A stretch of DNA of 64,000 nucleotides. Origin: Bacteroidota bacterium (GTDB taxonomy: Bacteria; Bacteroidota; Bacteroidia; JACCXN01). A program made the position numbers and the translations under genes. The stretch spans positions 1 to 64,000 of the forward strand of contig JACCXN010000081.1 of assembly GCA_013696965.1 (NCBI GenBank). The letters are read 5' to 3'. Shown here piece by piece: positions 1 to 64,000 of this stretch (the stretch's first letter is position 1; every line of letters begins with the position of its first letter). Below the pieces are notes generated by a model, which saw only the letters and a list, made by a program, of their open reading frames with translations, had not been told where the DNA came from and did no database searches.

Positions 1-625
1 AGCTTGCGGTTGCACCAGCATTTGTCCAATAAGTTAAGGTTCCTGCGCCTGTACTTCCTGAAGTTACTGATGCTGCAGTTATATCTACCGTTGCTGGAGA
101 ACAAACTGCCGCAGGATTGGTAATTGAAAGTACAGGGGATGGGTTAATAGTAACAGTAACAGGTTCAATATCTGAACAACTTGATGCTGTTGATTGTATA
201 TAATAGGTACCGCTTGAACTAACCGCACTGGGTGAGGTTAAAACTGTTGTTGCACTGGCATTTGTCCAATAGCTTAGTGTTCCTCCACCTGTGCTGCCAG
301 CCGTTACTGAAGCGGTAGTTAAATCTACCATTGCTGGAGAACAAACTGCCGCAGGATTTGTAATTGAAAGTACTGGTGTGGTATTAATGATAACAGTAAC
401 TGGTTCAATGTCAGTACAACCAGATGCTGAAGATTGTATATAATAAGTGCCGCTTGCACTTACAGCATTTGGGGATGTTAAGCTTGCGGTTGCACCAGCA
501 TTTGTCCAATAAGTTAAGGTTCCTGCGCCTGTACTTCCTGAAGTTACTGATGCTGCAGTTATATCTACCGTTGCTGGAGAACAAACTGCTGGAGGATTTG
601 TAATATTCAAAACAGGATTTGCATT
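1..625 (-). repeat. 240-bp tandem coding repeats
   Basis: Three units with a 240-bp period encode 80-residue Ig-like modules. Units one and three (in + coordinates) are identical over 1-109 and 481-589, while the middle unit has diverged. Such identity across alternate units points to recent recombination or gene conversion. Confidence 0.9.
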
Positions 626-3064
626 AACCTGAATTACAATTGTACCTGCATCACTTACACAACCACTTGCATTTGCGGTAACCGAATAAGTTCCTCCCAT
701 TGCCGTTGTAACATTATTAATGGTAATTGAAGTTGTATTTAGCGAAGTATAGCCATTAGGTCCAGTCCAATTGTAAGCAAAAGTTGCATCAGGAGAATTA
801 ACACTGATTATCAAAGTAGCTCCCTGACAAAGTGGATTAGTGGATGAACTAACCATTGGTGCAGCAGGAGCGCCTGGTGAACTTAAAGATGCTGAGCCTT
901 GCACAGTACATCCTGCTGAACTCATAACTACAATAGAATAAGATCCTGCTCCAAGTCCTGTAAAAGTATTTGAAGCTGCAAAAGAGCTTCCTCCATTTAT
1001 AGAATAAGTAAGTCCTGATCCTGTTGCATTAATTGTTATAGCTCCGTTGTTTACTCCACAACTAAGGGGGTCTGTTTCATTAATAGAAGTAATTATGGGA
1101 TTTGCGTTAATTGTAACATTCACAGTGGCAACAGCACTTGAACAAGAATTTACAATAGCAATAACTGAATATGTTCCAGACATGGCCGTAGTAGCATTTG
1201 CTATAGAAGGATTTTGAGCTGTAGAAGCAAATGAATTAGGTCCAGTCCAGCTATAAGTTGCACCTGTTATAGTTGTTGCAGCCAGCATTATAGTTGAGCC
1301 TACACAAAGGACAGGGCTATTATTATAAGAAGCTGTAGGAGTCGCAGGTGTAGGATTAACAGTTACAGTTACAGCAGTTCTTGCACTAATACACCCATTA
1401 ACACTTGTGGTTTGTACATAATAGGTTGTTGTAGCAGATAAAACAGGAGTTGTATAAACTGCACCTGTAATAAGTAATGTGCCTCCAGAAGCAGCAGTAT
1501 ACCATTGGTAAGTGCCTCCAGGTGCAGTTGCAGTTAAAGTGGCTGTGTTTCCTGAACATATTGTTGTTCCCAAGGCTGTAGGTGAAGCAGGTAAAGGGTT
1601 AATTGTAACTAAAACAGTTCCTGGATTTGTCACACATCCACTTACAGTCAATATCAAGGAATAAGTCCCTGCGTTGGCAGAAGTAATATTTGAAATCACT
1701 GGATTTTGGCTTGTGGAAGCAAAGCCGTTAGGGCCTGTCCAGCTATAAGTAGCTCCGGTAATTGAAGGAGTTGTTAAATTTAAGGTGTTTCCTTCACAAA
1801 GTGGACTGTTGGAACTTAAAGCTGGCGCAGCTGTTGAAACAATTGAAACTGTTTGGCTTGAAGTTTTTACGCATCCTAGTGCATCAGTAATTTGTAAGGT
1901 AATTGTATAATTTCCTCCGGATGAGCTGTATGTATGGGAGGGATTTTGTAATGTTGATGAGTTTCCATCTCCAAAAGTCCATAAAAAAGAAGAGTTTGCA
2001 GTTTGGCAGGTTTTAGTAAAATTGTATGTTCCGCAGGAAGGAGATACAAATGAGAAACCTGCATCTGGCCCAATAACTGCAGTTCCACCGTTACACGCAC
2101 CCCCAAACGTTAAAGTAAATCCTGAATTTGAAGTTGAAAAATTATCTACTAAAAGCGTGTAAGTGTTTCCTGCAATAACATTTATTGGATTATAATTACC
2201 AGCAGTACTATTAGCATAAGCCTGCTGATTTCCCATACAAGTTTTTACTCCGGGCTCTGATGTTCTGCAGCTGCTTAATCCTGTAGAGCCTGTGCACCCG
2301 CTCCAGTTACAGGCAATGGCATTGCCCTTTGTAGTACATGTATTAGGGCTTCCTGTTATATTCCATATTGCCCAATCATAATCATTTGCACCATTGTTCG
2401 GATTTATATTAAACTCTAAAGTTCCACTGCAACCAATTGTGAATTTATACCACCTTGACTGTCTTTCCCCTCCAGATCCCCAACAAGAATTAGTAGAGCT
2501 CACCTCTTGAGTACCAAAGCCTGCTGTGGAAGAGGCCTGGTTAATTACGGCAGTATTACAAAGAATAGCAGCGGTTGAACAATCCTGTCCTGATGACACC
2601 GGGGGATTGGTTGTGGTCACACAACTTTGAAATGTTCCCGTTGTCCCGGTAGGGGTATTTGAAATTGTATAAAAATATGTTGTTCCTGATTGTAGACCAT
2701 TAAAAACAGTGTTCATAGGGGAAGCACCACATTGACTTCCAACTAAATTAAGGCCTCCTGCACAGGTACCACCTACAAGTATAAGCTCAATGTTTCCAGT
2801 AAATGTACCAGCCGTAACAGTAAAAGTTGCCTGTGAACCCGTTGCTGTAAAGGAATACCAAACATCAGGATGAACACTGTTGTTGTTTCCTGTTTGGCAT
2901 CCTACCACATTGTTCCAGCCATCTGTAGCATCTACTGTTGTACCTGAAACACAAGTGCCATCTGGCGTAACCACCTGAGCTGTAGTACATATATTATTTG
3001 CCGGCTGCGCATACAAATTGACTGAAAAAAACAAAGCAGCTATAAAAGGAAAAATTTTCTTCAT
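1..3064 (-). CDS. Giant Ig/PKD-repeat surface protein, 3' end outside window
   Basis: At least 1021 residues are present; the C-terminus lies beyond the left edge. The start ATG (complement of 3062-3064) is followed by a signal peptide (MKKIFPFIAALFFSVNLYAQ). Next come Cys-rich beta-sandwich regions, a PKD domain (core FLWTFGDGNSS), Ig-like repeats of the pattern 'SPxCEGxTLxLxxP...YxWTGPNGF', and at 1-620 three copies (the last cut) of an 80-residue unit containing VCSPATVDIT and TLTYWTNAGAT. This build is typical of Bacteroidota adhesin-like proteins exported by the T9SS. A C-terminal sorting domain is expected off-window but not seen. It lies 24 bp downstream of a small exported protein, probably in one operon. 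Its ligand is unknown. Confidence 0.85.
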   Translation of the reverse strand, partial: MKKIFPFIAALFFSVNLYAQPANNICTTAQVVTPDGTCVSGTTVDATDGWNNVVGCQTGNNNSVHPDVWYSFTATGSQATFTVTAGTFTGNIELILVGGTCAGGLNLVGSQCGASPMNTVFNGLQSGTTYFYTISNTPTGTTGTFQSCVTTTNPPVSSGQDCSTAAILCNTAVINQASSTAGFGTQEVSSTNSCWGSGGERQSRWYKFTIGCSGTLEFNINPNNGANDYDWAIWNITGSPNTCTTKGNAIACNWSGCTGSTGLSSCRTSEPGVKTCMGNQQAYANSTAGNYNPINVIAGNTYTLLVDNFSTSNSGFTLTFGGACNGGTAVIGPDAGFSFVSPSCGTYNFTKTCQTANSSFLWTFGDGNSSTLQNPSHTYSSSGGNYTITLQITDALGCVKTSSQTVSIVSTAAPALSSNSPLCEGNTLNLTTPSITGATYSWTGPNGFASTSQNPVISNITSANAGTYSLILTVSGCVTNPGTVLVTINPLPASPTALGTTICSGNTATLTATAPGGTYQWYTAASGGTLLITGAVYTTPVLSATTTYYVQTTSVNGCISARTAVTVTVNPTPATPTASYNNSPVLCVGSTIMLAATTITGATYSWTGPNSFASTAQNPSIANATTAMSGTYSVIAIVNSCSSAVATVNVTINANPIITSINETDPLSCGVNNGAITINATGSGLTYSINGGSSFAASNTFTGLGAGSYSIVVMSSAGCTVQGSASLSSPGAPAAPMVSSSTNPLCQGATLIISVNSPDATFAYNWTGPNGYTSLNTTSITINNVTTAMGGTYSVTANASGCVSDAGTIVIQVNANPVLNITNPPAVCSPATVDITAASVTSGSTGAGTLTYWTNAGATASLTSPNAVSASGTYYIQSSASGCTDIEPVTVIINTTPVLSITNPAAVCSPAMVDLTTASVTAGSTGGGTLSYWTNASATTVLTSPSAVSSSGTYYIQSTASSCSDIEPVTVTINPSPVLSITNPAAVCSPATVDITAASVTSGSTGAGTLTYWTNAGATAS

Positions 3065-3088
3065 GACGATTTGGCTAAAAGTTTGAGA

Positions 3089-3385
3089 TTATTCGTAGAT
3101 GAATTCAACTAAGGGTTTAAAGGAAGGAGAATTTACTGTTTTTCTTGATGGAATAAAAACAGTAATTAATTCACTAAGTGCTTCAGTTTTATCAATAGTA
3201 TCATCCCTTAATTCCTCAATTTTGGTAAGTGTTTCTTGTGCGATTACTACTACATATTTTGATTGTGCAATGGTTATTTGATAAGTGCCTGGAGTAGCTA
3301 TAGGTAATTCTACTTGTTTTCCCTGACTAAAAACAGTTGTGGTAAAAAACAAAGCAAAAAAAGAAAGAAAAGTTAATTTTTTCAT
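3089..3385 (-). CDS. Small exported protein upstream of giant surface protein
   Basis: 98 residues with a signal peptide (MKKLTFLSFFALFFTTTVFS, then Q). No family is recognised. The mature part is short, with a central region rich in charged residues and Thr. It is encoded directly before the giant surface protein with a 24-bp gap, so co-transcription is likely. A similar small exported gene precedes the second giant gene (9173-9562), but the two small proteins share no obvious sequence beyond the signal peptide. A role as partner or chaperone of the large protein is only an inference from position. Confidence 0.65.
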   Translation of the reverse strand: MKKLTFLSFFALFFTTTVFSQGKQVELPIATPGTYQITIAQSKYVVVIAQETLTKIEELRDDTIDKTEALSELITVFIPSRKTVNSPSFKPLVEFIYE

Positions 3386-3757
3386 AGAGATATAATTGTT
3401 TTTAATTTGTCATTTGGCAGTAGGCAGTAGGCTTGTAATACTCATTCCTAATTTTTAAAAAAAGCGAAAACGAATTCAAAATCAATATTTTTCAAAATAA
3501 CAATCTTGTAAGACCATTTTTAATAAAAGGCCGGTTTAATGACTGAACCCTTACACAAGGGGGTTTTCAAAGAATTTGTAAAGATAGTGATATTCCTGTT
3601 CAAATTTTTATTTTGAATAATAATTGGTAATTGTATATTTAGCCGACCCTTAAAAAGCAATCAACACCCTGATTGTTAATAATTTGACTGTATTTTTGGG
3701 TGATTGTATTTGCAATATTTTGTATCTTTATGATGTAAATCTTGCAAATTATTTGAT
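3386..3757. other. Intergenic region with probable IS left end
   Basis: 372 bp without a gene. It should hold the promoter for the minus-strand cassette (at the 3386 side) and the left flank of the transposase remnant. A 7-bp direct repeat (gcagtaggcagtaggc) lies near 3417-3432. No confident terminal inverted repeat was found, because the right end of the element is missing. Confidence 0.4.
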
Positions 3758-4177
3758 ATGATTCCAAAACAGAAAGCGCAAAATCAAGTTAGTTTCTTTT
3801 TCTCTTTTGAGGATACTTTGGATAGAGAACATCAACTTTTTATTTTGGCCAATAAGGTTCACTGGGCGGTATTTGAAGAAACTTTTTTACCCTTATACTG
3901 CCAAAATTATAGCCATCCGGCCAAACCTATCAGATTAATGGTTGGTTTATTGATCCTTAAACATATTCGTAATATTTCGGATGAGAGCGTGGTTGAACAA
4001 TGGCCTGAGAATATTTACTACCAATACTTTTGTGGCGAAACTTCTTTTGTGAGTGGGGCTCCTTGTGAAGCTTCTGAACTAGTTCACTTTCGTAAACGTA
4101 TTGGAGAACAAGGGATAGAGCTGATAATTAAAGAAAGCATACGGATAAATTGTGCCGCTAACAAAGTTTGTTATTGA
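3758..4177 (+). pseudogene. Truncated IS5-family transposase
   Basis: 139 residues correspond to the N-terminal third of an IS5-type transposase (DUF772 region). They include the block RLMVGLLILKHIRN, then SDESVVEQWPENIYYQYFCG and CEASELVHFRKRIGEQGIEL. Similarity seems to stop at about residue 130 (ESIRIN); the last eight residues look unrelated. The DDE catalytic half is absent, so the protein cannot be an active transposase. No right end of the element is visible before the terminator at 4251. The remnant sits between the two surface-protein cassettes. Confidence 0.85.
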
Positions 4178-4250
4178 ATATTTCGGTTCAAAAATTTCCA
4201 ATCAACCACCATCAAAATAAATGGAAATAAATACAATTAAACATTAAATA

Positions 4251-4283
4251 AAAAAGGAGCCGCACTATGCAGCTCCCATTTTT
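4251..4283 (-). terminator. Terminator of the 1621-residue surface protein gene
   Basis: GGAGC (4256-4260) pairs with GCTCC (4272-4276), extended inside by GC/GC with one mismatch. A-rich and T-rich flanks on the two sides make it usable from either strand. It lies 15 bp beyond the stop codon of the minus-strand gene. Confidence 0.7.
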
Positions 4284-4298
4284 CCAAATTATTAACCC

Positions 4299-7200
4299 TT
4301 ATCGAATAAGAGTTACTGTTCCGGTATGTTCATACGGCTTACCATCCAGGCCTTCTGCTTTAATCATTACAAAATAAGTTCCATCTGCAGCCTCATTTCC
4401 AGATACTTTTCCGTCCCAGCCAACATTATAGTCATCAGAAACAAACACTAATTTTCCCCACCTGTTGTAAATTGAACAGCTGTAACTCTTTAAGCCGCGA
4501 CTTTTTACTTTAAAAACATCATTTTTACCATCCGCATTTGGAGTGAATACATTTGGTGCTTCTAAATTAGAATCGCTTTCAACAAAAATTGTAACACTAA
4601 ATGTGTCCGGGCAATTTGCCAGGCTACTGTAGGCTATAAGTATTACCTCATAGCTTCCGCCTTCTGTATAATTATAACTTGTGTCTTTTTGATTGGAGCT
4701 TATTCCTGTTCCAAAATGCCAGGTGTAATTATTTGCAAAGGAGGATTGATTTGAGAAGTTTACATTATGTGGGGTTATTCCAGTTAATGGTGTAGCCGTA
4801 AACAAAGCATCTGCATAATCAATGGTTGCAGTAGTTTGTGCCGAATTACTCACGCAACCATTTACCGTTACAGTTAAATTATATGTTCCTATATTCTGAG
4901 AGTTTAAATTATTAATCAAAGGATTTTGAACATTTGAGGTAAATCCATTTGGACCTGTCCAGTTAAAGCTTCCATTAACAACATCGGAAGCATTTAGTTG
5001 TATGTTTGTTCCAGCACATTGGGCATTAATTGACTGAATTATTGGATCCAATGGTTTTGAAAACACATTTACTGAAAGAACCGAAGGTAAACTGGTACAA
5101 CCATTCTCAGTTAGTGTTGCCGAATAATTTCCCGCATGAAATGTGGATACATTATTTATTTGGGGATTATTGCCAGGAATTGATGATCCATTCGGACTTG
5201 TCCAATTTACAGTTCCATTAGTAAGTCCTGAGGAAAGAATTAAATTACCTCCTTCACAAGGGGTGTTGGATCCTAGAGTTGGTGCAGCTGGTATGGCTTG
5301 AACGCTAACAACTACTGGTTCTATAGTAAAACAGCCGGTTGTGGTATTCGTGTTTTGTATATAATAAATCCCACTTGAAGGGACCGAATTTGGAGAGGTT
5401 AATGAAATTGTTGCTCCGGCATCGGTCCAATAGGTTAAAGTTCCTCCTCCTGTGCTTCCAAAGGTTATTGATGGATCCGTTAAATTAACAGTAGATGGAG
5501 AACATACTACAGGAGGATTTGTAATTGCAAGAACCGGATTTGTGTTTATTGAAACAAGTACCGACCCAGTTACAGAGCATCCGGATTCAGTTATTTGAAT
5601 ATAATAAGTTCCACTTAAATTTACTGCATTTGGAGCTGTTAAGGAAACTGTTGTCCCTGCATCCTCCCAATAGGTTAGAGTTCCTGCTGATGTACTTCCA
5701 ACAGTAATTGAAGGATCGGTTAAATCTATTGAATTAGGTGAACATACAGAAAGTGGGTCTGTAATTGTAAGGACTGGATTTGGATTAATGGTAACAATAA
5801 CTGGTTGTAAATCGATGCAACCATTTTCTGTTGCTTGTATGTAATAAGTACCACTAGAAGTTACTGCATTTGGAGATGTTGATGCATTGGTTGCACCTGA
5901 ATCGGTCCAATAGGTTAATGTTCCTGCCCCTGTACTTCCAGCGGTAACTGAAGATTCAGTTAAATCAACAGTTGAAGGTGAACATACCGCAGCAGGATTT
6001 GTAATGTCAAGCACAGGTTTTGCATTAATAGTAACAATAACAGGTTCAATGTTAGTACAACCTGATACTGAAGTTTGGATATAAAAAACTCCATTTACAG
6101 CAATTTCATCGGGTGATCCCAAGGGAATAGTTGCTCCTGCATCTATCCAATATGTTAATGTTCCACCCATCGTACTACCTGAAGTAACTGAAGCATCAGT
6201 TAAATCCACAGTTAAAGGTTCACATAATGGTGCAGGATCATTGATATTAAGAACTGGAATAGAATTAATTGTAACATCAACTGTTTCAATATTAGTACAA
6301 CCTGATACGTTAGTTTGAATGTAATAGGTACCGCTTGTGCTTATTGCTTCTGGAGATATTAAGGCATCCGTTGCCCCTAAATCGTTCCAATAGGTATAAT
6401 TTCCACCAGGTGTGCTTCCATCAGTAACTAAAGCGGCTGTTATATCTACAGTTTCTGGGGAGCATACTGCAATAGGGTTTGTAATTGTCAGGGTAGGAAT
6501 GGAGTTTAATACAACAGTTACACCAAATGAAACTACTGGGCAACCTGTTAAGGAAACTGTGTTTGTTACAATATAAGTACCCGCAGAACTTGTTGTTAAA
6601 TCAATTTCTCCGGTATTAACGTCTATGGAAAGGCCAGAAGAGGATGAAAAATTCCCTGAGCTTGCCCCTGGTGCTAATATGGGCATTGGATTTATTTCAT
6701 TCAAACAAAAAGGTCCTGAATAATTAAAATCTGCCTCTGGAGCTGATGTAATAACAATTGTAACGGTTGAATCTTCAGAACAAATACCATTGGTTGTATA
6801 CGTAATTGAATAAGTATTCGAAGAACTTAATGAAAGATCGATTTCTCCGGTACTTGCATCCAGGCTCAAGCCCATAGGAATTGCCGAAAAAGATCCTCCA
6901 ACTGTTCCTGTAATAATTGGACTTGTTGTTCCTGACTGACAATAAACATCTGTTGAATATTCAAAAGAAGGATTATCATTTGGGGTAATGGTAATATTAA
7001 CTGTATTGGCAGTCCCGGTGCAGCTTCCGATAGCATAGGTAACAGAATATACACCTTCATGAATACTATTTGCATTTGGTATAGTTGGATTTTGATTAGT
7101 GGATAAAAAACTATTTGGCCCGGTCCAATTATAGGTAACTCCCGATGAAACTGGGGTAAATAGATTTAAAGTTTGTCCTTCACAAATTGGGTTATTATAA

Positions 7201-9164
7201 GAGGCTGCAGAAGCAGGTGGCATAGGATTGATAGTGACATTAACAGAGCCTGCGGAGGATAAACAACCATTCACATCTAAAATTAATTCATATATTCCTG
7301 CAAATGCAGATGTTACGTTTGGAATAACCGGATTTTGATCTGATGAAGCAAATCCATTTGGCCCTGTCCAGTTATAAATAGCATCGGTAACTGTTGGTGT
7401 GGATAAATTTAATGTAGCTCCTTCACATATTGGACTATTGGATATAGCTGAAGGTGTTGCTACACCTGAAACATTTACTGTTACTACCCTTTGATACTGA
7501 CACCCAAATTCATCTGTTGCAGAAAAAGTGTAATCAAATGAACCTGAAGTCGTGAAGGGTCCCACTGAAATAGTATTAGCCAATTGGTTTCCAATGCATG
7601 TTCCGGCCGTTGGACACATTGAAGGACCCGGATCTGTTACTGTTGTGCTGGTTGAGGATTGAGCAGGTACTATTGGCCCCAATCCACTATGACTCCAGTT
7701 AGCAGAGGCTATGTCTGGAGTAATTGATTCTAATGAATTATAACAAGAATTCGGGAAACTTAGGGCCCAGCCAAAAAGTGTACCATCATCTTGAAATAGA
7801 TTGTCTGTAATTTTCAAAGTCCATATTCCATTAAGAGCTGCTCCATTTAATGCAGCGAAATTAGTGGCCGAATTAAAGGTAATTGGTCTGGTGTAATTAC
7901 CCACTTCACAAGGTCCGGAATATATTGCACAGGATGCTGAAATGTTTGTTGTACTTGCATTTAATCCTGCTGGTGGCCAGGCAACTCCTCCTGTATTTAC
8001 AACAGTATACAATGCTCCGCAACCAGGAACCTGGTCATCTTGTTCTTTACTACATGTTCCAAATTTATTGCCCGATCCTGTTTGATTAAAAACGCGAACC
8101 GTTTGGCCGCTAGGCGCTATTAAATCAATTGTAAGGTCACCTGTATATGAATGTTCAATATTAAAAGTCAGGGTTGGATAACAGCTTGGGGAAACAGTTG
8201 ATCCTACAGGAAAAAAACCAGTATAATCAATTCCGGAAGTATAACTTACACCAGAACCATCAGGTAAAGGAACAACACCAGTAATAATGGTTGGTGTAGC
8301 CTGTGTAGCTGTTTGTGACTTTACAATACCATCTAAATTAACAGATTGACCGCAAGAAATACTTAAAGGCGAAGTTGTTGTTCCTGTGAAACTTGGTGGT
8401 GGTATAATTCGGATTAATTTTGTTGCCGAATTGGAACTCATGCATCCTGTTGGAAAAATACTTGTATTGCTATCCTTAACAAAAAGCTTCACGGAATAAA
8501 CCCCTGCACTTGCGTAAGTGTGGGTGGTTGTACTTGTTGTTGTGGTATTAGTGGTTCCATCTCCCCATTGCCAAATATAACTTGAAATAGTAGTGCCTGG
8601 AGATGAGGTTGAAGGAGAAGCATCAAAAGCCACAGTAAGGGAGCCTGGGTTTAAAGCAGTTGTTGGGCAAATATCTAAGGTTGAATAATCTGTTAAAGCA
8701 GCAGTGGGATTAGTACATCCTGTGATACAAGAAACTGTTCCTACCCAACCTGCTCTTTGTACTGAACCATCAGAAAAAAATTGAAAAGTAATACATCCAT
8801 CTGGACTAAGAGAATTTACAATAAAACTGCCTAAATTGCCACATAATTGATTGTCACTTGTTCCCGCACCACCAGCAGAACTGGCATGCCACAAATTCAG
8901 GTAATCATAACAGAAACCAGAAGCAGATTCAGTATTAAAAGATGAAAAATTTATGCTGATAACATCCCCAGGAGTTGAAGGACAAAAAGTAATCGTGCTG
9001 TTTTGATTTGCTGAATAATTCGATCCGGCACCTCCATTATCAACAAAAGTTCCAGAGCAAGTTGTAACAGTTCCATTGCTTCCATTATTCATTGTATAGG
9101 TTTGAGCTATGGAATAACCAGTGAACAATATGATGGATAATAATATCAGAAATATACTTTTCAT
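4299..9164 (-). CDS. Giant T9SS surface protein with CUB, PKD, P-domain and CHU_C domain
   Basis: 1621 residues. Signal peptide (MKSIFLILLSIILFTGYSIA, then Q). CUB-like domain at about 21-146. PKD domain at about 155-255 (WQWGDGTT, HTYASAGVYSVKL). Proprotein-convertase P-domain at about 300-475 (HSYTGDLTIDLIAPSG, GIWTLKITDN). Ig-like repeats follow, then five 80-residue units at about 890-1290, more Ig-like repeats, and a PKD-like segment near 1470-1535. The end is a gliding-motility-associated C-terminal domain (NVFTPNADGKNDVF, IYNRWGKLVF, DGTYFVMI) that directs T9SS export and cell-surface attachment. Probably an adhesin; its ligand is unknown. It follows a small exported gene by 8 bp. Confidence 0.93.
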   Translation of the reverse strand: MKSIFLILLSIILFTGYSIAQTYTMNNGSNGTVTTCSGTFVDNGGAGSNYSANQNSTITFCPSTPGDVISINFSSFNTESASGFCYDYLNLWHASSAGGAGTSDNQLCGNLGSFIVNSLSPDGCITFQFFSDGSVQRAGWVGTVSCITGCTNPTAALTDYSTLDICPTTALNPGSLTVAFDASPSTSSPGTTISSYIWQWGDGTTNTTTTSTTTHTYASAGVYSVKLFVKDSNTSIFPTGCMSSNSATKLIRIIPPPSFTGTTTSPLSISCGQSVNLDGIVKSQTATQATPTIITGVVPLPDGSGVSYTSGIDYTGFFPVGSTVSPSCYPTLTFNIEHSYTGDLTIDLIAPSGQTVRVFNQTGSGNKFGTCSKEQDDQVPGCGALYTVVNTGGVAWPPAGLNASTTNISASCAIYSGPCEVGNYTRPITFNSATNFAALNGAALNGIWTLKITDNLFQDDGTLFGWALSFPNSCYNSLESITPDIASANWSHSGLGPIVPAQSSTSTTVTDPGPSMCPTAGTCIGNQLANTISVGPFTTSGSFDYTFSATDEFGCQYQRVVTVNVSGVATPSAISNSPICEGATLNLSTPTVTDAIYNWTGPNGFASSDQNPVIPNVTSAFAGIYELILDVNGCLSSAGSVNVTINPMPPASAASYNNPICEGQTLNLFTPVSSGVTYNWTGPNSFLSTNQNPTIPNANSIHEGVYSVTYAIGSCTGTANTVNITITPNDNPSFEYSTDVYCQSGTTSPIITGTVGGSFSAIPMGLSLDASTGEIDLSLSSSNTYSITYTTNGICSEDSTVTIVITSAPEADFNYSGPFCLNEINPMPILAPGASSGNFSSSSGLSIDVNTGEIDLTTSSAGTYIVTNTVSLTGCPVVSFGVTVVLNSIPTLTITNPIAVCSPETVDITAALVTDGSTPGGNYTYWNDLGATDALISPEAISTSGTYYIQTNVSGCTNIETVDVTINSIPVLNINDPAPLCEPLTVDLTDASVTSGSTMGGTLTYWIDAGATIPLGSPDEIAVNGVFYIQTSVSGCTNIEPVIVTINAKPVLDITNPAAVCSPSTVDLTESSVTAGSTGAGTLTYWTDSGATNASTSPNAVTSSGTYYIQATENGCIDLQPVIVTINPNPVLTITDPLSVCSPNSIDLTDPSITVGSTSAGTLTYWEDAGTTVSLTAPNAVNLSGTYYIQITESGCSVTGSVLVSINTNPVLAITNPPVVCSPSTVNLTDPSITFGSTGGGTLTYWTDAGATISLTSPNSVPSSGIYYIQNTNTTTGCFTIEPVVVSVQAIPAAPTLGSNTPCEGGNLILSSGLTNGTVNWTSPNGSSIPGNNPQINNVSTFHAGNYSATLTENGCTSLPSVLSVNVFSKPLDPIIQSINAQCAGTNIQLNASDVVNGSFNWTGPNGFTSNVQNPLINNLNSQNIGTYNLTVTVNGCVSNSAQTTATIDYADALFTATPLTGITPHNVNFSNQSSFANNYTWHFGTGISSNQKDTSYNYTEGGSYEVILIAYSSLANCPDTFSVTIFVESDSNLEAPNVFTPNADGKNDVFKVKSRGLKSYSCSIYNRWGKLVFVSDDYNVGWDGKVSGNEAADGTYFVMIKAEGLDGKPYEHTGTVTLIR
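5290..6500 (-). repeat. Five 240-bp coding repeats
   Basis: Five consecutive units with a 240-bp period encode the 80-residue module with VCSPxTVDLT, GTLTYWxDAGAT and SGTYYIQ. The same module occurs in the neighbouring gene at 1-625. The units here are more diverged from each other than units one and three of that gene. Confidence 0.9.
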
Positions 9165-9172
9165 AGTCCGCT

Positions 9173-9562
9173 TTATTTAATGTTTTGTAATCTGTTTTTT
9201 AATTCCTGGTCAAAAACATAAATATAACTGAGTTCCTCTAATGTATATATTGTCTTCACTTTTTGCGATAAATTTTCATGATACTTTTTTAGGGAAGTAT
9301 AATAATTATATGATGCAGGATCGCTTATCTTTATTTTAAACAACTCTTCCTCAGTATATTTACTTAGCAAATTGGTGCTCTCAACATCAAAAATAGCATT
9401 GTTTGATACTCCATTCAATTTATATGAATAATCAATTTTTTTATATGTTTTAGGATTGAAAACGGTACCCGGAGGAAGGTTATAGCCTTTTTTGTCGGAA
9501 TCCTGACCAAATGAAATAGAAACTATTCCCAAGAAGACGAAAAAAAATATGAATTTTTTCAT
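9173..9562 (-). CDS. Small exported protein upstream of giant surface protein
   Basis: 129 residues with a signal peptide (MKKFIFFFVFLGIVSISFG, then Q). The mature part is Lys- and Tyr-rich and predicted largely helical at its C-terminal half (KKYHENLSQKVKTIYTLEEL). No known domain is recognised. The stop codon lies 8 bp before the start of the 1621-residue surface protein, so the two are almost certainly co-transcribed. It occupies the same position as the 98-residue gene of the other cassette. Function is unknown. Confidence 0.7.
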   Translation of the reverse strand: MKKFIFFFVFLGIVSISFGQDSDKKGYNLPPGTVFNPKTYKKIDYSYKLNGVSNNAIFDVESTNLLSKYTEEELFKIKISDPASYNYYTSLKKYHENLSQKVKTIYTLEELSYIYVFDQELKNRLQNIK

Positions 9563-9807
9563 TTTATATTATATTTAGAAGTCAATTGTTTGGCATAAAA
9601 TGCACTAAGGAGTTGTAAAGGAAGTTATTTTCTTTTTATTTTCCAATTGCAAAACAAGATAACTCCGTTAATAAATGATTATTTAAATTGCTTTAGGCCC
9701 TATACTTAATAAATTGATATACATTCGGATAATAGAAACTTCTTGCTTATAAAATTAATCCATTTCCTTGAATTTCCTTAAATTTGAACTTTACCAAAAT
9801 AAAATTC

Positions 9808-11709
9808 ATGGCAACTAAAATTGAAAATATAGACGACTATTACAAGGCCTATAATAAAAGTATCGATCAACCCGAAGCATTTTGGGAAGAAGTTGCCGAA
9901 TCATTTACCTGGAGAAAAAAATGGGATAAGGTATTGGAATGGGATTTTGAAAACCCCGATATTAAATGGTACAAAGGAGCTAAACTTAATTTTACAGAAA
10001 ACTGCCTGGACAGGCATTTGCAAAACAAGTGGGACCAAATTGCAATTATATGGGAACCAAATGAACCTGATGAGGAAGGTAGAAAAATAACATATAAAGA
10101 GCTCTATTCTATGGTTTGCCGCTTTTCTAACTGCCTTAAAAAACAAGGAGTTAAAAAAGGAGATCGGGTTTGCATTTATATGCCAATGATTCCTGAACTT
10201 GCTGTTGCCCTTTTAGCATGTGCACGCATTGGTGCTGTACATTCTGTAGTTTTTGCCGGATTTTCTGCAAATTCAATTGCAGAAAGAATAAATGATTCCC
10301 AGTGCTCACTTGTTATTACCAGTGATGGGGCTTACAGAGGGCCAAAAGATATTCCTATAAAAGCTTTGGTGGATAAGGCACTTGAATCTTGTGCTTCTGT
10401 ACAAAGCGTGATCGTTTATAAACGGACTAATACTTCAATAAACATGAAGGAAGGGAGAGACTTTTATTGGGAAACCCTCATGGAAAATGAAGATGATATA
10501 TGTGAGGCCACAGAAACAGATGCCGAGGATATGCTATTTATTCTTTATACATCCGGATCTACGGGAAAACCAAAAGGAGTGGTGCATACATGTGCTGGAT
10601 ATATGGTTTACACTGATTACACTTTTAGGAATGTTTTTCAATATAAAGAGGGAGAGGTTTATTGGTGTACTGCCGATATTGGCTGGATTACAGGACATTC
10701 TTATCTGGTTTATGCTCCATTACTTGCTGGTGCTACAACCCTAATGTTTGAAGGTGTTCCATCATATCCTGATTTTGGACGGTTTTGGCAAATTATAGAT
10801 AAGTTTTCGGTAAATATATTTTACACTGCCCCTACAGCGATAAGAGCCCTTGAAGCTGCAGGAACACAATGGGTGGAACCCTATTCTTTAAATTCATTAA
10901 GGGTTTTGGGATCTGTTGGAGAGCCTATAAATGAAGAGGCCTGGCATTGGTATGATATAAATATTGGAAAAAGAAAATGTCCTATTGTAGATACTTGGTG
11001 GCAAACGGAAACAGGAGGAATAATGATTTCTTCTATTGCTGGTATTACCCCTTCTAAACCTGGCTATGCTACTTTGCCTCTTCCGGGAGTACAACCTGTG
11101 CTTGTGGATGAAAAAGGAAATATTTTAGAAGGAAATGAAGTGGAAGGAAACTTATGTATTAAATTTCCCTGGCCATCAATTATCAGAACCACCTATGGCG
11201 ACCACGAAAGATGCCGCATTAATTATTTTTCGACCTACAAAAACCTCTATTTTACAGGCGATGGATGCAAAAGGGACAAAGATGGAAATTATAGAATTAC
11301 AGGAAGAGTAGATGATGTAATTAATGTTTCAGGACATAGAATTGGTACTGCTGAGGTTGAAAGTGCAATCGACATGCATGAAGATGTAGTGGAATCTGCT
11401 GTTGTAGGTTTTTCTCACCCAATTAAAGGACAAGGTATTTATGCCTATGTAATTTGCACTAAAATTAATGCTGATTCTACTAAATTAAAGCAGGAAATAG
11501 TCGAGATGGTTAATAAAATAATTGGTCCAATTGCCAAACCTGATAAAATTCAAGTGGTTAAAGGACTACCAAAAACAAGGTCAGGAAAAATTATGCGAAG
11601 AATATTAAGAAAAATTGCTGAAGGTGAAACTTCTAACCTTGGTGATACAAGCAGTTTGCTGGATCCTGCAATTGTAGATGAAATTAAAGAAGGGGCTTTG
11701 AAACAATAA
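9808..11709 (+). CDS. acs: Acetyl-CoA synthetase
   Basis: 633 residues. Activates acetate with ATP and CoA through acetyl-AMP. AMP-binding P-loop motif TSGSTGKPKG, A5-like DTWWQTETGG, GDGCKRDKDGNYRITGR and the hinge GRVDDVINVSGHRIG. The C-terminal PKTRSGKIMRR carries the catalytic Lys that Pat-type acetyltransferases modify in homologues. The ATG at 9808 is preferred over an in-frame TTG at 9784, because TTG lies inside a TAnnTTTG-like box (9779-9786) that could be the -7 element. The length fits bacterial Acs. It is divergently oriented from the surface-protein cassette. Confidence 0.96.
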   Translation: MATKIENIDDYYKAYNKSIDQPEAFWEEVAESFTWRKKWDKVLEWDFENPDIKWYKGAKLNFTENCLDRHLQNKWDQIAIIWEPNEPDEEGRKITYKELYSMVCRFSNCLKKQGVKKGDRVCIYMPMIPELAVALLACARIGAVHSVVFAGFSANSIAERINDSQCSLVITSDGAYRGPKDIPIKALVDKALESCASVQSVIVYKRTNTSINMKEGRDFYWETLMENEDDICEATETDAEDMLFILYTSGSTGKPKGVVHTCAGYMVYTDYTFRNVFQYKEGEVYWCTADIGWITGHSYLVYAPLLAGATTLMFEGVPSYPDFGRFWQIIDKFSVNIFYTAPTAIRALEAAGTQWVEPYSLNSLRVLGSVGEPINEEAWHWYDINIGKRKCPIVDTWWQTETGGIMISSIAGITPSKPGYATLPLPGVQPVLVDEKGNILEGNEVEGNLCIKFPWPSIIRTTYGDHERCRINYFSTYKNLYFTGDGCKRDKDGNYRITGRVDDVINVSGHRIGTAEVESAIDMHEDVVESAVVGFSHPIKGQGIYAYVICTKINADSTKLKQEIVEMVNKIIGPIAKPDKIQVVKGLPKTRSGKIMRRILRKIAEGETSNLGDTSSLLDPAIVDEIKEGALKQ

Positions 11710-11722
11710 GACATCGAAAATT

Positions 11723-11741
11723 ATAACAGTTGGCCTGTTAT
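11723..11741. terminator. Weak hairpin between convergent genes
   Basis: ATAACAG (11723-11729) and CTGTTAT (11735-11741) form a 7-bp stem with a 5-nt loop, between the convergent acs and RlpA-like genes. The flank is A/T-rich but has no clean U-run, so it is only a possible terminator. Confidence 0.35.
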
Positions 11742-11772
11742 TAAAATCTATGATATTCATTAATTATAAAAA

Positions 11773-12132
11773 CTAGGGTTCATTTATAACTTCAATACTT
11801 ACTTTTGCCAGTCCGCTTTTTATCATATTTAAATCTGAAGCAGCTTTTATTGAAAGATCTATCATCCGGGATGATTTTAAAGGGAGCCTATCATTTATTC
11901 TCACCTCAACTACTTTTTGGTTTTTTAAATGAGTAACTCTTACAACAGTACCAAAGGCAAGTGTTTTATGAGCTGCTGTATAGTTTTCATTGCTAAAGAT
12001 CTCCCCGTTTGCTGTTTTTCTCCCTTCGAATTTTTTATGGTAAAAACTTGCCACGCCATTAACAATATTTTCCTGGGTTGGAAAATATATTGCTGTTAAA
12101 AACGCGATAAATAAAATTATAAATACCTTCAT
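11773..12132 (-). CDS. RlpA-like double-psi beta-barrel protein
   Basis: 119 residues with an N-terminal hydrophobic export signal. The DPBB signature of RlpA is clear: GVASFYHKKFEGRKTANGE, NYTAAHKTLAFGTVVRVTH, VVEVRINDRLP and RMIDLSIKAASDL. In well-studied Gram-negatives, RlpA proteins act on denuded septal glycan. This one is a minimal version without a SPOR domain and has no lipobox, so it is probably periplasmic. It is convergent with acs and divergent from the mannosyltransferase gene. Confidence 0.88.
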   Translation of the reverse strand: MKVFIILFIAFLTAIYFPTQENIVNGVASFYHKKFEGRKTANGEIFSNENYTAAHKTLAFGTVVRVTHLKNQKVVEVRINDRLPLKSSRMIDLSIKAASDLNMIKSGLAKVSIEVINEP

Positions 12133-12233
12133 ACACTACTAAAGTACAAAAAAATACCCTATTCCGCACATCTTTTCTATCTTTTGTCTCAGATAAAACA
12201 AAACTACTTATCTTCGCAAAAACCTTTTTACAA

Positions 12234-13004
12234 TTGGCAGACAGTTTAGTAATTATACCAACTTATAACGAAAGGGAGAACATTGAAAAGATTCTTCGAA
12301 AGGTCTTTTCATTGGAGAAAGACTTTGATGTACTCATTGTGGATGATAATTCACCAGATGGTACAGCACAAATTGTAAAAAACCTTATGCAGGAATTCCC
12401 TGGCCGTTTATTTATTGAAGAACGTAAAGGCAAAATGGGCCTGGGTACTGCTTATACACATGGATTTAAATGGGCTATCCGGAAAGGTTATGATTTTGTT
12501 TTTGAAATGGATGCAGATTTTAGTCATGATCCTGAAGATTTATTGCGTCTTTACAATGCCTGTGCAAAACAAGGTGCTGATGTTGCAATTGGTTCCAGGT
12601 ATGTTTCTGGAGGCAAAGTGAAAAACTGGCCCATTGGAAGAATCTTAATGTCCTATTTTGCTTCCGTTTATGTTCGCCTTGTTTTATGGATTAATATCCG
12701 TGATACAACGGCTGGTTTTAAATGTTACAAAAGGAAAGTCCTTGAATCCATCGATTTAGACAAAATAAAATTCATGGGCTATGCTTTTCAAATTGAAATG
12801 AAATATACTGCCATAAAATTAGGTTTTAAAGTTGTAGAAGTGCCTATTACCTTTATAGATCGTAAGGAGGGCACTTCAAAAATGAGTTCAGGAATTTTTA
12901 AAGAAGCATTTCTGGGAGTTTTACAGATTAAATTCTCTAATATTAAAGCAAGGCATTTAAATTCTTCAAGGAAAGCTGCTAATGCGGCAAAAACAAATGA
13001 ATAA
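12234..13004 (+). CDS. Polyprenol monophosphomannose synthase (GT2)
   Basis: 256 residues. Transfers a hexose, usually mannose from GDP-mannose, to a polyprenyl phosphate. GT-A fold motifs: IIPTYNERENI, VDDNSPDGT, KMGLGTAYTHGF, EMDADFSHDP (DxD) and GSRYVSGG. The start is a TTG; the conserved IIPTYNE lies at residues 7-13 and no usable ATG precedes it. It overlaps the next gene by 8 bp, indicating translational coupling with dihydroorotase. This neighbour order is common in Bacteroidota. Confidence 0.92.
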   Translation: MADSLVIIPTYNERENIEKILRKVFSLEKDFDVLIVDDNSPDGTAQIVKNLMQEFPGRLFIEERKGKMGLGTAYTHGFKWAIRKGYDFVFEMDADFSHDPEDLLRLYNACAKQGADVAIGSRYVSGGKVKNWPIGRILMSYFASVYVRLVLWINIRDTTAGFKCYKRKVLESIDLDKIKFMGYAFQIEMKYTAIKLGFKVVEVPITFIDRKEGTSKMSSGIFKEAFLGVLQIKFSNIKARHLNSSRKAANAAKTNE

Positions 13005-14337
13005 AAATTACTTAATAAAAAATGCATCACTTATTAATGAAGGGTGTATAAAGATTGCTGATGTATTGATTAGCAAAGGCCAAATTAAAAAGATAAATAC
13101 CAATATTATTCCAACTGCTGATGATATTGTTATTAAAGGAACAGGAAAATTTTTACTCCCTGGCGTAATTGATGACCAGGTCCATTTCCGGGAACCCGGG
13201 CTCACCTACAAAGCAGATATTTATTCTGAATCAAGGGCAGCCGTTGCAGGAGGGGTTACCTCTTTTATGGAAATGCCAAATACTGTTCCCAATACCCTTA
13301 CTATTGATTTGCTTGAAGAAAAATATGAAATGGCGGCAAAAAAATCTCTTGCCAATTATTCTTTTTTCATGGGAGCATCAAATGATAATATAAATGAAGT
13401 TCTAAAGGTTAATCCCAAAAATGTCTGCGGAGTTAAAATTTTCATGGGTTCCTCTACGGGAAACATGCTTGTTGATAGCCAAGAAGCTTTAGAGGATATC
13501 TTTTCTAAATGTAAAATGCTTATTGCTGCACATTGTGAGGATGAATCCACAATTAGGGCCAATTCTCAACTATTTAAAGAAAAATACGGAGAAGATGTTC
13601 CAATTCAAGCACATCCACTTATTCGCAGTGCAGAGGCCTGTTATAAATCTTCTTCTTTTGCGATTGAATTGGCAAAAAAGCACAATGCAAGACTACACGT
13701 TCTACATATTTCAACTGCAAGAGAAATAGAATTGTTTGAAAAAAAACCTTTGAAAGAAAAAAGGATAACCGCAGAGGCTTGTATTCACCATTTGTGGTTC
13801 ACTGATGAAGATTATAAAACAAAAGGAACTTTAATAAAATGGAACCCAGCTGTTAAAACAAAGGCTGATAGGGATGCCATTTTAAATGCAGTAAAAGATG
13901 GTTTTATTGACATAATAGCAACTGACCATGCCCCTCATACATTAGAAGAAAAACAAAACAAGTATTTTAGCGCTCCTTCAGGAGGGCCACTTGTTCAACA
14001 TGGCTTGGTTGCAATGTGTGAATTGTATCATCAGGGTAAAATAAGCCTGGAAAAAATTGTGGAGAAAATGTGTCATGCTCCGGCTGAATTATTTGAAATT
14101 GAAAAAAGAGGATTTATTCGAGAAGGATATTGGGCTGATTTAGTCCTTATAGATCTTAATTCACCCTGGAAAGTAGAAAAAGAAAATATTTTTTACAAAT
14201 GTGGCTGGTCGCCTTTTGAAGGTCAGGTGTTCAAATCAAAAATTAATTACTCTTTTGTGAATGGGCATCCGGTATATCAGAATGGAACATTTGATGAAAC
14301 AATAAAAGGCTCAAGATTAATGTTTGATAGGGCTTAG
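12997..14337 (+). CDS. pyrC: Dihydroorotase
   Basis: 446 residues. Catalyses the reversible cyclisation of carbamoyl aspartate to dihydroorotate in pyrimidine synthesis. Metal-site motifs: DDQVHFREPG, AAHCEDE, LHVLHIST and ATDHAPH. Substrate motif MEMPNTVPN. It is of the multi-domain-type (class I) lineage usual in Bacteroidota. The ATG at 12997 matches the family start (NYLIKNASLINEG); an ATG at 12982 would add five residues. It overlaps the upstream GT2 stop and is followed 9 bp later by the DUF4296 lipoprotein gene. Confidence 0.95.
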   Translation: MNKNYLIKNASLINEGCIKIADVLISKGQIKKINTNIIPTADDIVIKGTGKFLLPGVIDDQVHFREPGLTYKADIYSESRAAVAGGVTSFMEMPNTVPNTLTIDLLEEKYEMAAKKSLANYSFFMGASNDNINEVLKVNPKNVCGVKIFMGSSTGNMLVDSQEALEDIFSKCKMLIAAHCEDESTIRANSQLFKEKYGEDVPIQAHPLIRSAEACYKSSSFAIELAKKHNARLHVLHISTAREIELFEKKPLKEKRITAEACIHHLWFTDEDYKTKGTLIKWNPAVKTKADRDAILNAVKDGFIDIIATDHAPHTLEEKQNKYFSAPSGGPLVQHGLVAMCELYHQGKISLEKIVEKMCHAPAELFEIEKRGFIREGYWADLVLIDLNSPWKVEKENIFYKCGWSPFEGQVFKSKINYSFVNGHPVYQNGTFDETIKGSRLMFDRA

Positions 14338-14346
14338 AAACTTAAA

Positions 14347-14697
14347 ATGAAAAAATGCCAGCTGTTTGTTCCTTTATTGTTGCTATTTGTTGCTTTTGGA
14401 TGCAAAAACAATACTGTAAGGATACCTGCCCATATAATTTCTCATGATTCTATTGTTAATATCCTTGCCGATATTCATATAATGGAAGCATTAAACATTC
14501 AAGGAGCCATAAATATACATGATTCGGTTAAAACCCTGGAAAATTACAAGCTGGAAATAATTGAAAAGTACAATTTGGATGTAAAGCGCTTTGATACCAG
14601 TTATGCCTTTTATACTGCAAATCCGCAATTATTAGACAAGGTTTATAATGATATTCTGATTGAATTAAGCAAAAAGAAAGCAGAAGCTGAGAATTAA
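14347..14697 (+). CDS. DUF4296 lipoprotein
   Basis: 116 residues. Lipoprotein signal peptide with lipobox FGC (Cys19). The mature part has the DUF4296 pattern: 'DSIVNILADIHIMEA' followed by a helical stretch with 'YNLDVKRFDTSYAFYTANP' and a C-terminal Lys/Glu-rich helix. The family is widespread in Bacteroidota without an assigned function. It follows dihydroorotase by 9 bp in the same operon and converges on the SDR gene. Confidence 0.88.
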   Translation: MKKCQLFVPLLLLFVAFGCKNNTVRIPAHIISHDSIVNILADIHIMEALNIQGAINIHDSVKTLENYKLEIIEKYNLDVKRFDTSYAFYTANPQLLDKVYNDILIELSKKKAEAEN

Positions 14698-14702
14698 AGA
14701 GC

Positions 14703-15707
14703 CTATTTTTCTTTAATAAATTCCTGGCAAATTTCTTTAATTGTTTGAGCTACGGGAATAAATTCAAAATTTAAATGTTTCCTTATTTTTTCATTGGAAT
14801 AAAGTACTGTACTTGCGCTTGCATTTGCAGTTTCTCTTGTTATTAAGGGAACTGATCCGGTAAATAAACTTCTCACAAATTCTGTTCTCCAGGTTAAAGC
14901 CCTTAAAAACTTTCCTGCTTTTATCGTTGGTCTTTTCTTTCCAAAATTATCGTGCAAAAGATTAAACAAATCTTTAAAGTTTACATTTTCAGAGGAAATA
15001 ATATAACGCTGGTGGTTGAAAGAACCTTCCATTAATTTAATCATGCATTTGCTTACATCTCTTACATCAACAAATCCTGTAATTCCTGTGGCAAAAAATT
15101 TCATTCCTTTATAGGCTGTTGAAATTATTCCTGCTGAACCCTTGCTCCAATCCCCAGAACCAAGTATAACAGAAGGATTTACAATTACAAGATCCAAACC
15201 TTCTTCTGCTGCCCTCCAGGCTTCTCTCTCTGCAGAATATTTACTTATGGCATACCCTGTGTTTTCGGGGGCGTTTTTCCACCAGTTTTCTTCAGATATT
15301 GGATCATCTTGAACCGTTTTACCAAGGGCGGCAACAGAACTTACATGGCAAACTTTTTTTACTTTTTTTTCAAGTGCCGCATTCATTAAATTTGCCGTTC
15401 CAGTACCATTTACTTCCATCATTAAATCCCTGTACTTAGGATTAAATGAAACCAATGCAGCACAATGATAAATATACTCTACTCCCTCTAATGCTTCATA
15501 AAGTGAAAAAATATCCCTTATATCACCAATAATCCATTCAACAGAATCACGGAACGAATAATCAGGAGCATAAAGTTTAAAGGTCTTTTCAACTACATCT
15601 AAATTGCTGCTTTCCCTTTTTAATGCCCTTACTTTATGACCTGCTTTAACCAGGTCAACCAACAAATGAGCCCCTAAAAGTCCTGTACCACCAGTAATTA
15701 AAATCAT
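14703..15707 (-). CDS. NAD-dependent epimerase/dehydratase (extended SDR)
   Basis: 334 residues. Rossmann motif ITGGTGLLGAHLL at the N-terminus, a catalytic YxxxK (YAISKYSAERE) and SVILGSGDWS match extended SDRs of the dihydroflavonol-reductase/3-beta-HSD-like group. The substrate cannot be read from sequence. The ATG at 15707 gives the canonical start MILITGG; the open frame extends 32 codons upstream without a recognisable domain. It converges on the DUF4296 gene with a 5-bp gap. Confidence 0.88.
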   Translation of the reverse strand: MILITGGTGLLGAHLLVDLVKAGHKVRALKRESSNLDVVEKTFKLYAPDYSFRDSVEWIIGDIRDIFSLYEALEGVEYIYHCAALVSFNPKYRDLMMEVNGTGTANLMNAALEKKVKKVCHVSSVAALGKTVQDDPISEENWWKNAPENTGYAISKYSAEREAWRAAEEGLDLVIVNPSVILGSGDWSKGSAGIISTAYKGMKFFATGITGFVDVRDVSKCMIKLMEGSFNHQRYIISSENVNFKDLFNLLHDNFGKKRPTIKAGKFLRALTWRTEFVRSLFTGSVPLITRETANASASTVLYSNEKIRKHLNFEFIPVAQTIKEICQEFIKEK

Positions 15708-15914
15708 AATGCAAAGGTAATTTTTTTTACCATGCCTATTTAGAAATATGGTGCTGAGGCTAAAAAATTCATGTTTTTTTAAAGGATTTAAAACATAAAA
15801 CAAATTCTTGGAGAAACTTTATTCCCTGTATTCGAATGAACATGTTGTTTTTCATGTTTAATACCTATCTCCTTCTTAAAATATAAATATTAAATTTGGC
15901 GTTTAATCTATATT

Positions 15915-17537
15915 GTGAAAAAATTTAAACTCTTATTCCTTTCCCTTTTAAGTGGGGTTTTACTAAGTGTTGCATGGCCGGCAACAGGAGGTTTGTTTTT
16001 TTTGGTGTTTTTGGCCCTGGTTCCTTTGCTTTATGTGGAAAACATAATTTCTAATAACAGGGATAAATACAAATCATTCCACTTTTTCAATTATGCTTAT
16101 GTAACCTTTTTTACATGGAATGCCATTACAACCTGGTGGATTTATTATGCCACTGCAGAGGGAATGGTGGCTGCGGTAATTTGCAATGCTCTGTTTATGG
16201 CTGTTATTGCCCTGCTTTTTCATTTTACCAGAAAGGTGTTGGGTGAAAAGAGGGGTTATATTGCCCTTGTAGTATATTGGATTTCTTTTGAATACCTGCA
16301 TTTGGAATGGGATCTTTCATGGCCCTGGCTTACCATAGGAAATGTTTTTGCCCAAAACACAGAACTAGTGCAATGGTATGAATACACGGGTATAATGGGA
16401 GGAACTCTTTGGGTATTGGTGGTAAATATATTGCTGTTTCGCATTTTCAGGCAATTGTATATTCTAAAGACAGGCCTAAAAAACAATTTTGTAGAAATTT
16501 CAACAGCTGCATTTATTTTATTTGCACCTATCCTTTTTTCCATTTTTACATATGCCAACTACAAGGAAAAGTCTGACCCTCTGGATATAGTAGTAGTACA
16601 GCCTAATATTGATCCTTATTTCGAGAAATTTAACGGACTCACTCCTGAGCAGCAGCTTGAAAAAATGAATACACTTGCTGCTTCCATGATTGATCAAAAT
16701 ACTGATTATGTAGTCTTTCCGGAAACAGCCCTTCCACAAGGAATATGGGAAAACAAGTTAGAAAACGCTCCGCCTGTTAAAGCAATAAAAGAATTTATAA
16801 AAGATTTTCCTAAACTACATTATGTAACAGGACTTTCATCCTTTCGCGAGTATCTTCCCGGAGATAAATTGTCTGCTACAGCACGCCCTTACAGAGATGG
16901 AGGAGGTCATTATGATTTATACAATACGGCAATGCAAATTGATCATGATCCTGAAATACAGATTTACCATAAATCAAAACTTGTTCCTGGCGTTGAAAAG
17001 ATGCCTTTTCCTTCCCTTTTTGGATTTTTGGAGGCATACGCAATTGACATTGGAGGTATGACCGGAAGCCATGGAACAGATGCTGAAAGAGGAGTGTTTT
17101 CTTCCATAGATGGTAAAAAAAGAATTGCCCCGGTAATTTGTTATGAATCCATTTATGGGGAATATATTGGAGAATATATTAAAAATGGAGCTGAAGTTAT
17201 TTTCATCATTACCAATGATGGTTGGTGGCAGGATACACCCGGATACAAACAGCATCTTCAATATGCAAAATTAAAAGCGGTTTCAAATAGAAGGAGTATC
17301 GCCCGATCTGCAAATACTGGCGTTTCCTGTTTTATTAACCAGCGCGGGGATATTCAACAGGCCACATCCTGGTGGGAACCAGCAGTAATAAGGCAAACCA
17401 TTAATGCCAATGATAAAATCACTTTTTATGCACAACATGGTGATTATATTGCACGAGCAGCAGTATTCATAGCTGCTTTAATTTTTCTCAGCGCAATTGC
17501 ATTTAGCATGAATAAAACCAAACAAAGACTTGGCTAA
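15915..17537 (+). CDS. lnt: Apolipoprotein N-acyltransferase
   Basis: 540 residues. Inner-membrane enzyme that N-acylates the diacylglyceryl-Cys of lipoproteins. About six N-terminal membrane segments are followed by a nitrilase-fold periplasmic domain, with the catalytic triad at Glu270 (VFPETALPQG), Lys355 (HKSKLVPGVE) and Cys409 (VICYESIYGE). A last membrane helix lies near the C-terminus. It starts with GTG. Many lipoproteins in this window (PorW, DUF4296, DUF3494 and others) would be substrates. Confidence 0.94.
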   Translation: MKKFKLLFLSLLSGVLLSVAWPATGGLFFLVFLALVPLLYVENIISNNRDKYKSFHFFNYAYVTFFTWNAITTWWIYYATAEGMVAAVICNALFMAVIALLFHFTRKVLGEKRGYIALVVYWISFEYLHLEWDLSWPWLTIGNVFAQNTELVQWYEYTGIMGGTLWVLVVNILLFRIFRQLYILKTGLKNNFVEISTAAFILFAPILFSIFTYANYKEKSDPLDIVVVQPNIDPYFEKFNGLTPEQQLEKMNTLAASMIDQNTDYVVFPETALPQGIWENKLENAPPVKAIKEFIKDFPKLHYVTGLSSFREYLPGDKLSATARPYRDGGGHYDLYNTAMQIDHDPEIQIYHKSKLVPGVEKMPFPSLFGFLEAYAIDIGGMTGSHGTDAERGVFSSIDGKKRIAPVICYESIYGEYIGEYIKNGAEVIFIITNDGWWQDTPGYKQHLQYAKLKAVSNRRSIARSANTGVSCFINQRGDIQQATSWWEPAVIRQTINANDKITFYAQHGDYIARAAVFIAALIFLSAIAFSMNKTKQRLG

Positions 17538-17716
17538 CGGTTTTTAATGGAAAAATTGAAACAAAACCACATGAAAATTCATTGCATTTCTCCTTTTTTA
17601 CTGATTGGAAACTCAATAAAGTCAATGAAGATTAAACAATATTTATTACTTTCGCTGAAAAATATACTGTAGTGTAAGCTACTGTTTTTACAAGCATTTA
17701 ATTGAAATCTCTTGAA

Positions 17717-19120
17717 ATGAAAAATTACGAAGTAATAATTATAGGTTCTGGCCCCGGTGGATATGTTGCGGCTATAAGATGTGCCCAATTGGGAATAAAA
17801 ACAGCCATAATAGAAAAATACAAAACACTGGGAGGAACATGTCTAAATGTTGGTTGTATTCCTTCGAAAGCTTTGCTTGATTCTTCAGAACATTTTCACA
17901 ATGCTGCACATAACTTTAAAGAGCATGGAATTGAAATCAAGGATTTGAAAGTTAACCTTGCCCAAATGATTGAACGAAAAAGGCAAGTAGTTTCTCAAAC
18001 CTGTGATGGTATTGATTTTTTAATGAAGAAAAACAAAATTGATGTTTTTCATGGACATGCTTCTTTCGTTGATAAAAATACTGTTGAAATAACCAAAGAA
18101 AATGGTGAGAATGAAAAGATAAGTGGAGCAAAAATAATTATTGCAACCGGATCAAAGCCTTCTTCCTTGCCAGGAATTGAGATCGATAAAAAAAGAGTAA
18201 TCACCTCAACCCAGGCTCTTGAATTAAATGAAGTGCCTAAACATATGATTATCATTGGTGGAGGAGTAATTGGTTTAGAACTTGGTTCTGTGTATGCCAG
18301 ATTAGGTGCCAAAATATCCGTTGTGGAATTTAGTGATTCATTAATAGGTTCAATGGATAGATCATTAGGAAAAGAACTTCAAAAGGTTTTGAAAAAATCA
18401 GGATTTGATTTCTATCTGAGCCATAAGGTAACGGGAGCCAAAGCAAAGGGAAAAGAAGTAACGGTAACGGCTCAAAACAATAAAGGAGAAGAAATTGAAC
18501 TTAAGGGAGATTATTGTCTTGTTTCTGTTGGTCGCATACCTTACACACAAAATCTGGGCTTAGAAAAAGCAGGAGTTAAAATGGATGACAGGAGCAGGAT
18601 TGAAACCAATGAACATCTAGAAACAAATGTAAAAGGAATATATGCCATTGGAGATGTGGTAAAAGGTGCTATGCTTGCTCATAAAGCAGAGGAAGAGGGC
18701 ATTTTTGTGGCAGAAACCATGATGGGTCAAAAGCCTCACATGAATTATTTATTAATTCCAGGGGTTGTTTATACCTGGCCTGAAGTTGCTGCTGTTGGTT
18801 ACACTGAGGAGCAATTAAAAGCATCTGGAAAAGCCTACAAAACCGGCTCGTTTCCCTTTAAAGCAAGCGGAAGAGCCAGGGCCAGCATGGATCTGGATGG
18901 TTTTGTAAAAGTTTTAGCCGATAAGGAAACGGATGAAATACTAGGCGTTCACATGATAGGACCAAGAGCAGCAGACATGATCGCAGAAGCTGTGGTGGCA
19001 ATGGAATACAGGGCAAGCGCAGAGGATATTGCTCGTATGAGTCATGCCCACCCTACTTTTACAGAGGCTTTAAAAGAAGCCTGCCTTGATGCTACAGAGA
19101 AAAGAGCATTGCATTTTTAA
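17717..19120 (+). CDS. lpdA: Dihydrolipoyl dehydrogenase (E3)
   Basis: 467 residues. Reoxidises dihydrolipoamide in 2-oxoacid dehydrogenase or glycine cleavage complexes. FAD motif GSGPGGYVAAIRCAQLG, redox-active disulfide GGTCLNVGCIPSKALL, NAD motif GGGVIGLELGS, YAIGDVVKGAMLAHKAEEEG and the C-terminal catalytic HAHPTFTEAL. The ATG at 17717 is chosen over a TTG at 17702. E1/E2 genes are not adjacent, so the partner complex is not shown. Confidence 0.96.
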   Translation: MKNYEVIIIGSGPGGYVAAIRCAQLGIKTAIIEKYKTLGGTCLNVGCIPSKALLDSSEHFHNAAHNFKEHGIEIKDLKVNLAQMIERKRQVVSQTCDGIDFLMKKNKIDVFHGHASFVDKNTVEITKENGENEKISGAKIIIATGSKPSSLPGIEIDKKRVITSTQALELNEVPKHMIIIGGGVIGLELGSVYARLGAKISVVEFSDSLIGSMDRSLGKELQKVLKKSGFDFYLSHKVTGAKAKGKEVTVTAQNNKGEEIELKGDYCLVSVGRIPYTQNLGLEKAGVKMDDRSRIETNEHLETNVKGIYAIGDVVKGAMLAHKAEEEGIFVAETMMGQKPHMNYLLIPGVVYTWPEVAAVGYTEEQLKASGKAYKTGSFPFKASGRARASMDLDGFVKVLADKETDEILGVHMIGPRAADMIAEAVVAMEYRASAEDIARMSHAHPTFTEALKEACLDATEKRALHF

Positions 19121-19177
19121 CTTTGTAATTCTTTAAAAACAGAAAGATCAATTTTACACCTTCAAAAATATTACTAA

Positions 19178-20191
19178 TTGAAAACAGGAGTCCTTCTCAT
19201 TAACCTGGGAACACCCGATAGCCCTTCTACAGGTGATGTAAGGAAATATTTAAGTGAGTTTTTGAACGACCCAAGAGTAATCGACATTCCTTACATTTCA
19301 AGAAAATTATTGGTTAATTTAATTATCGTTCCTTTCAGATCAGCAAAATCAGCAAAATTATATAGGGAAATCTGGACAGAAAAAGGATCTCCTTTGTTAA
19401 TTCATGGTGAAGAATTAAAGAAAAAACTACAACAGGAATTAGGAGGAAACTTTGTGGTTGATTTTGGTATGCGGTATCAAAAACCAGCACTATCAGATGC
19501 CTTGGACCGTTTAAGAAAGCAAAAAGTTTCAAAAATTAAAATAATACCACTTTACCCACAGTATGCCTCAAGTTCCACGGGTTCCACTATTCAGAAAATA
19601 ATGGAACTTATGGCAGCATGGGAAGTTATTCCATCAATAGAAATTACAAGTGGCTTTTGCAATTATCCTCCTTTTATAGATGCATTTTCGGCTGTTGCAA
19701 ACAAATACAACCATGCGAATTTCGACCATGTTATTTTCAGCTATCATGGGTTACCAGAAAGGCAGATATTAAAAGCATCTTATCATTATGGCGACAATTA
19801 TTGCAAATTGGATAAGTGCTGCAATAAACTTTCAAGCAGTAATCAATATTGTTACCGGGCACAATGTTTTGAAACCACGAGATTACTTGCCCAAAAACTA
19901 AATATTCCTGAAGATAAATATACAGTAAGTTTCCAGTCCCGTCTAGGAAGAGATCCTTGGATTAAACCCTATTCTGATCATGTAATTATTGAAAAGGCAA
20001 AACAAGGAATGAAAAATCTATTGGTTTTTTCTCCAGCTTTTGTGGCTGATTGCCTTGAAACAATTTATGAAATTCAAGTGGAATATCAGGAAATTTTCCA
20101 GGAACATGGGGGTGAAAAAATTCAACTTGTGGAAAGCTTAAATACCCATCCCGCATGGATTGATGCCTTAAAAAAAATGGTTACAGGTTAA
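19178..20191 (+). CDS. hemH: Ferrochelatase
   Basis: 337 residues. Inserts Fe2+ into a porphyrin in haem synthesis. Motifs: LLINLGTPDSP, YPQYASSSTGST, catalytic His190 in FSYHGLPERQ, SFQSRLGRDPWIKPYSD and SPAFVADCLETIYEI. The start is TTG at 19178, since the conserved GVLLINLGTP begins at residue 4 and the next ATG is far inside the domain. A Cys-rich insertion (CKLDKCCNK...CYRAQC) lies between the catalytic His and the SFQSRLG motif. Confidence 0.94.
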   Translation: MKTGVLLINLGTPDSPSTGDVRKYLSEFLNDPRVIDIPYISRKLLVNLIIVPFRSAKSAKLYREIWTEKGSPLLIHGEELKKKLQQELGGNFVVDFGMRYQKPALSDALDRLRKQKVSKIKIIPLYPQYASSSTGSTIQKIMELMAAWEVIPSIEITSGFCNYPPFIDAFSAVANKYNHANFDHVIFSYHGLPERQILKASYHYGDNYCKLDKCCNKLSSSNQYCYRAQCFETTRLLAQKLNIPEDKYTVSFQSRLGRDPWIKPYSDHVIIEKAKQGMKNLLVFSPAFVADCLETIYEIQVEYQEIFQEHGGEKIQLVESLNTHPAWIDALKKMVTG

Positions 20192-20308
20192 TTAAAATAT
20201 TTAACCTGCTATTTGTTTTGCGCATAAAAAAATATTTGCGGGCTTGAGTGAAATATCCTTGGCTGATTTTATTTTAGAATAGAACAGACGCCTAGTGCGA
20301 ACCTTATT

Positions 20309-20806
20309 CTATTTATCACCAATATCCTTTATCATATGAATGGAGCATGCAAAATGTCCGGAGTTACCTAATGCCTTTGAAAGTAATTCAAACCCCATAC
20401 TTTTATATACAAATACTGCATTTTCTAACTCTGGCAAAGTTTCAAGATAAATTCTTTTGTATCCATTTTCTTTTGCGAAATCAGTACACTTATTAATTAA
20501 AGCTTTCCCTAAGCCTATTCCTCTTGCCTCAGGCAAAAGGTACATTTTTACTAATTCGCATGTTTTTTTCGGTAATCCTTGGGTTGGATAAATTCCTGCT
20601 CCGCCAACAATTTTTCCATCTGAAGTTGCAACAAAATAAACACTTTCAGGTCTTGAATAAGAAAATGTCATGTTATTCAGACTTGCATCAAAATATGCAG
20701 TTCCGGGTCTGTTTACTCCAAACTCAACGAGCACTTGTTTAATAACAGAACAAACTGCTGGATCATCATCTAAACAAATTTCCCTGATAGTAACAATCAT
20801 TGTCAT
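20309..20806 (-). CDS. GNAT family N-acetyltransferase
   Basis: 165 residues. GNAT acetyl-CoA binding motif A (LVKMYLLPEARGIGLGKALINKC, residues about 86-108) and motif B region (YKRIYLETLPELENAVFVYKSMGFE). Substrate is not identifiable; the family includes small-molecule and N-terminal acetyltransferases. The start could also be the ATG two codons later (20800). It stands alone between ferrochelatase and bestrophin. Confidence 0.88.
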   Translation of the reverse strand: MTMIVTIREICLDDDPAVCSVIKQVLVEFGVNRPGTAYFDASLNNMTFSYSRPESVYFVATSDGKIVGGAGIYPTQGLPKKTCELVKMYLLPEARGIGLGKALINKCTDFAKENGYKRIYLETLPELENAVFVYKSMGFELLSKALGNSGHFACSIHMIKDIGDK

Positions 20807-20898
20807 TTTTAATTATTGCATTTAATCCAATCAACTTGAAATGGCTTATTCTTCTTTTGCTTTTGTATGCTCAGGAGAATTTTTATAAGATCCCTCGA

Positions 20899-21777
20899 TT
20901 ATTTATTACTCAAAAGAATCTCTTTTACATTTACTCTAATTCTCTGAGCAATATCATCCGTGGGTAAATCATTGGCATCAAGACCAAATGGATCTTCTAT
21001 TTCCTCTGCAATAAGTTCAAGGCTGGCCAGTACATAAAAGGTAAAAACAACAATTGGAATTGCCCAATAATGAAAGTCACTTACAAAGCCAAAAGGCATA
21101 GTCATAACATAAATGAATATGAATTTTTTAATGAATAGGCTGTAGGAATAGGGAATTGGTGTTCTTTTTATTCTTTCGCAGGCTCCTGTAATATCTGTTA
21201 AAGATCGAAACTCTTCATTTAAAATGATTAATTGATCACCTGATATTTCACCATTTTTATAACATTGGTTAATCTCCGCCAATATTAATCCTGCTATTTT
21301 ATTGGGGATATGCTCAACTTTAAAAATTTCCTCTTTGCTTAGCCCTGAATATTCTTCAAGCTCAACTGCCAGTACCCCCGATCTTAAGCTTTCTTTTAAT
21401 GCATAAGGGTAATTTCCTATTAATACCGAAATGTTTTTCCTGCTTTCTTTATTATCCAAAGGCAGAAAAACATTTATTTTTATTGCAAGGTTACGACTGT
21501 TATTCACCAGGCTGCCCCATACTTTACGGCCTTCCCACCAGCGCTCATATGCCGTATTGGTTCGAAACACGAGTAAAAGCGAAATAATAAAGCCAAGGAA
21601 TGAATGAACCAGTGTGGTACTTTTGTACTTTAATTCCCAAATTTCAATTTCAATATAAATAATGATATATGTATAAACTCCCACTGCTAACATGGTAGGA
21701 ATTAAAATCCTGAATGTATCGCTTTTGTGGAATTGAAATATTAGTTTAAACCAATCTTTAGGATTGTATAATACCAT
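20899..21777 (-). CDS. Bestrophin-like anion channel
   Basis: 292 residues of the bestrophin/UPF0187 family, predicted pentameric inner-membrane channel. Membrane segments near the N-terminus (IPTMLAVGVYTYIIIYIE) and HSFLGFIISLLLVFRTNTAYERWWEGR, the strongest family signature. A second membrane pair lies near 215-260, followed by ELIAEEIEDPFG, equivalent to the conserved acidic segment of bestrophins. Bacterial members conduct cations or anions, so ion selectivity is not inferred. Confidence 0.9.
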   Translation of the reverse strand: MVLYNPKDWFKLIFQFHKSDTFRILIPTMLAVGVYTYIIIYIEIEIWELKYKSTTLVHSFLGFIISLLLVFRTNTAYERWWEGRKVWGSLVNNSRNLAIKINVFLPLDNKESRKNISVLIGNYPYALKESLRSGVLAVELEEYSGLSKEEIFKVEHIPNKIAGLILAEINQCYKNGEISGDQLIILNEEFRSLTDITGACERIKRTPIPYSYSLFIKKFIFIYVMTMPFGFVSDFHYWAIPIVVFTFYVLASLELIAEEIEDPFGLDANDLPTDDIAQRIRVNVKEILLSNK

Positions 21778-21949
21778 CTTTAATTAACATTTATTGAAGG
21801 GCAAAGGTAAGAAATCAACATGAGGTAGCTGAACATTAGGATTTCCAATTTTAGTAAAGCAGGATTAAATGCATTTTCAGGGAAAAGCAATGGATTAAAA
21901 AAAATCAGGAAAAGCATAGAATTATTTCTCTAAAAAATACAGATTATAC

Positions 21950-22240
21950 TTATTCTTTAGACGTTTTCATTATAGCGAAAATTTCTATAACAAAGCCAAT
22001 AAGCACAATAGTTGGGGCAAGTGTTAGCCTTCTAAAATCAAATATTGCCTCAGAAAAAACATTGGGATCATCAGAACCACCACCAATCATTAGGATAAAA
22101 CCAACAGCAATAAAAACAATGCCAACAAGCATTAATATGTAATTCTGTTTTCCAAAAGCAAAATCATGACCATCTGCTTTAATTGAACCTGAAGTGGTTG
22201 TTTTAGAGGAAGTTGAAGGGGTTGTTTTAGTTACACTCAT
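21950..22240 (-). CDS. DUF3098 membrane protein
   Basis: 96 residues. After a Ser/Thr-rich N-terminus comes the DUF3098 block FAFGKQNYILMLVGIVFIA, with two membrane helices separated by FSEAIFDFRRLTLAP. In many Bacteroidota this gene follows ftsX, as here (30-bp gap), suggesting an envelope or division link. The undecaprenyl-diphosphatase gene often found next is not here; bestrophin follows instead. Function is unknown. Confidence 0.87.
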   Translation of the reverse strand: MSVTKTTPSTSSKTTTSGSIKADGHDFAFGKQNYILMLVGIVFIAVGFILMIGGGSDDPNVFSEAIFDFRRLTLAPTIVLIGFVIEIFAIMKTSKE

Positions 22241-22270
22241 AATATATATTTAACTTATTTTATCAAAGGT

Positions 22271-23146
22271 TTAGTATAGGTCTTCTGTTTTTAAACGAAG
22301 GAACTTTGTTACGGCAAACATTGTGCATATCCAGGAAATAAAAACTCCTAAAACCAGAACAATACCAAATATATATAAAAACAATTGCATATCCTGAAGT
22401 TCGAAAAGTTCTGGGACTTCTTTTTGAATTAAATATAAAACTCCAACCAATAAACCTATAGCAATAAATGCCCCGTAAATTCCCTGTGCAATTCCTATTA
22501 TCATAAAAGGCTTTCGGATAAATCCACTTGTTGCACCTACCAATTGCATGCTTTTTATTAAAAATCGTTTCGAATAAATAGATAACCTGATTGTATTGTT
22601 AATTAAAACGATTGCTATCATTAACAACAAGGAACTAAACCCAAGTAAAATAATACTTATTTTTTTTACATTTTCGTTTACCATTTCCACCAGGGACTTC
22701 TGATAAAACACTTCCTTTATTTTTGTGTTGGAAATCAATTCCTTTTCAATCCATGCTATGCTGTCGTTATTTGCAAAACTGGCATGCAAGTGCACATCAA
22801 TTGAAGAAAGCAGGGGATTAAAACCTAAAAAGCTGATGAAATCCTCACCTAAATCCTCTTGAAGAGATTTTGCCGCCTGTTCTTTTGTAATGTACTCTGT
22901 TGATTTTACATAATTTGATGCATCGAGTGATTTTTGGAGATGAATTATGTCAACCTCTTTTACGTTTTCCTTTAAAATAACAGATATTCCAATATTTTCT
23001 TTAACATGATCAGATAATTTTTGGGCATGCAGAACAATTAAGCCCAAAAGGCCAAGCATGAATAACACAAGCGTAATGCTAATAACTGTTGTGAAATAGG
23101 AGGTTTTTAGTCTTCTTCCCGTTGATTTATCCTGTTTGTTTGCCAT
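22271..23146 (-). CDS. ftsX: Cell division protein FtsX
   Basis: 291 residues. Permease-like partner of the ATPase FtsE, which controls peptidoglycan hydrolases at the septum. One N-terminal membrane helix, a periplasmic domain (about 50-160, with KEQAAKSLQEDLGEDFISFLGFNPL) and three C-terminal helices with NNTIRLSIYSKRFLIKSMQLVGAT, a typical FtsX core. ftsE is not adjacent, which is usual in Bacteroidota. Likely operon with the DUF3098 gene. Confidence 0.93.
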   Translation of the reverse strand: MANKQDKSTGRRLKTSYFTTVISITLVLFMLGLLGLIVLHAQKLSDHVKENIGISVILKENVKEVDIIHLQKSLDASNYVKSTEYITKEQAAKSLQEDLGEDFISFLGFNPLLSSIDVHLHASFANNDSIAWIEKELISNTKIKEVFYQKSLVEMVNENVKKISIILLGFSSLLLMIAIVLINNTIRLSIYSKRFLIKSMQLVGATSGFIRKPFMIIGIAQGIYGAFIAIGLLVGVLYLIQKEVPELFELQDMQLFLYIFGIVLVLGVFISWICTMFAVTKFLRLKTEDLY

Positions 23147-23397
23147 TAATGCAGTTGCTCTAGCTGTTTAAAGAGTGTAAATTTAATAAAATTCATTAAG
23201 AGATGGATTTCCTTTAATTTATAATTTTCGTAAATTTAGTATTCCTGGTATATATTAACTTTAAAACTACTGGAATCATTTTAGGATGTATTAAAAAAAC
23301 ACTTATCCCCTGTGCGTTTATTGGTTTCCATTTTTGGGGAATGAGTGAAAGGATAATACAAAGGGACCTAAAGAAAAAAAAATAATCAAGAAATGGT

Positions 23398-23775
23398 ATG
23401 ACAGAAAATGAACTTTCCTATAAAATTATTGGAGCTGCAATTGAATTGCATAAAAACTTAGGTCCTGGATTACTTGAATCTGCATATGAAACTGGCTTAG
23501 CCTATGATTTAAAAGAAATGGGATTAAATGTAAAGCAACAAGTTCCAATGCCCTTTTTATATAAGGAGACAAAACAAAATATTGGTTATAGAATTGATTT
23601 GTTAATTGAAAATAAAATATTAATCGAATTAAAATCAATAGAAAATTTAGCGCCCGTGCATTTTGCCCAAACCCTAACCTATTTGAAGTTATCCTACCTG
23701 AAATTGGCATTGCTAATAAACTTCAATACAAAAACATTAAAAGAGGGAATACATCGAATAGTTAATAATCTTTAA
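23398..23775 (+). CDS. GxxExxY protein (PD-(D/E)xK nuclease-like)
   Basis: 125 residues. The name-giving motif is visible as G-LL-E-SA-Y in GPGLLESAYETGL. A PD-(D/E)xK-like core follows: 'YRIDLLIENKILIELKS', with Asp and E-x-K in the right order, and HFAQTLTYLKL. The family is small and common in Bacteroidota; biological role is unclear. Directly downstream lies an array of inverted repeats (23789-24069), so a functional link with those repeats is possible but unproven. Confidence 0.9.
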   Translation: MTENELSYKIIGAAIELHKNLGPGLLESAYETGLAYDLKEMGLNVKQQVPMPFLYKETKQNIGYRIDLLIENKILIELKSIENLAPVHFAQTLTYLKLSYLKLALLINFNTKTLKEGIHRIVNNL

Positions 23776-23788
23776 ACATAAGAACCTA

Positions 23789-24069
23789 AAGTAAAACCCT
23801 CTTTGCATGCTTTGCGATAAACTTTGCGCTCTTTGCGTGAAATTATTAATTGGTCACGCAAAGTGCACTAAGAAAAAAGTTCACGCAAAGAGCGCAAAGA
23901 AAAAAAATTCACGCAAAGAGCGCTAAGAAAAAATCAAGTTTAAACAAAAAGATCTGAAGTAAAACCCTCTTTGCATGCTTTGCGATAAACTTTGCGCTCT
24001 TTGCGTGAAATTTTAATTGTTCACGCAAAGGGCGCTAAGAAAAAATTAAGTTTGCGTCTTTGCGTGAAA
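23789..24069. repeat. REP-like inverted/direct repeat array
   Basis: Seven copies of a ~20-bp motif (TTCACGCAAAGAGCGCAAAG) in alternating orientation. Reverse copies: 23822-23841, 23990-24009 and 24051-24069 (short). Forward copies: 23854-23872 (degenerate), 23880-23899, 23908-23927 and 24020-24039. In addition, 23789-23844 and 23957-24012 are a perfect 56-bp direct repeat, 168 bp apart. Opposed copies can form long hairpins. The array lies between the GxxExxY gene and leuS. Confidence 0.92.
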
Positions 24070-24156
24070 TTTAATATATCAAAATCGTATCGGAGAAACC
24101 CGAATAAAAAAGCATTATTTTGTGTAATTTCACAACCTGATTAAATAAACGAGAAA

Positions 24157-27105
24157 ATGGAGTATAATTTCAGTGAAATCGAGAAGAAATGGCAGGCATA
24201 CTGGAGCCTTCATAAAACATATAAAGCAGAACAAGCTTCTTTTAAACCCAAATACTATATTCTTGACATGTTTCCTTACCCTTCAGGTGCTGGATTGCAT
24301 GTTGGGCATCCCTTAGGATATATTGCCTCCGATATATATTCCAGATTCAAAAGGCTCACCGGTTTTAATGTATTGCATCCAATGGGATATGATGCTTTTG
24401 GACTCCCTGCAGAACAATATGCAATACAAACAGGACAACATCCGGCCATTACCACAGAGAAAAACATTGAACGATACAGGGAACAATTAGATAAAATAGG
24501 CTTCTCCTTTGACTGGGACAGACAGGTAAAAACTTCGGAACCTAACTATTACAAATGGACGCAGTGGATCTTTATTCAACTATTTAAATCCTGGTATAAC
24601 AAGAAAACAGATAAAGCAGAAACCATAGAGGCCTTAGTTGAAGAGTTTCAAGAAAATGGCAATACAAAAATCAAAGCAGCAAGTGATTATGAAGGCGTTT
24701 TTTCTGGAGATGAATGGAAATCCATGGATGAAAAAAAACAACAGGAAATCCTTTTAAATTACAGGCTTACTTATTTATCAGATACAATGGTTAATTGGTG
24801 TCCAGACTTGGGAACTGTGCTTGCCAATGAAGAAGTAAGGGATGGACTTTCAGAAAGAGGAGGATATCCCGTTGAACGTAAATTAATGAAACAATGGTCA
24901 ATGCGAATTACTGCCTATGCAGATCGATTACTAAAGGATTTGCAGGATATTGATTGGAGTGAAAGCATTAAAGAGCAACAACGCAACTGGATTGGAAAAT
25001 CAACTGGTGCTTCTGTTAATTTTCAGATTGATGGACACAAAGAAAAAATCGAAGTATTTACCACAAGACCAGACACTATTTTTGGTGTAACCTTTCTTAC
25101 ATTAGCCCCCGAGCATGAATTGATTGATAAAATTACTACTTCAAGTCAAAAAAACGAAGTTGAAAAATACGTACAAGTAGCAAAAAACCGTACAGAAAGG
25201 GAAAGAATGACCGAGGTTAAAAAAATTACAGGTCAGTTTACCGGTGCTTATGCTATTCATCCCTTCACTAACGAAAAACTTCCTGTCTGGACCGGGGATT
25301 ATGTACTTGGAGGATATGGAACAGGTGCAGTAATGTCTGTTCCCGGGCATGATTTGAGAGATTATGCTTTTGCAGAACATTTTAATATTCCAATTAAGGA
25401 AGTTGTTAAAGGCGGAAATGTTTTGGAACAAGCCTATGAGCCTAAAGAAGGAATAATGGTTAATTCCGATTTTTTAGAAGGGATGCAGGTAAAGCAAGCC
25501 ATTGAAAAAGCCATTGAAAAGATCGAGGAAAAAAGCATTGGAAAAGGCAAAACAAATTTCAGGATAAGAGATGCTATTTTCAGCAGGCAACGTTACTGGG
25601 GCGAACCTTTCCCCGTTTATTATAAGGATGGACTGCCGTATATGCTAAATGAAGATGAGCTTCCTCTTGAACTTCCTGAAGTAGATAAATATTTACCAAC
25701 AGAAAGCGGAGAGCCTCCTCTTGCAAGGGCAAAAAATTGGAAAACAAAAAAAGGTTACCCATATGAAACTAGTACCATGCCTGGATGGGCAGGTTCATCC
25801 TGGTATTTTTTACGTTACATGGATTCCGGTAATAAAGAGGAATTTGTTTCTAAAGAAGCAAATGAATACTGGCAAAATGTAGACTTATACATAGGAGGTT
25901 CCGAACACGCCACTGGCCATCTTTTGTATTCACGCTTCTGGAACAAATTTTTATTTGATCTTGGTTATATTGTAGATAAAGAGCCGTTTAAAAAATTGAT
26001 TAACCAGGGAATGATACAAGGTGTTTCCTGTATAGTATATAGGTATGACATTGGTTATAAAGAAGGAAACCAGTTTAAATATAAAGCAACTAATTTTTAT
26101 TTATCAAAAAAAATAGCTGAAACAATCATTGATGGGGAAGTAGTAGATAATGATTTAAAACAAATTATTATTGAACAAGAGGGAGAAGAATTTTGGAAGA
26201 ACAACGAAAAGCAATTGGGATTTTTAATTGCTGCTGATATTAACAAAGAGGATATTACAACAGGAGCAAAAATAAAAAAAACACCTCTGTATGTTGATAT
26301 AAAATACTGTGATGGAGAGCGTGTGAATATTGAATTACTGGCCCAAGAAGATATGCGCTTTTTAAATGCAAATTTTATAAAGGAAAACGATGGCAGTTTT
26401 TTAAGCTGCAGAGAGGTTGAAAAGATGTCAAAATCCAAATTTAATGTTGTAAACCCTGATGATATTGTTGAACGATACGGAGCAGACACTTTACGTTTGT
26501 ATGAAATGTTCCTGGGCCCTCTTGAACAATCTAAACCATGGAGTACAAACGGGATTGAAGGCGTGCACCGCTTTTTAAAGAAACTTTGGAGACTTTTTAT
26601 TAACGATAAAGGCCAAGTTGATATTTCTGATGAACATCCTGATCAAACGGAGTTAAAGGCGCTTCACAAAACTATAAAAAAAGTAAAAGAGGATATAGAA
26701 AGATTCTCCTTTAACACTTCAGTAAGTAACTTTATGATTTGTGTAAATGAACTTTCTGATTTAAAATGCAATAAAAGGGAAATTTTAAAGGATTTAACTA
26801 TCCTTCTTTCCCCCTATGCCCCGCATATCGCTGAGGAATTCTGGTCACTTCTGGGTAATACCCGAAGTGTTACTTTTGCTCATTTTCCGGAGTTTAACCA
26901 GGCTTATTTGATTGAAGATAATTTTAATTATCCTGTATGTTTTAATGGGAAAACCAGGTTCATGCTGGAATTGCCTACTAATTTAGCTAAAGAACAAATT
27001 CAAAAAGAAGTGCTTGCTTCAGCTGAAACGCAAAAGTGGCTTGCAGGAAACAAACCCAAAAATGTGATTGTTGTACCAAATAAAATTGTGAATGTTGTAA
27101 TCTAA
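24157..27105 (+). CDS. leuS: Leucyl-tRNA synthetase
   Basis: 982 residues. Class I aminoacyl-tRNA synthetase charging tRNA-Leu. HIGH motif as HVGH (48-51) within [15 protein letters not shown], editing (CP1) domain with [12 protein letters not shown] and [27 protein letters not shown], and KMSKS at 756-760. It is longer than the ~860-residue E. coli enzyme because of insertions at about 150-200 and before KMSKS (about 640-745). No upstream operon partner; the repeat array ends 87 bp before the start. Confidence 0.97.
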
Positions 27106-27188
27106 TTTACAGCATTAATTTACACTATATGTTATTAATAATGAGATAGGTGATTCACTTATTTAATTTTTGTAAGCCCTTTTAAAAT

Positions 27189-28037
27189 ATGAGAATAATC
27201 ATAACATTATCAATGCTTTTTACTTTTCTTGAGGCTTTCTGTGGTCAAATACCTGTCGGATTATATACATACCACATAAATGTCTGGAGGTATTGGGAAA
27301 AAACCAACACCGGTTACAAAAACAAAATGATTGTATTCAACACCAGTGACAGCATTCTTGAATTCTCACTTCACCAAGTGATCTATCTTGGAACTACTAT
27401 GAACGTTGATACAACTAAAAATAACGTATTTATTAAAGCCACAAAAATAGATAAATACAAATATGCCATTTTTGACTTGCCACCATCAACAGAAAGAGAA
27501 GAATATATGCAGTTTAATGTAAACCATAAATCAGTTGGAATCTTGGGACATAACAATATTGAGCCTCCAAAGGGCCTACCAAACGGCAGGTATTCTTCTA
27601 ACGAAGGATTAAACGCCAAGGAAATTACTTTTTGGATTTCTAAAAACAATTTAATAACAAAAAACAATCAAACTGATACTATTATTCTACATTTTAATTA
27701 TTTTGAACGCCCTATTTACGACAAAGACGGAATTCTTTTCCTCATATTTAAGCCCTATTTGAACTTCCGACAATTTGAAGTAACTTTAAATGGTAAAAAT
27801 ATTGGTGACTTTAATGTATATAATGAATATGCTTTAGAAATCCCAATCTATTCCGAGGTTGACGACAAATACAAGATGGAAATAATGGTAATATACAAGG
27901 CAACCAAGACAAAAGAGTTATCATTAGGACTAAGCTCTTCAATTGGAACCAGTTTGCTAAAAGAAGGACAAACAAAAAAAGAACTACAAAGGAAGTTATA
28001 TCCAATGCCATATCTATTACCTATTGTGATAAATTAA
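27189..28037 (+). CDS. Exported protein of unknown function
   Basis: 282 residues with a signal-peptide-like N-terminus (hydrophobic stretch to about residue 19, LEAFCGQ). The mature part is Tyr-, Asn- and Ile-rich with alternating hydrophobic residues, suggesting beta structure. No family is recognised. It begins 83 bp after leuS on the same strand, but an AT-rich gap may hold its own promoter. It may also be a lipoprotein, since a Cys (AFCG) sits at the expected distance, although the lipobox is imperfect. Confidence 0.65.
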   Translation: MRIIITLSMLFTFLEAFCGQIPVGLYTYHINVWRYWEKTNTGYKNKMIVFNTSDSILEFSLHQVIYLGTTMNVDTTKNNVFIKATKIDKYKYAIFDLPPSTEREEYMQFNVNHKSVGILGHNNIEPPKGLPNGRYSSNEGLNAKEITFWISKNNLITKNNQTDTIILHFNYFERPIYDKDGILFLIFKPYLNFRQFEVTLNGKNIGDFNVYNEYALEIPIYSEVDDKYKMEIMVIYKATKTKELSLGLSSSIGTSLLKEGQTKKELQRKLYPMPYLLPIVIN

Positions 28038-28165
28038 AAACTACGCCAAGAATGTGTAAAAGGCAGTAGCTTAAATGCATTTTGGTCCCGATGCATAGTA
28101 ACTGCAACTAAGCCCTAATTGCAAGTACGCAGGAATCGTTTGGTTCTTGTATAAATTCAAATTAA

Positions 28166-28396
28166 ATGGAAGAAGCTCAAGCAAATAACCCATTACATGG
28201 AAAAACACTAGAAATGATTTTAAAGCATTTGGTGGATTATTATGGATGGGAAAAATTGGATGAAAAAATTAAGATAAATTGTTTTCATAGCAATCCGAGC
28301 ATTAAATCAAGCCTTGTTTTTCTGAGAAAAACCCCTTGGGCACGCTTGAAGGTCGAGAATCTTTACCTCAAATCATTGAAAAACCCTAAGGGATAA
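28166..28396 (+). CDS. VF530 family (DUF2132) DNA-binding-like protein
   Basis: 76 residues. The family core is clear: [41 protein letters not shown] and [14 protein letters not shown]530 members are small helical proteins with a fold suggesting DNA binding; the role is not established. It stands alone, followed by a strong bidirectional terminator that it shares with atpG. Confidence 0.92.
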
Positions 28397-28420
28397 TTTA
28401 TTTGTTCCAAATAAGGGTTT

Positions 28421-28458
28421 AAAAAAAATCCTGCTTTTTACAAGGCAGGATTTTTTTT
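28421..28458. terminator. Bidirectional terminator
   Basis: AAAAAAAATCCTGC (28421-28434) pairs with GCAGGATTTTTTTT (28445-28458), a perfect stem with an A/U tail on both strands. It ends the VF530 gene on + and the ATP synthase operon on -. Confidence 0.93.
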
Positions 28459-28484
28459 GTCAATTTGTATAAATTCGTTTCTTA

Positions 28485-29372
28485 TTAACTCTTTAAAGCT
28501 TCTGCTCCACCTACAATTTCTAAAATTTCGTTTGTAATTGCTGCTTGACGGGCTTTGTTGTATGTTAAACGCAGGCTTTTTAATAATTCTCCCGCATTAT
28601 CTGTTGCTTTATGCATTGCAGTCATACGTGCACCATGTTCTGCTGCATGAGAATCAAGCAAAGCCTTGTAAAATTGTATTTTCAGTGATTTTGGAATTAA
28701 TTCACTTACAATGGATTCCTTATTGGGTTCAAAAATATATTCTGAAGTAAAAGAACTTCCTGAAGCCGACACCTCCAAAGGTTTAATTGGCAAAAATTGT
28801 TCTGTTGTTAAAACCTGGATTGCTGCATTTTTAAACTGGTTATAAACAAGTTCAATACGATCAAATTCTCCTTTTACAAACAATTCCATTATTACCTCAG
28901 CAATTGGGAAAACGTTCGCAAAGGACAAATCATCAAAAAGTTCATGCAATCTCCTTGGCATATCACTGCCTATTATATTGTATTTTGATTTTTTGAAATA
29001 ATCAGTGGCCTTTTTTCCAACACACAAAACACTAACGTTAGAGTTTGCATACGTTTCAGAGGCCAGTTTGCTTGCCTGCTTTACCACATTGGCATTAAAA
29101 GCTCCACAAAGCCCCCTATTGGAGGTTACAACAACAATCAAAACATTTTTAACGGTTCTTTGTTTTGAATAAGGATTATCAGCAGAGCTTTCCAAAGTTG
29201 AACTCAGGTTTTCGAGGATCTCCTTCAACTTTGAAGCGTAAGGCCTCATTTGAGTAATAGCGTCCTGGGCCCTTCTTAACTTAGCAGCAGATACCATTTT
29301 CATGGCACTGGTGATTTGCTGGGTAGAAGAAACTGATGTAATCCGACTTCTTACTTCTTTTAAATTTGCCAT
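28485..29372 (-). CDS. atpG: ATP synthase F1 subunit gamma
   Basis: 295 residues. Central stalk of F1. N-terminal helix MANLKEVRSRITSVSSTQQITSAMKMVSAAKLRRAQ and C-terminal helix with MTAMHKATDNAGEL and LTYNKARQAAITNEILEIVGGAEAL are diagnostic. Last gene of the operon; 26 bp after atpA. The genes for beta and epsilon (atpD, atpC) are not downstream, as in most Bacteroidota, where they form a separate locus. Confidence 0.97.
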   Translation of the reverse strand: MANLKEVRSRITSVSSTQQITSAMKMVSAAKLRRAQDAITQMRPYASKLKEILENLSSTLESSADNPYSKQRTVKNVLIVVVTSNRGLCGAFNANVVKQASKLASETYANSNVSVLCVGKKATDYFKKSKYNIIGSDMPRRLHELFDDLSFANVFPIAEVIMELFVKGEFDRIELVYNQFKNAAIQVLTTEQFLPIKPLEVSASGSSFTSEYIFEPNKESIVSELIPKSLKIQFYKALLDSHAAEHGARMTAMHKATDNAGELLKSLRLTYNKARQAAITNEILEIVGGAEALKS

Positions 29373-29398
29373 TTTCTATCTTTTATTCACTAAGCTTA

Positions 29399-30979
29399 TT
29401 ATTTTGCAAACTTAGCTGATACGTCTTTTGCTGCTTTATCAAGAACGGCAGTAATTTCATCGTTGAATTTACCAGCCTTCAAATCGGCTAATATGTTTTT
29501 ATGTTCTGCTTCTAGCAAGGCAAGGTATTGGCTTTCAAATTCTTTTACATTCTTGGCTGGAACACTTTTCAATAAACCCTTTGTACCGCAGTAAATAATA
29601 GCAATTTGTTTTTCAACACTCATTGGAGAAAATTGTCCCTGTTTAAGGATTTCAACGTTTCTAACTCCTTTTTCAATTACATTTTTAGTTGCAGCATCAA
29701 GGTCAGAACCGAATTTAGCAAATGCTTCAAGTTCCCTGTATTGTGCCTGGTCAAGTTTTAATGTACCAGCAACTTTTTTCATTGATTTAATTTGCGCGTT
29801 ACCTCCAACACGAGAAACAGAAATACCAACATTAATTGCAGGGCGTATACCAGCATTAAACAAGTTTGATTCAAGAAATATCTGTCCATCAGTAATGGAA
29901 ATTACGTTTGTTGGAATATACGCAGAAACATCACCAGCTTGTGTTTCAATAATTGGAAGAGCGGTAATGGATCCACCACCCTTAACAATTGGCAAAAGAG
30001 AATCAGGTAAATCATTCATGCTTCTTGCAATTTCATCGGAAGCATTAATTTTAGCTGCTCTTTCAAGCAACCTGGAGTGAAGGTAAAATACATCACCAGG
30101 ATAAGCCTCACGCCCTGGTGGTCTTCTCAATAAAAGAGATACTTCACGGTATGCAACTGCTTGTTTTGAAAGATCATCATATACAATAAGAACCGGACGA
30201 CCTGTATCTCTAAAATACTCACCAATTGCGACACCCGCAAAAGGAGCATAAAATTGCATTGGGGCAGGATCAGCTGCAGAAGCTGCAACTACAATGGTAT
30301 AGGGCATTGCCCCGTTTTCTTCAAGAATTCTTACAATGTTTGCAACGGTAGAACTTTTTTGTCCAATGGCAACATAGATGCAATATACTGGCTGTCCACT
30401 CTCATAAAATTCTTTTTGATTTATAATCGTATCAATTGCAACAGCAGTCTTTCCTGTTTGTCTGTCACCAATGATAAGTTCCCTTTGACCTCTTCCGATT
30501 GGAATCATTGAGTCAATGGCTTTGATACCTGTTTGAAGAGGTTCGTTTACGGGCTGACGGTAGATTACTCCTGGAGCTTTTCTCTCAAGTGGCATTTCAA
30601 AAAGTTCGCCACCAATAGGGCCTTTCCCATCAATTGGAGTACCAAGCGTATTTACAACTCTTCCAACCATTTGTTCACCTACATTAATTGAGGCAATTTT
30701 TTTGGTTCTTTTTACAATGTCGCCTTCTTTTATGGCAAGATAATCACCCAGCAATACCACACCAACATTATCTTCTTCAAGATTTAAAACGATACCTTTA
30801 AGTCCGTTTTCAAATTCAACCAATTCTCCTGATTGTACTTTGGTAAGTCCGTAAACACGGGCAATACCATCACCAATTTGAAGCACTGTACCTACTTCTT
30901 CAAGTTCGGTTTCAGTTTTAAAATTGGATAACTGTTGTCTTAAAATTGCAGAAATTTCTGCCGGTCTGATCTCAGCCAT
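29399..30979 (-). CDS. atpA: ATP synthase F1 subunit alpha
   Basis: 526 residues. Regulatory nucleotide-binding subunit of F1. Walker [39 protein letters not shown] region and [12 protein letters not shown] are typical. Length is standard. It follows atpH by 16 bp and precedes atpG by 26 bp in the minus-strand operon. Confidence 0.98.
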
Positions 30980-30995
30980 TTTATATGATTTTTAT

Positions 30996-31553
30996 TTAAA
31001 AATTTTTGATGTAAGGATTCTCTTTGAACTCTCTTTTTAATTTCTCAAGCTTATGTAACAATGTTGTATCTATTCTTTTATCGGCAAATTGAAGGGTAAA
31101 TCCACCAATAAAATCCGGATTTACTTTTTCAACCAACTCTACTTCCCATTTGCTGCTATCGCTAATCATTTGCAAAACTCTTTGTCTGATATTCTCATCA
31201 ATTCCTGATGCTGAGGTAATAACAGCAGTCATAATCTTTTTATGCGTGTTGTATTGCTTTAAAAATTCCTTAGCAATATCCTGAACAAATTGTTCGCGTC
31301 TTTTTTTGCAAAGAAGTTCAATAAAAGCCTGTGATAAATTACTGATTTTTTCCTGGAAAACTTCTTTGAAAACAGCTATTTTCTTATCTGTTTTTACAAT
31401 TGGATTTTTAATAAAATTTGAAAAATCCCTGTTTTCAGTGCATAAACTCACAACAAATTGCATGTCTTTTTTCACTTGTTCCGAGTTTCCTTGTTCTAAG
31501 GAAAGATCAAGAAGTGATTTAGCGTACCTGGATGCTACTATAGTGCCTTTCAT
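30996..31553 (-). CDS. atpH: ATP synthase F1 subunit delta
   Basis: 185 residues. Peripheral stalk subunit linking F1 to the b subunits. N-terminal helical domain 'ASRYAKSLLDLSLEQGN' and the C-terminal signature VNPDFIGGFTLQFADKRIDTTLLHKLEKLKREF. Position between atpF and atpA is canonical. A 104-bp AT-rich gap separates it from atpF. Confidence 0.96.
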   Translation of the reverse strand: MKGTIVASRYAKSLLDLSLEQGNSEQVKKDMQFVVSLCTENRDFSNFIKNPIVKTDKKIAVFKEVFQEKISNLSQAFIELLCKKRREQFVQDIAKEFLKQYNTHKKIMTAVITSASGIDENIRQRVLQMISDSSKWEVELVEKVNPDFIGGFTLQFADKRIDTTLLHKLEKLKREFKENPYIKNF

Positions 31554-31657
31554 TTGTTATTTGCTTTATTCATTTACTCTGACAATGATATATAAATTAG
31601 GATAAAAAAAATCAGCGTGTTTTTGTATCTGTAAAATTAATCTGAAAACTTTTCTTA

Positions 31658-32152
31658 CTAATTTAAACTTATCTCATCAATCATTCCATTTACCAGTGCT
31701 TTTTGTTTTTCATTGTCTGATAACTGTTCTCTAAGAATTTTTTCTGCTATCTCAATGGATAATTTTGCCACCTGGTTTTTAAGGTCAACAATGGCAGACA
31801 TTTTTTGATTTTCAATTGTTTCTTTTGCCTGTGCAATAATTTTATTTGCTTCAATTTGTGCTTTGTCTTTGGCTTCAGCAATAATTATGTCTTTTGCCTC
31901 GCGTCCTGCTTTTAAAATATTATCTCTTTCAGCTTTTGCTTCTCTTAATATGTTTTCATTGAAGGTTTTAAGCTTTTCAATTTCTTCCTGAGCCATTTCG
32001 GCTGCCATTAATGCGTTTTCAATTGCATCTTCTCTTTCTTTAATTGTACCAAGAATTGGTTTCCAGGCAAATTTACCCAATAGGAAAAGAACAATCAAAA
32101 AAGCAAGCGTTGACCAGAAAATAAGACCTATACCGGGTGTTACTAATTCCAT
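31658..32152 (-). CDS. atpF: ATP synthase F0 subunit b
   Basis: 164 residues. One N-terminal membrane helix (IGLIFWSTLAFLIVLFLLGKF) followed by WKPILGTIKEREDAIENAL and a long charged helix forming the peripheral-stalk coiled coil. Length is typical of homodimeric b. A strong hairpin lies between this gene and atpE upstream. Confidence 0.96.
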   Translation of the reverse strand: MELVTPGIGLIFWSTLAFLIVLFLLGKFAWKPILGTIKEREDAIENALMAAEMAQEEIEKLKTFNENILREAKAERDNILKAGREAKDIIIAEAKDKAQIEANKIIAQAKETIENQKMSAIVDLKNQVAKLSIEIAEKILREQLSDNEKQKALVNGMIDEISLN

Positions 32153-32193
32153 AAAAAGTGAAAATTTTAATTTAAATAATTACACGTTTTTTA

Positions 32194-32232
32194 AAGCCGG
32201 GAATATAACCAACCGTTATATTCCCGGCTTTT
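32194..32232 (-). promoter_or_regulatory. Intercistronic hairpin between atpE and atpF
   Basis: AAAGCCGGGAATATAAC (32194-32210) and its exact complement GTTATATTCCCGGCTTT (32216-32232) form a 17-bp stem with a 5-nt loop. It starts 3 nt after the atpE stop codon. Read on the coding (minus) strand, it is followed by A's, not U's, so it is not a standard terminator. An mRNA-stabilising or processing role for the atpE segment is inferred. Confidence 0.85.
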
Positions 32233-32235
32233 TAA

Positions 32236-32493
<258 letters not shown>

Positions 32494-32523
32494 TTAATTA
32501 TTAAGGGTTAAAAAAAACAATTG

Positions 32524-33651
32524 TTAATGCGTGTGGTGATGCTCCTCAAAAACAGCCATACCAAAATACAGCGCAGAAAGCAGGGTAAACACGTAAGCCT
32601 GAAGAAATGCTACCAGCAACTCCAGGAAATTCATAAAAACGATAAAAATTACTGACATTACTGAAACTCCATAACCTGAAGCAGGGCTTATACTTCCAAA
32701 AATGAAAATCAAGCTAAAAAAAGCAAGAATAATAATATGACCGGCAGTTATGTTTGCAAACAATCGAAGCATCAACACAACTGGTTTTGACAATACACCA
32801 AGAATTTCAATAGGTATCATAATTGGTAAAAGCCAAAGTGGAACTCCAGGTGTTTTAACAATATGTATCCAATAATGTTTATTGGCACTAAAAAGTGTTA
32901 CAATAAATGTAAATGCAGCCAAAACAAGGGTAACAGCTATATTTCCTGTTACGTTGGCTCCAAATGGGAAAATTGGAATAAGTCCCATTAAATTGTTTAC
33001 CAAAATAAAAAAGAAGATGGACAATAAAAAAGGCATAAATTTTTGATATCCTGCACCTATTGATGGCTTTGCAACCTCATCACGAATAAACATTATTAAT
33101 GGCTCAACAAATGACTGCAGTCCTTTGGGTGCCTTTTTCGGACCTTTTTTATATGCTTTTGCAACGGAAATAAAAACAAGGCACAATATAATTATGCTTA
33201 AAAACATTGCCGAAACGTTTTTAGTTATTGAAAAATCATAAAAAGAAATGTTTGCAGCCTCTTCGGTAGTGTAGGCCTGTTCATCTAAAATTATTTTTCC
33301 TGGTTTTAAGCGATAACCCTTATATGCTGCATGCCCATGCTCAAATTTGCTTGACATAAAAACATCCAAACCATTTTGGGGAGAATAAATTATTACAGGA
33401 AGAGGAATAGAAATGGAATGATCACCAATATCCATAATATGCCAATCATGCGCATCCTTAATGTGATTCAAAATCATTTCCCCGGCACTAAAGCCTTTCT
33501 CAATATCATGTTCTCCAGCAAGAGTAGGTTGTGCCTCTTGGTGTTGAACTGCTTCTTCTGAAGCAATTAACATTGTTGGAATGAACCCAAACCCTAATAT
33601 TAGTAATGCTGCTACTAAACGTATATTGAAAGCATTGAATTTGTTGACCAT
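32524..33651 (-). CDS. atpB: ATP synthase F0 subunit a
   Basis: 375 residues, longer than the ~270 of E. coli because of an N-terminal signal-like helix and an exported, His-rich extension (about 1-150), usual in Bacteroidota. The core has the essential Arg in KPVVLMLRLFANITAGHIIIL and LVAFLQAYVFTLLSALYFG. It channels protons to the c ring. First structural F0 gene of the operon. Confidence 0.96.
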   Translation of the reverse strand: MVNKFNAFNIRLVAALLILGFGFIPTMLIASEEAVQHQEAQPTLAGEHDIEKGFSAGEMILNHIKDAHDWHIMDIGDHSISIPLPVIIYSPQNGLDVFMSSKFEHGHAAYKGYRLKPGKIILDEQAYTTEEAANISFYDFSITKNVSAMFLSIIILCLVFISVAKAYKKGPKKAPKGLQSFVEPLIMFIRDEVAKPSIGAGYQKFMPFLLSIFFFILVNNLMGLIPIFPFGANVTGNIAVTLVLAAFTFIVTLFSANKHYWIHIVKTPGVPLWLLPIMIPIEILGVLSKPVVLMLRLFANITAGHIIILAFFSLIFIFGSISPASGYGVSVMSVIFIVFMNFLELLVAFLQAYVFTLLSALYFGMAVFEEHHHTH

Positions 33652-33792
33652 TTCAAAGTTTTTCTATGTCTTTTTTCAAATAAGTTCGCAAAGGTAAATA
33701 TTTATAATATATAATAAAATAAATTCTTTGCTTTATTCTAAAGAAAAACGATTGGAGGCAAACAAATTTGATAAAACATGATAAATGTCTTT

Positions 33793-34176
33793 CTATTTAG
33801 GACGATTTAAATGTTTAAGTATCAAAATTGTTTCAAAGGAGGTATAAATCAAATATAGGATAAAAAAGGACAAAAGGAAAACTTTGGCTTCTCCTTTGTT
33901 TAATACTGCATAGATCACAATAAAAATCATTGAAATAAACAACTTCAATGTAACACCTCCCATATAATAAGCAGGGAACCTTCCAGGTGATTTTATGGCA
34001 GCCTTGGTTAAAAAATAATGTGTTAATACAGTTATAACAAAGAAAAAACCTATGCTATAATAATGAACCAAAGGAGCTTTAATGAGCAAAAAATGAAAAC
34101 CAACAAAACTCAGAAATATTAAAACAAATGTAAGTATGACAAGCTTTTTCAAAAATTCAATAAACTCCCTATTCAT
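33793..34176 (-). CDS. Four-helix membrane protein of ATP synthase operon (AtpI-like)
   Basis: 127 residues with four predicted membrane helices and a basic C-terminal end. Sequence is poorly conserved, but a protein of this size and topology sits between atpZ and atpB in many Bacteroidota operons, where it resembles the AtpI group. AtpI proteins assist c-ring assembly or Mg2+ handling in other bacteria; this role here is inference from position. It overlaps nothing and starts 2 bp after the AtpZ stop. Confidence 0.7.
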   Translation of the reverse strand: MNREFIEFLKKLVILTFVLIFLSFVGFHFLLIKAPLVHYYSIGFFFVITVLTHYFLTKAAIKSPGRFPAYYMGGVTLKLFISMIFIVIYAVLNKGEAKVFLLSFFILYLIYTSFETILILKHLNRPK

Positions 34177-34178
34177 TA

Positions 34179-34409
34179 TTATTTATTGTTTACTTGTTTT
34201 ATAATTACATACATGGCAAGGCCAACAGAAAGAAGAGTCAGTACAAGTTTAAATAAAGGGTAATTGAGTTGAATTTTGTCATCAAGCCAAATTCCTGCAT
34301 AAACACCGGCAAGAATTATGGCAATCATTTGAAAAGCAATACCTGAGTATTTAATAAAATCATTAGGCGCTTTTTCCGGAGATTTTGAGCTCTTCCTTTT
34401 TCTCTCCAT
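34179..34409 (-). CDS. AtpZ/AtpI family protein
   Basis: 76 residues. Two membrane helices: YSGIAFQMIAIILAGVYAGIWLDDK and FKLVLTLLSVGLAMYVIIK. The WLDDK turn after the first helix is a hallmark of the AtpZ family (ATPase_gene1), accessory to F0 assembly. Its start lies 47 bp inside the 3' end of the bactofilin gene in another frame, so translation of the two is probably coupled. Confidence 0.88.
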   Translation of the reverse strand: MERKRKSSKSPEKAPNDFIKYSGIAFQMIAIILAGVYAGIWLDDKIQLNYPLFKLVLTLLSVGLAMYVIIKQVNNK

Positions 34410-34764
34410 GTTTTATATCCTTAATAACTCCGCCCATACTACAGGAGCCAGTAAAAGTTGCTCCGGGTTCAATGGAAAGTTTATTTGTAATAATATCTCC
34501 ATTAATTTTTGAGGATGCTTTAAGGGACAAAAGTTCAGAAACAGTAATTTGTCCTTGTACATTTCCCCAAATGTCTGCATTTTGGCAGGATACTTCACCC
34601 TCAATAATTCCCGTAGCTCCAATAACCAATTTTCCTTTTGAAATTAAAGAACCTTCAAGAGTTCCATCAATCCTAATAGCTTCATTTGAAATAATATCCC
34701 CCTTAATTACTGTTCCCGAGCCTATCTGGTTAATAGATGTGGTACTTACCTCATTTCTTGCCAT
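34363..34764 (-). CDS. Bactofilin
   Basis: 133 residues. Polymer-forming cytoskeletal protein with a right-handed beta-helix of short repeats: GTVIKGDIISNEAIRIDG, LEGSLISKGKLVIG and GIIEGEVSCQNADIWGNVQG. Charged, disordered ends fit the family. The ATG at 34764 (MARNEV) is preferred; an ATG at 34782 would add six residues. A TACATTTG (complement of 34830-34837) just upstream matches the Bacteroidota -7 consensus and could drive the whole atp operon. It overlaps AtpZ by 47 bp. Confidence 0.92.
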   Translation of the reverse strand: MARNEVSTTSINQIGSGTVIKGDIISNEAIRIDGTLEGSLISKGKLVIGATGIIEGEVSCQNADIWGNVQGQITVSELLSLKASSKINGDIITNKLSIEPGATFTGSCSMGGVIKDIKHGEKKEELKISGKSA

Positions 34765-34862
34765 ATCGTTTCTTTTAAACATTTTTACGCGCGTATTAAT
34801 AATAAGTTTTGTAAAGATAAAATTATTAACAAATGTAGAATAATCAGATAATGAAAACTATT

Positions 34863-37472
34863 TTAATTGTTTTTTTGTTTTTTCTCAAGGTATTTTAAGT
34901 CGAAAAACGCTTTGTATTCATCCACATTTTTGTCCTTGAAAAATATGGGATAATTGGCTGTTGAAATGGCAAATTCCACCATTTTTCCACCCGCTTTTTG
35001 AATCACCATCTCATCCTCTTTTATTGCAGTATAATAAGTCATGGCTTTTGTTTTGTCAGCGAGTCCATCTCCCTTTACAACCAATATTTGAATAGAGTCA
35101 TTAAAAAACAAATTTGTAATGGAGAGTTGAGATGTGCTAAAATAGGTGCTGTTAAAATCAGAAACTGCAATTTTCAAGTCATTGATGTTTGTTTGAGTGG
35201 GTATAAAAAGCATATAATTGTGCGATGCCTCTTTTTCAAATTTGTATTTAGAGGCAATTTCCATTGCAGGCTCAGGTTTAGTGTTTTCAATATATTCGAG
35301 CATCTCCTTGGCTTTTAAATTTACCGGATCATTTGGATAATTGACTACAATTTCCCTTAGTTCACGCTCGAAAGGAACAATTCCCTGGGTCTTGCCAATA
35401 ACAAGAGCTTTAAGAAAATTGAATTTTGCTGAATGTTCACTTTTTGCATATAAAGTATCTGCCCTATAACAATTGGCAAGCACTAGTACATATTCAGCTT
35501 CATTGTATTTTTGATAGGTTTCAATATAGAAAGCTTCGATTTCATTTTTGCTTGCAGTAGTTGTTTTATATTGATCAGGGTTCCTTATAATTCTGCTGTA
35601 CTCGCTGTCAGCATACTGATTTAGAAGTATGTCCTTGTAATAATCAGCTCGTTTGTGGTTTTCCAGGGCCAGGTTGCATCGGTATAACTGGTAGAAACAT
35701 TGTAACTTGTAAAAGCTTTCGGGAAAACGACCAATAAATTCTTCAAGAATTTTTACAGTATTTTTGTTATCTGCGAATTGCTCTTTATAAATAATTCCGG
35801 CATTGTAATAGGCATCCACTATTTTTTGTGTGGAAAGAATCATCTTTTCTTCCGTAAGCGGCAGGTCTTTCAAATATTTCTCTTTGTCCCTCAAAGCCTC
35901 CAAAGGATCGATAGTATCGGACAATTCTTTTTCCTCATTACCATCAATATCAAATATTCCTGATTCTTTTATACTTCTTCTCCAATTGTCCTCTAGTGTT
36001 CTGTCGCCCCATTTCTTTCTGAATTCAGCAAATCCAAAGCTTGTAGCTGTGTTATTGTAAAAATACCAAACACTTCCAGTGCTAACTCCCGATACCTGCT
36101 GTCCTTGCTGACTTAAAGGCTGATTAGAAAGTTGCTCCAATCTTTCCTGATCTTCTCTTTTCTTTCTAATCTCTTCTTTAATAATATTTTCAATTACTAT
36201 ATCCAGATATTCATTCCTTTCGGCCTCGCTCATTCTTGCAATTTTTTGAAGACTATCCTCTGTGCTTATGGTTGTCAGATTAACAATCAAACCTGTAAGG
36301 CTTTCGCGTTTGCTCATTATTGCCTCATAATCAGGATGATTTGAAGGAAGGATTCCTGCACAACTATCATAATAAGTCTGAGCAGCTTTATATTCTGGTT
36401 TAGCAAAATAAATTTCCCCTAATTTTAAATATGAAAGTGCTTTTTGTTTAACATTTTCTATTGAACTGGATACAGATAAGTTCAAATATTTTATGGCTTC
36501 TTTTTCATCTTTATCTGACATTGACATTTCAGCCAATGCATAATAAATCTGGTCAAAATATTCCTTATTCTTTGAATCTTTTAACATCTTAACCAGTTGT
36601 CCTTTAATTTCGTTTTTTCGTTTTTCACTTCCATCAAAAGCCTTTGCCTGGCTTATCTTGGCCTGGAATGCCATTTCATAGGGAGGATTCAGCTTCACAA
36701 CTTCGGCAAAATAAGTTGATGCTTTTCTATTGTCTTCGGTTTTCTGGTATAGTTGTGCAAGAATATAGGTGAGCCTAATTTTAGTTTTTTTCTTTTTGAC
36801 ATTTATAAGGGCCTTTTCAACATATTTGGCTGTCAATGGATAATCCTCTCTTTTTAAATAAAAATCAGCGATGGCCATATCCAGTTCTGCCCGAATTCGT
36901 TTAGGGAATTTACTATCGTTGTCAACCATGTCAATTAGGGTTTGGGCTTTGCTTACAATTGCACCCTCATTGTATGATCTGATAAGCCATACCATTGCAT
37001 CATATTTGATTTCATTTTTCTTGTATTGCTTAAGCACGTAATCAAAAACTTCAATGGCGGCAAAATAATCCTTTTTATAATAATGGGAAATCCCAATTGT
37101 CATATAATTATCGTCAATCCATTTAACATATTCAATGTCTTTTATAAATATGGAGTGGCGCTGAATAACGTTAGAAGATTTTTTAAAAGCCCTATCCATT
37201 TCAGGATAAACGGACTTTGCAGCTTTTTCATCACCTAATTGGTACACAGGCAATACCCTTGCATAATCATCGAAATGACCCTTTTCTAATTTAACAACGC
37301 CTTCTTTAATGCTTTCTTTAGCATAAAAATAACCGTTGTATCTTGCTGTTAAGTTATGGAAACTTCGGTTTACAAAAGTGTTTTTTTTGGTAGAGCACCC
37401 AGAAAAAAGCAAGCCAATTCCACAAATAAACACAAATAGCGGCAGGTAATTAATTGTATTTCGCACACTCAC
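34863..37472 (-). CDS. porW: T9SS lipoprotein PorW/SprE
   Basis: 869 residues. Lipoprotein signal with lipobox FSGC (Cys26), then the family-typical STKKNTFVNRSFHNLTARYNGYF. The rest is mostly helical TPR repeats (for example about 110-370 and 560-720). PorW (SprE in Flavobacterium johnsoniae) is a periplasmic lipoprotein needed for type IX secretion and gliding, linking the PorLM motor to the outer-membrane complex. The T9SS substrates in this window fit. It lies upstream of bactofilin on the same strand with an 80-bp gap. Confidence 0.87.
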   Translation of the reverse strand: MSVRNTINYLPLFVFICGIGLLFSGCSTKKNTFVNRSFHNLTARYNGYFYAKESIKEGVVKLEKGHFDDYARVLPVYQLGDEKAAKSVYPEMDRAFKKSSNVIQRHSIFIKDIEYVKWIDDNYMTIGISHYYKKDYFAAIEVFDYVLKQYKKNEIKYDAMVWLIRSYNEGAIVSKAQTLIDMVDNDSKFPKRIRAELDMAIADFYLKREDYPLTAKYVEKALINVKKKKTKIRLTYILAQLYQKTEDNRKASTYFAEVVKLNPPYEMAFQAKISQAKAFDGSEKRKNEIKGQLVKMLKDSKNKEYFDQIYYALAEMSMSDKDEKEAIKYLNLSVSSSIENVKQKALSYLKLGEIYFAKPEYKAAQTYYDSCAGILPSNHPDYEAIMSKRESLTGLIVNLTTISTEDSLQKIARMSEAERNEYLDIVIENIIKEEIRKKREDQERLEQLSNQPLSQQGQQVSGVSTGSVWYFYNNTATSFGFAEFRKKWGDRTLEDNWRRSIKESGIFDIDGNEEKELSDTIDPLEALRDKEKYLKDLPLTEEKMILSTQKIVDAYYNAGIIYKEQFADNKNTVKILEEFIGRFPESFYKLQCFYQLYRCNLALENHKRADYYKDILLNQYADSEYSRIIRNPDQYKTTTASKNEIEAFYIETYQKYNEAEYVLVLANCYRADTLYAKSEHSAKFNFLKALVIGKTQGIVPFERELREIVVNYPNDPVNLKAKEMLEYIENTKPEPAMEIASKYKFEKEASHNYMLFIPTQTNINDLKIAVSDFNSTYFSTSQLSITNLFFNDSIQILVVKGDGLADKTKAMTYYTAIKEDEMVIQKAGGKMVEFAISTANYPIFFKDKNVDEYKAFFDLKYLEKKQKNN

Positions 37473-37877
37473 TTTTATTTCAGCTTTAGGGTATAATTAA
37501 CTGTAATTTCGCAAAATTATTTTAATTATGGAATAATAAGGATAAAAATCAAATCTTTAATTCAAAAAGCAAGAAAAAATCTCAAGGTTAAAAATTTTAT
37601 ATTATGAATTGAGGTTTTAGTGTGCTTTTTTTGTTTAGCCCACATCTTTAAATAGATTGACAATTTCTGTTTTCGCAATTCTACTTTTATCAAAGGGAAA
37701 GAAGCATCCATCAAAATTATTACAGCAATTCAGGGGTTTTATAACTTGTTGCAATGAAGGCTTTTTTTGATTAATTTTAAAAGAAGTGAAATTTCAACTA
37801 TAAAATGTATTTATACTAAAACCATGCATTTTGTAATGGAGTTTCGCCCTTTTTACCACTCAAATTTTAAACAAAAA
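37473..37877. other. Divergent intergenic region porW / aconitase
   Basis: 405 bp with no supported gene. An open frame extends upstream of the aconitase start but shows no family similarity. A TTG (37657-37659) 22 nt before TACTTTTA (37682-37689) is a weak match to a -33/-7 promoter for aconitase. The divergent porW promoter should lie at 37473-37560. Confidence 0.35.
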
Positions 37878-39848
37878 ATGGAAAAATTAAACGTAACTCA
37901 AAAACTAATACAATCGCATTTGATAGGCGGAGAAATGATCCAAGGACAAGAAATTGCATTAAAAATAGATCAGGCATTGTTACAAGATGCAACCGGAACA
38001 CTAGTAATGCTGGAATTGGAGGCTATGGGGCTAAGGGCAGCAAAAACGGAAATAGCGGTTCAATATGTTGATCACAATATTTTACAAACTGATTTTAAGA
38101 ATGCTGACGATCATATTTTTCTTAAATCAGCAGCTGAGAAATTCGGAATATGGTTTAGCAGGCCAGGGAATGGAGTAAGTCACCCTGTTCATATGGAAAG
38201 ATTTGGCAAACCGGGAAAAACGCTTTTAGGTGCAGATTCTCATACATGTGCAGGAGGAGCACTGGGAATGCTGGCAATGGGAACTGGTGGAATTGATGTG
38301 GCTGCTGCCATTGCCGGCGAACCATATTATGTAAGAATGCCTAAAATAATGGGAATTGAACTTAAAGGAAAATTACCCGAATGGGTTAGTGCTAAGGATA
38401 TTATTCTTGAAATTTTAAGAATTAGGAATGTTAAAGGTGGAGTTGGGTACATTTTTGAATATTTTGGAGATGGGCTGGATTGCCTAAATGCAATGGATCG
38501 TCATGTAATATGCAATATGGGTGCTGAATTAGGTGCTACCACATCGGTTTTTCCATCAGATGATGAAATTAAACGGTTTTTATACGCTCAATACAGGGAT
38601 TTTGATTGGACTGAGCTGAAAGCTGATGAAGGAGCGGAGTATGATGAGTATATGCAAATTGATCTTTCAGAATTGGAGCCGATGATCGCTTGTCCGAGTA
38701 GTCCTGGAAATGTAGTGAAGGTGTCAGAGATTGCTGGTAAAGAAATTCATCAATCCATTATCGGCTCCTCAGCAAATCCTGGGATACGAGATTTTTGGAT
38801 CGCCAGCCAGATGGTAAAAGGAAAAAACGTGGATTCAAAAGTTTCCTTTGATATTAATCCAACATCAAGGCAAATTGTTGAAAACCTTAGCCATTCCAAT
38901 GCTTTATTTGATCTTGTTCATGCCGGTGCAAGGTTTCACCAGTCGGGCTGTCTTGGGTGCATTGGAATGGGCCAGGCCCCTGCAACAAATAAAATATCAC
39001 TGAGAACAATGCCACGAAATTTTCCAGGCCGATCTGGAACTTTTGATGATCAGGTATATTTATGCAGTCCTGAAACTGCCGCAGCATCCGCTATAAAAGG
39101 AGAAATTACTGATCCCAGAGATTTTGCCAGGGAATACAATCTTACTTATCCTGTTTATGAGGAGCCTGAAAGAGAAATTATTGATACAGCTCTACTTTTG
39201 TCACCAACAGAGAATGAAATGGAAATCGATCTTATTAAAGGGCCAAATATTAAATCCATACCTACGCTTGCACCACTGCCACGAACCATAAAAGCTCCTG
39301 TTTTATTAAAACTAAATGACAATGTATCAACAGATGAAATTTTGAAAGCAGGTGCCATTGTCCTGCCATTCAGGAGCAATATTCCGGAAATAAGTAAGTG
39401 GGCATTTCATGCTTTTGATGCGGAGTTTCTTAAAAAATCAGAAGTGGCACAAAGTCATTTTGGAGGTCATTTTGTTGTTGCAGGTGATAATTATGCACAA
39501 GGCTCCAGCCGGGAACATGCGGCCCTTGCCCCTAGATATTTAGGGCAATTTGGTGTAATTGCAAAAAGTTATGCACGCATAGGCTGGCAAAATCTGATAA
39601 ATTTTGGCATTGTTCCCTTTGAATTTGAACAAAGCGAGGACTATGAAAAGATAAACCAGAACGATGTTATTTATATAAAAGACCTTTATGCGGCAATTGA
39701 ACAAAAAACTTCAATTCCTGTAAAAAACACAACCCAAAATTATGAATTCAGGATCAAACATAATATGAGTGAAAGACAAATGAAAATTATGATGGCCGGG
39801 GGTGCTATTAATCTTTATAAAAAGAAATTGGAAAAGGAAGTATTTTAA
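37878..39848 (+). CDS. Aconitate hydratase, Aquifex type
   Basis: 656 residues. Isomerises citrate and isocitrate through a 4Fe-4S cluster. Motifs: LLGADSHTCAGGALGMLAMG (first Cys), HQSGCLGCIGMGQAP (CxxC), YAQGSSREHAAL (active-site Ser/Arg of the swivelling domain). It is shorter than the ~750-residue mitochondrial-type enzyme usual in Bacteroidota and matches the single-chain group close to isopropylmalate isomerase. The ATG at 37878 starts the conserved MEKLNVTQKLIQSHL. Followed by a bidirectional terminator. Confidence 0.92.
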   Translation: MEKLNVTQKLIQSHLIGGEMIQGQEIALKIDQALLQDATGTLVMLELEAMGLRAAKTEIAVQYVDHNILQTDFKNADDHIFLKSAAEKFGIWFSRPGNGVSHPVHMERFGKPGKTLLGADSHTCAGGALGMLAMGTGGIDVAAAIAGEPYYVRMPKIMGIELKGKLPEWVSAKDIILEILRIRNVKGGVGYIFEYFGDGLDCLNAMDRHVICNMGAELGATTSVFPSDDEIKRFLYAQYRDFDWTELKADEGAEYDEYMQIDLSELEPMIACPSSPGNVVKVSEIAGKEIHQSIIGSSANPGIRDFWIASQMVKGKNVDSKVSFDINPTSRQIVENLSHSNALFDLVHAGARFHQSGCLGCIGMGQAPATNKISLRTMPRNFPGRSGTFDDQVYLCSPETAAASAIKGEITDPRDFAREYNLTYPVYEEPEREIIDTALLLSPTENEMEIDLIKGPNIKSIPTLAPLPRTIKAPVLLKLNDNVSTDEILKAGAIVLPFRSNIPEISKWAFHAFDAEFLKKSEVAQSHFGGHFVVAGDNYAQGSSREHAALAPRYLGQFGVIAKSYARIGWQNLINFGIVPFEFEQSEDYEKINQNDVIYIKDLYAAIEQKTSIPVKNTTQNYEFRIKHNMSERQMKIMMAGGAINLYKKKLEKEVF

Positions 39849-39860
39849 ACTGAACTATTA

Positions 39861-39906
39861 AAAAAGGAATCCTGAATTATTTAATTAATTCAGGATTTCT
39901 TTCTTT
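39861..39906. terminator. Bidirectional terminator
   Basis: AATCCTGAATTA (39868-39879) and TAATTCAGGATT (39886-39897) form a perfect 12-bp stem, with A's before and T-rich sequence after. It separates aconitase (+) from the 102-residue gene (-). Confidence 0.9.
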
Positions 39907-39949
39907 TATTATCAACTTGACTTTATCTACTCATTAGTTTCGAACAGAC

Positions 39950-40258
39950 TTATACTAAAATAGCTTCCAATTCATTAAGTTCTTCATGATTAATATCCGC
40001 TTGAGCTTCTTTTTTTAAATTAGGATAAAATCGATCAATTAATATTCTAATAATTGCGAAACTTTTTGGGGATCTCAAATCCGGTTCTACAAGTTCATCA
40101 ATTAAATAGCAAATAAGCTTCTCCTTCTTTATTTTATACTGTTCAAGCATTAAAGTGGAAGTGTTGGCAGAATGCAATTTAATCATGTCATCAACCTTTT
40201 TGATGTCATCAATTAAATCCATTAATCTATACTTTTTTACTTGATCCATAATATACAA
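39950..40258 (-). CDS. Small helical protein paired with nucleotidyltransferase-like gene
   Basis: 102 residues, predicted all-helical, charged, no signal peptide. Two helical halves flank DELVEPDLRSPKSF. No family is recognised. It starts 2 bp after the stop of the nucleotidyltransferase-like gene and is surely co-translated; a start three codons later (MDQVKKY) is possible. Pair arrangement resembles two-gene toxin-antitoxin or NTase/partner modules, but nothing in the sequence shows toxicity. Confidence 0.65.
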   Translation of the reverse strand: MYIMDQVKKYRLMDLIDDIKKVDDMIKLHSANTSTLMLEQYKIKKEKLICYLIDELVEPDLRSPKSFAIIRILIDRFYPNLKKEAQADINHEELNELEAILV

Positions 40259-40260
40259 AG

Positions 40261-40740
40261 TTAATAAATAATTTCCAAGAATCCCTTGGGGTTCTTTTTA
40301 CCCGACAAATCTCGTCTTGTTTTGTCGAATCTATCCATCCAGTAGGAAACATCACTTTTGTAAAAGAAGTGTTTCTCATGACTTTCTGAATAAACCTCTA
40401 GAATATATGCATCTACGCCATAAACTTTAAAAGACCCTTTTACACAAAAATTATCAAGTTGTGTGCCTAATTTTGCAACTACCTGATAATCTATGAAAGT
40501 TATCATATCAATATCCTTTGGATTTGGTATCTGCGTTACAAAAGAACCGTTAATCCATTGTTGTAACGGCTGTCCTTGCAACAAATTTTTTAAAGCATCT
40601 GAATATTTTATATAGCTGTCAAAAATTTTAGGTCTTGTAGCAGAAGGAATTGCATCCACAAAGTGTATTTTTAATTCAGCAACAGAAGCCACAATCTTAG
40701 TGTTGGGGGTTAATAATCCTTTTGAATCAAATTTTAGCAT
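40261..40740 (-). CDS. DUF6932-like minimal nucleotidyltransferase
   Basis: 159 residues. The segment WINGSFVTQIPNPKDIDMIT has the GS-x(n)-D-x-D signature of the polymerase-beta nucleotidyltransferase fold, and 'VYGVDAYILEVY' is in position for the third acidic residue. It resembles DUF6932-type proteins in length and motif. Cytoplasmic; substrate unknown. First gene of a two-gene unit with the 102-residue helical protein. Confidence 0.75.
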   Translation of the reverse strand: MLKFDSKGLLTPNTKIVASVAELKIHFVDAIPSATRPKIFDSYIKYSDALKNLLQGQPLQQWINGSFVTQIPNPKDIDMITFIDYQVVAKLGTQLDNFCVKGSFKVYGVDAYILEVYSESHEKHFFYKSDVSYWMDRFDKTRRDLSGKKNPKGFLEIIY

Positions 40741-40829
40741 AGGACAAAACCATGTCTTTTTTCATTTTGCTTTTTATAAATTAATCGGAAATCATTTATT
40801 CATCAATTCCCGATTTTCTTCTGGCTTTT

Positions 40830-41336
40830 TTACACCGTTTTCACCTTATTCCAGGGCTTAATTTGCCAATTGATTAATCCTGTGCAAATATGATTTTTCA
40901 GAATATCATACACTTCAACATTGAGTTCCACAAAAACTGCATCTTTATTAAACAAGGGGGCAATCACATTTTCTTCAACCCATGAGTTGCTCAATTCAAA
41001 TTTTGCATACACATTTGTTTTTGCCTGGTAATGATAGGTCATGTGAATGTTTTTTAAAATAATCCTATATCCTTGAACCTCATTTGATGACAATAAAACC
41101 ATCCCTGTAGCATATTCACAGAGTGTTGCCAAAGCGCAGGCATGAATTCCTTTAATGTGGTTGAGGTTTGATTTTTTATAAGGAAGCTCGATTTCCACGG
41201 CCTGATTAGTTATTTTTTTGATTTTAAAGGAATGGGGTTTGTTAAAAGGCACGAATCGGGCTGCTGCTTTATTTAGCAGCCATAAATAAAAAGATGATTT
41301 TTGTGCTTTTGCAATAAGCCAGTTTAATCGCTTCAT
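40830..41336 (-). CDS. DUF4442 hotdog-fold protein
   Basis: 168 residues. DUF4442 block: VEIELPYKKSNLNHIKGIHA then 'CALATLCEYATGMVLL', typical of hotdog-fold thioesterase-like proteins, followed by the central beta-sheet (HMTYHYQAKTNVYAKFEL). The likely reaction is hydrolysis of an acyl-CoA thioester, but substrate is unknown and some members may be non-catalytic. Stands alone, 89 bp from the nucleotidyltransferase gene. Confidence 0.85.
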   Translation of the reverse strand: MKRLNWLIAKAQKSSFYLWLLNKAAARFVPFNKPHSFKIKKITNQAVEIELPYKKSNLNHIKGIHACALATLCEYATGMVLLSSNEVQGYRIILKNIHMTYHYQAKTNVYAKFELSNSWVEENVIAPLFNKDAVFVELNVEVYDILKNHICTGLINWQIKPWNKVKTV

Positions 41337-41632
41337 GTATAAAGATTTTTTTAAAGATAAATAATTAAAATTTCAATGCATGATCAGCATTAATTCATTT
41401 AACCCCAAAAAATCAAACCCTGCATGAATAAAGAGCTTTGAAAGGAAATAATTCCATGCAATTTAGTGTAAAATGCACATTCTGGTTTTTCTTATTTGTT
41501 TTTATGTGTCTTTTAGCTAGTTACTTAAGTTTGTTTTTGTTTTCTGGTGAACAAAAAAACAGTGGTTTTTATTTTCCTCTATTTGTTTTTTTGCTAGCTT
41601 CGCTTATAAAGCAACCTTAATACTTAATAATT

Positions 41633-42355
41633 ATGACACGAATTTTCCAACTAATATTCCTTGTATTTTTCTTTTTTGCGCATTTAACTCTTAATGCCGC
41701 AGAAAATAATTTAAGTAGAAATAAAGAAAAAAAAGCGACAAATTCATTAAATATGAATTCACTCCTTGTAAAGCCCGCAGGTTCTAGCAAGGACATAACT
41801 GATGGCGGTTTTTTCTTTTACTTAGGAGTTTTTAAACCTTCAAAAAATTATATGTATCCCCCTGATTTTAGTAATGATTCACAAAGACGTTTTAAGATGG
41901 GGTTTGATATGGATCTTGGAAACATGTTTAAAGTTACGGATTTAGGACCTATGTCAATTGGCTTGAAAGCAACTTTTCTTTCTGGTGGCTATACTGCGAT
42001 GAAAACTGACACTTCAATTTGGGGAACCCAAAGGATTATTAATGGAAGCCTTCCAAGACTTGGACCTTATCTTTCTTTTGAAATAAGCGAATCTATGGCC
42101 TTTGACTTATATTACCAGGCAGGACCAAGTTATGTGTTGATGTTTGACCGCGATTGGGGTTCAATAGGTGATGGTTTTATTGGGCTTACACATGATTTTG
42201 GTTTTGCATACCGATTATCTTCACTTTCAATAGGTGCTGGATATAGAATGGGAAAAGTTCTTGATATGAACCAACTTGGAGAAGGCGTAGACAAAGAATT
42301 CAGAAATCTTGCCCGGACGAATAACCTAAGAGTGTTTATTGGTATTAAAGTTTAA
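41633..42355 (+). CDS. Outer-membrane beta-barrel protein
   Basis: 240 residues with a signal peptide (hydrophobic core FLVFFFFAHLTLNA). The mature part shows alternating hydrophobic/polar strands, Gly- and aromatic-rich, ending in NNLRVFIGIKV, consistent with a small outer-membrane barrel. No specific family is recognised. The gene is monocistronic; the 296-bp upstream gap holds a short hydrophobic open frame judged spurious. Confidence 0.75.
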   Translation: MTRIFQLIFLVFFFFAHLTLNAAENNLSRNKEKKATNSLNMNSLLVKPAGSSKDITDGGFFFYLGVFKPSKNYMYPPDFSNDSQRRFKMGFDMDLGNMFKVTDLGPMSIGLKATFLSGGYTAMKTDTSIWGTQRIINGSLPRLGPYLSFEISESMAFDLYYQAGPSYVLMFDRDWGSIGDGFIGLTHDFGFAYRLSSLSIGAGYRMGKVLDMNQLGEGVDKEFRNLARTNNLRVFIGIKV

Positions 42356-42412
42356 CTTTTCTATTCCTTAAATACCTTGTTTATTAATTGGCCAACAAAA
42401 AATTATAACCAA

Positions 42413-42516
42413 AACCCCGAAGGGGTGTTATAAAAATAAACAATCAATAATTTCACCCTCGGGGTTGAACTGGAATTAAAAATATTAATCTATAATTGTA
42501 TCATCCCTTCGGGGTT
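42413..42516. repeat. REP-like palindromic elements
   Basis: AACCCCGAAGGGGTG (42413-42427) is itself near-palindromic and is the inverted counterpart of CACCCTCGGGGTT (42454-42466) and CATCCCTTCGGGGTT (42502-42516). Such ccccgaagggg elements are frequent intergenic repeats in Bacteroidota. They could form alternative hairpins in the 3' region of the barrel gene. Confidence 0.8.
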
Positions 42517-42525
42517 AGCTTTTTC

Positions 42526-42557
42526 AGTGGCCTCCTTTTAGGGAGGCCACTTTTTTT
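42526..42557 (+). terminator. Rho-independent terminator
   Basis: AGTGGCCTCC (42526-42535) pairs with GGAGGCCACT (42542-42551), followed by a run of T's. It ends the outer-membrane barrel transcript and may work weakly for the convergent lipoprotein gene. Confidence 0.93.
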
Positions 42558-42596
42558 AATTTCTAAAGTATTCTTATTTAGCTATTCATGCTTTAA

Positions 42597-43544
42597 TTAA
42601 TGGTATTGATACAAGTGTGATCCTGTATTGTTTTTATAGGTCCATTCAACTTTCAATCCCCAGGGACATCCGCTGTTTACAACATTTCCACTGGCATCCA
42701 CACCTATTGTTGTAATGAAACTAAATTCCTTTGCATCAACAATAATTTCCATTTTTCCGGCTACCGGCTTGTGAGCCCCGCATGTGGTATTCCATATTAC
42801 CGGTTCTGTAACCTGGCTTGTAAAATTATCACCATCCTTGGTTACACCCCAGTTTTCTAAATTAGAAATATTATTTTGGGTTCCGGTTCCTTCTCCTTTA
42901 ATCTGATAAACGGGGTTAGTCCAGGTATGGGTATATCTTCGTGATATGTTAAAAGTGCTGGTTGTTTGATCATCAAATTTCACAATCAGGTTACTTCCAT
43001 TAACATCATGTATCAACTGATTCTGCATACCAAAAAGAAGTGTTATAACATTACCACCACTTGTATTTGTTAAATTGTTGGTTCCGTTAAAAGTAAGGCT
43101 TATATTATCATTAACCCTTGTAACTTTATAATCGATATAATCAATAGTTAACACAGCATTTACGTCACTCCATCTTTTCCCTGTGGCATATCCTTGTAAA
43201 GTAAGCTTTACACTTCCACTTCTTTTTCTATTGTAACAATTAGTAGAGCCATCAAAAACAATAGTAATAATTCCCTGGGATCTTAATGAAGTATCCACGG
43301 TTGCACCACAAATAGAATCTCCATATGCTCCAGGAATTTGGGTTTTCCCGCTATAAGAACCAGAAAGCACCTGATTGGCTTCGTTTACAACATTGTCAAT
43401 GTTTGACTGAATGTTTTTATTGTCTTCTGATATTGCTCCATCTTCCTTTTTGAATTCCTTGTTTTTCCGACAAGATTCAGTAAAAACCAAAGTAGATAAA
43501 ATAACAATTACGAATAATGTAGTTTTTAATCGTTTCATAAGCAT
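42597..43544 (-). CDS. Lipoprotein of unknown function
   Basis: 315 residues. Lipoprotein signal peptide ending in FTESC, followed by a Lys/Glu-rich linker (RKNKEFKKEDG). The mature part is Thr/Asn/Gly-rich with beta-strand pattern (NISLTFNGTNNLTNTSGGN, WEVTYKNN-like segments). No named domain is recognised. The start may be the ATG two codons in (43538). Probably anchored in the outer membrane or periplasm; it stands alone. Confidence 0.75.
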   Translation of the reverse strand: MLMKRLKTTLFVIVILSTLVFTESCRKNKEFKKEDGAISEDNKNIQSNIDNVVNEANQVLSGSYSGKTQIPGAYGDSICGATVDTSLRSQGIITIVFDGSTNCYNRKRSGSVKLTLQGYATGKRWSDVNAVLTIDYIDYKVTRVNDNISLTFNGTNNLTNTSGGNVITLLFGMQNQLIHDVNGSNLIVKFDDQTTSTFNISRRYTHTWTNPVYQIKGEGTGTQNNISNLENWGVTKDGDNFTSQVTEPVIWNTTCGAHKPVAGKMEIIVDAKEFSFITTIGVDASGNVVNSGCPWGLKVEWTYKNNTGSHLYQYH

Positions 43545-43566
43545 ATAATTTGTTTTATAAGTGTAA

Positions 43567-43582
43567 TCCCGATTTATCGGGA
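43567..43582. repeat. Short palindrome upstream of lipoprotein
   Basis: TCCCGATTTATCGGGA forms a 6-bp stem with a 4-nt loop, 23 bp before the lipoprotein start. It resembles common Bacteroidota intergenic palindromes; an operator or leader hairpin role is possible. Confidence 0.5.
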
Positions 43583-43779
43583 GCCCTGTTTATTCATTTG
43601 TGATTGTGCAGGCTATTACATGGTTTTTTTGTTTAGAAACAAATTTACATCTTTTTTCAACTCAATTAAAAATTATTTCGGTAGATAAAGAAAAAATATA
43701 TTCATGTGGAGAATAAGTGAAGGTATGTTAACCCAATGCCTTGTTGTTATGGAAAATCAAGACAATAAATCTATAGCAA

Positions 43780-44499
43780 TTACAAGTCTAAGTTATCCTG
43801 ATCTTTATCTTCCCGTTCAATTTCCCAGCTAATTTTTTTAATACTCTCCTGAAGCCCAAGCATGCTTGTTACTTCTTCTATAAGGTTATCATTTCTGCCA
43901 ATTGAAAGAATAGAGGCTTTGATTTCCATTAGATTATCCGTGTCGGTATCAGAACTATTCAAGGAATACAATTTTAAAGCTGTATTGTCAATATTTCTCA
44001 TAAGAATTGCCCTGATATTGCTTTCGTTTTTTTTAGGGCAGGTGATTTTAATTGTATAAATTATATAGGACAAACCTGGAGACAAAGATCTCTTTCCAAT
44101 AAGATAACCTAATGGGCGAAGGGAGAGATGGGCTAAAATTACTACAATTGCTCCAACCCCTGCTTCTCGCCAAAACCCCATGCCTGTTAAAGAACCAATT
44201 GCTGCAGAGCACCAAAGGGTTGCTGCTGTATTTAAGCCCCTAATGTTAATACCCTCCTTAATAATTACTCCTGCACCTAGAAAACCGATTCCTGTAACAA
44301 TTTGAGAGGCTATTCTTGAAGGGCTGGCATCATCATCATAAATATTAACCGAAATAAGAACATATAAGGCAGCTCCTAGAGAAACCAGCGCGTTAGTGCG
44401 TAAACCTGCATTTCGCTGTTGCCATTGCCGCTCAAAACCAACCATGCCTCCCAATAAAAAAGCCAACAATACACGAATTATAATAACATGTAATTCCAC
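43780..44499 (-). CDS. MgtC/SapB family membrane protein
   Basis: 239 residues. MgtC signature: LLAFLLGGMVGFERQWQQRNAGLRTNALVSLGAALYVLIS, then GIGFLGAGVIIKEG and RGLNTAATLWCSAAIG. About four to five membrane helices with a C-terminal cytosolic ACT-like domain (about 145-235). In pathogens MgtC acts in Mg2+-limited growth and inhibits F1F0 ATPase; most family members are uncharacterised. No M-box is visible upstream, unlike mgtE in this window. Confidence 0.92.
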   Translation of the reverse strand: MELHVIIIRVLLAFLLGGMVGFERQWQQRNAGLRTNALVSLGAALYVLISVNIYDDDASPSRIASQIVTGIGFLGAGVIIKEGINIRGLNTAATLWCSAAIGSLTGMGFWREAGVGAIVVILAHLSLRPLGYLIGKRSLSPGLSYIIYTIKITCPKKNESNIRAILMRNIDNTALKLYSLNSSDTDTDNLMEIKASILSIGRNDNLIEEVTSMLGLQESIKKISWEIEREDKDQDNLDL

Positions 44500-44555
44500 A
44501 AAATTTCCTTTTCTATTAAATATACGAAAATGTGATGGAAATAAAAGGATTTAAA

Positions 44556-45917
44556 TCAATAGAGATTTACGACAACAGAACCGTCAGAAACAATTTTAAA
44601 AATTTTTTCCACTGTGTAAATGGATTCTTTCCTGCTTTTGGGGCGAAAAACAACTATATAATTACCAGGTTGTAATTGCAATGTTTCAGATAAGTTGTTT
44701 TCATTCAAATCATACAACCAGTTCATTTTTTCATTCTCTTGGGTAAAAACACTTCCGTAACCAATTTCTTTGGCATTAAGCTTTACAGTACCGGGTTTCG
44801 GAATTTCAATTGTATGGGTCAAGCTCTGTGTAATGTTAACATTATTAATATAAATTCTTGGAAGTGTAAGTATTTCAAGGTCATAAACACCAACCAGGTA
44901 TTTTTCGGTAGTATTCACTTCTTGAATATGCAAAGTCTTTTTATCACCGCTTTTTCTTACAATAGTATGTGTTTTTCCAATTGCCGAACCATAAGTGGGG
45001 GTTTTCAGGTTTAATTTTCCCTGAGGGGCATCAACTCCAATAACATTGTGTTTGCCAGGGAAAAGCACTATGCTATCCTTTATGACTTGTGGAATGGTGT
45101 TAACAATTAGTTTATAGGTAATGACAGGATCTATTTTAACCGTATCAGGGTTTCCGGCTGAATTAATTGTGTGTACATAATTGTACATAAGGTTTTTTGT
45201 ATGGTAATCGTAAAAACTCATGTTTACATTGGTCTCACTGGGCTTTCCTGAAATATCCAGTAAGTTAACCTGGGCAGTGGTAACATTAACCGTTTGTGTA
45301 ATTATTACATCAATAATTTCCGTAAAAACTCCTGGTTTAGCTATATCGTAAAAAGGCCCAACACAATTAAAGGTTTTTGCCTCTTCAATAGATAATCCCA
45401 TTCCAATAACAAAAGGCCTGAAACGAATTCCTTTTTCTTTTAGCTTTATGGCTGCTTCACAAATATCACCATTGCATTCCTCGATTCCATCTGTTATTAA
45501 AATTATCATATTTACACTGGGGGAATTGGGGAAATCATCTGCTGCCTCAATCAATGAACGGGCTATGGGGGTTGTGCCTTTGGGTGATGTGTTTTTAATT
45601 TTCTCTTTTATTGTTTCAAGATTGTTTTTATAAAAAAGGACTTCGAGTTTGGTATCGCTGCAATCCTGAGGTGGTACCTTTTTTTGATGCCCGTAAATTC
45701 TAAGACCAAATTCGGTATTGGATAATAATTTAAGGCTATCGGCAAATTGAGAAAACATTTTTTTTGCAGTTTCAATCCTGGTACTTTCCTCGTATTTTTC
45801 ATACATGCTATTTGAAGCATCAAAAATGATCAAAATGCGTGTTAGGGGTTTTTGTTTTTGCTGAGAATGTGCAAAAAATGAACCCAAAAAAAGTAGTGCA
45901 AAGAGTAAAAACCGCAT
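44556..45917 (-). CDS. Exported VWA-domain protein
   Basis: 453 residues. Signal peptide (LLFALLFLGSFFAHSQ) then a von Willebrand A domain at about 28-210 with MIDAS motif DASNSM, conserved TPIARSL and ILITDGIEEC. The remainder has beta-sandwich repeats (TAQVNLLDISGKPSETNVNM, and a C-terminal region ending in VVNLY). It probably acts in the periplasm or at the surface, binding a partner through metal. The ATG at 45917 follows a TTG at 45920. Neighbours give no specific clue. Confidence 0.85.
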   Translation of the reverse strand: MRFLLFALLFLGSFFAHSQQKQKPLTRILIIFDASNSMYEKYEESTRIETAKKMFSQFADSLKLLSNTEFGLRIYGHQKKVPPQDCSDTKLEVLFYKNNLETIKEKIKNTSPKGTTPIARSLIEAADDFPNSPSVNMIILITDGIEECNGDICEAAIKLKEKGIRFRPFVIGMGLSIEEAKTFNCVGPFYDIAKPGVFTEIIDVIITQTVNVTTAQVNLLDISGKPSETNVNMSFYDYHTKNLMYNYVHTINSAGNPDTVKIDPVITYKLIVNTIPQVIKDSIVLFPGKHNVIGVDAPQGKLNLKTPTYGSAIGKTHTIVRKSGDKKTLHIQEVNTTEKYLVGVYDLEILTLPRIYINNVNITQSLTHTIEIPKPGTVKLNAKEIGYGSVFTQENEKMNWLYDLNENNLSETLQLQPGNYIVVFRPKSRKESIYTVEKIFKIVSDGSVVVNLY

Positions 45918-45920
45918 CAA

Positions 45921-46360
45921 CTAAATTAAAATTTACACAAAATTAAGGAATATAAAAGAGAAATGACTTTTTCTTTTTATCTGTTTTCTATAACGGTGGA
46001 TAAAATTTGCATAATGAAACATAAAAATCTGAAAAAAATCACTGTCGTAAAAAATTGATTTGATAGCCTTTAAAACTAGTCAGATACCCATTTCGATTAT
46101 TCCTCCAAATTTTGTATATTTAAAAGGAAAACGCAAATGACTGGGGATTTTTTCAGGCAATCAAGGCTCTAAATCCGAATTGCCCTAAGTGGTATTGTGT
46201 TTATAATTTATTCGTTTTTTATTTATCAATGGAACTCAATGAAGTTTAAAGCTTTGATTTTTAATTATAATATGGAATATTTTCATTCCTGTTTGTATAT
46301 GACTATTTCAAAATAGAATAAAACGATTTTTTAAATAAAACACTTGTAAAGTCTAGGAAA
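45921..46360. other. Divergent intergenic region, no gene seen
   Basis: 440 bp between the divergent VWA gene and the PAS kinase. AT-rich; no open frame with family similarity, no strong hairpin or repeat. It should contain both promoters, which were not located with confidence. Confidence 0.4.
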
Positions 46361-48733
46361 TTGAAAAAGGAACAAGAGGTAAAAGGTACATTAAAATCCT
46401 CAGAAGAAAGATATAGGCACTTCATTAGCATTTCTCCTATTGGGTTTTTCGAAACAGATGAAGAAGGCTGTTTAATCTTTGCAAATCCAAAATTTATAAG
46501 AATATCTGGATTTTCGAGAGAAGAACTAATGGGTACAAAGTGGACCAGCAAAATTTATAAAGAGGATAGAAAAAGTATTACTGATGCATGGGAAACTTTC
46601 ATAAATCATGGGGGGGAGTTTAATCAAGAATTCCGGTTCGAAAAACCAAATGAAACAATTGAATGGGTACGCGGGCTCTTAAAAGAGATTGTTGATAAAC
46701 ACAAAAAAAACAGGCGTTATATAGGGACAATTAGTGTTGTAACGGAACAAAAGAAAACAGAACAGGCACTTGATCTGGAAAAAACTAAGCGCTTAAAGGC
46801 CGAACACTCCGAAGCCGTATTAAAAAACACATTGGATAGTATTGATGATGGTTTTGTTGTAATAAACAAACATTGGAAATTTACCTATGTAAATAAAATG
46901 GCAGAACGATTATTGGATGTGGAACAAGATGAAATCATAGGAAAAAGCATTTGGAAAGTTTATTATGAAGGGCTTAACTTCAGAGATTTTCCTTTTTATA
47001 CGAATTGTATTAAAGCAATGAATGAGGATGTAACAAACGAATATGAACACTATGAAATTTCCTTGAATAGGTGGTTTTTAGCTCGAATTTATCCTCATAA
47101 AAATGGACTATCAATTTATTTTAATGAAATTACAGATAGAAAAAAAGCTGAATTAAATGAAAAAGAAAGAAACGAAAAATCCATTCGATTTCAATCTGCT
47201 TTGCTTGAAATAAGCAGGATCAAGTATAAAAGCATGGATGAAACTTTCAGAGAAATACTTAAAATTGATGCAAAAGAAATTGAAACAGATAGAGTTAGCA
47301 TTTGGCTCTTTAACAAGGAGAAAACCGAAATAATTTGCATCCTGTTATATAGCAAAGAAAAAGATGTTTTTGAAAAAGATATAGTACTAACAGCATCAGA
47401 CTATCCCTTCTATTTTAAAACTCTTGAAAAAAACAGGGTAATTGCAACAACAAATGCATTAACAGATCCATCAACCAATGAATTAACATCTCATTACTTA
47501 ATCCCCATAGGAATATCTTCATTAATGGATATTCCTATTCGTTCGATGGGCAAACTAATTGGAATAGTTTGTCATGAGCATATTGGGCCATTAAGAGAAT
47601 GGACAACAGAGGAGCAGAACTTCGGATCTTCAGTTGCTGATATGGTTGGGTTAGCCATTGAGTCATTTGAACGAAAAAATGCTGAAAAAGAAATGGTTAA
47701 ATTTGAGTCTGTGGTTAAAAACAGCATTGATTTTATTGCTATTTCTTCCATCCAAGGGAAAATGCTGTTTTTAAATGAGGCCGGCAGAAAAATGGTGGGA
47801 CTGGGATTGAAAGAAGATATACATTCAAAAACAATTGTAGATTTTGTGACCCCCAAAGAGCTTAACAGGGCTTTAAAGGTAGTACTTCCAACAATAAAAG
47901 AAAAAGGATTTTGGAAGGGAGAATCCTCCTTGCTTCATTTTAAAACTAAAAATGAAATTCCGGTAAGTGTAACTTCATTTGTATTGAAAGATCCTGAAAC
48001 AAATGTTCCCATAGGACATGGAACTATTCAGAGAGATATTTCAGAACTCTCAAGAATAAACATAGAACTTGACCAGTTTGTATACAGTGCTTCCCATGAT
48101 TTAAGATCTCCCCTCACAAATATTTTGAGCCTACTGTATATTTTAAATACTGAAAACAAGGAATTAGAAAACAAGCAGTATCTTGATTTAATTGAAAAAA
48201 ACGTTTGGAAATTAGATAGTGTAACAAGAAATATAATAACATATTCCTGGAATGCAAAGGAAGATATTAAAATTGAACGATTGGATTTAAAAGCAATTGT
48301 TAAAGAATCTTTTGATAACCTGAATTATTTGCATCAGGGAATTGAAATTGAAATTAAGATAAGCATCAATGAGAGTATTCCCTTTTTTTCAGACAAAAAT
48401 CGTCTTTTAATAATTTTTCAAAACCTTATTTCAAATGCTATAATATACAGGGCATCATACAATCCCTGTATTTCCATAGCAGCTAAAGTAACCAAAGAAA
48501 AAGCAACAATACTATTTGAAGATAATGGCATTGGAATTCCAGTAATTTATATTGATAAAATTTTTGATATGTTTTATAAAGCAAGTACCAAAAGTCCTGG
48601 ATCAGGTATGGGATTATACATTGTAAAAGAATGCCTGAGAAAATTGAGTGGAAAAATCAGTATCTATTCGAAAATAGAAAAAGGAACAACCTTAATCGTA
48701 AAAATTCCAAATGAAAACAAACCAAAAGCCTGA
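46361..48733 (+). CDS. PAS/GAF sensor histidine kinase
   Basis: 790 residues, no membrane helix, so cytosolic. PAS domains at about 10-125 (YRHFISISPIGFFETDEEG), 137-260 (LDSIDDGFVVINKHWKFTYVN) and 445-555; a GAF domain at about 276-437. HisKA with phospho-acceptor His near 578 (SASHDLRSPLTNIL), then HATPase with FQNLISNAI, FEDNGIGIP and GSGMGLYIVKECL. No receiver domain, so an external response regulator is needed; none is adjacent. Translation appears to start at TTG 46361. It converges on mgtE. Confidence 0.9.
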   Translation: MKKEQEVKGTLKSSEERYRHFISISPIGFFETDEEGCLIFANPKFIRISGFSREELMGTKWTSKIYKEDRKSITDAWETFINHGGEFNQEFRFEKPNETIEWVRGLLKEIVDKHKKNRRYIGTISVVTEQKKTEQALDLEKTKRLKAEHSEAVLKNTLDSIDDGFVVINKHWKFTYVNKMAERLLDVEQDEIIGKSIWKVYYEGLNFRDFPFYTNCIKAMNEDVTNEYEHYEISLNRWFLARIYPHKNGLSIYFNEITDRKKAELNEKERNEKSIRFQSALLEISRIKYKSMDETFREILKIDAKEIETDRVSIWLFNKEKTEIICILLYSKEKDVFEKDIVLTASDYPFYFKTLEKNRVIATTNALTDPSTNELTSHYLIPIGISSLMDIPIRSMGKLIGIVCHEHIGPLREWTTEEQNFGSSVADMVGLAIESFERKNAEKEMVKFESVVKNSIDFIAISSIQGKMLFLNEAGRKMVGLGLKEDIHSKTIVDFVTPKELNRALKVVLPTIKEKGFWKGESSLLHFKTKNEIPVSVTSFVLKDPETNVPIGHGTIQRDISELSRINIELDQFVYSASHDLRSPLTNILSLLYILNTENKELENKQYLDLIEKNVWKLDSVTRNIITYSWNAKEDIKIERLDLKAIVKESFDNLNYLHQGIEIEIKISINESIPFFSDKNRLLIIFQNLISNAIIYRASYNPCISIAAKVTKEKATILFEDNGIGIPVIYIDKIFDMFYKASTKSPGSGMGLYIVKECLRKLSGKISIYSKIEKGTTLIVKIPNENKPKA

Positions 48734-48937
48734 TGCAATTTTATAGCTTTCCAATTCGCAAGTTATTCGTACGTAGTGGGGCAAATGTGAAAAAATTAAA
48801 ATAAAAAGGAATTAATTCGATATTAAAAAGGCCTTTATCTGGTCTTTGTGAAATGCACTGCTTTTGAGAGAAATTTAAAATGCAATTCATTTCTTTTTAC
48901 CCCTTATTGCGGCCTGTTTTTGAAGTATAAAGCAAAA

Positions 48938-50323
48938 TCAAGTAAAATCAAAAAACAAGTTGGCTAATCCGAAATAGATTAGTAAACCTGTAATATCCAC
49001 CACCGTTGTAATGGCGGGACTTGCAGCAACGGCAGGGTCACCTCCAAAGCGTTTTACAAGCAAAGGGAGACTTGCTCCAATTATGGTAGAGGTAACTACT
49101 TGAAGTGTAAGTGCGAGTGAAATGAACATTGCAATCATTGAAAGGTTGAATTTGTCTGGGACTTCTGTTTCCCAGGATAGGAAAAGCACTTTGGCATAAG
49201 CCAAAATTCCCAGGCAAATTGCCAGAAGAAGTGAAATACGAGCCTCTTTAAAAATAATTTTGAACCAGTTTGTAATATTAATCTGACCTAGGGCAAGTGC
49301 TCTAACAACAACTGTTGCCGCCTGGCTTCCTGCATTTCCACCTGTATCAGCCATCATTGGCATATACAGTGCAAGGATAATGAGTTGTTGCAGGGCATTT
49401 TCATAACTATGGACAATAAGACCAGATATAACACCCACAACAGCAAGACTTGCAACCCATACAATTCTCTTTCTAAAATGCTGAAAAGCGGTTGTTTCCA
49501 AATATGGGAGTCCGTCAGGATCAGGCACAATACCCATAAATTTCTCAAAATCCTCTGTATGCTCAGCCCTGATTACCTCGATGGCCTCGTCATGACTTAC
49601 AATTCCAACCAATTGGCCCAAAGGGTTTAATACTGGAATTGCAACTAAATCATATTTTTCAATTTTTCCAGCAACACTCTCTCTGTCTTCCATTACCTCG
49701 GCATAGATGAAATTTTCATGCAGGGCATCTTCAACAAGGGTTTTAGGATCCTCTAAAATCAGATCTTTTAAGGTAATAAAGCCTTTCATTTTCATCCGAT
49801 CATCTACTACATAAATATAATAGACCATTTTCTTTGAAGGGGCGTCTCTTCTTACTTTTTCAATGGCTTGCTCAACTGTCATGTTGCTTCTAACAGTAGC
49901 AAAATCGGTACTCATGATACCTCCTGCAGTTTCGGGAGGATAGGAACTCAGATGGATAACATCTTCGCGGGTTCTTTTATCAAGGAATGGAAGCAGCTGC
50001 AATTGCTGCTCGATATCAAACTCCTGGTAAAGATCGGCTCTCACACCAGAAGGCATTTGCTTGAAAATATCGGCAAAATGACCTCTATCAATCAGTTCGA
50101 AAAGTGCAAGTTGCAAATCAAAGTCTAAATCTGAAAAAATTCTTCCCTGTTCTCTTATATCAAAAAGAAGCAGGTAATCTATGATTTCTTTCTCTTCGAG
50201 CTCCGAGAGTATATCGGCCACCTCAATGGTTGGCATTTCCTGGAAAGTCTCCAACAAAGCCTCAGTATTTTTAGCCTGAAGCATTTCCTGGATTTCTGCG
50301 TATTTTTTATCGTCCTTTTCCAT
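48938..50323 (-). CDS. mgtE: Magnesium transporter MgtE
   Basis: 461 residues. N domain with ADILSELEEKEIIDYLLLFD and DLYQEF repeats, two CBS domains (LKDLILEDPKTLVEDAL and VAIPVLNPLGQLVGIVSHDEAIEV), then a five-helix membrane part with MPMMADTGGNAGSQAATVVVRALALGQI and PLLVKRFGGDPAVAASPAITTVVDITGL. Mg2+-gated channel. The ATG at 50323 is preferred; the frame runs nine codons further. An M-box riboswitch upstream (50455-50615) makes Mg2+-dependent control very likely. Confidence 0.96.
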   Translation of the reverse strand: MEKDDKKYAEIQEMLQAKNTEALLETFQEMPTIEVADILSELEEKEIIDYLLLFDIREQGRIFSDLDFDLQLALFELIDRGHFADIFKQMPSGVRADLYQEFDIEQQLQLLPFLDKRTREDVIHLSSYPPETAGGIMSTDFATVRSNMTVEQAIEKVRRDAPSKKMVYYIYVVDDRMKMKGFITLKDLILEDPKTLVEDALHENFIYAEVMEDRESVAGKIEKYDLVAIPVLNPLGQLVGIVSHDEAIEVIRAEHTEDFEKFMGIVPDPDGLPYLETTAFQHFRKRIVWVASLAVVGVISGLIVHSYENALQQLIILALYMPMMADTGGNAGSQAATVVVRALALGQINITNWFKIIFKEARISLLLAICLGILAYAKVLFLSWETEVPDKFNLSMIAMFISLALTLQVVTSTIIGASLPLLVKRFGGDPAVAASPAITTVVDITGLLIYFGLANLFFDFT

Positions 50324-50454
50324 TATAAACTCGATATACTTAAAAAACAATAGGGAGCATTAAAAGGGGAGATAAAAACAAGCGGGAATGCAATTCTTAC
50401 AGGATAAAATACCTGTACTAATGATTCAAATCCTTGAAAAGGAATTGAAACTGC

Positions 50455-50615
50455 GGCCCCACGTTGAGTTTTAGCTCTGAATGACTTATCCCCCGAAAAC
50501 GGGGAAAGCTGCTTTATGCTATGCCTTAATCCGGCAAAGCCTGCTCTACCCATTGGCGTCTTTCGACATTTCCGGGCAGCAGCCTGTGTTCATTCAGTAA
50601 CCTCACCTAACAGGC
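50455..50615 (-). promoter_or_regulatory. M-box (ykoK) magnesium riboswitch
   Basis: On the minus strand this leader carries the core M-box blocks in order: GTTAGGTGAGG (near 50612-50602), GCTGCTGCCC, AAATGTC, GACGCCAATGGGT (to 50548), a variable hairpin arm, and GAGCTAAAACTCAACG (50477-50462). These match my memory of the B. subtilis mgtE leader closely. It lies about 130 nt before the mgtE ATG. In characterised examples Mg2+ binding closes the fold and switches off expression. No clear U-tailed terminator follows; a stem near 50425-50450 (TTCAAATCCTT/ AAGGAATTGAA, one mismatch) may belong to the expression platform. Confidence 0.93.
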
Positions 50616-50803
50616 AACTATTGATAATAAAACGGGTGCAAAAGTAGTGATAATTTATTGGAATTGCAATTCAACCCTAATCTCAATTAATATCTGTGAT
50701 TTTTTTTTGATTTCAAAGAAATGACAAGCTGGAGAAAACCAGTAAAAAATTATTCAATTAAAAATCCAGGTATACTGCTACTTTTACTGGATTCTATATT
50801 TGC

Positions 50804-51244
50804 TTATAAATTTGGATTTGTAGTATCTGTTGCTTTGCTATCTGCTGCCTGAATAAGCTTTTCCCTGAGCGTTTGTTCGTAATTAGCGGGTATGTTAGAG
50901 CCGTTGTAAAGCGGATAAAATGCAAGATCCTTAGAAACTATTTTAGTAACAAAAACTTTTTTGTTTTCCTTGTCAAGGTGAATCATTTCCATTGGAATCA
51001 ACAAGTGGTTTTCCGCGGTTCCAGTCACAAAATGTTTGTCTACAATCATATCTGCATATTCAACCTTCATATTGTCTTTGTCAACAATAAGGTCTTCAAC
51101 TTTTCCAATCTTTACATTATCTGAACTAAAAACATTCCATTGTATAATATCAGTTTCATTGTCAGCGATTTCAAAGTCTTCCAGTTTTTTTAAGTTATAA
51201 AGCCTTTTTACATCCTTATAAGTTGTGGTTTTATCAATTCTCAT
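50804..51244 (-). CDS. PRC-barrel domain protein
   Basis: 146 residues. PRC-barrel fold: 'WNVFSSDNVKIGKVEDLIVD' then KVEYADMIVDKHFVTG and HLLIPMEMIHLD, as in photosynthetic reaction-centre H-subunit-like domains found in many small stress proteins. Soluble. An unusually strong Shine-Dalgarno (AGGAGG) inside the 3' end of the preceding gene fixes the ATG at 51244; the open frame extends nine codons further. It overlaps the 212-residue gene by 11 bp, so the two are coupled. Confidence 0.85.
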   Translation of the reverse strand: MRIDKTTTYKDVKRLYNLKKLEDFEIADNETDIIQWNVFSSDNVKIGKVEDLIVDKDNMKVEYADMIVDKHFVTGTAENHLLIPMEMIHLDKENKKVFVTKIVSKDLAFYPLYNGSNIPANYEQTLREKLIQAADSKATDTTNPNL

Positions 51245-51872
51245 TTTTCCTCCTTTTTTTAGTTTTACCAATTTTCGCTTCTGAAACGGACATTTTCTGT
51301 GTCATAGCATCAAGTGCAAATGCAGCCTCTTCAAAAAAATCAATTATCTGAGTTCCTTGTTTCAATGCAGGGGTATTTGGATCAACAGCCCGGGCAGTTG
51401 ATTTAAGATTTTGCACTTCATTGGATACTTCAGGAAAATGTTCTTCTTGAACAGCCACAATAATATCAGATGCAAGTTCGAAAGCTGACCTCAGAGAATC
51501 GGCATGGGCAAGCGATTGGGGATCTTTTTGAATGTTTTGTGCAGTTTGTTTTAATTGTTCCTTTTTTTCCTTTATTTCGGCCGTTTCACTGTTGGTTTCA
51601 TTTACAAGTGCATCAAGGGCAGAGGCTAATTTGAGGATACTCTGTGATGAATATTCATGGCTTTGGTCCATTTTTTCTTCAGGATCGGTTTGTCTAACAT
51701 ATTTAATATAATCAGTTACCTCTTCCGGAACTTCTGTTTTGGCTAAATCCGAATCAATTACCCTTTGCTCTCCATTGTCTACAAGTAAAAGAATTACAAC
51801 TATTATTAATATTAATGCTATAACCCATGGCCAAACAGGTTTTTTCTTTTTTTGAATATGTATTTCTGCCAT
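51234..51872 (-). CDS. Membrane-anchored helical protein, unknown
   Basis: 212 residues. A basic N-terminus (IQKKKKPVWPW) precedes a membrane helix (VIALILIIVVILLLV), then about 170 residues of predominantly helical, Glu/Lys/Gln-rich sequence likely in the periplasm, and a basic C-terminal tail (KTKKRRKNEN). No domain is recognised, but the topology suggests a single-span anchored coiled-coil protein. It is the first gene of a two-gene operon with the PRC-barrel protein, whose start lies within its last codons. Confidence 0.7.
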   Translation of the reverse strand: MAEIHIQKKKKPVWPWVIALILIIVVILLLVDNGEQRVIDSDLAKTEVPEEVTDYIKYVRQTDPEEKMDQSHEYSSQSILKLASALDALVNETNSETAEIKEKKEQLKQTAQNIQKDPQSLAHADSLRSAFELASDIIVAVQEEHFPEVSNEVQNLKSTARAVDPNTPALKQGTQIIDFFEEAAFALDAMTQKMSVSEAKIGKTKKRRKNEN

Positions 51873-52058
51873 TTTCTAAAATGTTAATTACTGTATTTTA
51901 AATTTAATCATTAATTATGGGAAATAAAAATATATTGCAAATGAGGTCATTAGGGTTAAAAGCAAAGGAAATCAACAAAAGCTAATCTAATTAAAGCAGG
52001 AGGTTTTTTAGCAACAATTTTTGGTTTGGAATTTGCCTTAAATTCAATAAAAAAAGGA

Positions 52059-53117
52059 ATGAAAACAATAGAAAAAAAACAAAAAAAAACCGGACAGGAA
52101 TATTTCCAGGTTACTCCTGATTTATGGGGGATGAGAATATTATTTGTAAATGTATATATGGTAGTAGACCATGTGAATGAGAGTTGGGTTTTAATAGATG
52201 CAGGCCTAAAGGGATCGGAGAATAAAATCATTCAAATGGCACAGGATTTATTTGGTAAAGACAATCCTCCATCGGCCATTATATTAACCCATGGACATTT
52301 TGATCATGTGGGAGCTCTTGAAGAACTACTAAAAACATGGAATGTTCCGGTTTACGCCCATTCTTTGGAACATCCCTATTTAACAGGGTTTTCATCTTAT
52401 CCCCCACCTGATCCAACTGCTGGTGGTGGTCTAATGTCCCTCATGTCATGGGCATATCCAACAGATCCTATCGACATTAGTTCCAATCTTCATGCACTTG
52501 AAAATGGCAATGTGCCCATTTTAAAGGAATGGGAATATATTCATACTCCAGGACATAGCCCCGGTCATATTTCCCTTTTTAGGAAAAGAGGAAATATTTT
52601 AATCGCAGGTGATGCTTTTGTTACCACAAAACAGGAATCTATACTTTCGGTTTTGTTCCAGGAAAAGATTATTTCAGGACCTCCTCGTTATTATACAACA
52701 AATTGGGCAAAAGCATATAATTCTGTGAGAACTCTTTCCCGATTAAAGCCAGAAGTTGCTGCTACGGGTCATGGAGTGCCCTTTTATGGAAAAGAATTGC
52801 GGAAAGGGATCAGGCATCTGGAAGAGCATTTTTATTCTGAATCAGTTCCAAAAGAAGGGCGCTATGTTAGTGAACCTTCTCAAGAAGACGAATATGGGGT
52901 TACTTATGTTCCCCCTCTAAATTTAAAAACCATTGTTAAAATTGGACTCTGGGTGGGTGTTTCTATTTTTTCAACAGCTTTTTTTGTGCTGAACAGAAAA
53001 AACATCTTAAGGTTATTCACAGAAAAAAATTTAGGAAGTCAAATAAAAAGTAAGACTAAGGAACTTCTTCCCGTTAAAACTTTAGGAAAAAAATTATCAA
53101 AAGTTAAATTGTTATAG
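52059..53117 (+). CDS. MBL-fold metallo-hydrolase with C-terminal membrane anchor
   Basis: 352 residues. Metallo-beta-lactamase fold: metal motif LTHGHFDHVGAL (HxHxDH), then HTPGHSPGHISLF, IAGDAF and GHGVPFYGKEL. The C-terminal part has a hydrophobic helix (IGLWVGVSIFSTAFFVL) followed by a basic tail, suggesting membrane attachment. Substrate unknown; glyoxalase II, lactonase or similar hydrolases share the fold. ATG at 52059 has a good AAAAAGGA upstream. The gene's 3' end is duplicated immediately downstream. Confidence 0.88.
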   Translation: MKTIEKKQKKTGQEYFQVTPDLWGMRILFVNVYMVVDHVNESWVLIDAGLKGSENKIIQMAQDLFGKDNPPSAIILTHGHFDHVGALEELLKTWNVPVYAHSLEHPYLTGFSSYPPPDPTAGGGLMSLMSWAYPTDPIDISSNLHALENGNVPILKEWEYIHTPGHSPGHISLFRKRGNILIAGDAFVTTKQESILSVLFQEKIISGPPRYYTTNWAKAYNSVRTLSRLKPEVAATGHGVPFYGKELRKGIRHLEEHFYSESVPKEGRYVSEPSQEDEYGVTYVPPLNLKTIVKIGLWVGVSIFSTAFFVLNRKNILRLFTEKNLGSQIKSKTKELLPVKTLGKKLSKVKLL

Positions 53118-53139
53118 CATTTGAATATTTATGTAAGTA
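53002..53139 (+). repeat. Tandem partial duplication, copy 1 (3' end of MBL gene)
   Basis: 138 bp that recur at 53151-53288 (149 bp apart) with three substitutions (53029, 53051, 53053 versus the second copy). Copy 1 covers the last codons and stop of the MBL gene and 22 bp of downstream sequence. Confidence 0.95.
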
Positions 53140-53150
53140 TAGGAGTATAG

Positions 53151-53288
53151 ACATCTTAAGGTTATTCACAGAAAAAACTTTAGGAAGTCAAATAAAAAGC
53201 AGGACTAAGGAACTTCTTCCCGTTAAAACTTTAGGAAAAAAATTATCAAAAGTTAAATTGTTATAGCATTTGAATATTTATGTAAGTA
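53151..53288 (+). pseudogene. Tandem partial duplication, copy 2 (gene fragment)
   Basis: Second copy of the MBL gene 3' end, 135 of 138 positions identical to 53002-53139. It lacks a start and cannot encode more than the last ~38 residues. It marks a recent duplication by slippage or unequal crossing-over. Confidence 0.9.
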
Positions 53289-53757
53289 CAAAAAGTATCT
53301 AAATCATTTCCTGGATTTAGGGGTGAAGTAGGACGGCAAAAACAAGCATTAAAAGCACCCCAAGAACTTTCTATGGATTCCATGGAAGGTTCTTTTGTTT
53401 TTTTATCATTGGACTACATTTGGGGGCATTGGGCAGCATAATGTGTATAGCTGTTGGCTGTTTTATAAGGGGAAAATTTTGGCGAAAACTTTGCCAAGGG
53501 AATTGCCTGCTGCCAAAACTATATGAATTACTCTTTCGAACTTAGCCACATTCGACTTTTTTGTTATTGGGGTCAGAATATAAACTTTCCAAAAACCTTG
53601 GTTAAGGTTATGAATAAATATATTTTCTTTCCGTTGGAATAGCCAAAAAGCCAAATTAGATTGCGACATTTGAAAATTGGACGTGGGCAACATAAAACCA
53701 GGTGGACATTATTTTGGCAATTGGAGTGAATTGGTGTTACTTTAAATTAATAACTAA
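53289..53757. other. Intergenic region with terminator-like hairpin
   Basis: 469 bp. AAGAACTTTCTATGG (53362-53376) is nearly complementary to CCATGGAAGGTTCTT (53380-53394) and is followed by T-rich sequence, a likely terminator. No gene is seen; a 76-codon minus-strand frame lacks any recognisable feature. Confidence 0.5.
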
Positions 53758-54354
53758 ATGAATAGCATGAACCTTAAAGTTGATTGGTTTTTTACCAAAG
53801 CCACAAAATGGCAGGAAGCATATGCCGAATTAAGAACGATTGTCCTTGATTGTGGGCTGAATGAAGAATTGAAATGGGGAGTTCCTTGTTACACATTTCA
53901 AAACAATAACATCGTTTTAATTCATGGTTTTAAAGAATACTGTGCACTTCTATTTCACAAAGGCGCTCTGCTGAAAGATGAAAATGGTATTTTAATACAA
54001 CAGACAGAAAATGTTCAGGCTGCACGACAGATTCGTTTCACCTCCGTTAAGGAAATAAATAAGATAACAAAAGTTTTGAAAGCTTATATCAAACAGGCAA
54101 TTGAAGTGGAAAAGGCAGGTTTGAAAGTAGAAATGAAAAAGACTACAGAATTCAAAATGCCTGAAGAATTTCAAACTGTTTTAGAGGATATGCCTGAATT
54201 AAAAAAAGCCTTCTATGCACTGACTCAGGGACGACAAAGAGGTTACATGCTTTATTTTTCTCAACCTAAACAATCAAAGACCCGTGAATCAAGGATTGAA
54301 AAATATTTGGAAAAAATTCTCAGAGGACAGGGCTTAGACGATAAACAAACTTGA
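53758..54354 (+). CDS. YdeI/OmpD-associated family protein
   Basis: 198 residues. N-terminal DUF1801-type domain (about 18-115) with LNEELKWGVPCYTF and CALLFHKGALL, and a C-terminal OmdA-like helical part with ALTQGRQRGYMLYFSQPKQSKTRESRIEKYLEKI, the strongest signature. The family is widespread, cytosolic and functionally unassigned. The start could be ATG 53758 or 53767. It stands alone. Confidence 0.9.
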   Translation: MNSMNLKVDWFFTKATKWQEAYAELRTIVLDCGLNEELKWGVPCYTFQNNNIVLIHGFKEYCALLFHKGALLKDENGILIQQTENVQAARQIRFTSVKEINKITKVLKAYIKQAIEVEKAGLKVEMKKTTEFKMPEEFQTVLEDMPELKKAFYALTQGRQRGYMLYFSQPKQSKTRESRIEKYLEKILRGQGLDDKQT

Positions 54355-54699
54355 AGAAACAGATAAACGAATTACGAAGAGCCCCATAACAGCGGTGATT
54401 GTTGAACAACCATCTTAAAAAATAAAAAACTGCAGCTGTTTCATTATTTAAATTAATCATATACTATTGTTTAAAGAAAAGGGTTATAACAAAAGAATTT
54501 ATTCTTACTTTTGATTAACATTTTAAAAAAGTAAAACAATAGTTAATTGTTCAACAATAAACAAATTGATTTATTAAAAACTGTAGGAATTCATGCTAAA
54601 AACCTGAAATTCTGCAAATAATTATTCTTTATATTGCGAATACACCCAGTGATGTTTTAAATGGGTGTATCTTTGTTGAATCTGTTTAAATAACAAAAT
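54355..54699. other. Intergenic region upstream of AraC operon
   Basis: 345 bp, AT-rich, no gene. It contains a perfect inverted repeat ATACACCCA (54640-54648) / TGGGTGTAT (54662-54670) 30 bp before the AraC start, possibly an operator or leader hairpin. Confidence 0.5.
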
Positions 54700-55269
54700 T
54701 TGAAACTATACATTAAATACATGGTAAGCAATCGCTGCAAGTCTGCGGTGAAGGATGAATTAAAAAAACTTGGTCTTCATTTTATCCTGGTTGATTTAGG
54801 AGAAGTTGATGTTATGACTATTTCCCATCAGCAAAGAGAACTGTTAAAAACAGGTTTACTCGAGGCAGGATTAGAATTAATGGATGACAAGCGGGCAGTT
54901 TTGATTGAAAAAATCAAAACTGTAATCGTTGAAATGGTTCATCATACAGAGGAGATAATCAAAGTGAATTTTTCAACGTATTTAAGTGAAAAATTAAACC
55001 ACGATTATACGTATTTGTCTAACTTGTTTTCTGAGTTACAAGGCACTACTATTGAGCAATTTATAATATGCCATAAAATTGAGCGGATAAAAGAATTGAT
55101 GATTTATGGCGAACTGAATATTACAGAAATAGCCTGGAAAATGAACTACAGCAGTGTTGCGCATTTGTCAAATCAATTTAAAAAAATAACGGGTCTGTCA
55201 CCTTCTCACTTTAAAAAGTTGAAGAACCAAAGGCGAAAACCAATTGAGGAAATTGGCACTTGCCGTTAA
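54700..55269 (+). CDS. AraC-type regulator with HMA-like N-terminus
   Basis: 189 residues. C-terminal two-HTH AraC domain (about 85-180), with LNITEIAWKMNYSSVAHLSNQFKKITGLSPSHFKK. The N-terminal ~75 residues (KLYIKYMVSNRCKSAVKDELKKLGL) resemble the small HMA-like domain of a Bacteroidota AraC family in which relatives usually have CxxC; here the first Cys is Ser. TTG at 54700 keeps that domain complete; an ATG lies at 54724. The coding region overlaps the hybrid kinase gene by 26 bp, so one operon. Confidence 0.85.
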   Translation: MKLYIKYMVSNRCKSAVKDELKKLGLHFILVDLGEVDVMTISHQQRELLKTGLLEAGLELMDDKRAVLIEKIKTVIVEMVHHTEEIIKVNFSTYLSEKLNHDYTYLSNLFSELQGTTIEQFIICHKIERIKELMIYGELNITEIAWKMNYSSVAHLSNQFKKITGLSPSHFKKLKNQRRKPIEEIGTCR

Positions 55270-58200
55270 AACAAACACATTGGAAACAGCAAAAAATCAA
55301 GATTTTCTATACGCAAGAAACATAATCGAGGCCAGCCTTGATCCGTTAATTGCAATAGATACACTTGGAAAGATAACCGATATGAACCAGGCAACTGTGA
55401 ATATTATTGGATTAACTCGCGAAAAAATTACCAATACCGATTTCTTTAGTTATTTTACTGATCAACAAAAATCACGTGAAGTTTATGAGCAGGTTCTCAC
55501 TAATGGATCTATTGCCGATGCTGCGCTTACCTTTGTCAATAAAAATGGGAAATTAACAGATGTATTGTTCAATGGATCTGTTTACAAGGATAATAAAGGA
55601 AAAACTCTTGGCGTAGTTGTTGTTTCAAGAGGAAATCAAAAAAGGGCTGAGGAGTTAATGCTTGCCAACCAAGAGCTCTTATTTCAAAATAAAGAGAAAG
55701 GAAAGCGTGCAGAAGAGTTGATCATCGCCAATAAAGAACTTGCCTTTCAAAATAAGGAAAAAGAAAAACGCGCAAATGAGTTGGTCATTGCCAACAAAGA
55801 ACTTGCTTTTCAAAATAAGGAAAAAGAAAAACGCGCAAATGAGTTGGTCATTGCCAATAAGGAACTTGCTTTTCAAAATAAGGAAAAAGAAAAGCGTGCG
55901 GATGAGTTGATAATTGCCAACAAAGAGCTAGCATTTCAAAACAATGAGAAAGTAAAACGCGCAGATGAATTGGCAATTTCCAACAAAGAGCTAGAATTTC
56001 AAAACAATGAGAAAGGAAAACGCGCAGATGAATTGGCAATAGCCAACAAAGAGCTAGCATTTCAAAACAATGAGAAAGGAAAACGCGCAGATGAATTGGC
56101 AATAGCCAACAAAGAACTTGCTTTTCAAAATAAGGAAAAAGAAAAACGCGCAAATGAATTTGCGATTGCCAACAAAGAACTTGCTTTTCAAAACAATGAG
56201 AAAGGAAAACGCGCAGATGAATTGGCAATTGCCAATAAAGAACTTGCTTTTCAAAACAATGAGAAAGGAAAACGTGCGAATGAGTTGATAATAGCCAACA
56301 CAGAGCTAGCATTTCAAAACAATGAGAAAGGAAAAAGGGCAGATGAATTAGTTCTTGCAAATGAAGAACTAGCATTTCAAAACAATGAAAAAGGAAAACG
56401 GGCAGAAGAGTTGGTAATAGCCAATAAAGAACTTGTTTTTCAAACTGGAGAGAAAGAAAAACGGGCAGCAGAATTAGTAATTGCTGATATAGAACTTGAT
56501 TTTCAAAACAAAGAGAAAGAAAAAAGAGAACTCGCAAATAAGGAACTAAAAGCATTTCATTATACTGCAAAATTAGCATCTCAATATTCACTTAGCCTTA
56601 TAGAAGCAAGCAGAGATCCACTTGTTACAATAAGTCCTGAAGGAAAAATTACAGATTTGAACCAGGCAACAGCAAAAATAACAGGTCTTTCCCGCACTAA
56701 GTTAATTGGTTCTGATTTTTTTGATTATTTTACCGAGCCTAATGAAGCCCGTAAGGTCTATAAAGAAGTATTTGCAAAAGGATCTGTAGCTGATTCACCT
56801 CTTACACTGCGTCATAAAAATGGCAAACTTACTGATGTATTATTCAATGGTTCTGTTTATAAGGATGATCAGGGAAATGTATTAGGGGTGGTAATTGTTG
56901 CAAGAGATGTAACAGCACAAACATTGCTTTCCAAGTATTCACGAAGCCTTATAGAAGCGAGTCTTGATCCTTTAGTTACAATAAGTACAGAAGGCAAGAT
57001 TACTGATATGAATCAGGCTACCATTGATATAACAGGTATAACACGCAGCAAACTAACAGGAACTTACTTTCTGAATTATTTTACAGAGCCGAAAAAAGCC
57101 CTTGGTGTTTATCAGGAAGTATTTGCAAATGGATCAGTTACTGATTCCCCTCTTACACTGCGTCACAAAAATGGCAAGCTTACTGATGTTCTCTTTAATG
57201 GATCAGTATACAAGGATGATAGAGGAAATGTGTTGGGAGTAGTTGTTGTAGCAAGGGATGTTACTGATCAAAAAAGAATTGCAACAGAACTCCTCGAGGC
57301 TAAAGTTTTTGCTGAATTGGCAACAGTTTTTGCTGAAGAGGCTAAGGCAAATGCTGAAAATGCAACAAAAATAGCTGAGGATGCAGTTAAAGCAAAGCAG
57401 CAATTCCTGTCAAACATGAGTCACGAGATTCGAACTCCTATGAATGCAATCATAGGGTTTACAAAAGTTGTGCTTAGGACAGAACTAACCTCTAAACAAA
57501 AAGAATATTTAAGTGCCATAAAAATGAGTGGCGATGCACTTATTGTGCTCATTAACGATATACTAGACCTGGCAAAAGTAGATTCGGGAAAAGTAACATT
57601 TGAACAAATTCCTTTTAATATGGAAGCATCCTTATCAGCGATGCTCCATGTTTTTGAAACAAAAATACAGGAAAAAAACATACAGTTGGTTAAGAATTAT
57701 GATTCTAAAATTCCAACATTTTTGCTAGGAGATCCAGTTCGTTTGCATCAAATCATATTAAATTTGGTTAGCAATGCTGTTAAGTTTACAAACAAAGGCA
57801 AAATTACAGTAAGTGCACAATTACTCAAAGAAGATACTAAAAAAGCAACAATTCGATTTACGGTTACAGATACAGGAATTGGAATAGACGAAAATAAAAT
57901 TCAAACGATTTTTGAAACCTTTCAACAGGCAACCAGCGAAACTTCCAGATTATATGGAGGAACAGGATTAGGCCTTGCGATAGTTAAACAATTGGTTGAG
58001 GCCCAAAAAGGCAGCATCACTGTTACAAGTAAACTTAAAGAAGGTTCTGCTTTTAGTTTTATATTGAGTTTTAAAAAAACAGTTGCTATTGTACCATTAG
58101 AGTCAGATATAAAAGAATTGGATACTAAGATCCAGAACTTAAAAATTCTGGTAGTTGAGGATATTGCTTTGAATCAATTACTAATGAAAACACTGTTGGA

Positions 58201-58909
58201 TGATTTTGGTTTTGAATGCGATATTGCCTCAAATGGAAAATTGGCTATAGAAAAATTAGAAAGCAATTCCTATGACATTATTTTAATGGATTTGCAAATG
58301 CCGGAGATGAATGGATTTGAAGCCACGGAATACATTCGAAATACAATGAATTCTAAAATTCCAATTATAGCATTAACAGCAGATGTAACAACAGTGGACT
58401 TAGCCAAATGCAAATCTGTAGGAATGAATGATTATGTTGCAAAACCTATTGATGAAAGATTGTTATTTAGTAAAGTAATTAAATTGGTAAACAAATCGTT
58501 GTTTGCAAAGGGAAAAGAAAAAAAGGAAAAAGGTCAAAATAAAATATTAAAATGCACAGATTTGACTTATATAAGTTCACTTACAAAATCTAATCCTAAA
58601 TTAATGATGGAAATGATTTCACTTTATCTTGAACAGACCACACCTTTAATTAATACCATGAAAGAAAGTATGAAAAACAAAAACTTGGTGTTACTTAAAG
58701 ATGCTGTACATAAAATGATTCCATCATTTTCAATAGTAGGAATTAACAAGGATTATGAAAACATTGCAAAAAATGTTCAGGAATATGCTGCCACGCATAC
58801 CCATACAGATAAAATACCAGGCTTAGTTTTACAACTACAAGTTATTTGTACACAAGCTTGCGAAGAATTAAATGAAGAATTAAATAGGCTTAAAAGCATG
58901 AACTCATGA
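55244..58909 (+). CDS. Hybrid histidine kinase with 14x21-residue repeat and HPt
   Basis: 1221 residues, no membrane helix. PAS 1 at about 17-130, then fourteen 21-residue repeats (134-427) predicted as a long coiled coil. PAS 2 (445-555) and PAS 3 (565-680) are close copies of PAS 1. HisKA with His727 (SNMSHEIRTPMNA), HATPase (LVSNAVKFT, TDTGIGID, GGTGLGLAIVKQL), receiver with Asp1016 (ILMDLQMPEMNG), HPt with His1156 (DAVHKMIPSFSIVG). A full phosphorelay in one chain. TTG at 55244 or TTG at 55280 could start it. It ends in an ATGA overlap with the response regulator. Confidence 0.93.
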   Translation: MRKLALAVKTNTLETAKNQDFLYARNIIEASLDPLIAIDTLGKITDMNQATVNIIGLTREKITNTDFFSYFTDQQKSREVYEQVLTNGSIADAALTFVNKNGKLTDVLFNGSVYKDNKGKTLGVVVVSRGNQKRAEELMLANQELLFQNKEKGKRAEELIIANKELAFQNKEKEKRANELVIANKELAFQNKEKEKRANELVIANKELAFQNKEKEKRADELIIANKELAFQNNEKVKRADELAISNKELEFQNNEKGKRADELAIANKELAFQNNEKGKRADELAIANKELAFQNKEKEKRANEFAIANKELAFQNNEKGKRADELAIANKELAFQNNEKGKRANELIIANTELAFQNNEKGKRADELVLANEELAFQNNEKGKRAEELVIANKELVFQTGEKEKRAAELVIADIELDFQNKEKEKRELANKELKAFHYTAKLASQYSLSLIEASRDPLVTISPEGKITDLNQATAKITGLSRTKLIGSDFFDYFTEPNEARKVYKEVFAKGSVADSPLTLRHKNGKLTDVLFNGSVYKDDQGNVLGVVIVARDVTAQTLLSKYSRSLIEASLDPLVTISTEGKITDMNQATIDITGITRSKLTGTYFLNYFTEPKKALGVYQEVFANGSVTDSPLTLRHKNGKLTDVLFNGSVYKDDRGNVLGVVVVARDVTDQKRIATELLEAKVFAELATVFAEEAKANAENATKIAEDAVKAKQQFLSNMSHEIRTPMNAIIGFTKVVLRTELTSKQKEYLSAIKMSGDALIVLINDILDLAKVDSGKVTFEQIPFNMEASLSAMLHVFETKIQEKNIQLVKNYDSKIPTFLLGDPVRLHQIILNLVSNAVKFTNKGKITVSAQLLKEDTKKATIRFTVTDTGIGIDENKIQTIFETFQQATSETSRLYGGTGLGLAIVKQLVEAQKGSITVTSKLKEGSAFSFILSFKKTVAIVPLESDIKELDTKIQNLKILVVEDIALNQLLMKTLLDDFGFECDIASNGKLAIEKLESNSYDIILMDLQMPEMNGFEATEYIRNTMNSKIPIIALTADVTTVDLAKCKSVGMNDYVAKPIDERLLFSKVIKLVNKSLFAKGKEKKEKGQNKILKCTDLTYISSLTKSNPKLMMEMISLYLEQTTPLINTMKESMKNKNLVLLKDAVHKMIPSFSIVGINKDYENIAKNVQEYAATHTHTDKIPGLVLQLQVICTQACEELNEELNRLKSMNS
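55643..56524 (+). repeat. 63-bp coding minisatellite, 14 units
   Basis: Exactly 14 in-frame units of 63 bp (882 bp) encoding R-A-(D/E/N)-E-L-x-I-A-N-K-E-L-A-F-Q-N-(K/N)-E-K-x-K. Unit length is three heptads, so copy number can change without breaking the coiled-coil register. Confidence 0.96.
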
Positions 58910-59337
58910 ATAAAGAAAAAATAAAAGTATTCCTGGTAGATGATGATTCAGTATTTTTAAAAGCATTAGAAATCGAATTTCTACACCATACTGATTTCAC
59001 TGTTAAAACCTTTTCCACTGGCGAACTCTGTATAAAGAATTTATCCCACAATCCAGATGTAATTATTTTAGATTATCATTTGGATGGAATTGATAAAAAT
59101 GCAATGAATGGCATTGAAACTTTGGATAAAATAAAGGACTTTAATCCGGACATTCCAGTTGTAATGCTCTCGTCACAGGATAAAATTGAAGTGGCCATAA
59201 GCTGTATGCATCATAAGGCATTTGATTATGTTGTAAAAAGTGAAACTTCCTTTATGCGCCTACAAAAAAACATTACTGCCTTTTTTCATTATGAAAGAAT
59301 TGAAAAAGAACTCAGTTGGTATATGGCACGAATGTAA
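58906..59337 (+). CDS. Stand-alone response regulator
   Basis: 143 residues, single receiver domain. Acidic pocket FLVDDDS, phospho-acceptor Asp56 (IILDYHLDG), VVMLSSQ and conserved Lys in YVVKSE. The C-terminal ~20 residues (ITAFFHYERIEKELSWYMARM) form a helix without a DNA-binding domain. Start overlaps the kinase stop (ATGA), so it is probably the kinase's direct partner. Output may be through protein interaction. Confidence 0.93.
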   Translation: MNKEKIKVFLVDDDSVFLKALEIEFLHHTDFTVKTFSTGELCIKNLSHNPDVIILDYHLDGIDKNAMNGIETLDKIKDFNPDIPVVMLSSQDKIEVAISCMHHKAFDYVVKSETSFMRLQKNITAFFHYERIEKELSWYMARM

Positions 59338-59452
59338 TTCCCTCCTTTGCCTTTTTTATACAGGCTGAATTTATTGCATAACCTAAAGTTGCTTTCTTTT
59401 ATTTGAAAGCACTAAATTAAGTATTGGATCAAATTTTCCTGAATTAAAATAT

Positions 59453-59516
59453 GTGAATGTTGCAACTTTTTTTCAAAGTTATGTAACACCCCTCCTGTAA
59501 AATGTGCTGACCTTTG
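59453..59516 (+). promoter_or_regulatory. Shared 64-nt promoter module, site A
   Basis: GTGAAT, then a degenerate repeat, AAAGTTATGTAACACC (59475-59490), 19 nt, ACCTTTG (59510-59516). It aligns without gaps to sites B and C. The last element fits the Bacteroidota -7 box (TAnnTTTG) except its first base. It lies 33 nt before the ATG at 59550. Confidence 0.8.
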
Positions 59517-59549
59517 TTTTGTAAAAATTTAACAATTCATAAAAACAAA

Positions 59550-60158
59550 ATGAAAGCAATAAATCTCCTTATAATCGGAATTGTGCTGGTTTTTTCAGGC
59601 GCAGCAAAGGCACAGGTTAATGTAAATGTAAATATTGGCTCTCCTCCACAATGGGGCCCTGTAGGATATTCTGATGTTCGGTATTATTACCTGCCAGATG
59701 TGGAAGCATATTATGATGTTCATACTTCTATGTTCATTTATTATGGAGGTGGGGCTTGGATTCATAGATCTTTTCTTCCTTCGCATCATAAGCACTATGA
59801 TCTATACAGCGGTTATAAGGTAGTTATGGTGGATTATCATGGTAACTCACCCTTTTCTCATCATGATAGTTATAAGATCAAATATAAAAAAGGATATAAA
59901 GGGGGAGCACAAAAAACAATTGGTCCAAAGCCTGGCAAAGGAAACTCAAACGCAGGAGGGGGTTCCAAAAGTCATTCAAACAATCAGGCAAAGCAAGGAA
60001 ATAACAAAAGTGCAGGATCTGGAAATGTAAAAGGTGGATCTCCTAACAATAACATGCAAAAGAGCCAGGGAACAGACGGTGGAAAAGGAAAAAGTGGCGG
60101 AAAAGGCGGCGGTGGTGGCGGAAAAGGCGGCGGTGGCGGAGGAAAAGGCAAGAAATAA
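59550..60158 (+). CDS. Exported Gly-rich protein
   Basis: 202 residues. Signal peptide (MKAINLLIIGIVLVFSGAAKA), then a Tyr/His-rich segment (YYYLPDVEAYYDVHTSMFIYY, HKHYDLYSGYKVVMVDY) of a type found in many Bacteroidota exported proteins, and from about residue 130 a Ser/Asn/Lys/Gly-rich tail ending in repeated GGKGGGGGG. The tail looks disordered. Function unknown. The ATG at 59550 places the signal peptide at the N-terminus; the frame runs 12 codons further. It is served by promoter module A. Confidence 0.8.
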   Translation: MKAINLLIIGIVLVFSGAAKAQVNVNVNIGSPPQWGPVGYSDVRYYYLPDVEAYYDVHTSMFIYYGGGAWIHRSFLPSHHKHYDLYSGYKVVMVDYHGNSPFSHHDSYKIKYKKGYKGGAQKTIGPKPGKGNSNAGGGSKSHSNNQAKQGNNKSAGSGNVKGGSPNNNMQKSQGTDGGKGKSGGKGGGGGGKGGGGGGKGKK

Positions 60159-60270
60159 ATAAATCAAAAAATATTCAGCCAAAAATTGTTACCTGTGGAG
60201 ACCAGCAACCACTTGAAAAACGGGGCGAAATCGAAAAGCCAAAAGAGTAGAAAACAAATAAATAAATAAA

Positions 60271-60627
60271 ATGAAAACTACAAAATTCTTATTAGTAATT
60301 CTGTTTGCCGGTTTTTTTGCAATGTCAATGAATAGTTGTAAAAAATGCAAACACGAGGATCCAAGAGCAAGGATAATAAACAACGGAACAAAGGTTGCAA
60401 GTGTTCAAATTAAATCATCAGGTGGAAATACTGAGAACATAAACAACATTGATCCGGGAACAATTTCAGATTACCGAAGTTACGCTCCAGGTATAGTTAC
60501 TTATACCGTTTCTGTTGAACAGAGTACTTTTCTTTATCAACTTGAAGTGGTTGAGTGTTTCGAGTACGATATTGTAATTGATGAAAACAATACAATTACA
60601 TCGAAGCCAACAGACAGAAATGATTAA
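60271..60627 (+). CDS. Small lipoprotein, unknown
   Basis: 118 residues. Lipoprotein signal with lipobox MNSC (Cys23), followed by a Lys/Cys-rich start (KKCKHED). The mature part has beta-strand pattern (ARIINNGTKVASVQIKSSGG, VTYTVSVEQSTFLYQLEV), perhaps a single beta-sandwich. No family recognised. A long imperfect hairpin follows 14 bp after the stop. Confidence 0.75.
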   Translation: MKTTKFLLVILFAGFFAMSMNSCKKCKHEDPRARIINNGTKVASVQIKSSGGNTENINNIDPGTISDYRSYAPGIVTYTVSVEQSTFLYQLEVVECFEYDIVIDENNTITSKPTDRND

Positions 60628-60641
60628 TTGTTAAAATACCC

Positions 60642-60694
60642 ATTCTGGTTATAACATCACTGGATCTAGAATACAGTGATATTATAACCAGAAT
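60642..60694. repeat. Long inverted repeat (21-bp arms)
   Basis: Arms 60642-60662 and 60674-60694 are complementary at 20 of 21 positions with an 11-nt loop. It sits after the lipoprotein gene. There is no U-run, so it is not a standard terminator. Confidence 0.9.
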
Positions 60695-60836
60695 TAAAAC
60701 TATGAGGTTTAAAAATAAAAATCAGGCAAAACTGTTTTAAAACAAATACGTAAAGCCTGTTTTCATCTTTTTTTGAAAAGAAATATGGAATTCCTTTAAT
60801 AAACAAAACACAAAACAAACTATTAAAACTAAAGAA

Positions 60837-61040
60837 ATGAGACCATTAAAAACAGCTGCAATTTTAGCCTTTTGTGCAGGCTTATTATTCAGCACATCCT
60901 CTTGCCTTGTAGTTGTAAAAAAAGACAATGGAAGACATAAGGGATGGTTTAAGAACACGAACAACCCCCATCACCCCCATAGCACAAATCCAGGAAATGG
61001 AAACTCAGGAGGCAAAGGCAAAAAAAACAAGCACAAATAA
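60837..61040 (+). CDS. Very small lipoprotein
   Basis: 67 residues. Lipoprotein signal with lipobox STSSC (Cys24), then a short polar tail rich in His, Asn, Gly and Lys (GWFKNTNNPHHPHSTNPGNG). After processing it would be only ~44 residues. Similar short proteins occur in other Bacteroidota, sometimes under misleading names; no function is shown. It lies in the same orientation as the neighbouring exported genes. Confidence 0.7.
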   Translation: MRPLKTAAILAFCAGLLFSTSSCLVVVKKDNGRHKGWFKNTNNPHHPHSTNPGNGNSGGKGKKNKHK

Positions 61041-61108
61041 TAATTGCTGCATTTAGACTTAGGTTTTTTTAATGCCTGGAAAAAACTATACTAATTCTAG
61101 GATCATGC

Positions 61109-61172
61109 GTGAATAATGTAAATCTTTCCAAAAATTATGTAACACCTATGTCCTCTATGTTTCCCACCTTTG
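61109..61172 (+). promoter_or_regulatory. Shared 64-nt promoter module, site B
   Basis: GTGAATAATGTAA start, AAAATTATGTAACACC (61131-61146), 19 nt, ACCTTTG (61166-61172). It aligns gaplessly to sites A and C. A 17-nt leader (61177-61193, starting TGAAAATTAATT) is identical to that of site C. It lies 72 nt before the ATG at 61245. Confidence 0.82.
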
Positions 61173-61244
61173 CCATTGAAAATTAATTCACATCTAAAAA
61201 GCCTGAAAGGGGAAATTAACCACACTCTATTTAAAACAAACAAA

Positions 61245-61967
61245 ATGAAAAAAACAAGAAACATATTAGCAACTCTTGCAATAGTATCGGTTGTATTAAT
61301 TGGCGGATGTAAAAAGGATGAAACCAAAGTTCCCAATCAAAAAGTAGTAATGAGCCCTGTGGCCATGGGTAATGCCTCTGGTTTTGCTGTACTTGCAGGT
61401 GCAGCAGTTACAAGCACAGGAGAAACAACAATTACAGGAGACCTTGGACTTAGTCCTGGAACTTCTGTTGGAGGATTTCCTCCCGGGATATTGAATGGGA
61501 CTCTAAGAATTAATGATGTTATATCCAACCAGGCTAAATTGGATTTAACGGCTGCTTATAATGATGCGGCAGGCCGAACTTCGAAAGATATTGTAACTTT
61601 ATCTGGCAACATTGGAGGAATGACACTTACACCAGGGCTTTATAAATCAACCTCATCACTGGAAATTTCTTCAGGAGATGTAACTTTTGATGCAAAGGGG
61701 GAATCTTCTTCTGTTTTCATAATACAGATAGCATCAACACTTACAACAACACCTGGAAGAAAAGTTATACTAAGTGGAGGAGCATTGGCTTCCAACATTT
61801 TTTGGCAAGTTTCCAGTTCAGCCAGCTTTGGGACAACTACTGTTTTTAAAGGAACGGTTATGGCATTGGAATCAATCACTTTTGATACAGGTGCTACTCT
61901 TGAAGGTAGGGCATTAGCAAGAACAGGTGCTGTTACTATGGAGGGAAATACCATTGTAAAAAACTAA
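61245..61967 (+). CDS. Ice-binding-like (DUF3494) lipoprotein
   Basis: 240 residues. Lipoprotein signal (lipobox IGGC near residue 20). The DUF3494 beta-solenoid follows, with FAVLAGAAVTSTGETTITGDLG, GGMTLTPGLYKSTSSLEISS, VFIIQIASTLTT and TVFKGTVMALESITFDTGATLEGRALARTGAVTM. Family members bind ice or act as adhesins, but most are untested. It is probably on the cell surface or periplasm. Promoter module B precedes it and a terminator follows. Confidence 0.93.
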   Translation: MKKTRNILATLAIVSVVLIGGCKKDETKVPNQKVVMSPVAMGNASGFAVLAGAAVTSTGETTITGDLGLSPGTSVGGFPPGILNGTLRINDVISNQAKLDLTAAYNDAAGRTSKDIVTLSGNIGGMTLTPGLYKSTSSLEISSGDVTFDAKGESSSVFIIQIASTLTTTPGRKVILSGGALASNIFWQVSSSASFGTTTVFKGTVMALESITFDTGATLEGRALARTGAVTMEGNTIVKN

Positions 61968-61986
61968 AAATTATTTCGAAATAAAT

Positions 61987-62030
61987 AAAAGGAGCATGGT
62001 CATTAAAAAGGATTTATGCTCCTTTTTTTA
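61987..62030 (+). terminator. Rho-independent terminator
   Basis: AAAAGGAGCAT (61987-61997) pairs with ATGCTCCTTTT (62016-62026), followed by T's. It ends the DUF3494 lipoprotein transcript. The remaining gap to 62187 holds no recognised gene. Confidence 0.93.
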
Positions 62031-62187
62031 TTGATTAAAAGTTTGAAAAAAGCATATCCGTTTTTTATCTCTCGTAATCAATAATTCATTGTGAAGGACC
62101 CGATATAAGGTGCAATTATTCACTAATTATAGGCATTACATAAACAAAATTAATTCCAGGAACCATTAATATTAAATTAATAAAGGT

Positions 62188-62251
62188 GTGAATGATGTAA
62201 CTTATTTAAAAAGTTATGTAATACTTCCCTATTGGAAATAACTCACCTTTG
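62188..62251 (+). promoter_or_regulatory. Shared 64-nt promoter module, site C
   Basis: GTGAATGATGTAAC start, AAAGTTATGTAATACT (62210-62225), 19 nt, ACCTTTG (62245-62251). It aligns gaplessly to sites A and B and shares the 17-nt leader with site B (62257-62273). It lies 38 nt before the ATG at 62290. Confidence 0.82.
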
Positions 62252-62289
62252 TTGAGTGAAAATTAATTCACATTAAACCTTTTTTAATT

Positions 62290-63915
62290 ATGAAAAACAA
62301 TCTACTCAATTTATTAACGGCAGTTATTCTGTTTTTAATACCTACTATTCTATTTGGCCAGGCACCTAACTTAGGAACAGCTGCTGGATTTGTTCTTTTT
62401 TCAACTGATGGCGCTATTGGCAATACTGGTATCTCCCAACTTACAGGGAAGGTAGGAACCAATAACGGATCCAGCACAGGTTTTGGAAATGTAAATGGAG
62501 GAATGCATGACAATGATGGGGTAACTGCACAAGCTGCCATAGATTTACTGCTTGCTTACAATGAATTAAATGATGAAATTGCAGATTTTGCACTTGCTCC
62601 TTTGCTTGGAAATGGAGACACCTTAATTGCTGGTGTTTATGCAATATCAGCTGCTGCAACTTTAAATTTAGATCTTTTTTTAGATGCAGAAAACGATCCA
62701 AATGCTGTATTTGTTTTTCAAATTGCAGGCCCATTTTCCACAAATGCAGATTCAAAAATCAAATTGATTAATGGAGCTAAGGCATGTAATGTGTTTTGGA
62801 AAGTTGAAGGACTGGTAAGCATGGCTTCAGGAACAAAAATGAGAGGAACAATTATAGCAAACAATGCTGCAATTGAAATGAACACAGGTGATACCCTTGA
62901 AGGAAGAGCACTTACAACTGCCGGAGCTGTTACTGTTAGCGGTGTATTGGCATATACTCCTGTTGGTTGTGGAAGTCCTTCACTTTCGGGTCCAAATGCT
63001 CCTGTACTTGGTGAGGCCGCTTGCTATGGAATATTTTCTTCAGACGGACCTATAGTTAATGCTGGAATTTCCACTGTTAATGGTGATGTTGGAGCAAATG
63101 TAGGTTTAACCTCTGGTTATGATCCTTTATTAGTAACAGGAAACATTCATCCAATTCCTGATGGGTCAACAGCACAATCTGCATCTGATTTATTGCTTGC
63201 CTACAATTATTTAAATATGCTTCCACATGATATCGAATTACTTTATCCGGCACAATTTGGTGGCAACCTGGTTCTTACTCCTCATACATATGCTTTAAAC
63301 GGAGCAACAACTTTTACAGATACACTTTATCTTAATGCCATGGGAAATGCAAATGCAGTATTCATTATTAAGATAAATGGAGCCCTTTCTACAAGTACTT
63401 ATTCAAAAGTTATACTGGTTAATGGAACAAAAGCAGAAAATGTTTATTGGATGATTAATGGGGCTGTAGACATAAATGATTATTCTGTTTTTAACGGAAC
63501 TATTGTTTCTCAGGGCGCTATTAATTTATTTACAGGAGTAACCCTTAACGGTAGAGCCCTTACAGGTGTAGGAGCTATAGAAACTGCTGCAATTGATGGC
63601 AATGCTTTAATTCCTGCAAGTTGTCCATCAACTCTAGGTGTTCAAACACTTGGTCAATCAAATTCAGTTGAAAAGGTAACGGTTTATCCTAATCCATTCC
63701 GTACTTATACCAACATCACAATAAAAGATGCATCACAAATTAATAAATCTGTTTTACATGTTTACAATGTTTTTGGAGCAGAAGTAATGAATAAAGTCAT
63801 TACCAGTCAATCAACTACTCTTGATACAAGTAATCTTCCTTCTGGGCCTTATTTCTATAAAGTTATTGGTAATGACAAAACTGTTCAGTCAGGTAAAATG
63901 ATTATACAACAGTAA
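62290..63915 (+). CDS. Ice-binding-like protein with two DUF3494 domains and T9SS tail
   Basis: 541 residues. Signal peptide (hydrophobic stretch to IPTILFGQ). Two DUF3494 domains at about 22-225 and 238-440, each starting FxLFSTDGAIxNTGIS / YGIFSSDGPIVNAGIS and ending in GDTLEGRALTTAGAV / GVTLNGRALTGVGAI. A type A T9SS sorting domain forms the C-terminus (KVTVYPNPFRTYTNITI, LPSGPYFYKVIG). So it is exported by the T9SS, whose component PorW is encoded in this window. Ice binding is a family-based hypothesis only. Confidence 0.95.
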   Translation: MKNNLLNLLTAVILFLIPTILFGQAPNLGTAAGFVLFSTDGAIGNTGISQLTGKVGTNNGSSTGFGNVNGGMHDNDGVTAQAAIDLLLAYNELNDEIADFALAPLLGNGDTLIAGVYAISAAATLNLDLFLDAENDPNAVFVFQIAGPFSTNADSKIKLINGAKACNVFWKVEGLVSMASGTKMRGTIIANNAAIEMNTGDTLEGRALTTAGAVTVSGVLAYTPVGCGSPSLSGPNAPVLGEAACYGIFSSDGPIVNAGISTVNGDVGANVGLTSGYDPLLVTGNIHPIPDGSTAQSASDLLLAYNYLNMLPHDIELLYPAQFGGNLVLTPHTYALNGATTFTDTLYLNAMGNANAVFIIKINGALSTSTYSKVILVNGTKAENVYWMINGAVDINDYSVFNGTIVSQGAINLFTGVTLNGRALTGVGAIETAAIDGNALIPASCPSTLGVQTLGQSNSVEKVTVYPNPFRTYTNITIKDASQINKSVLHVYNVFGAEVMNKVITSQSTTLDTSNLPSGPYFYKVIGNDKTVQSGKMIIQQ

Positions 63916-63935
63916 ATAAAACAAGAAAAAAAGCT

Positions 63936-63977
63936 GCCCTTAATCCTAATTGAAAAAGGATTAAGGGCTTTTTTTTT
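63936..63977 (+). terminator. Rho-independent terminator
   Basis: GCCCTTAATCC (63936-63946) pairs perfectly with GGATTAAGGGC (63958-63968), followed by nine T's. It ends the two-domain DUF3494 gene. Confidence 0.96.
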
Positions 63978-64000
63978 CTTTCAAATTCAAGTGTGAAAAG

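Follow-up and report, generated by a model that had tools for sequence, protein, structure and literature searches.

GxxExxY genes and their flanking heptamer arrays: a possible counterpart of REP/RAYT systems on a different enzyme

The window analysed here, a 64,000-nucleotide stretch of a Bacteroidota contig, carries between ftsX and leuS a small gene of the GxxExxY family followed by a dense array of short repeats. To our knowledge no role has been assigned to this family, and the layout raises the question of whether gene and repeats belong together. An initial annotation had suggested a nuclease with its target or a REP/RAYT-like pairing, and this suggestion is supported by the linkage, genome association and co-variation described below, with any action of the protein on the repeats remaining an inference. 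On balance we favor a reading in which GxxExxY and its flanking heptamer arrays form one genetic unit, a nuclease with cognate interspersed repeats that works like REP/RAYT, in which binding, cleavage and mobility are inferred.

The window protein meets the threshold for membership of TIGR04256 (GxxExxY; E 3e-41, 140 bits against a cut-off of 35) and is a full-length member of PF13366 (PDDEXK_3; E 1e-38), and these are its only domain matches. The annotation of a GxxExxY-like gene followed by a repeat array held, positions included. Residues G22, G24, E27, Y30, D67, E77, K79, Q91 and Y95 are conserved in the GxxExxY protein, with D67, E77 and K79 invariant across 90 sequences, and AlphaFold2 predicts a single PD-(D/E)XK domain (pLDDT 95.6). 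The best Foldseek matches of this model in the PDB were SSO0001 (4ic1), which we take to be a Cas4, and lambda exonuclease, both weak and with no E value below 0.001; Cas4 profiles weakly matched 14 of 19 GxxExxY members, and a PDB sequence search gave no meaningful match. A QxxxY motif agrees with the Cas4/lambda-exonuclease branch. Active-site residues and fold together satisfy placement in the PD-(D/E)XK superfamily, as a model-based prediction with catalytic activity inferred. The protein shares the D...ExK...QxxxY core and predicted fold of the Cas4/RecB/lambda-exonuclease type, but it is a 125-aa protein without added domains, has no noticed CRISPR context and carries its own GxGxxExxY motif.

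One alternative is a defense or adaptation module, in which a Cas4-like nuclease would use heptamer arrays as marks in the manner of CRISPR repeats. The Cas4-like profile and fold matches, and the adjacency of repeats and nuclease, speak for it. Against it, no spacers lie between the repeats, no other cas genes were noticed, PADLOC returned no system match for the window protein, and there is no phage or plasmid bias; we consider it very unlikely. Phage records contained none and viral contigs one relative, so the gene is not phage-borne; plasmids contributed six records. Membership of CRISPR-Cas was rejected on the housekeeping neighbors ftsX and leuS and on the lack of unique spacers.

The basic unit of the array is the heptamer CGCAAAG, present in both orientations as inverted and direct copies, and the window repeat units read TTCACGCAAAG-NN-CGCAAAG (Table 1). 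The 305 bp 3' of the gene contain 12 exact copies of CGCAAAG/CTTTGCG against 0.024 expected from shuffles, and only two more lie in the remaining 63.7 kb of the window. Seven copies of a 20-bp motif in both orientations had been annotated, which held in part: the 20-bp core TTCACGCAAAGNNCGCNAAG has six copies at ≤4 mismatches (plus strand at 23853, 23880, 23908 and 24020; minus strand at 23822 and 23990) and a truncated seventh near 24053–24072, and the true unit is the heptamer. The annotated perfect 56-bp direct repeat with a 168-bp offset held in full (23789–23844 and 23957–24012). This repeat extends to 81 nt at 90% identity, and the extension reaches into the gene's final codons and stop; the second 81-nt copy includes a degenerate image of those codons and therefore looks like a duplicate of the gene's right-hand end plus arm. 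Heptamers of the first 56-bp copy are inverted, as is typical downstream of GxxExxY genes. The plus-oriented units form a hairpin with 23822–23854 (33-bp arms), and folding of the array as single-stranded DNA is far more favorable than that of shuffles (z = -9.1). An Rfam search gave only sub-threshold microRNA-type matches, due to the hairpin shape.

Table 1. Features of the ftsX–leuS region in the window.
Feature	Position	Strand	Details
ftsX–leuS intergenic region	23147..24156		1010 bp; contains gene and array
GxxExxY PD-(D/E)XK nuclease gene	23398..23775	+	125 aa; TIGR04256 and PF13366 matches
First 56-bp repeat copy	23789..23844	+	Right-hand arm; minus-oriented CTTTGCG at 23810, 23822, 23831
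Three plus-oriented units, TCACGCAAAG-NN-CGC(A/T)AAG	23853..23927	+	Starts 23853, 23880, 23908; spacing 27–28 bp
Second 81-nt unit copy	23932..24012	+	168 bp downstream; first ~25 nt resemble gene 3' end and stop codon (90% over 81 nt)
Last plus-oriented unit (24020–24039) and truncated minus-oriented unit (24053–24072)	24020..24072		

Several relatives in which ftsX adjoins leuS have a gap of only ~200 bp with neither gene nor array, and compared with the 1010 bp found here this makes gene and array appear to be an insertion specific to this lineage. The same genome carries a second GxxExxY gene (C93:51417-51764) with long CACAGAG arrays on both sides at a spacing of 3–4, amounting to about two dozen paired copies within 300 bp in a count that also allowed T at heptamer position 4. 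Pattern searches, on which the genome-wide counts rest, found CTTTGCG and CTCTGTG arrays scattered elsewhere in it, many between housekeeping genes.

Linkage between heptamer arrays and GxxExxY genes extends well beyond this locus. The motif was generalized from 30 Bacteroidota-side loci as an iterated C-R-C-(A/G/T)-R-A-(G/T) with starts 8–11 bp apart, and was tested on 80 loci from a separate GTDB scan of many phyla. A strict pair, defined as two same-strand CRCRRAK heptamers (counts marked with a dagger, †, also allow T at heptamer position 4), lay within 500 bp of 63 of the 80 GxxExxY genes against 2 of 80 for the backward control, which confirms the clustering that the initial annotation had proposed as a check. 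A pair was likewise present at 19 of 20 re-fetched discovery-set loci and at 32 of 39 further paralogue loci†, and an array lay within 300 bp at 128 of 147 GxxExxY loci†, leaving about one in eight without. Motif density was 5.7–6.4/kb within 250 bp of the genes compared with ~0.06/kb at 3–9 kb, a difference of about 90-fold, and stood at background beyond 3 kb. An unsupervised 7-mer ranking of near against far sequence placed CGCAAAG, CACAGAG and CGCAGAG on top, at 28–38-fold.

Same-phylum controls set this linkage apart: a nearby pair was found at 28/30 GxxExxY loci of the discovery set, compared with 1/30 four-helix-bundle, 0/30 Y1_Tnp (RAYT-type) and 0/29 leuS loci. These counts bear on the alternative that the repeats are spread by a different enzyme, such as a RAYT/IS200-type transposase, with GxxExxY as a mere passenger. 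Y1_Tnp genes are indeed common, occurring in 176/248 genomes with 12 matches in the window genome, but the heptamer pair is absent from all sampled Y1_Tnp loci and the motif tracks the GxxExxY clade, leaving this explanation with very little support. Array-bearing loci were found in Bacteroidota, Ignavibacteriota, Chloroflexota, Cyanobacteriota, Acidobacteriota, Planctomycetota, Verrucomicrobiota, Thermodesulfobacteriota, Spirochaetota, one methanogenic archaeon and others, several of these loci being on MAG contigs, and the GxxExxY gene lies inside heptamer arrays in at least a dozen phyla other than Bacteroidota. As a separate observation, the gene-plus-heptamer layout occurs on contigs labelled Cyanobacteria, Methanothrix and Roseiflexus (L117, L124, L103, L140 and similar), which suggests wide horizontal spread.

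The repeats also follow the gene at the level of whole genomes. GxxExxY is patchily distributed, being carried by 122 of 248 genomes and absent from 126. CTCTGYG pairs numbered 610 in carriers and 28 in non-carriers (backward controls 8 and 17), and 43 carriers but no non-carrier had three or more (Fisher 6e-16); for CTTTGCG the totals were 915 and 35 (backward controls 17 and 21), with 48 carriers and one non-carrier reaching three (Fisher 1.5e-16). Counts in gene-negative genomes are thus near background. The Fisher values overstate independence because the 248 genomes are related. A single genome can hold up to 101 motif pairs alongside only a few GxxExxY genes. One genome (G024) has 8 CTTTGCG pairs with no GxxExxY gene detected, where the gene may have been lost or a different driver may act. 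In two others (G198 C1:2635991-2636610 and G076 C1:795000-795895) pairs follow one another at intervals of about 300 bp, forming larger tandem element arrays.

Around the gene, the arrays adopt a defined architecture. The nearest array lies a median of 22 bp from the start codon and 21 bp from the stop codon†, and two-sided loci are inverted in 36 of 49 cases† (binomial 1.5e-12 against 1/4). The outer flank of the arrays tends to T-T-A-A-C. The unit measures ~0.5 kb, with TTAAC...GTTAA ends and only the GxxExxY gene between its arms; one locus (L060) has four CACAGAG per arm. The proximity to start and stop codons and the strong hairpins would suit a regulatory explanation, in which the arrays are operators or terminators controlling GxxExxY or its neighbors and the dispersed copies form a regulon. 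Against this, the arrays are often long, repeated, tandemly duplicated and variable between species, palindromic units are dispersed at up to about 100 pairs per genome, and other genes of the same genomes lack arrays. We regard regulation as a highly improbable account of the arrays.

The repeats are also found on their own. Most of the gene-less copies sampled, from two genomes, are intergenic palindromes of ~95–155 bp with the form TTTAAC-CGCAAAG-NN-CGCAAAG...CTTTGCG-NN-CTTTGCG-GTTAAA. At a scpB site followed through one genus, four genomes carry the gene and its inverted arms between the upstream stop codon and the start of scpB, a fifth (L156) has a decayed remnant, and three lack the gene. 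Empty sites in relatives, which the initial annotation had proposed to look for, were thus found at both scpB and ftsX–leuS, as absence of the unit and not as a base-exact junction. No target-site duplication was resolved at the scpB sites or at sites of the gene-less palindromes (MITE sites), and for gene-less elements no empty site was recovered to the exact base, as one relative has the same element and others differ across the whole intergenic region. In-frame stops were seen in 5 of 111 GxxExxY genes (L037, L081, L091, L115, L136) and, with the scpB remnant, are a sign of frequent gene decay.

These features invite comparison with MITEs and insertion sequences bounded by terminal inverted repeats, and the unit meets their criterion of such repeats plus relatives' sites without the element, with the reservation about junctions noted above. 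The short gene-less palindromes have the same outer ends as the unit with the gene; unlike those elements, the unit has no recognizable transposase between its inverted arms (only PD-(D/E)XK), its ends are iterated heptamers and no target-site duplication is established. A stronger alternative holds that the unit is a minimal autonomous transposon or homing-type element with the arrays as ends, in which GxxExxY alone would cut ends or target, host repair or replication would complete the process and gene-less copies would be MITEs. In its favor are the compact unit with inverted arms and shared ends, the sites without it, its patchy distribution and the decayed copies with stops. Against it, GxxExxY copies within one genome share at most 71% nt identity in the sampled paralogues, so no recent gene duplication or transposition is seen in the sample, no target-site duplication is defined, many loci keep their position across a genus, and no lone PD-(D/E)XK domain is known to transpose unaided. 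We judge this alternative unlikely; the lack of near-identical gene copies argues for greater mobility of the repeats than of the gene, and resembles reports for RAYT genes (PMC8266576).

The spelling of the heptamer co-varies with the protein. Mapped onto a tree of 106 proteins, the motif switches class 31 times, compared with 50.3 when shuffled, and none of 200 shuffles was as low; the window protein's clade has mainly CGCAAAG, and that of its C93 paralogue CACAGAG/CACGGAG. In 41 cases a protein had less-similar paralogues in its own genome, and here the motif was closer to that of the nearest homologue from a different genome (distance 1.09) than to those of the own-genome paralogues (1.95; 31 vs 10, p 5e-5)†; the motif therefore follows the protein and not the host. 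Joint inheritance instead of recognition could explain this co-variation. Mutual information between residues and motif gave candidate columns 18, 64, 94, 113, 116, 117 and 122–125, which are confounded by phylogeny and are not evidence. Two outcomes named in advance as refuting the initial annotation, a motif abundant without GxxExxY association and independent inheritance of gene and repeats, both failed to appear, given the enrichment near the gene, the near-absence from gene-negative genomes and the co-variation.

In the REP/RAYT systems (REPIN, REPtron; TnpA-REP) the enzyme is an HUH single-tyrosine (Y1) protein and the REPs are 20–50-nt hairpins, usually GTAG (PMC8266576). The GxxExxY system resembles them in having one chromosomal nuclease-type gene next to short palindromic repeats cognate to it, numerous scattered intergenic copies, inverted doublets among them, co-variation of repeat and enzyme, and scarcity on plasmids; linked gene plus dispersed, co-varying repeats satisfies the works-like criterion. 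It differs in its PD-(D/E)XK fold, its iterated heptamers, its arrays that mostly flank the gene on either side and its several paralogues with different motifs per genome. Membership of the RAYT family itself was rejected: the window protein has no HUH/Y1 domain, Y1_Tnp genes lie elsewhere without heptamers, and GTAG is absent from the most enriched 7-mers near GxxExxY genes, leaving the GTAG-tagged hairpin criterion unmet. The literal REP/RAYT part of the initial annotation accordingly did not hold, since the enzyme falls outside the RAYTs and GTAG-type REPs play no part.

Under the favored reading of one nuclease-plus-repeat unit, the nuclease would bind heptamers iterated about once per helical turn and cleave at the arrays, which are often inverted and hairpin-forming, and cleavage would copy or move array elements into new intergenic sites. 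In the window, a CGCAAAG-type unit would have inserted between ftsX and leuS, its right-hand arm then being duplicated in tandem. A bolder reading, towards which we lean with reserve, is that GxxExxY represents a widespread nuclease-plus-repeat class independent of REP/RAYT, in bacteria and some archaea, with each protein reading its own heptamer spelling and driving the spread of palindromic elements. No prior description was found for the GxxExxY–repeat link, the composite repeat strings or PDDEXK_3 in the literature searched, with most subscription papers outside its scope, and within that literature the system is probably undescribed, a REP/RAYT counterpart on a different enzyme. If correct, this would assign the first function to a common protein family lacking one, explain frequent unassigned intergenic repeats of the CTTTGCG, CTCTGTG and CTCTGCG types, and show that the REP/RAYT problem, the joint persistence of short repeats and a single enzyme, has been solved a second time by unrelated means. 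Because the motif naturally varies with the protein, the recognition code can be tested directly, also on the pair of paralogues in the window genome (CGCAAAG and CACAGAG).

Genes of the four-helix-bundle family (23S rRNA IVP, PF05635) are likewise small, patchy and multi-copy, and some have short inverted repeats of their own, but the protein family is unrelated and the repeat sequences differ. The idea that they share the heptamer repeats was rejected on the single CRCRRAK pair among their 30 control loci. Several four-helix-bundle loci (L205, L192, L200, L204, L201, L199, L183) carry their own arrays, for example AGATTTGAGA/TCTCAAATCT and AGTATCAAGAT/ATCTTGATACTT, often inverted, and may represent a parallel gene-plus-repeat system with an unrelated protein.
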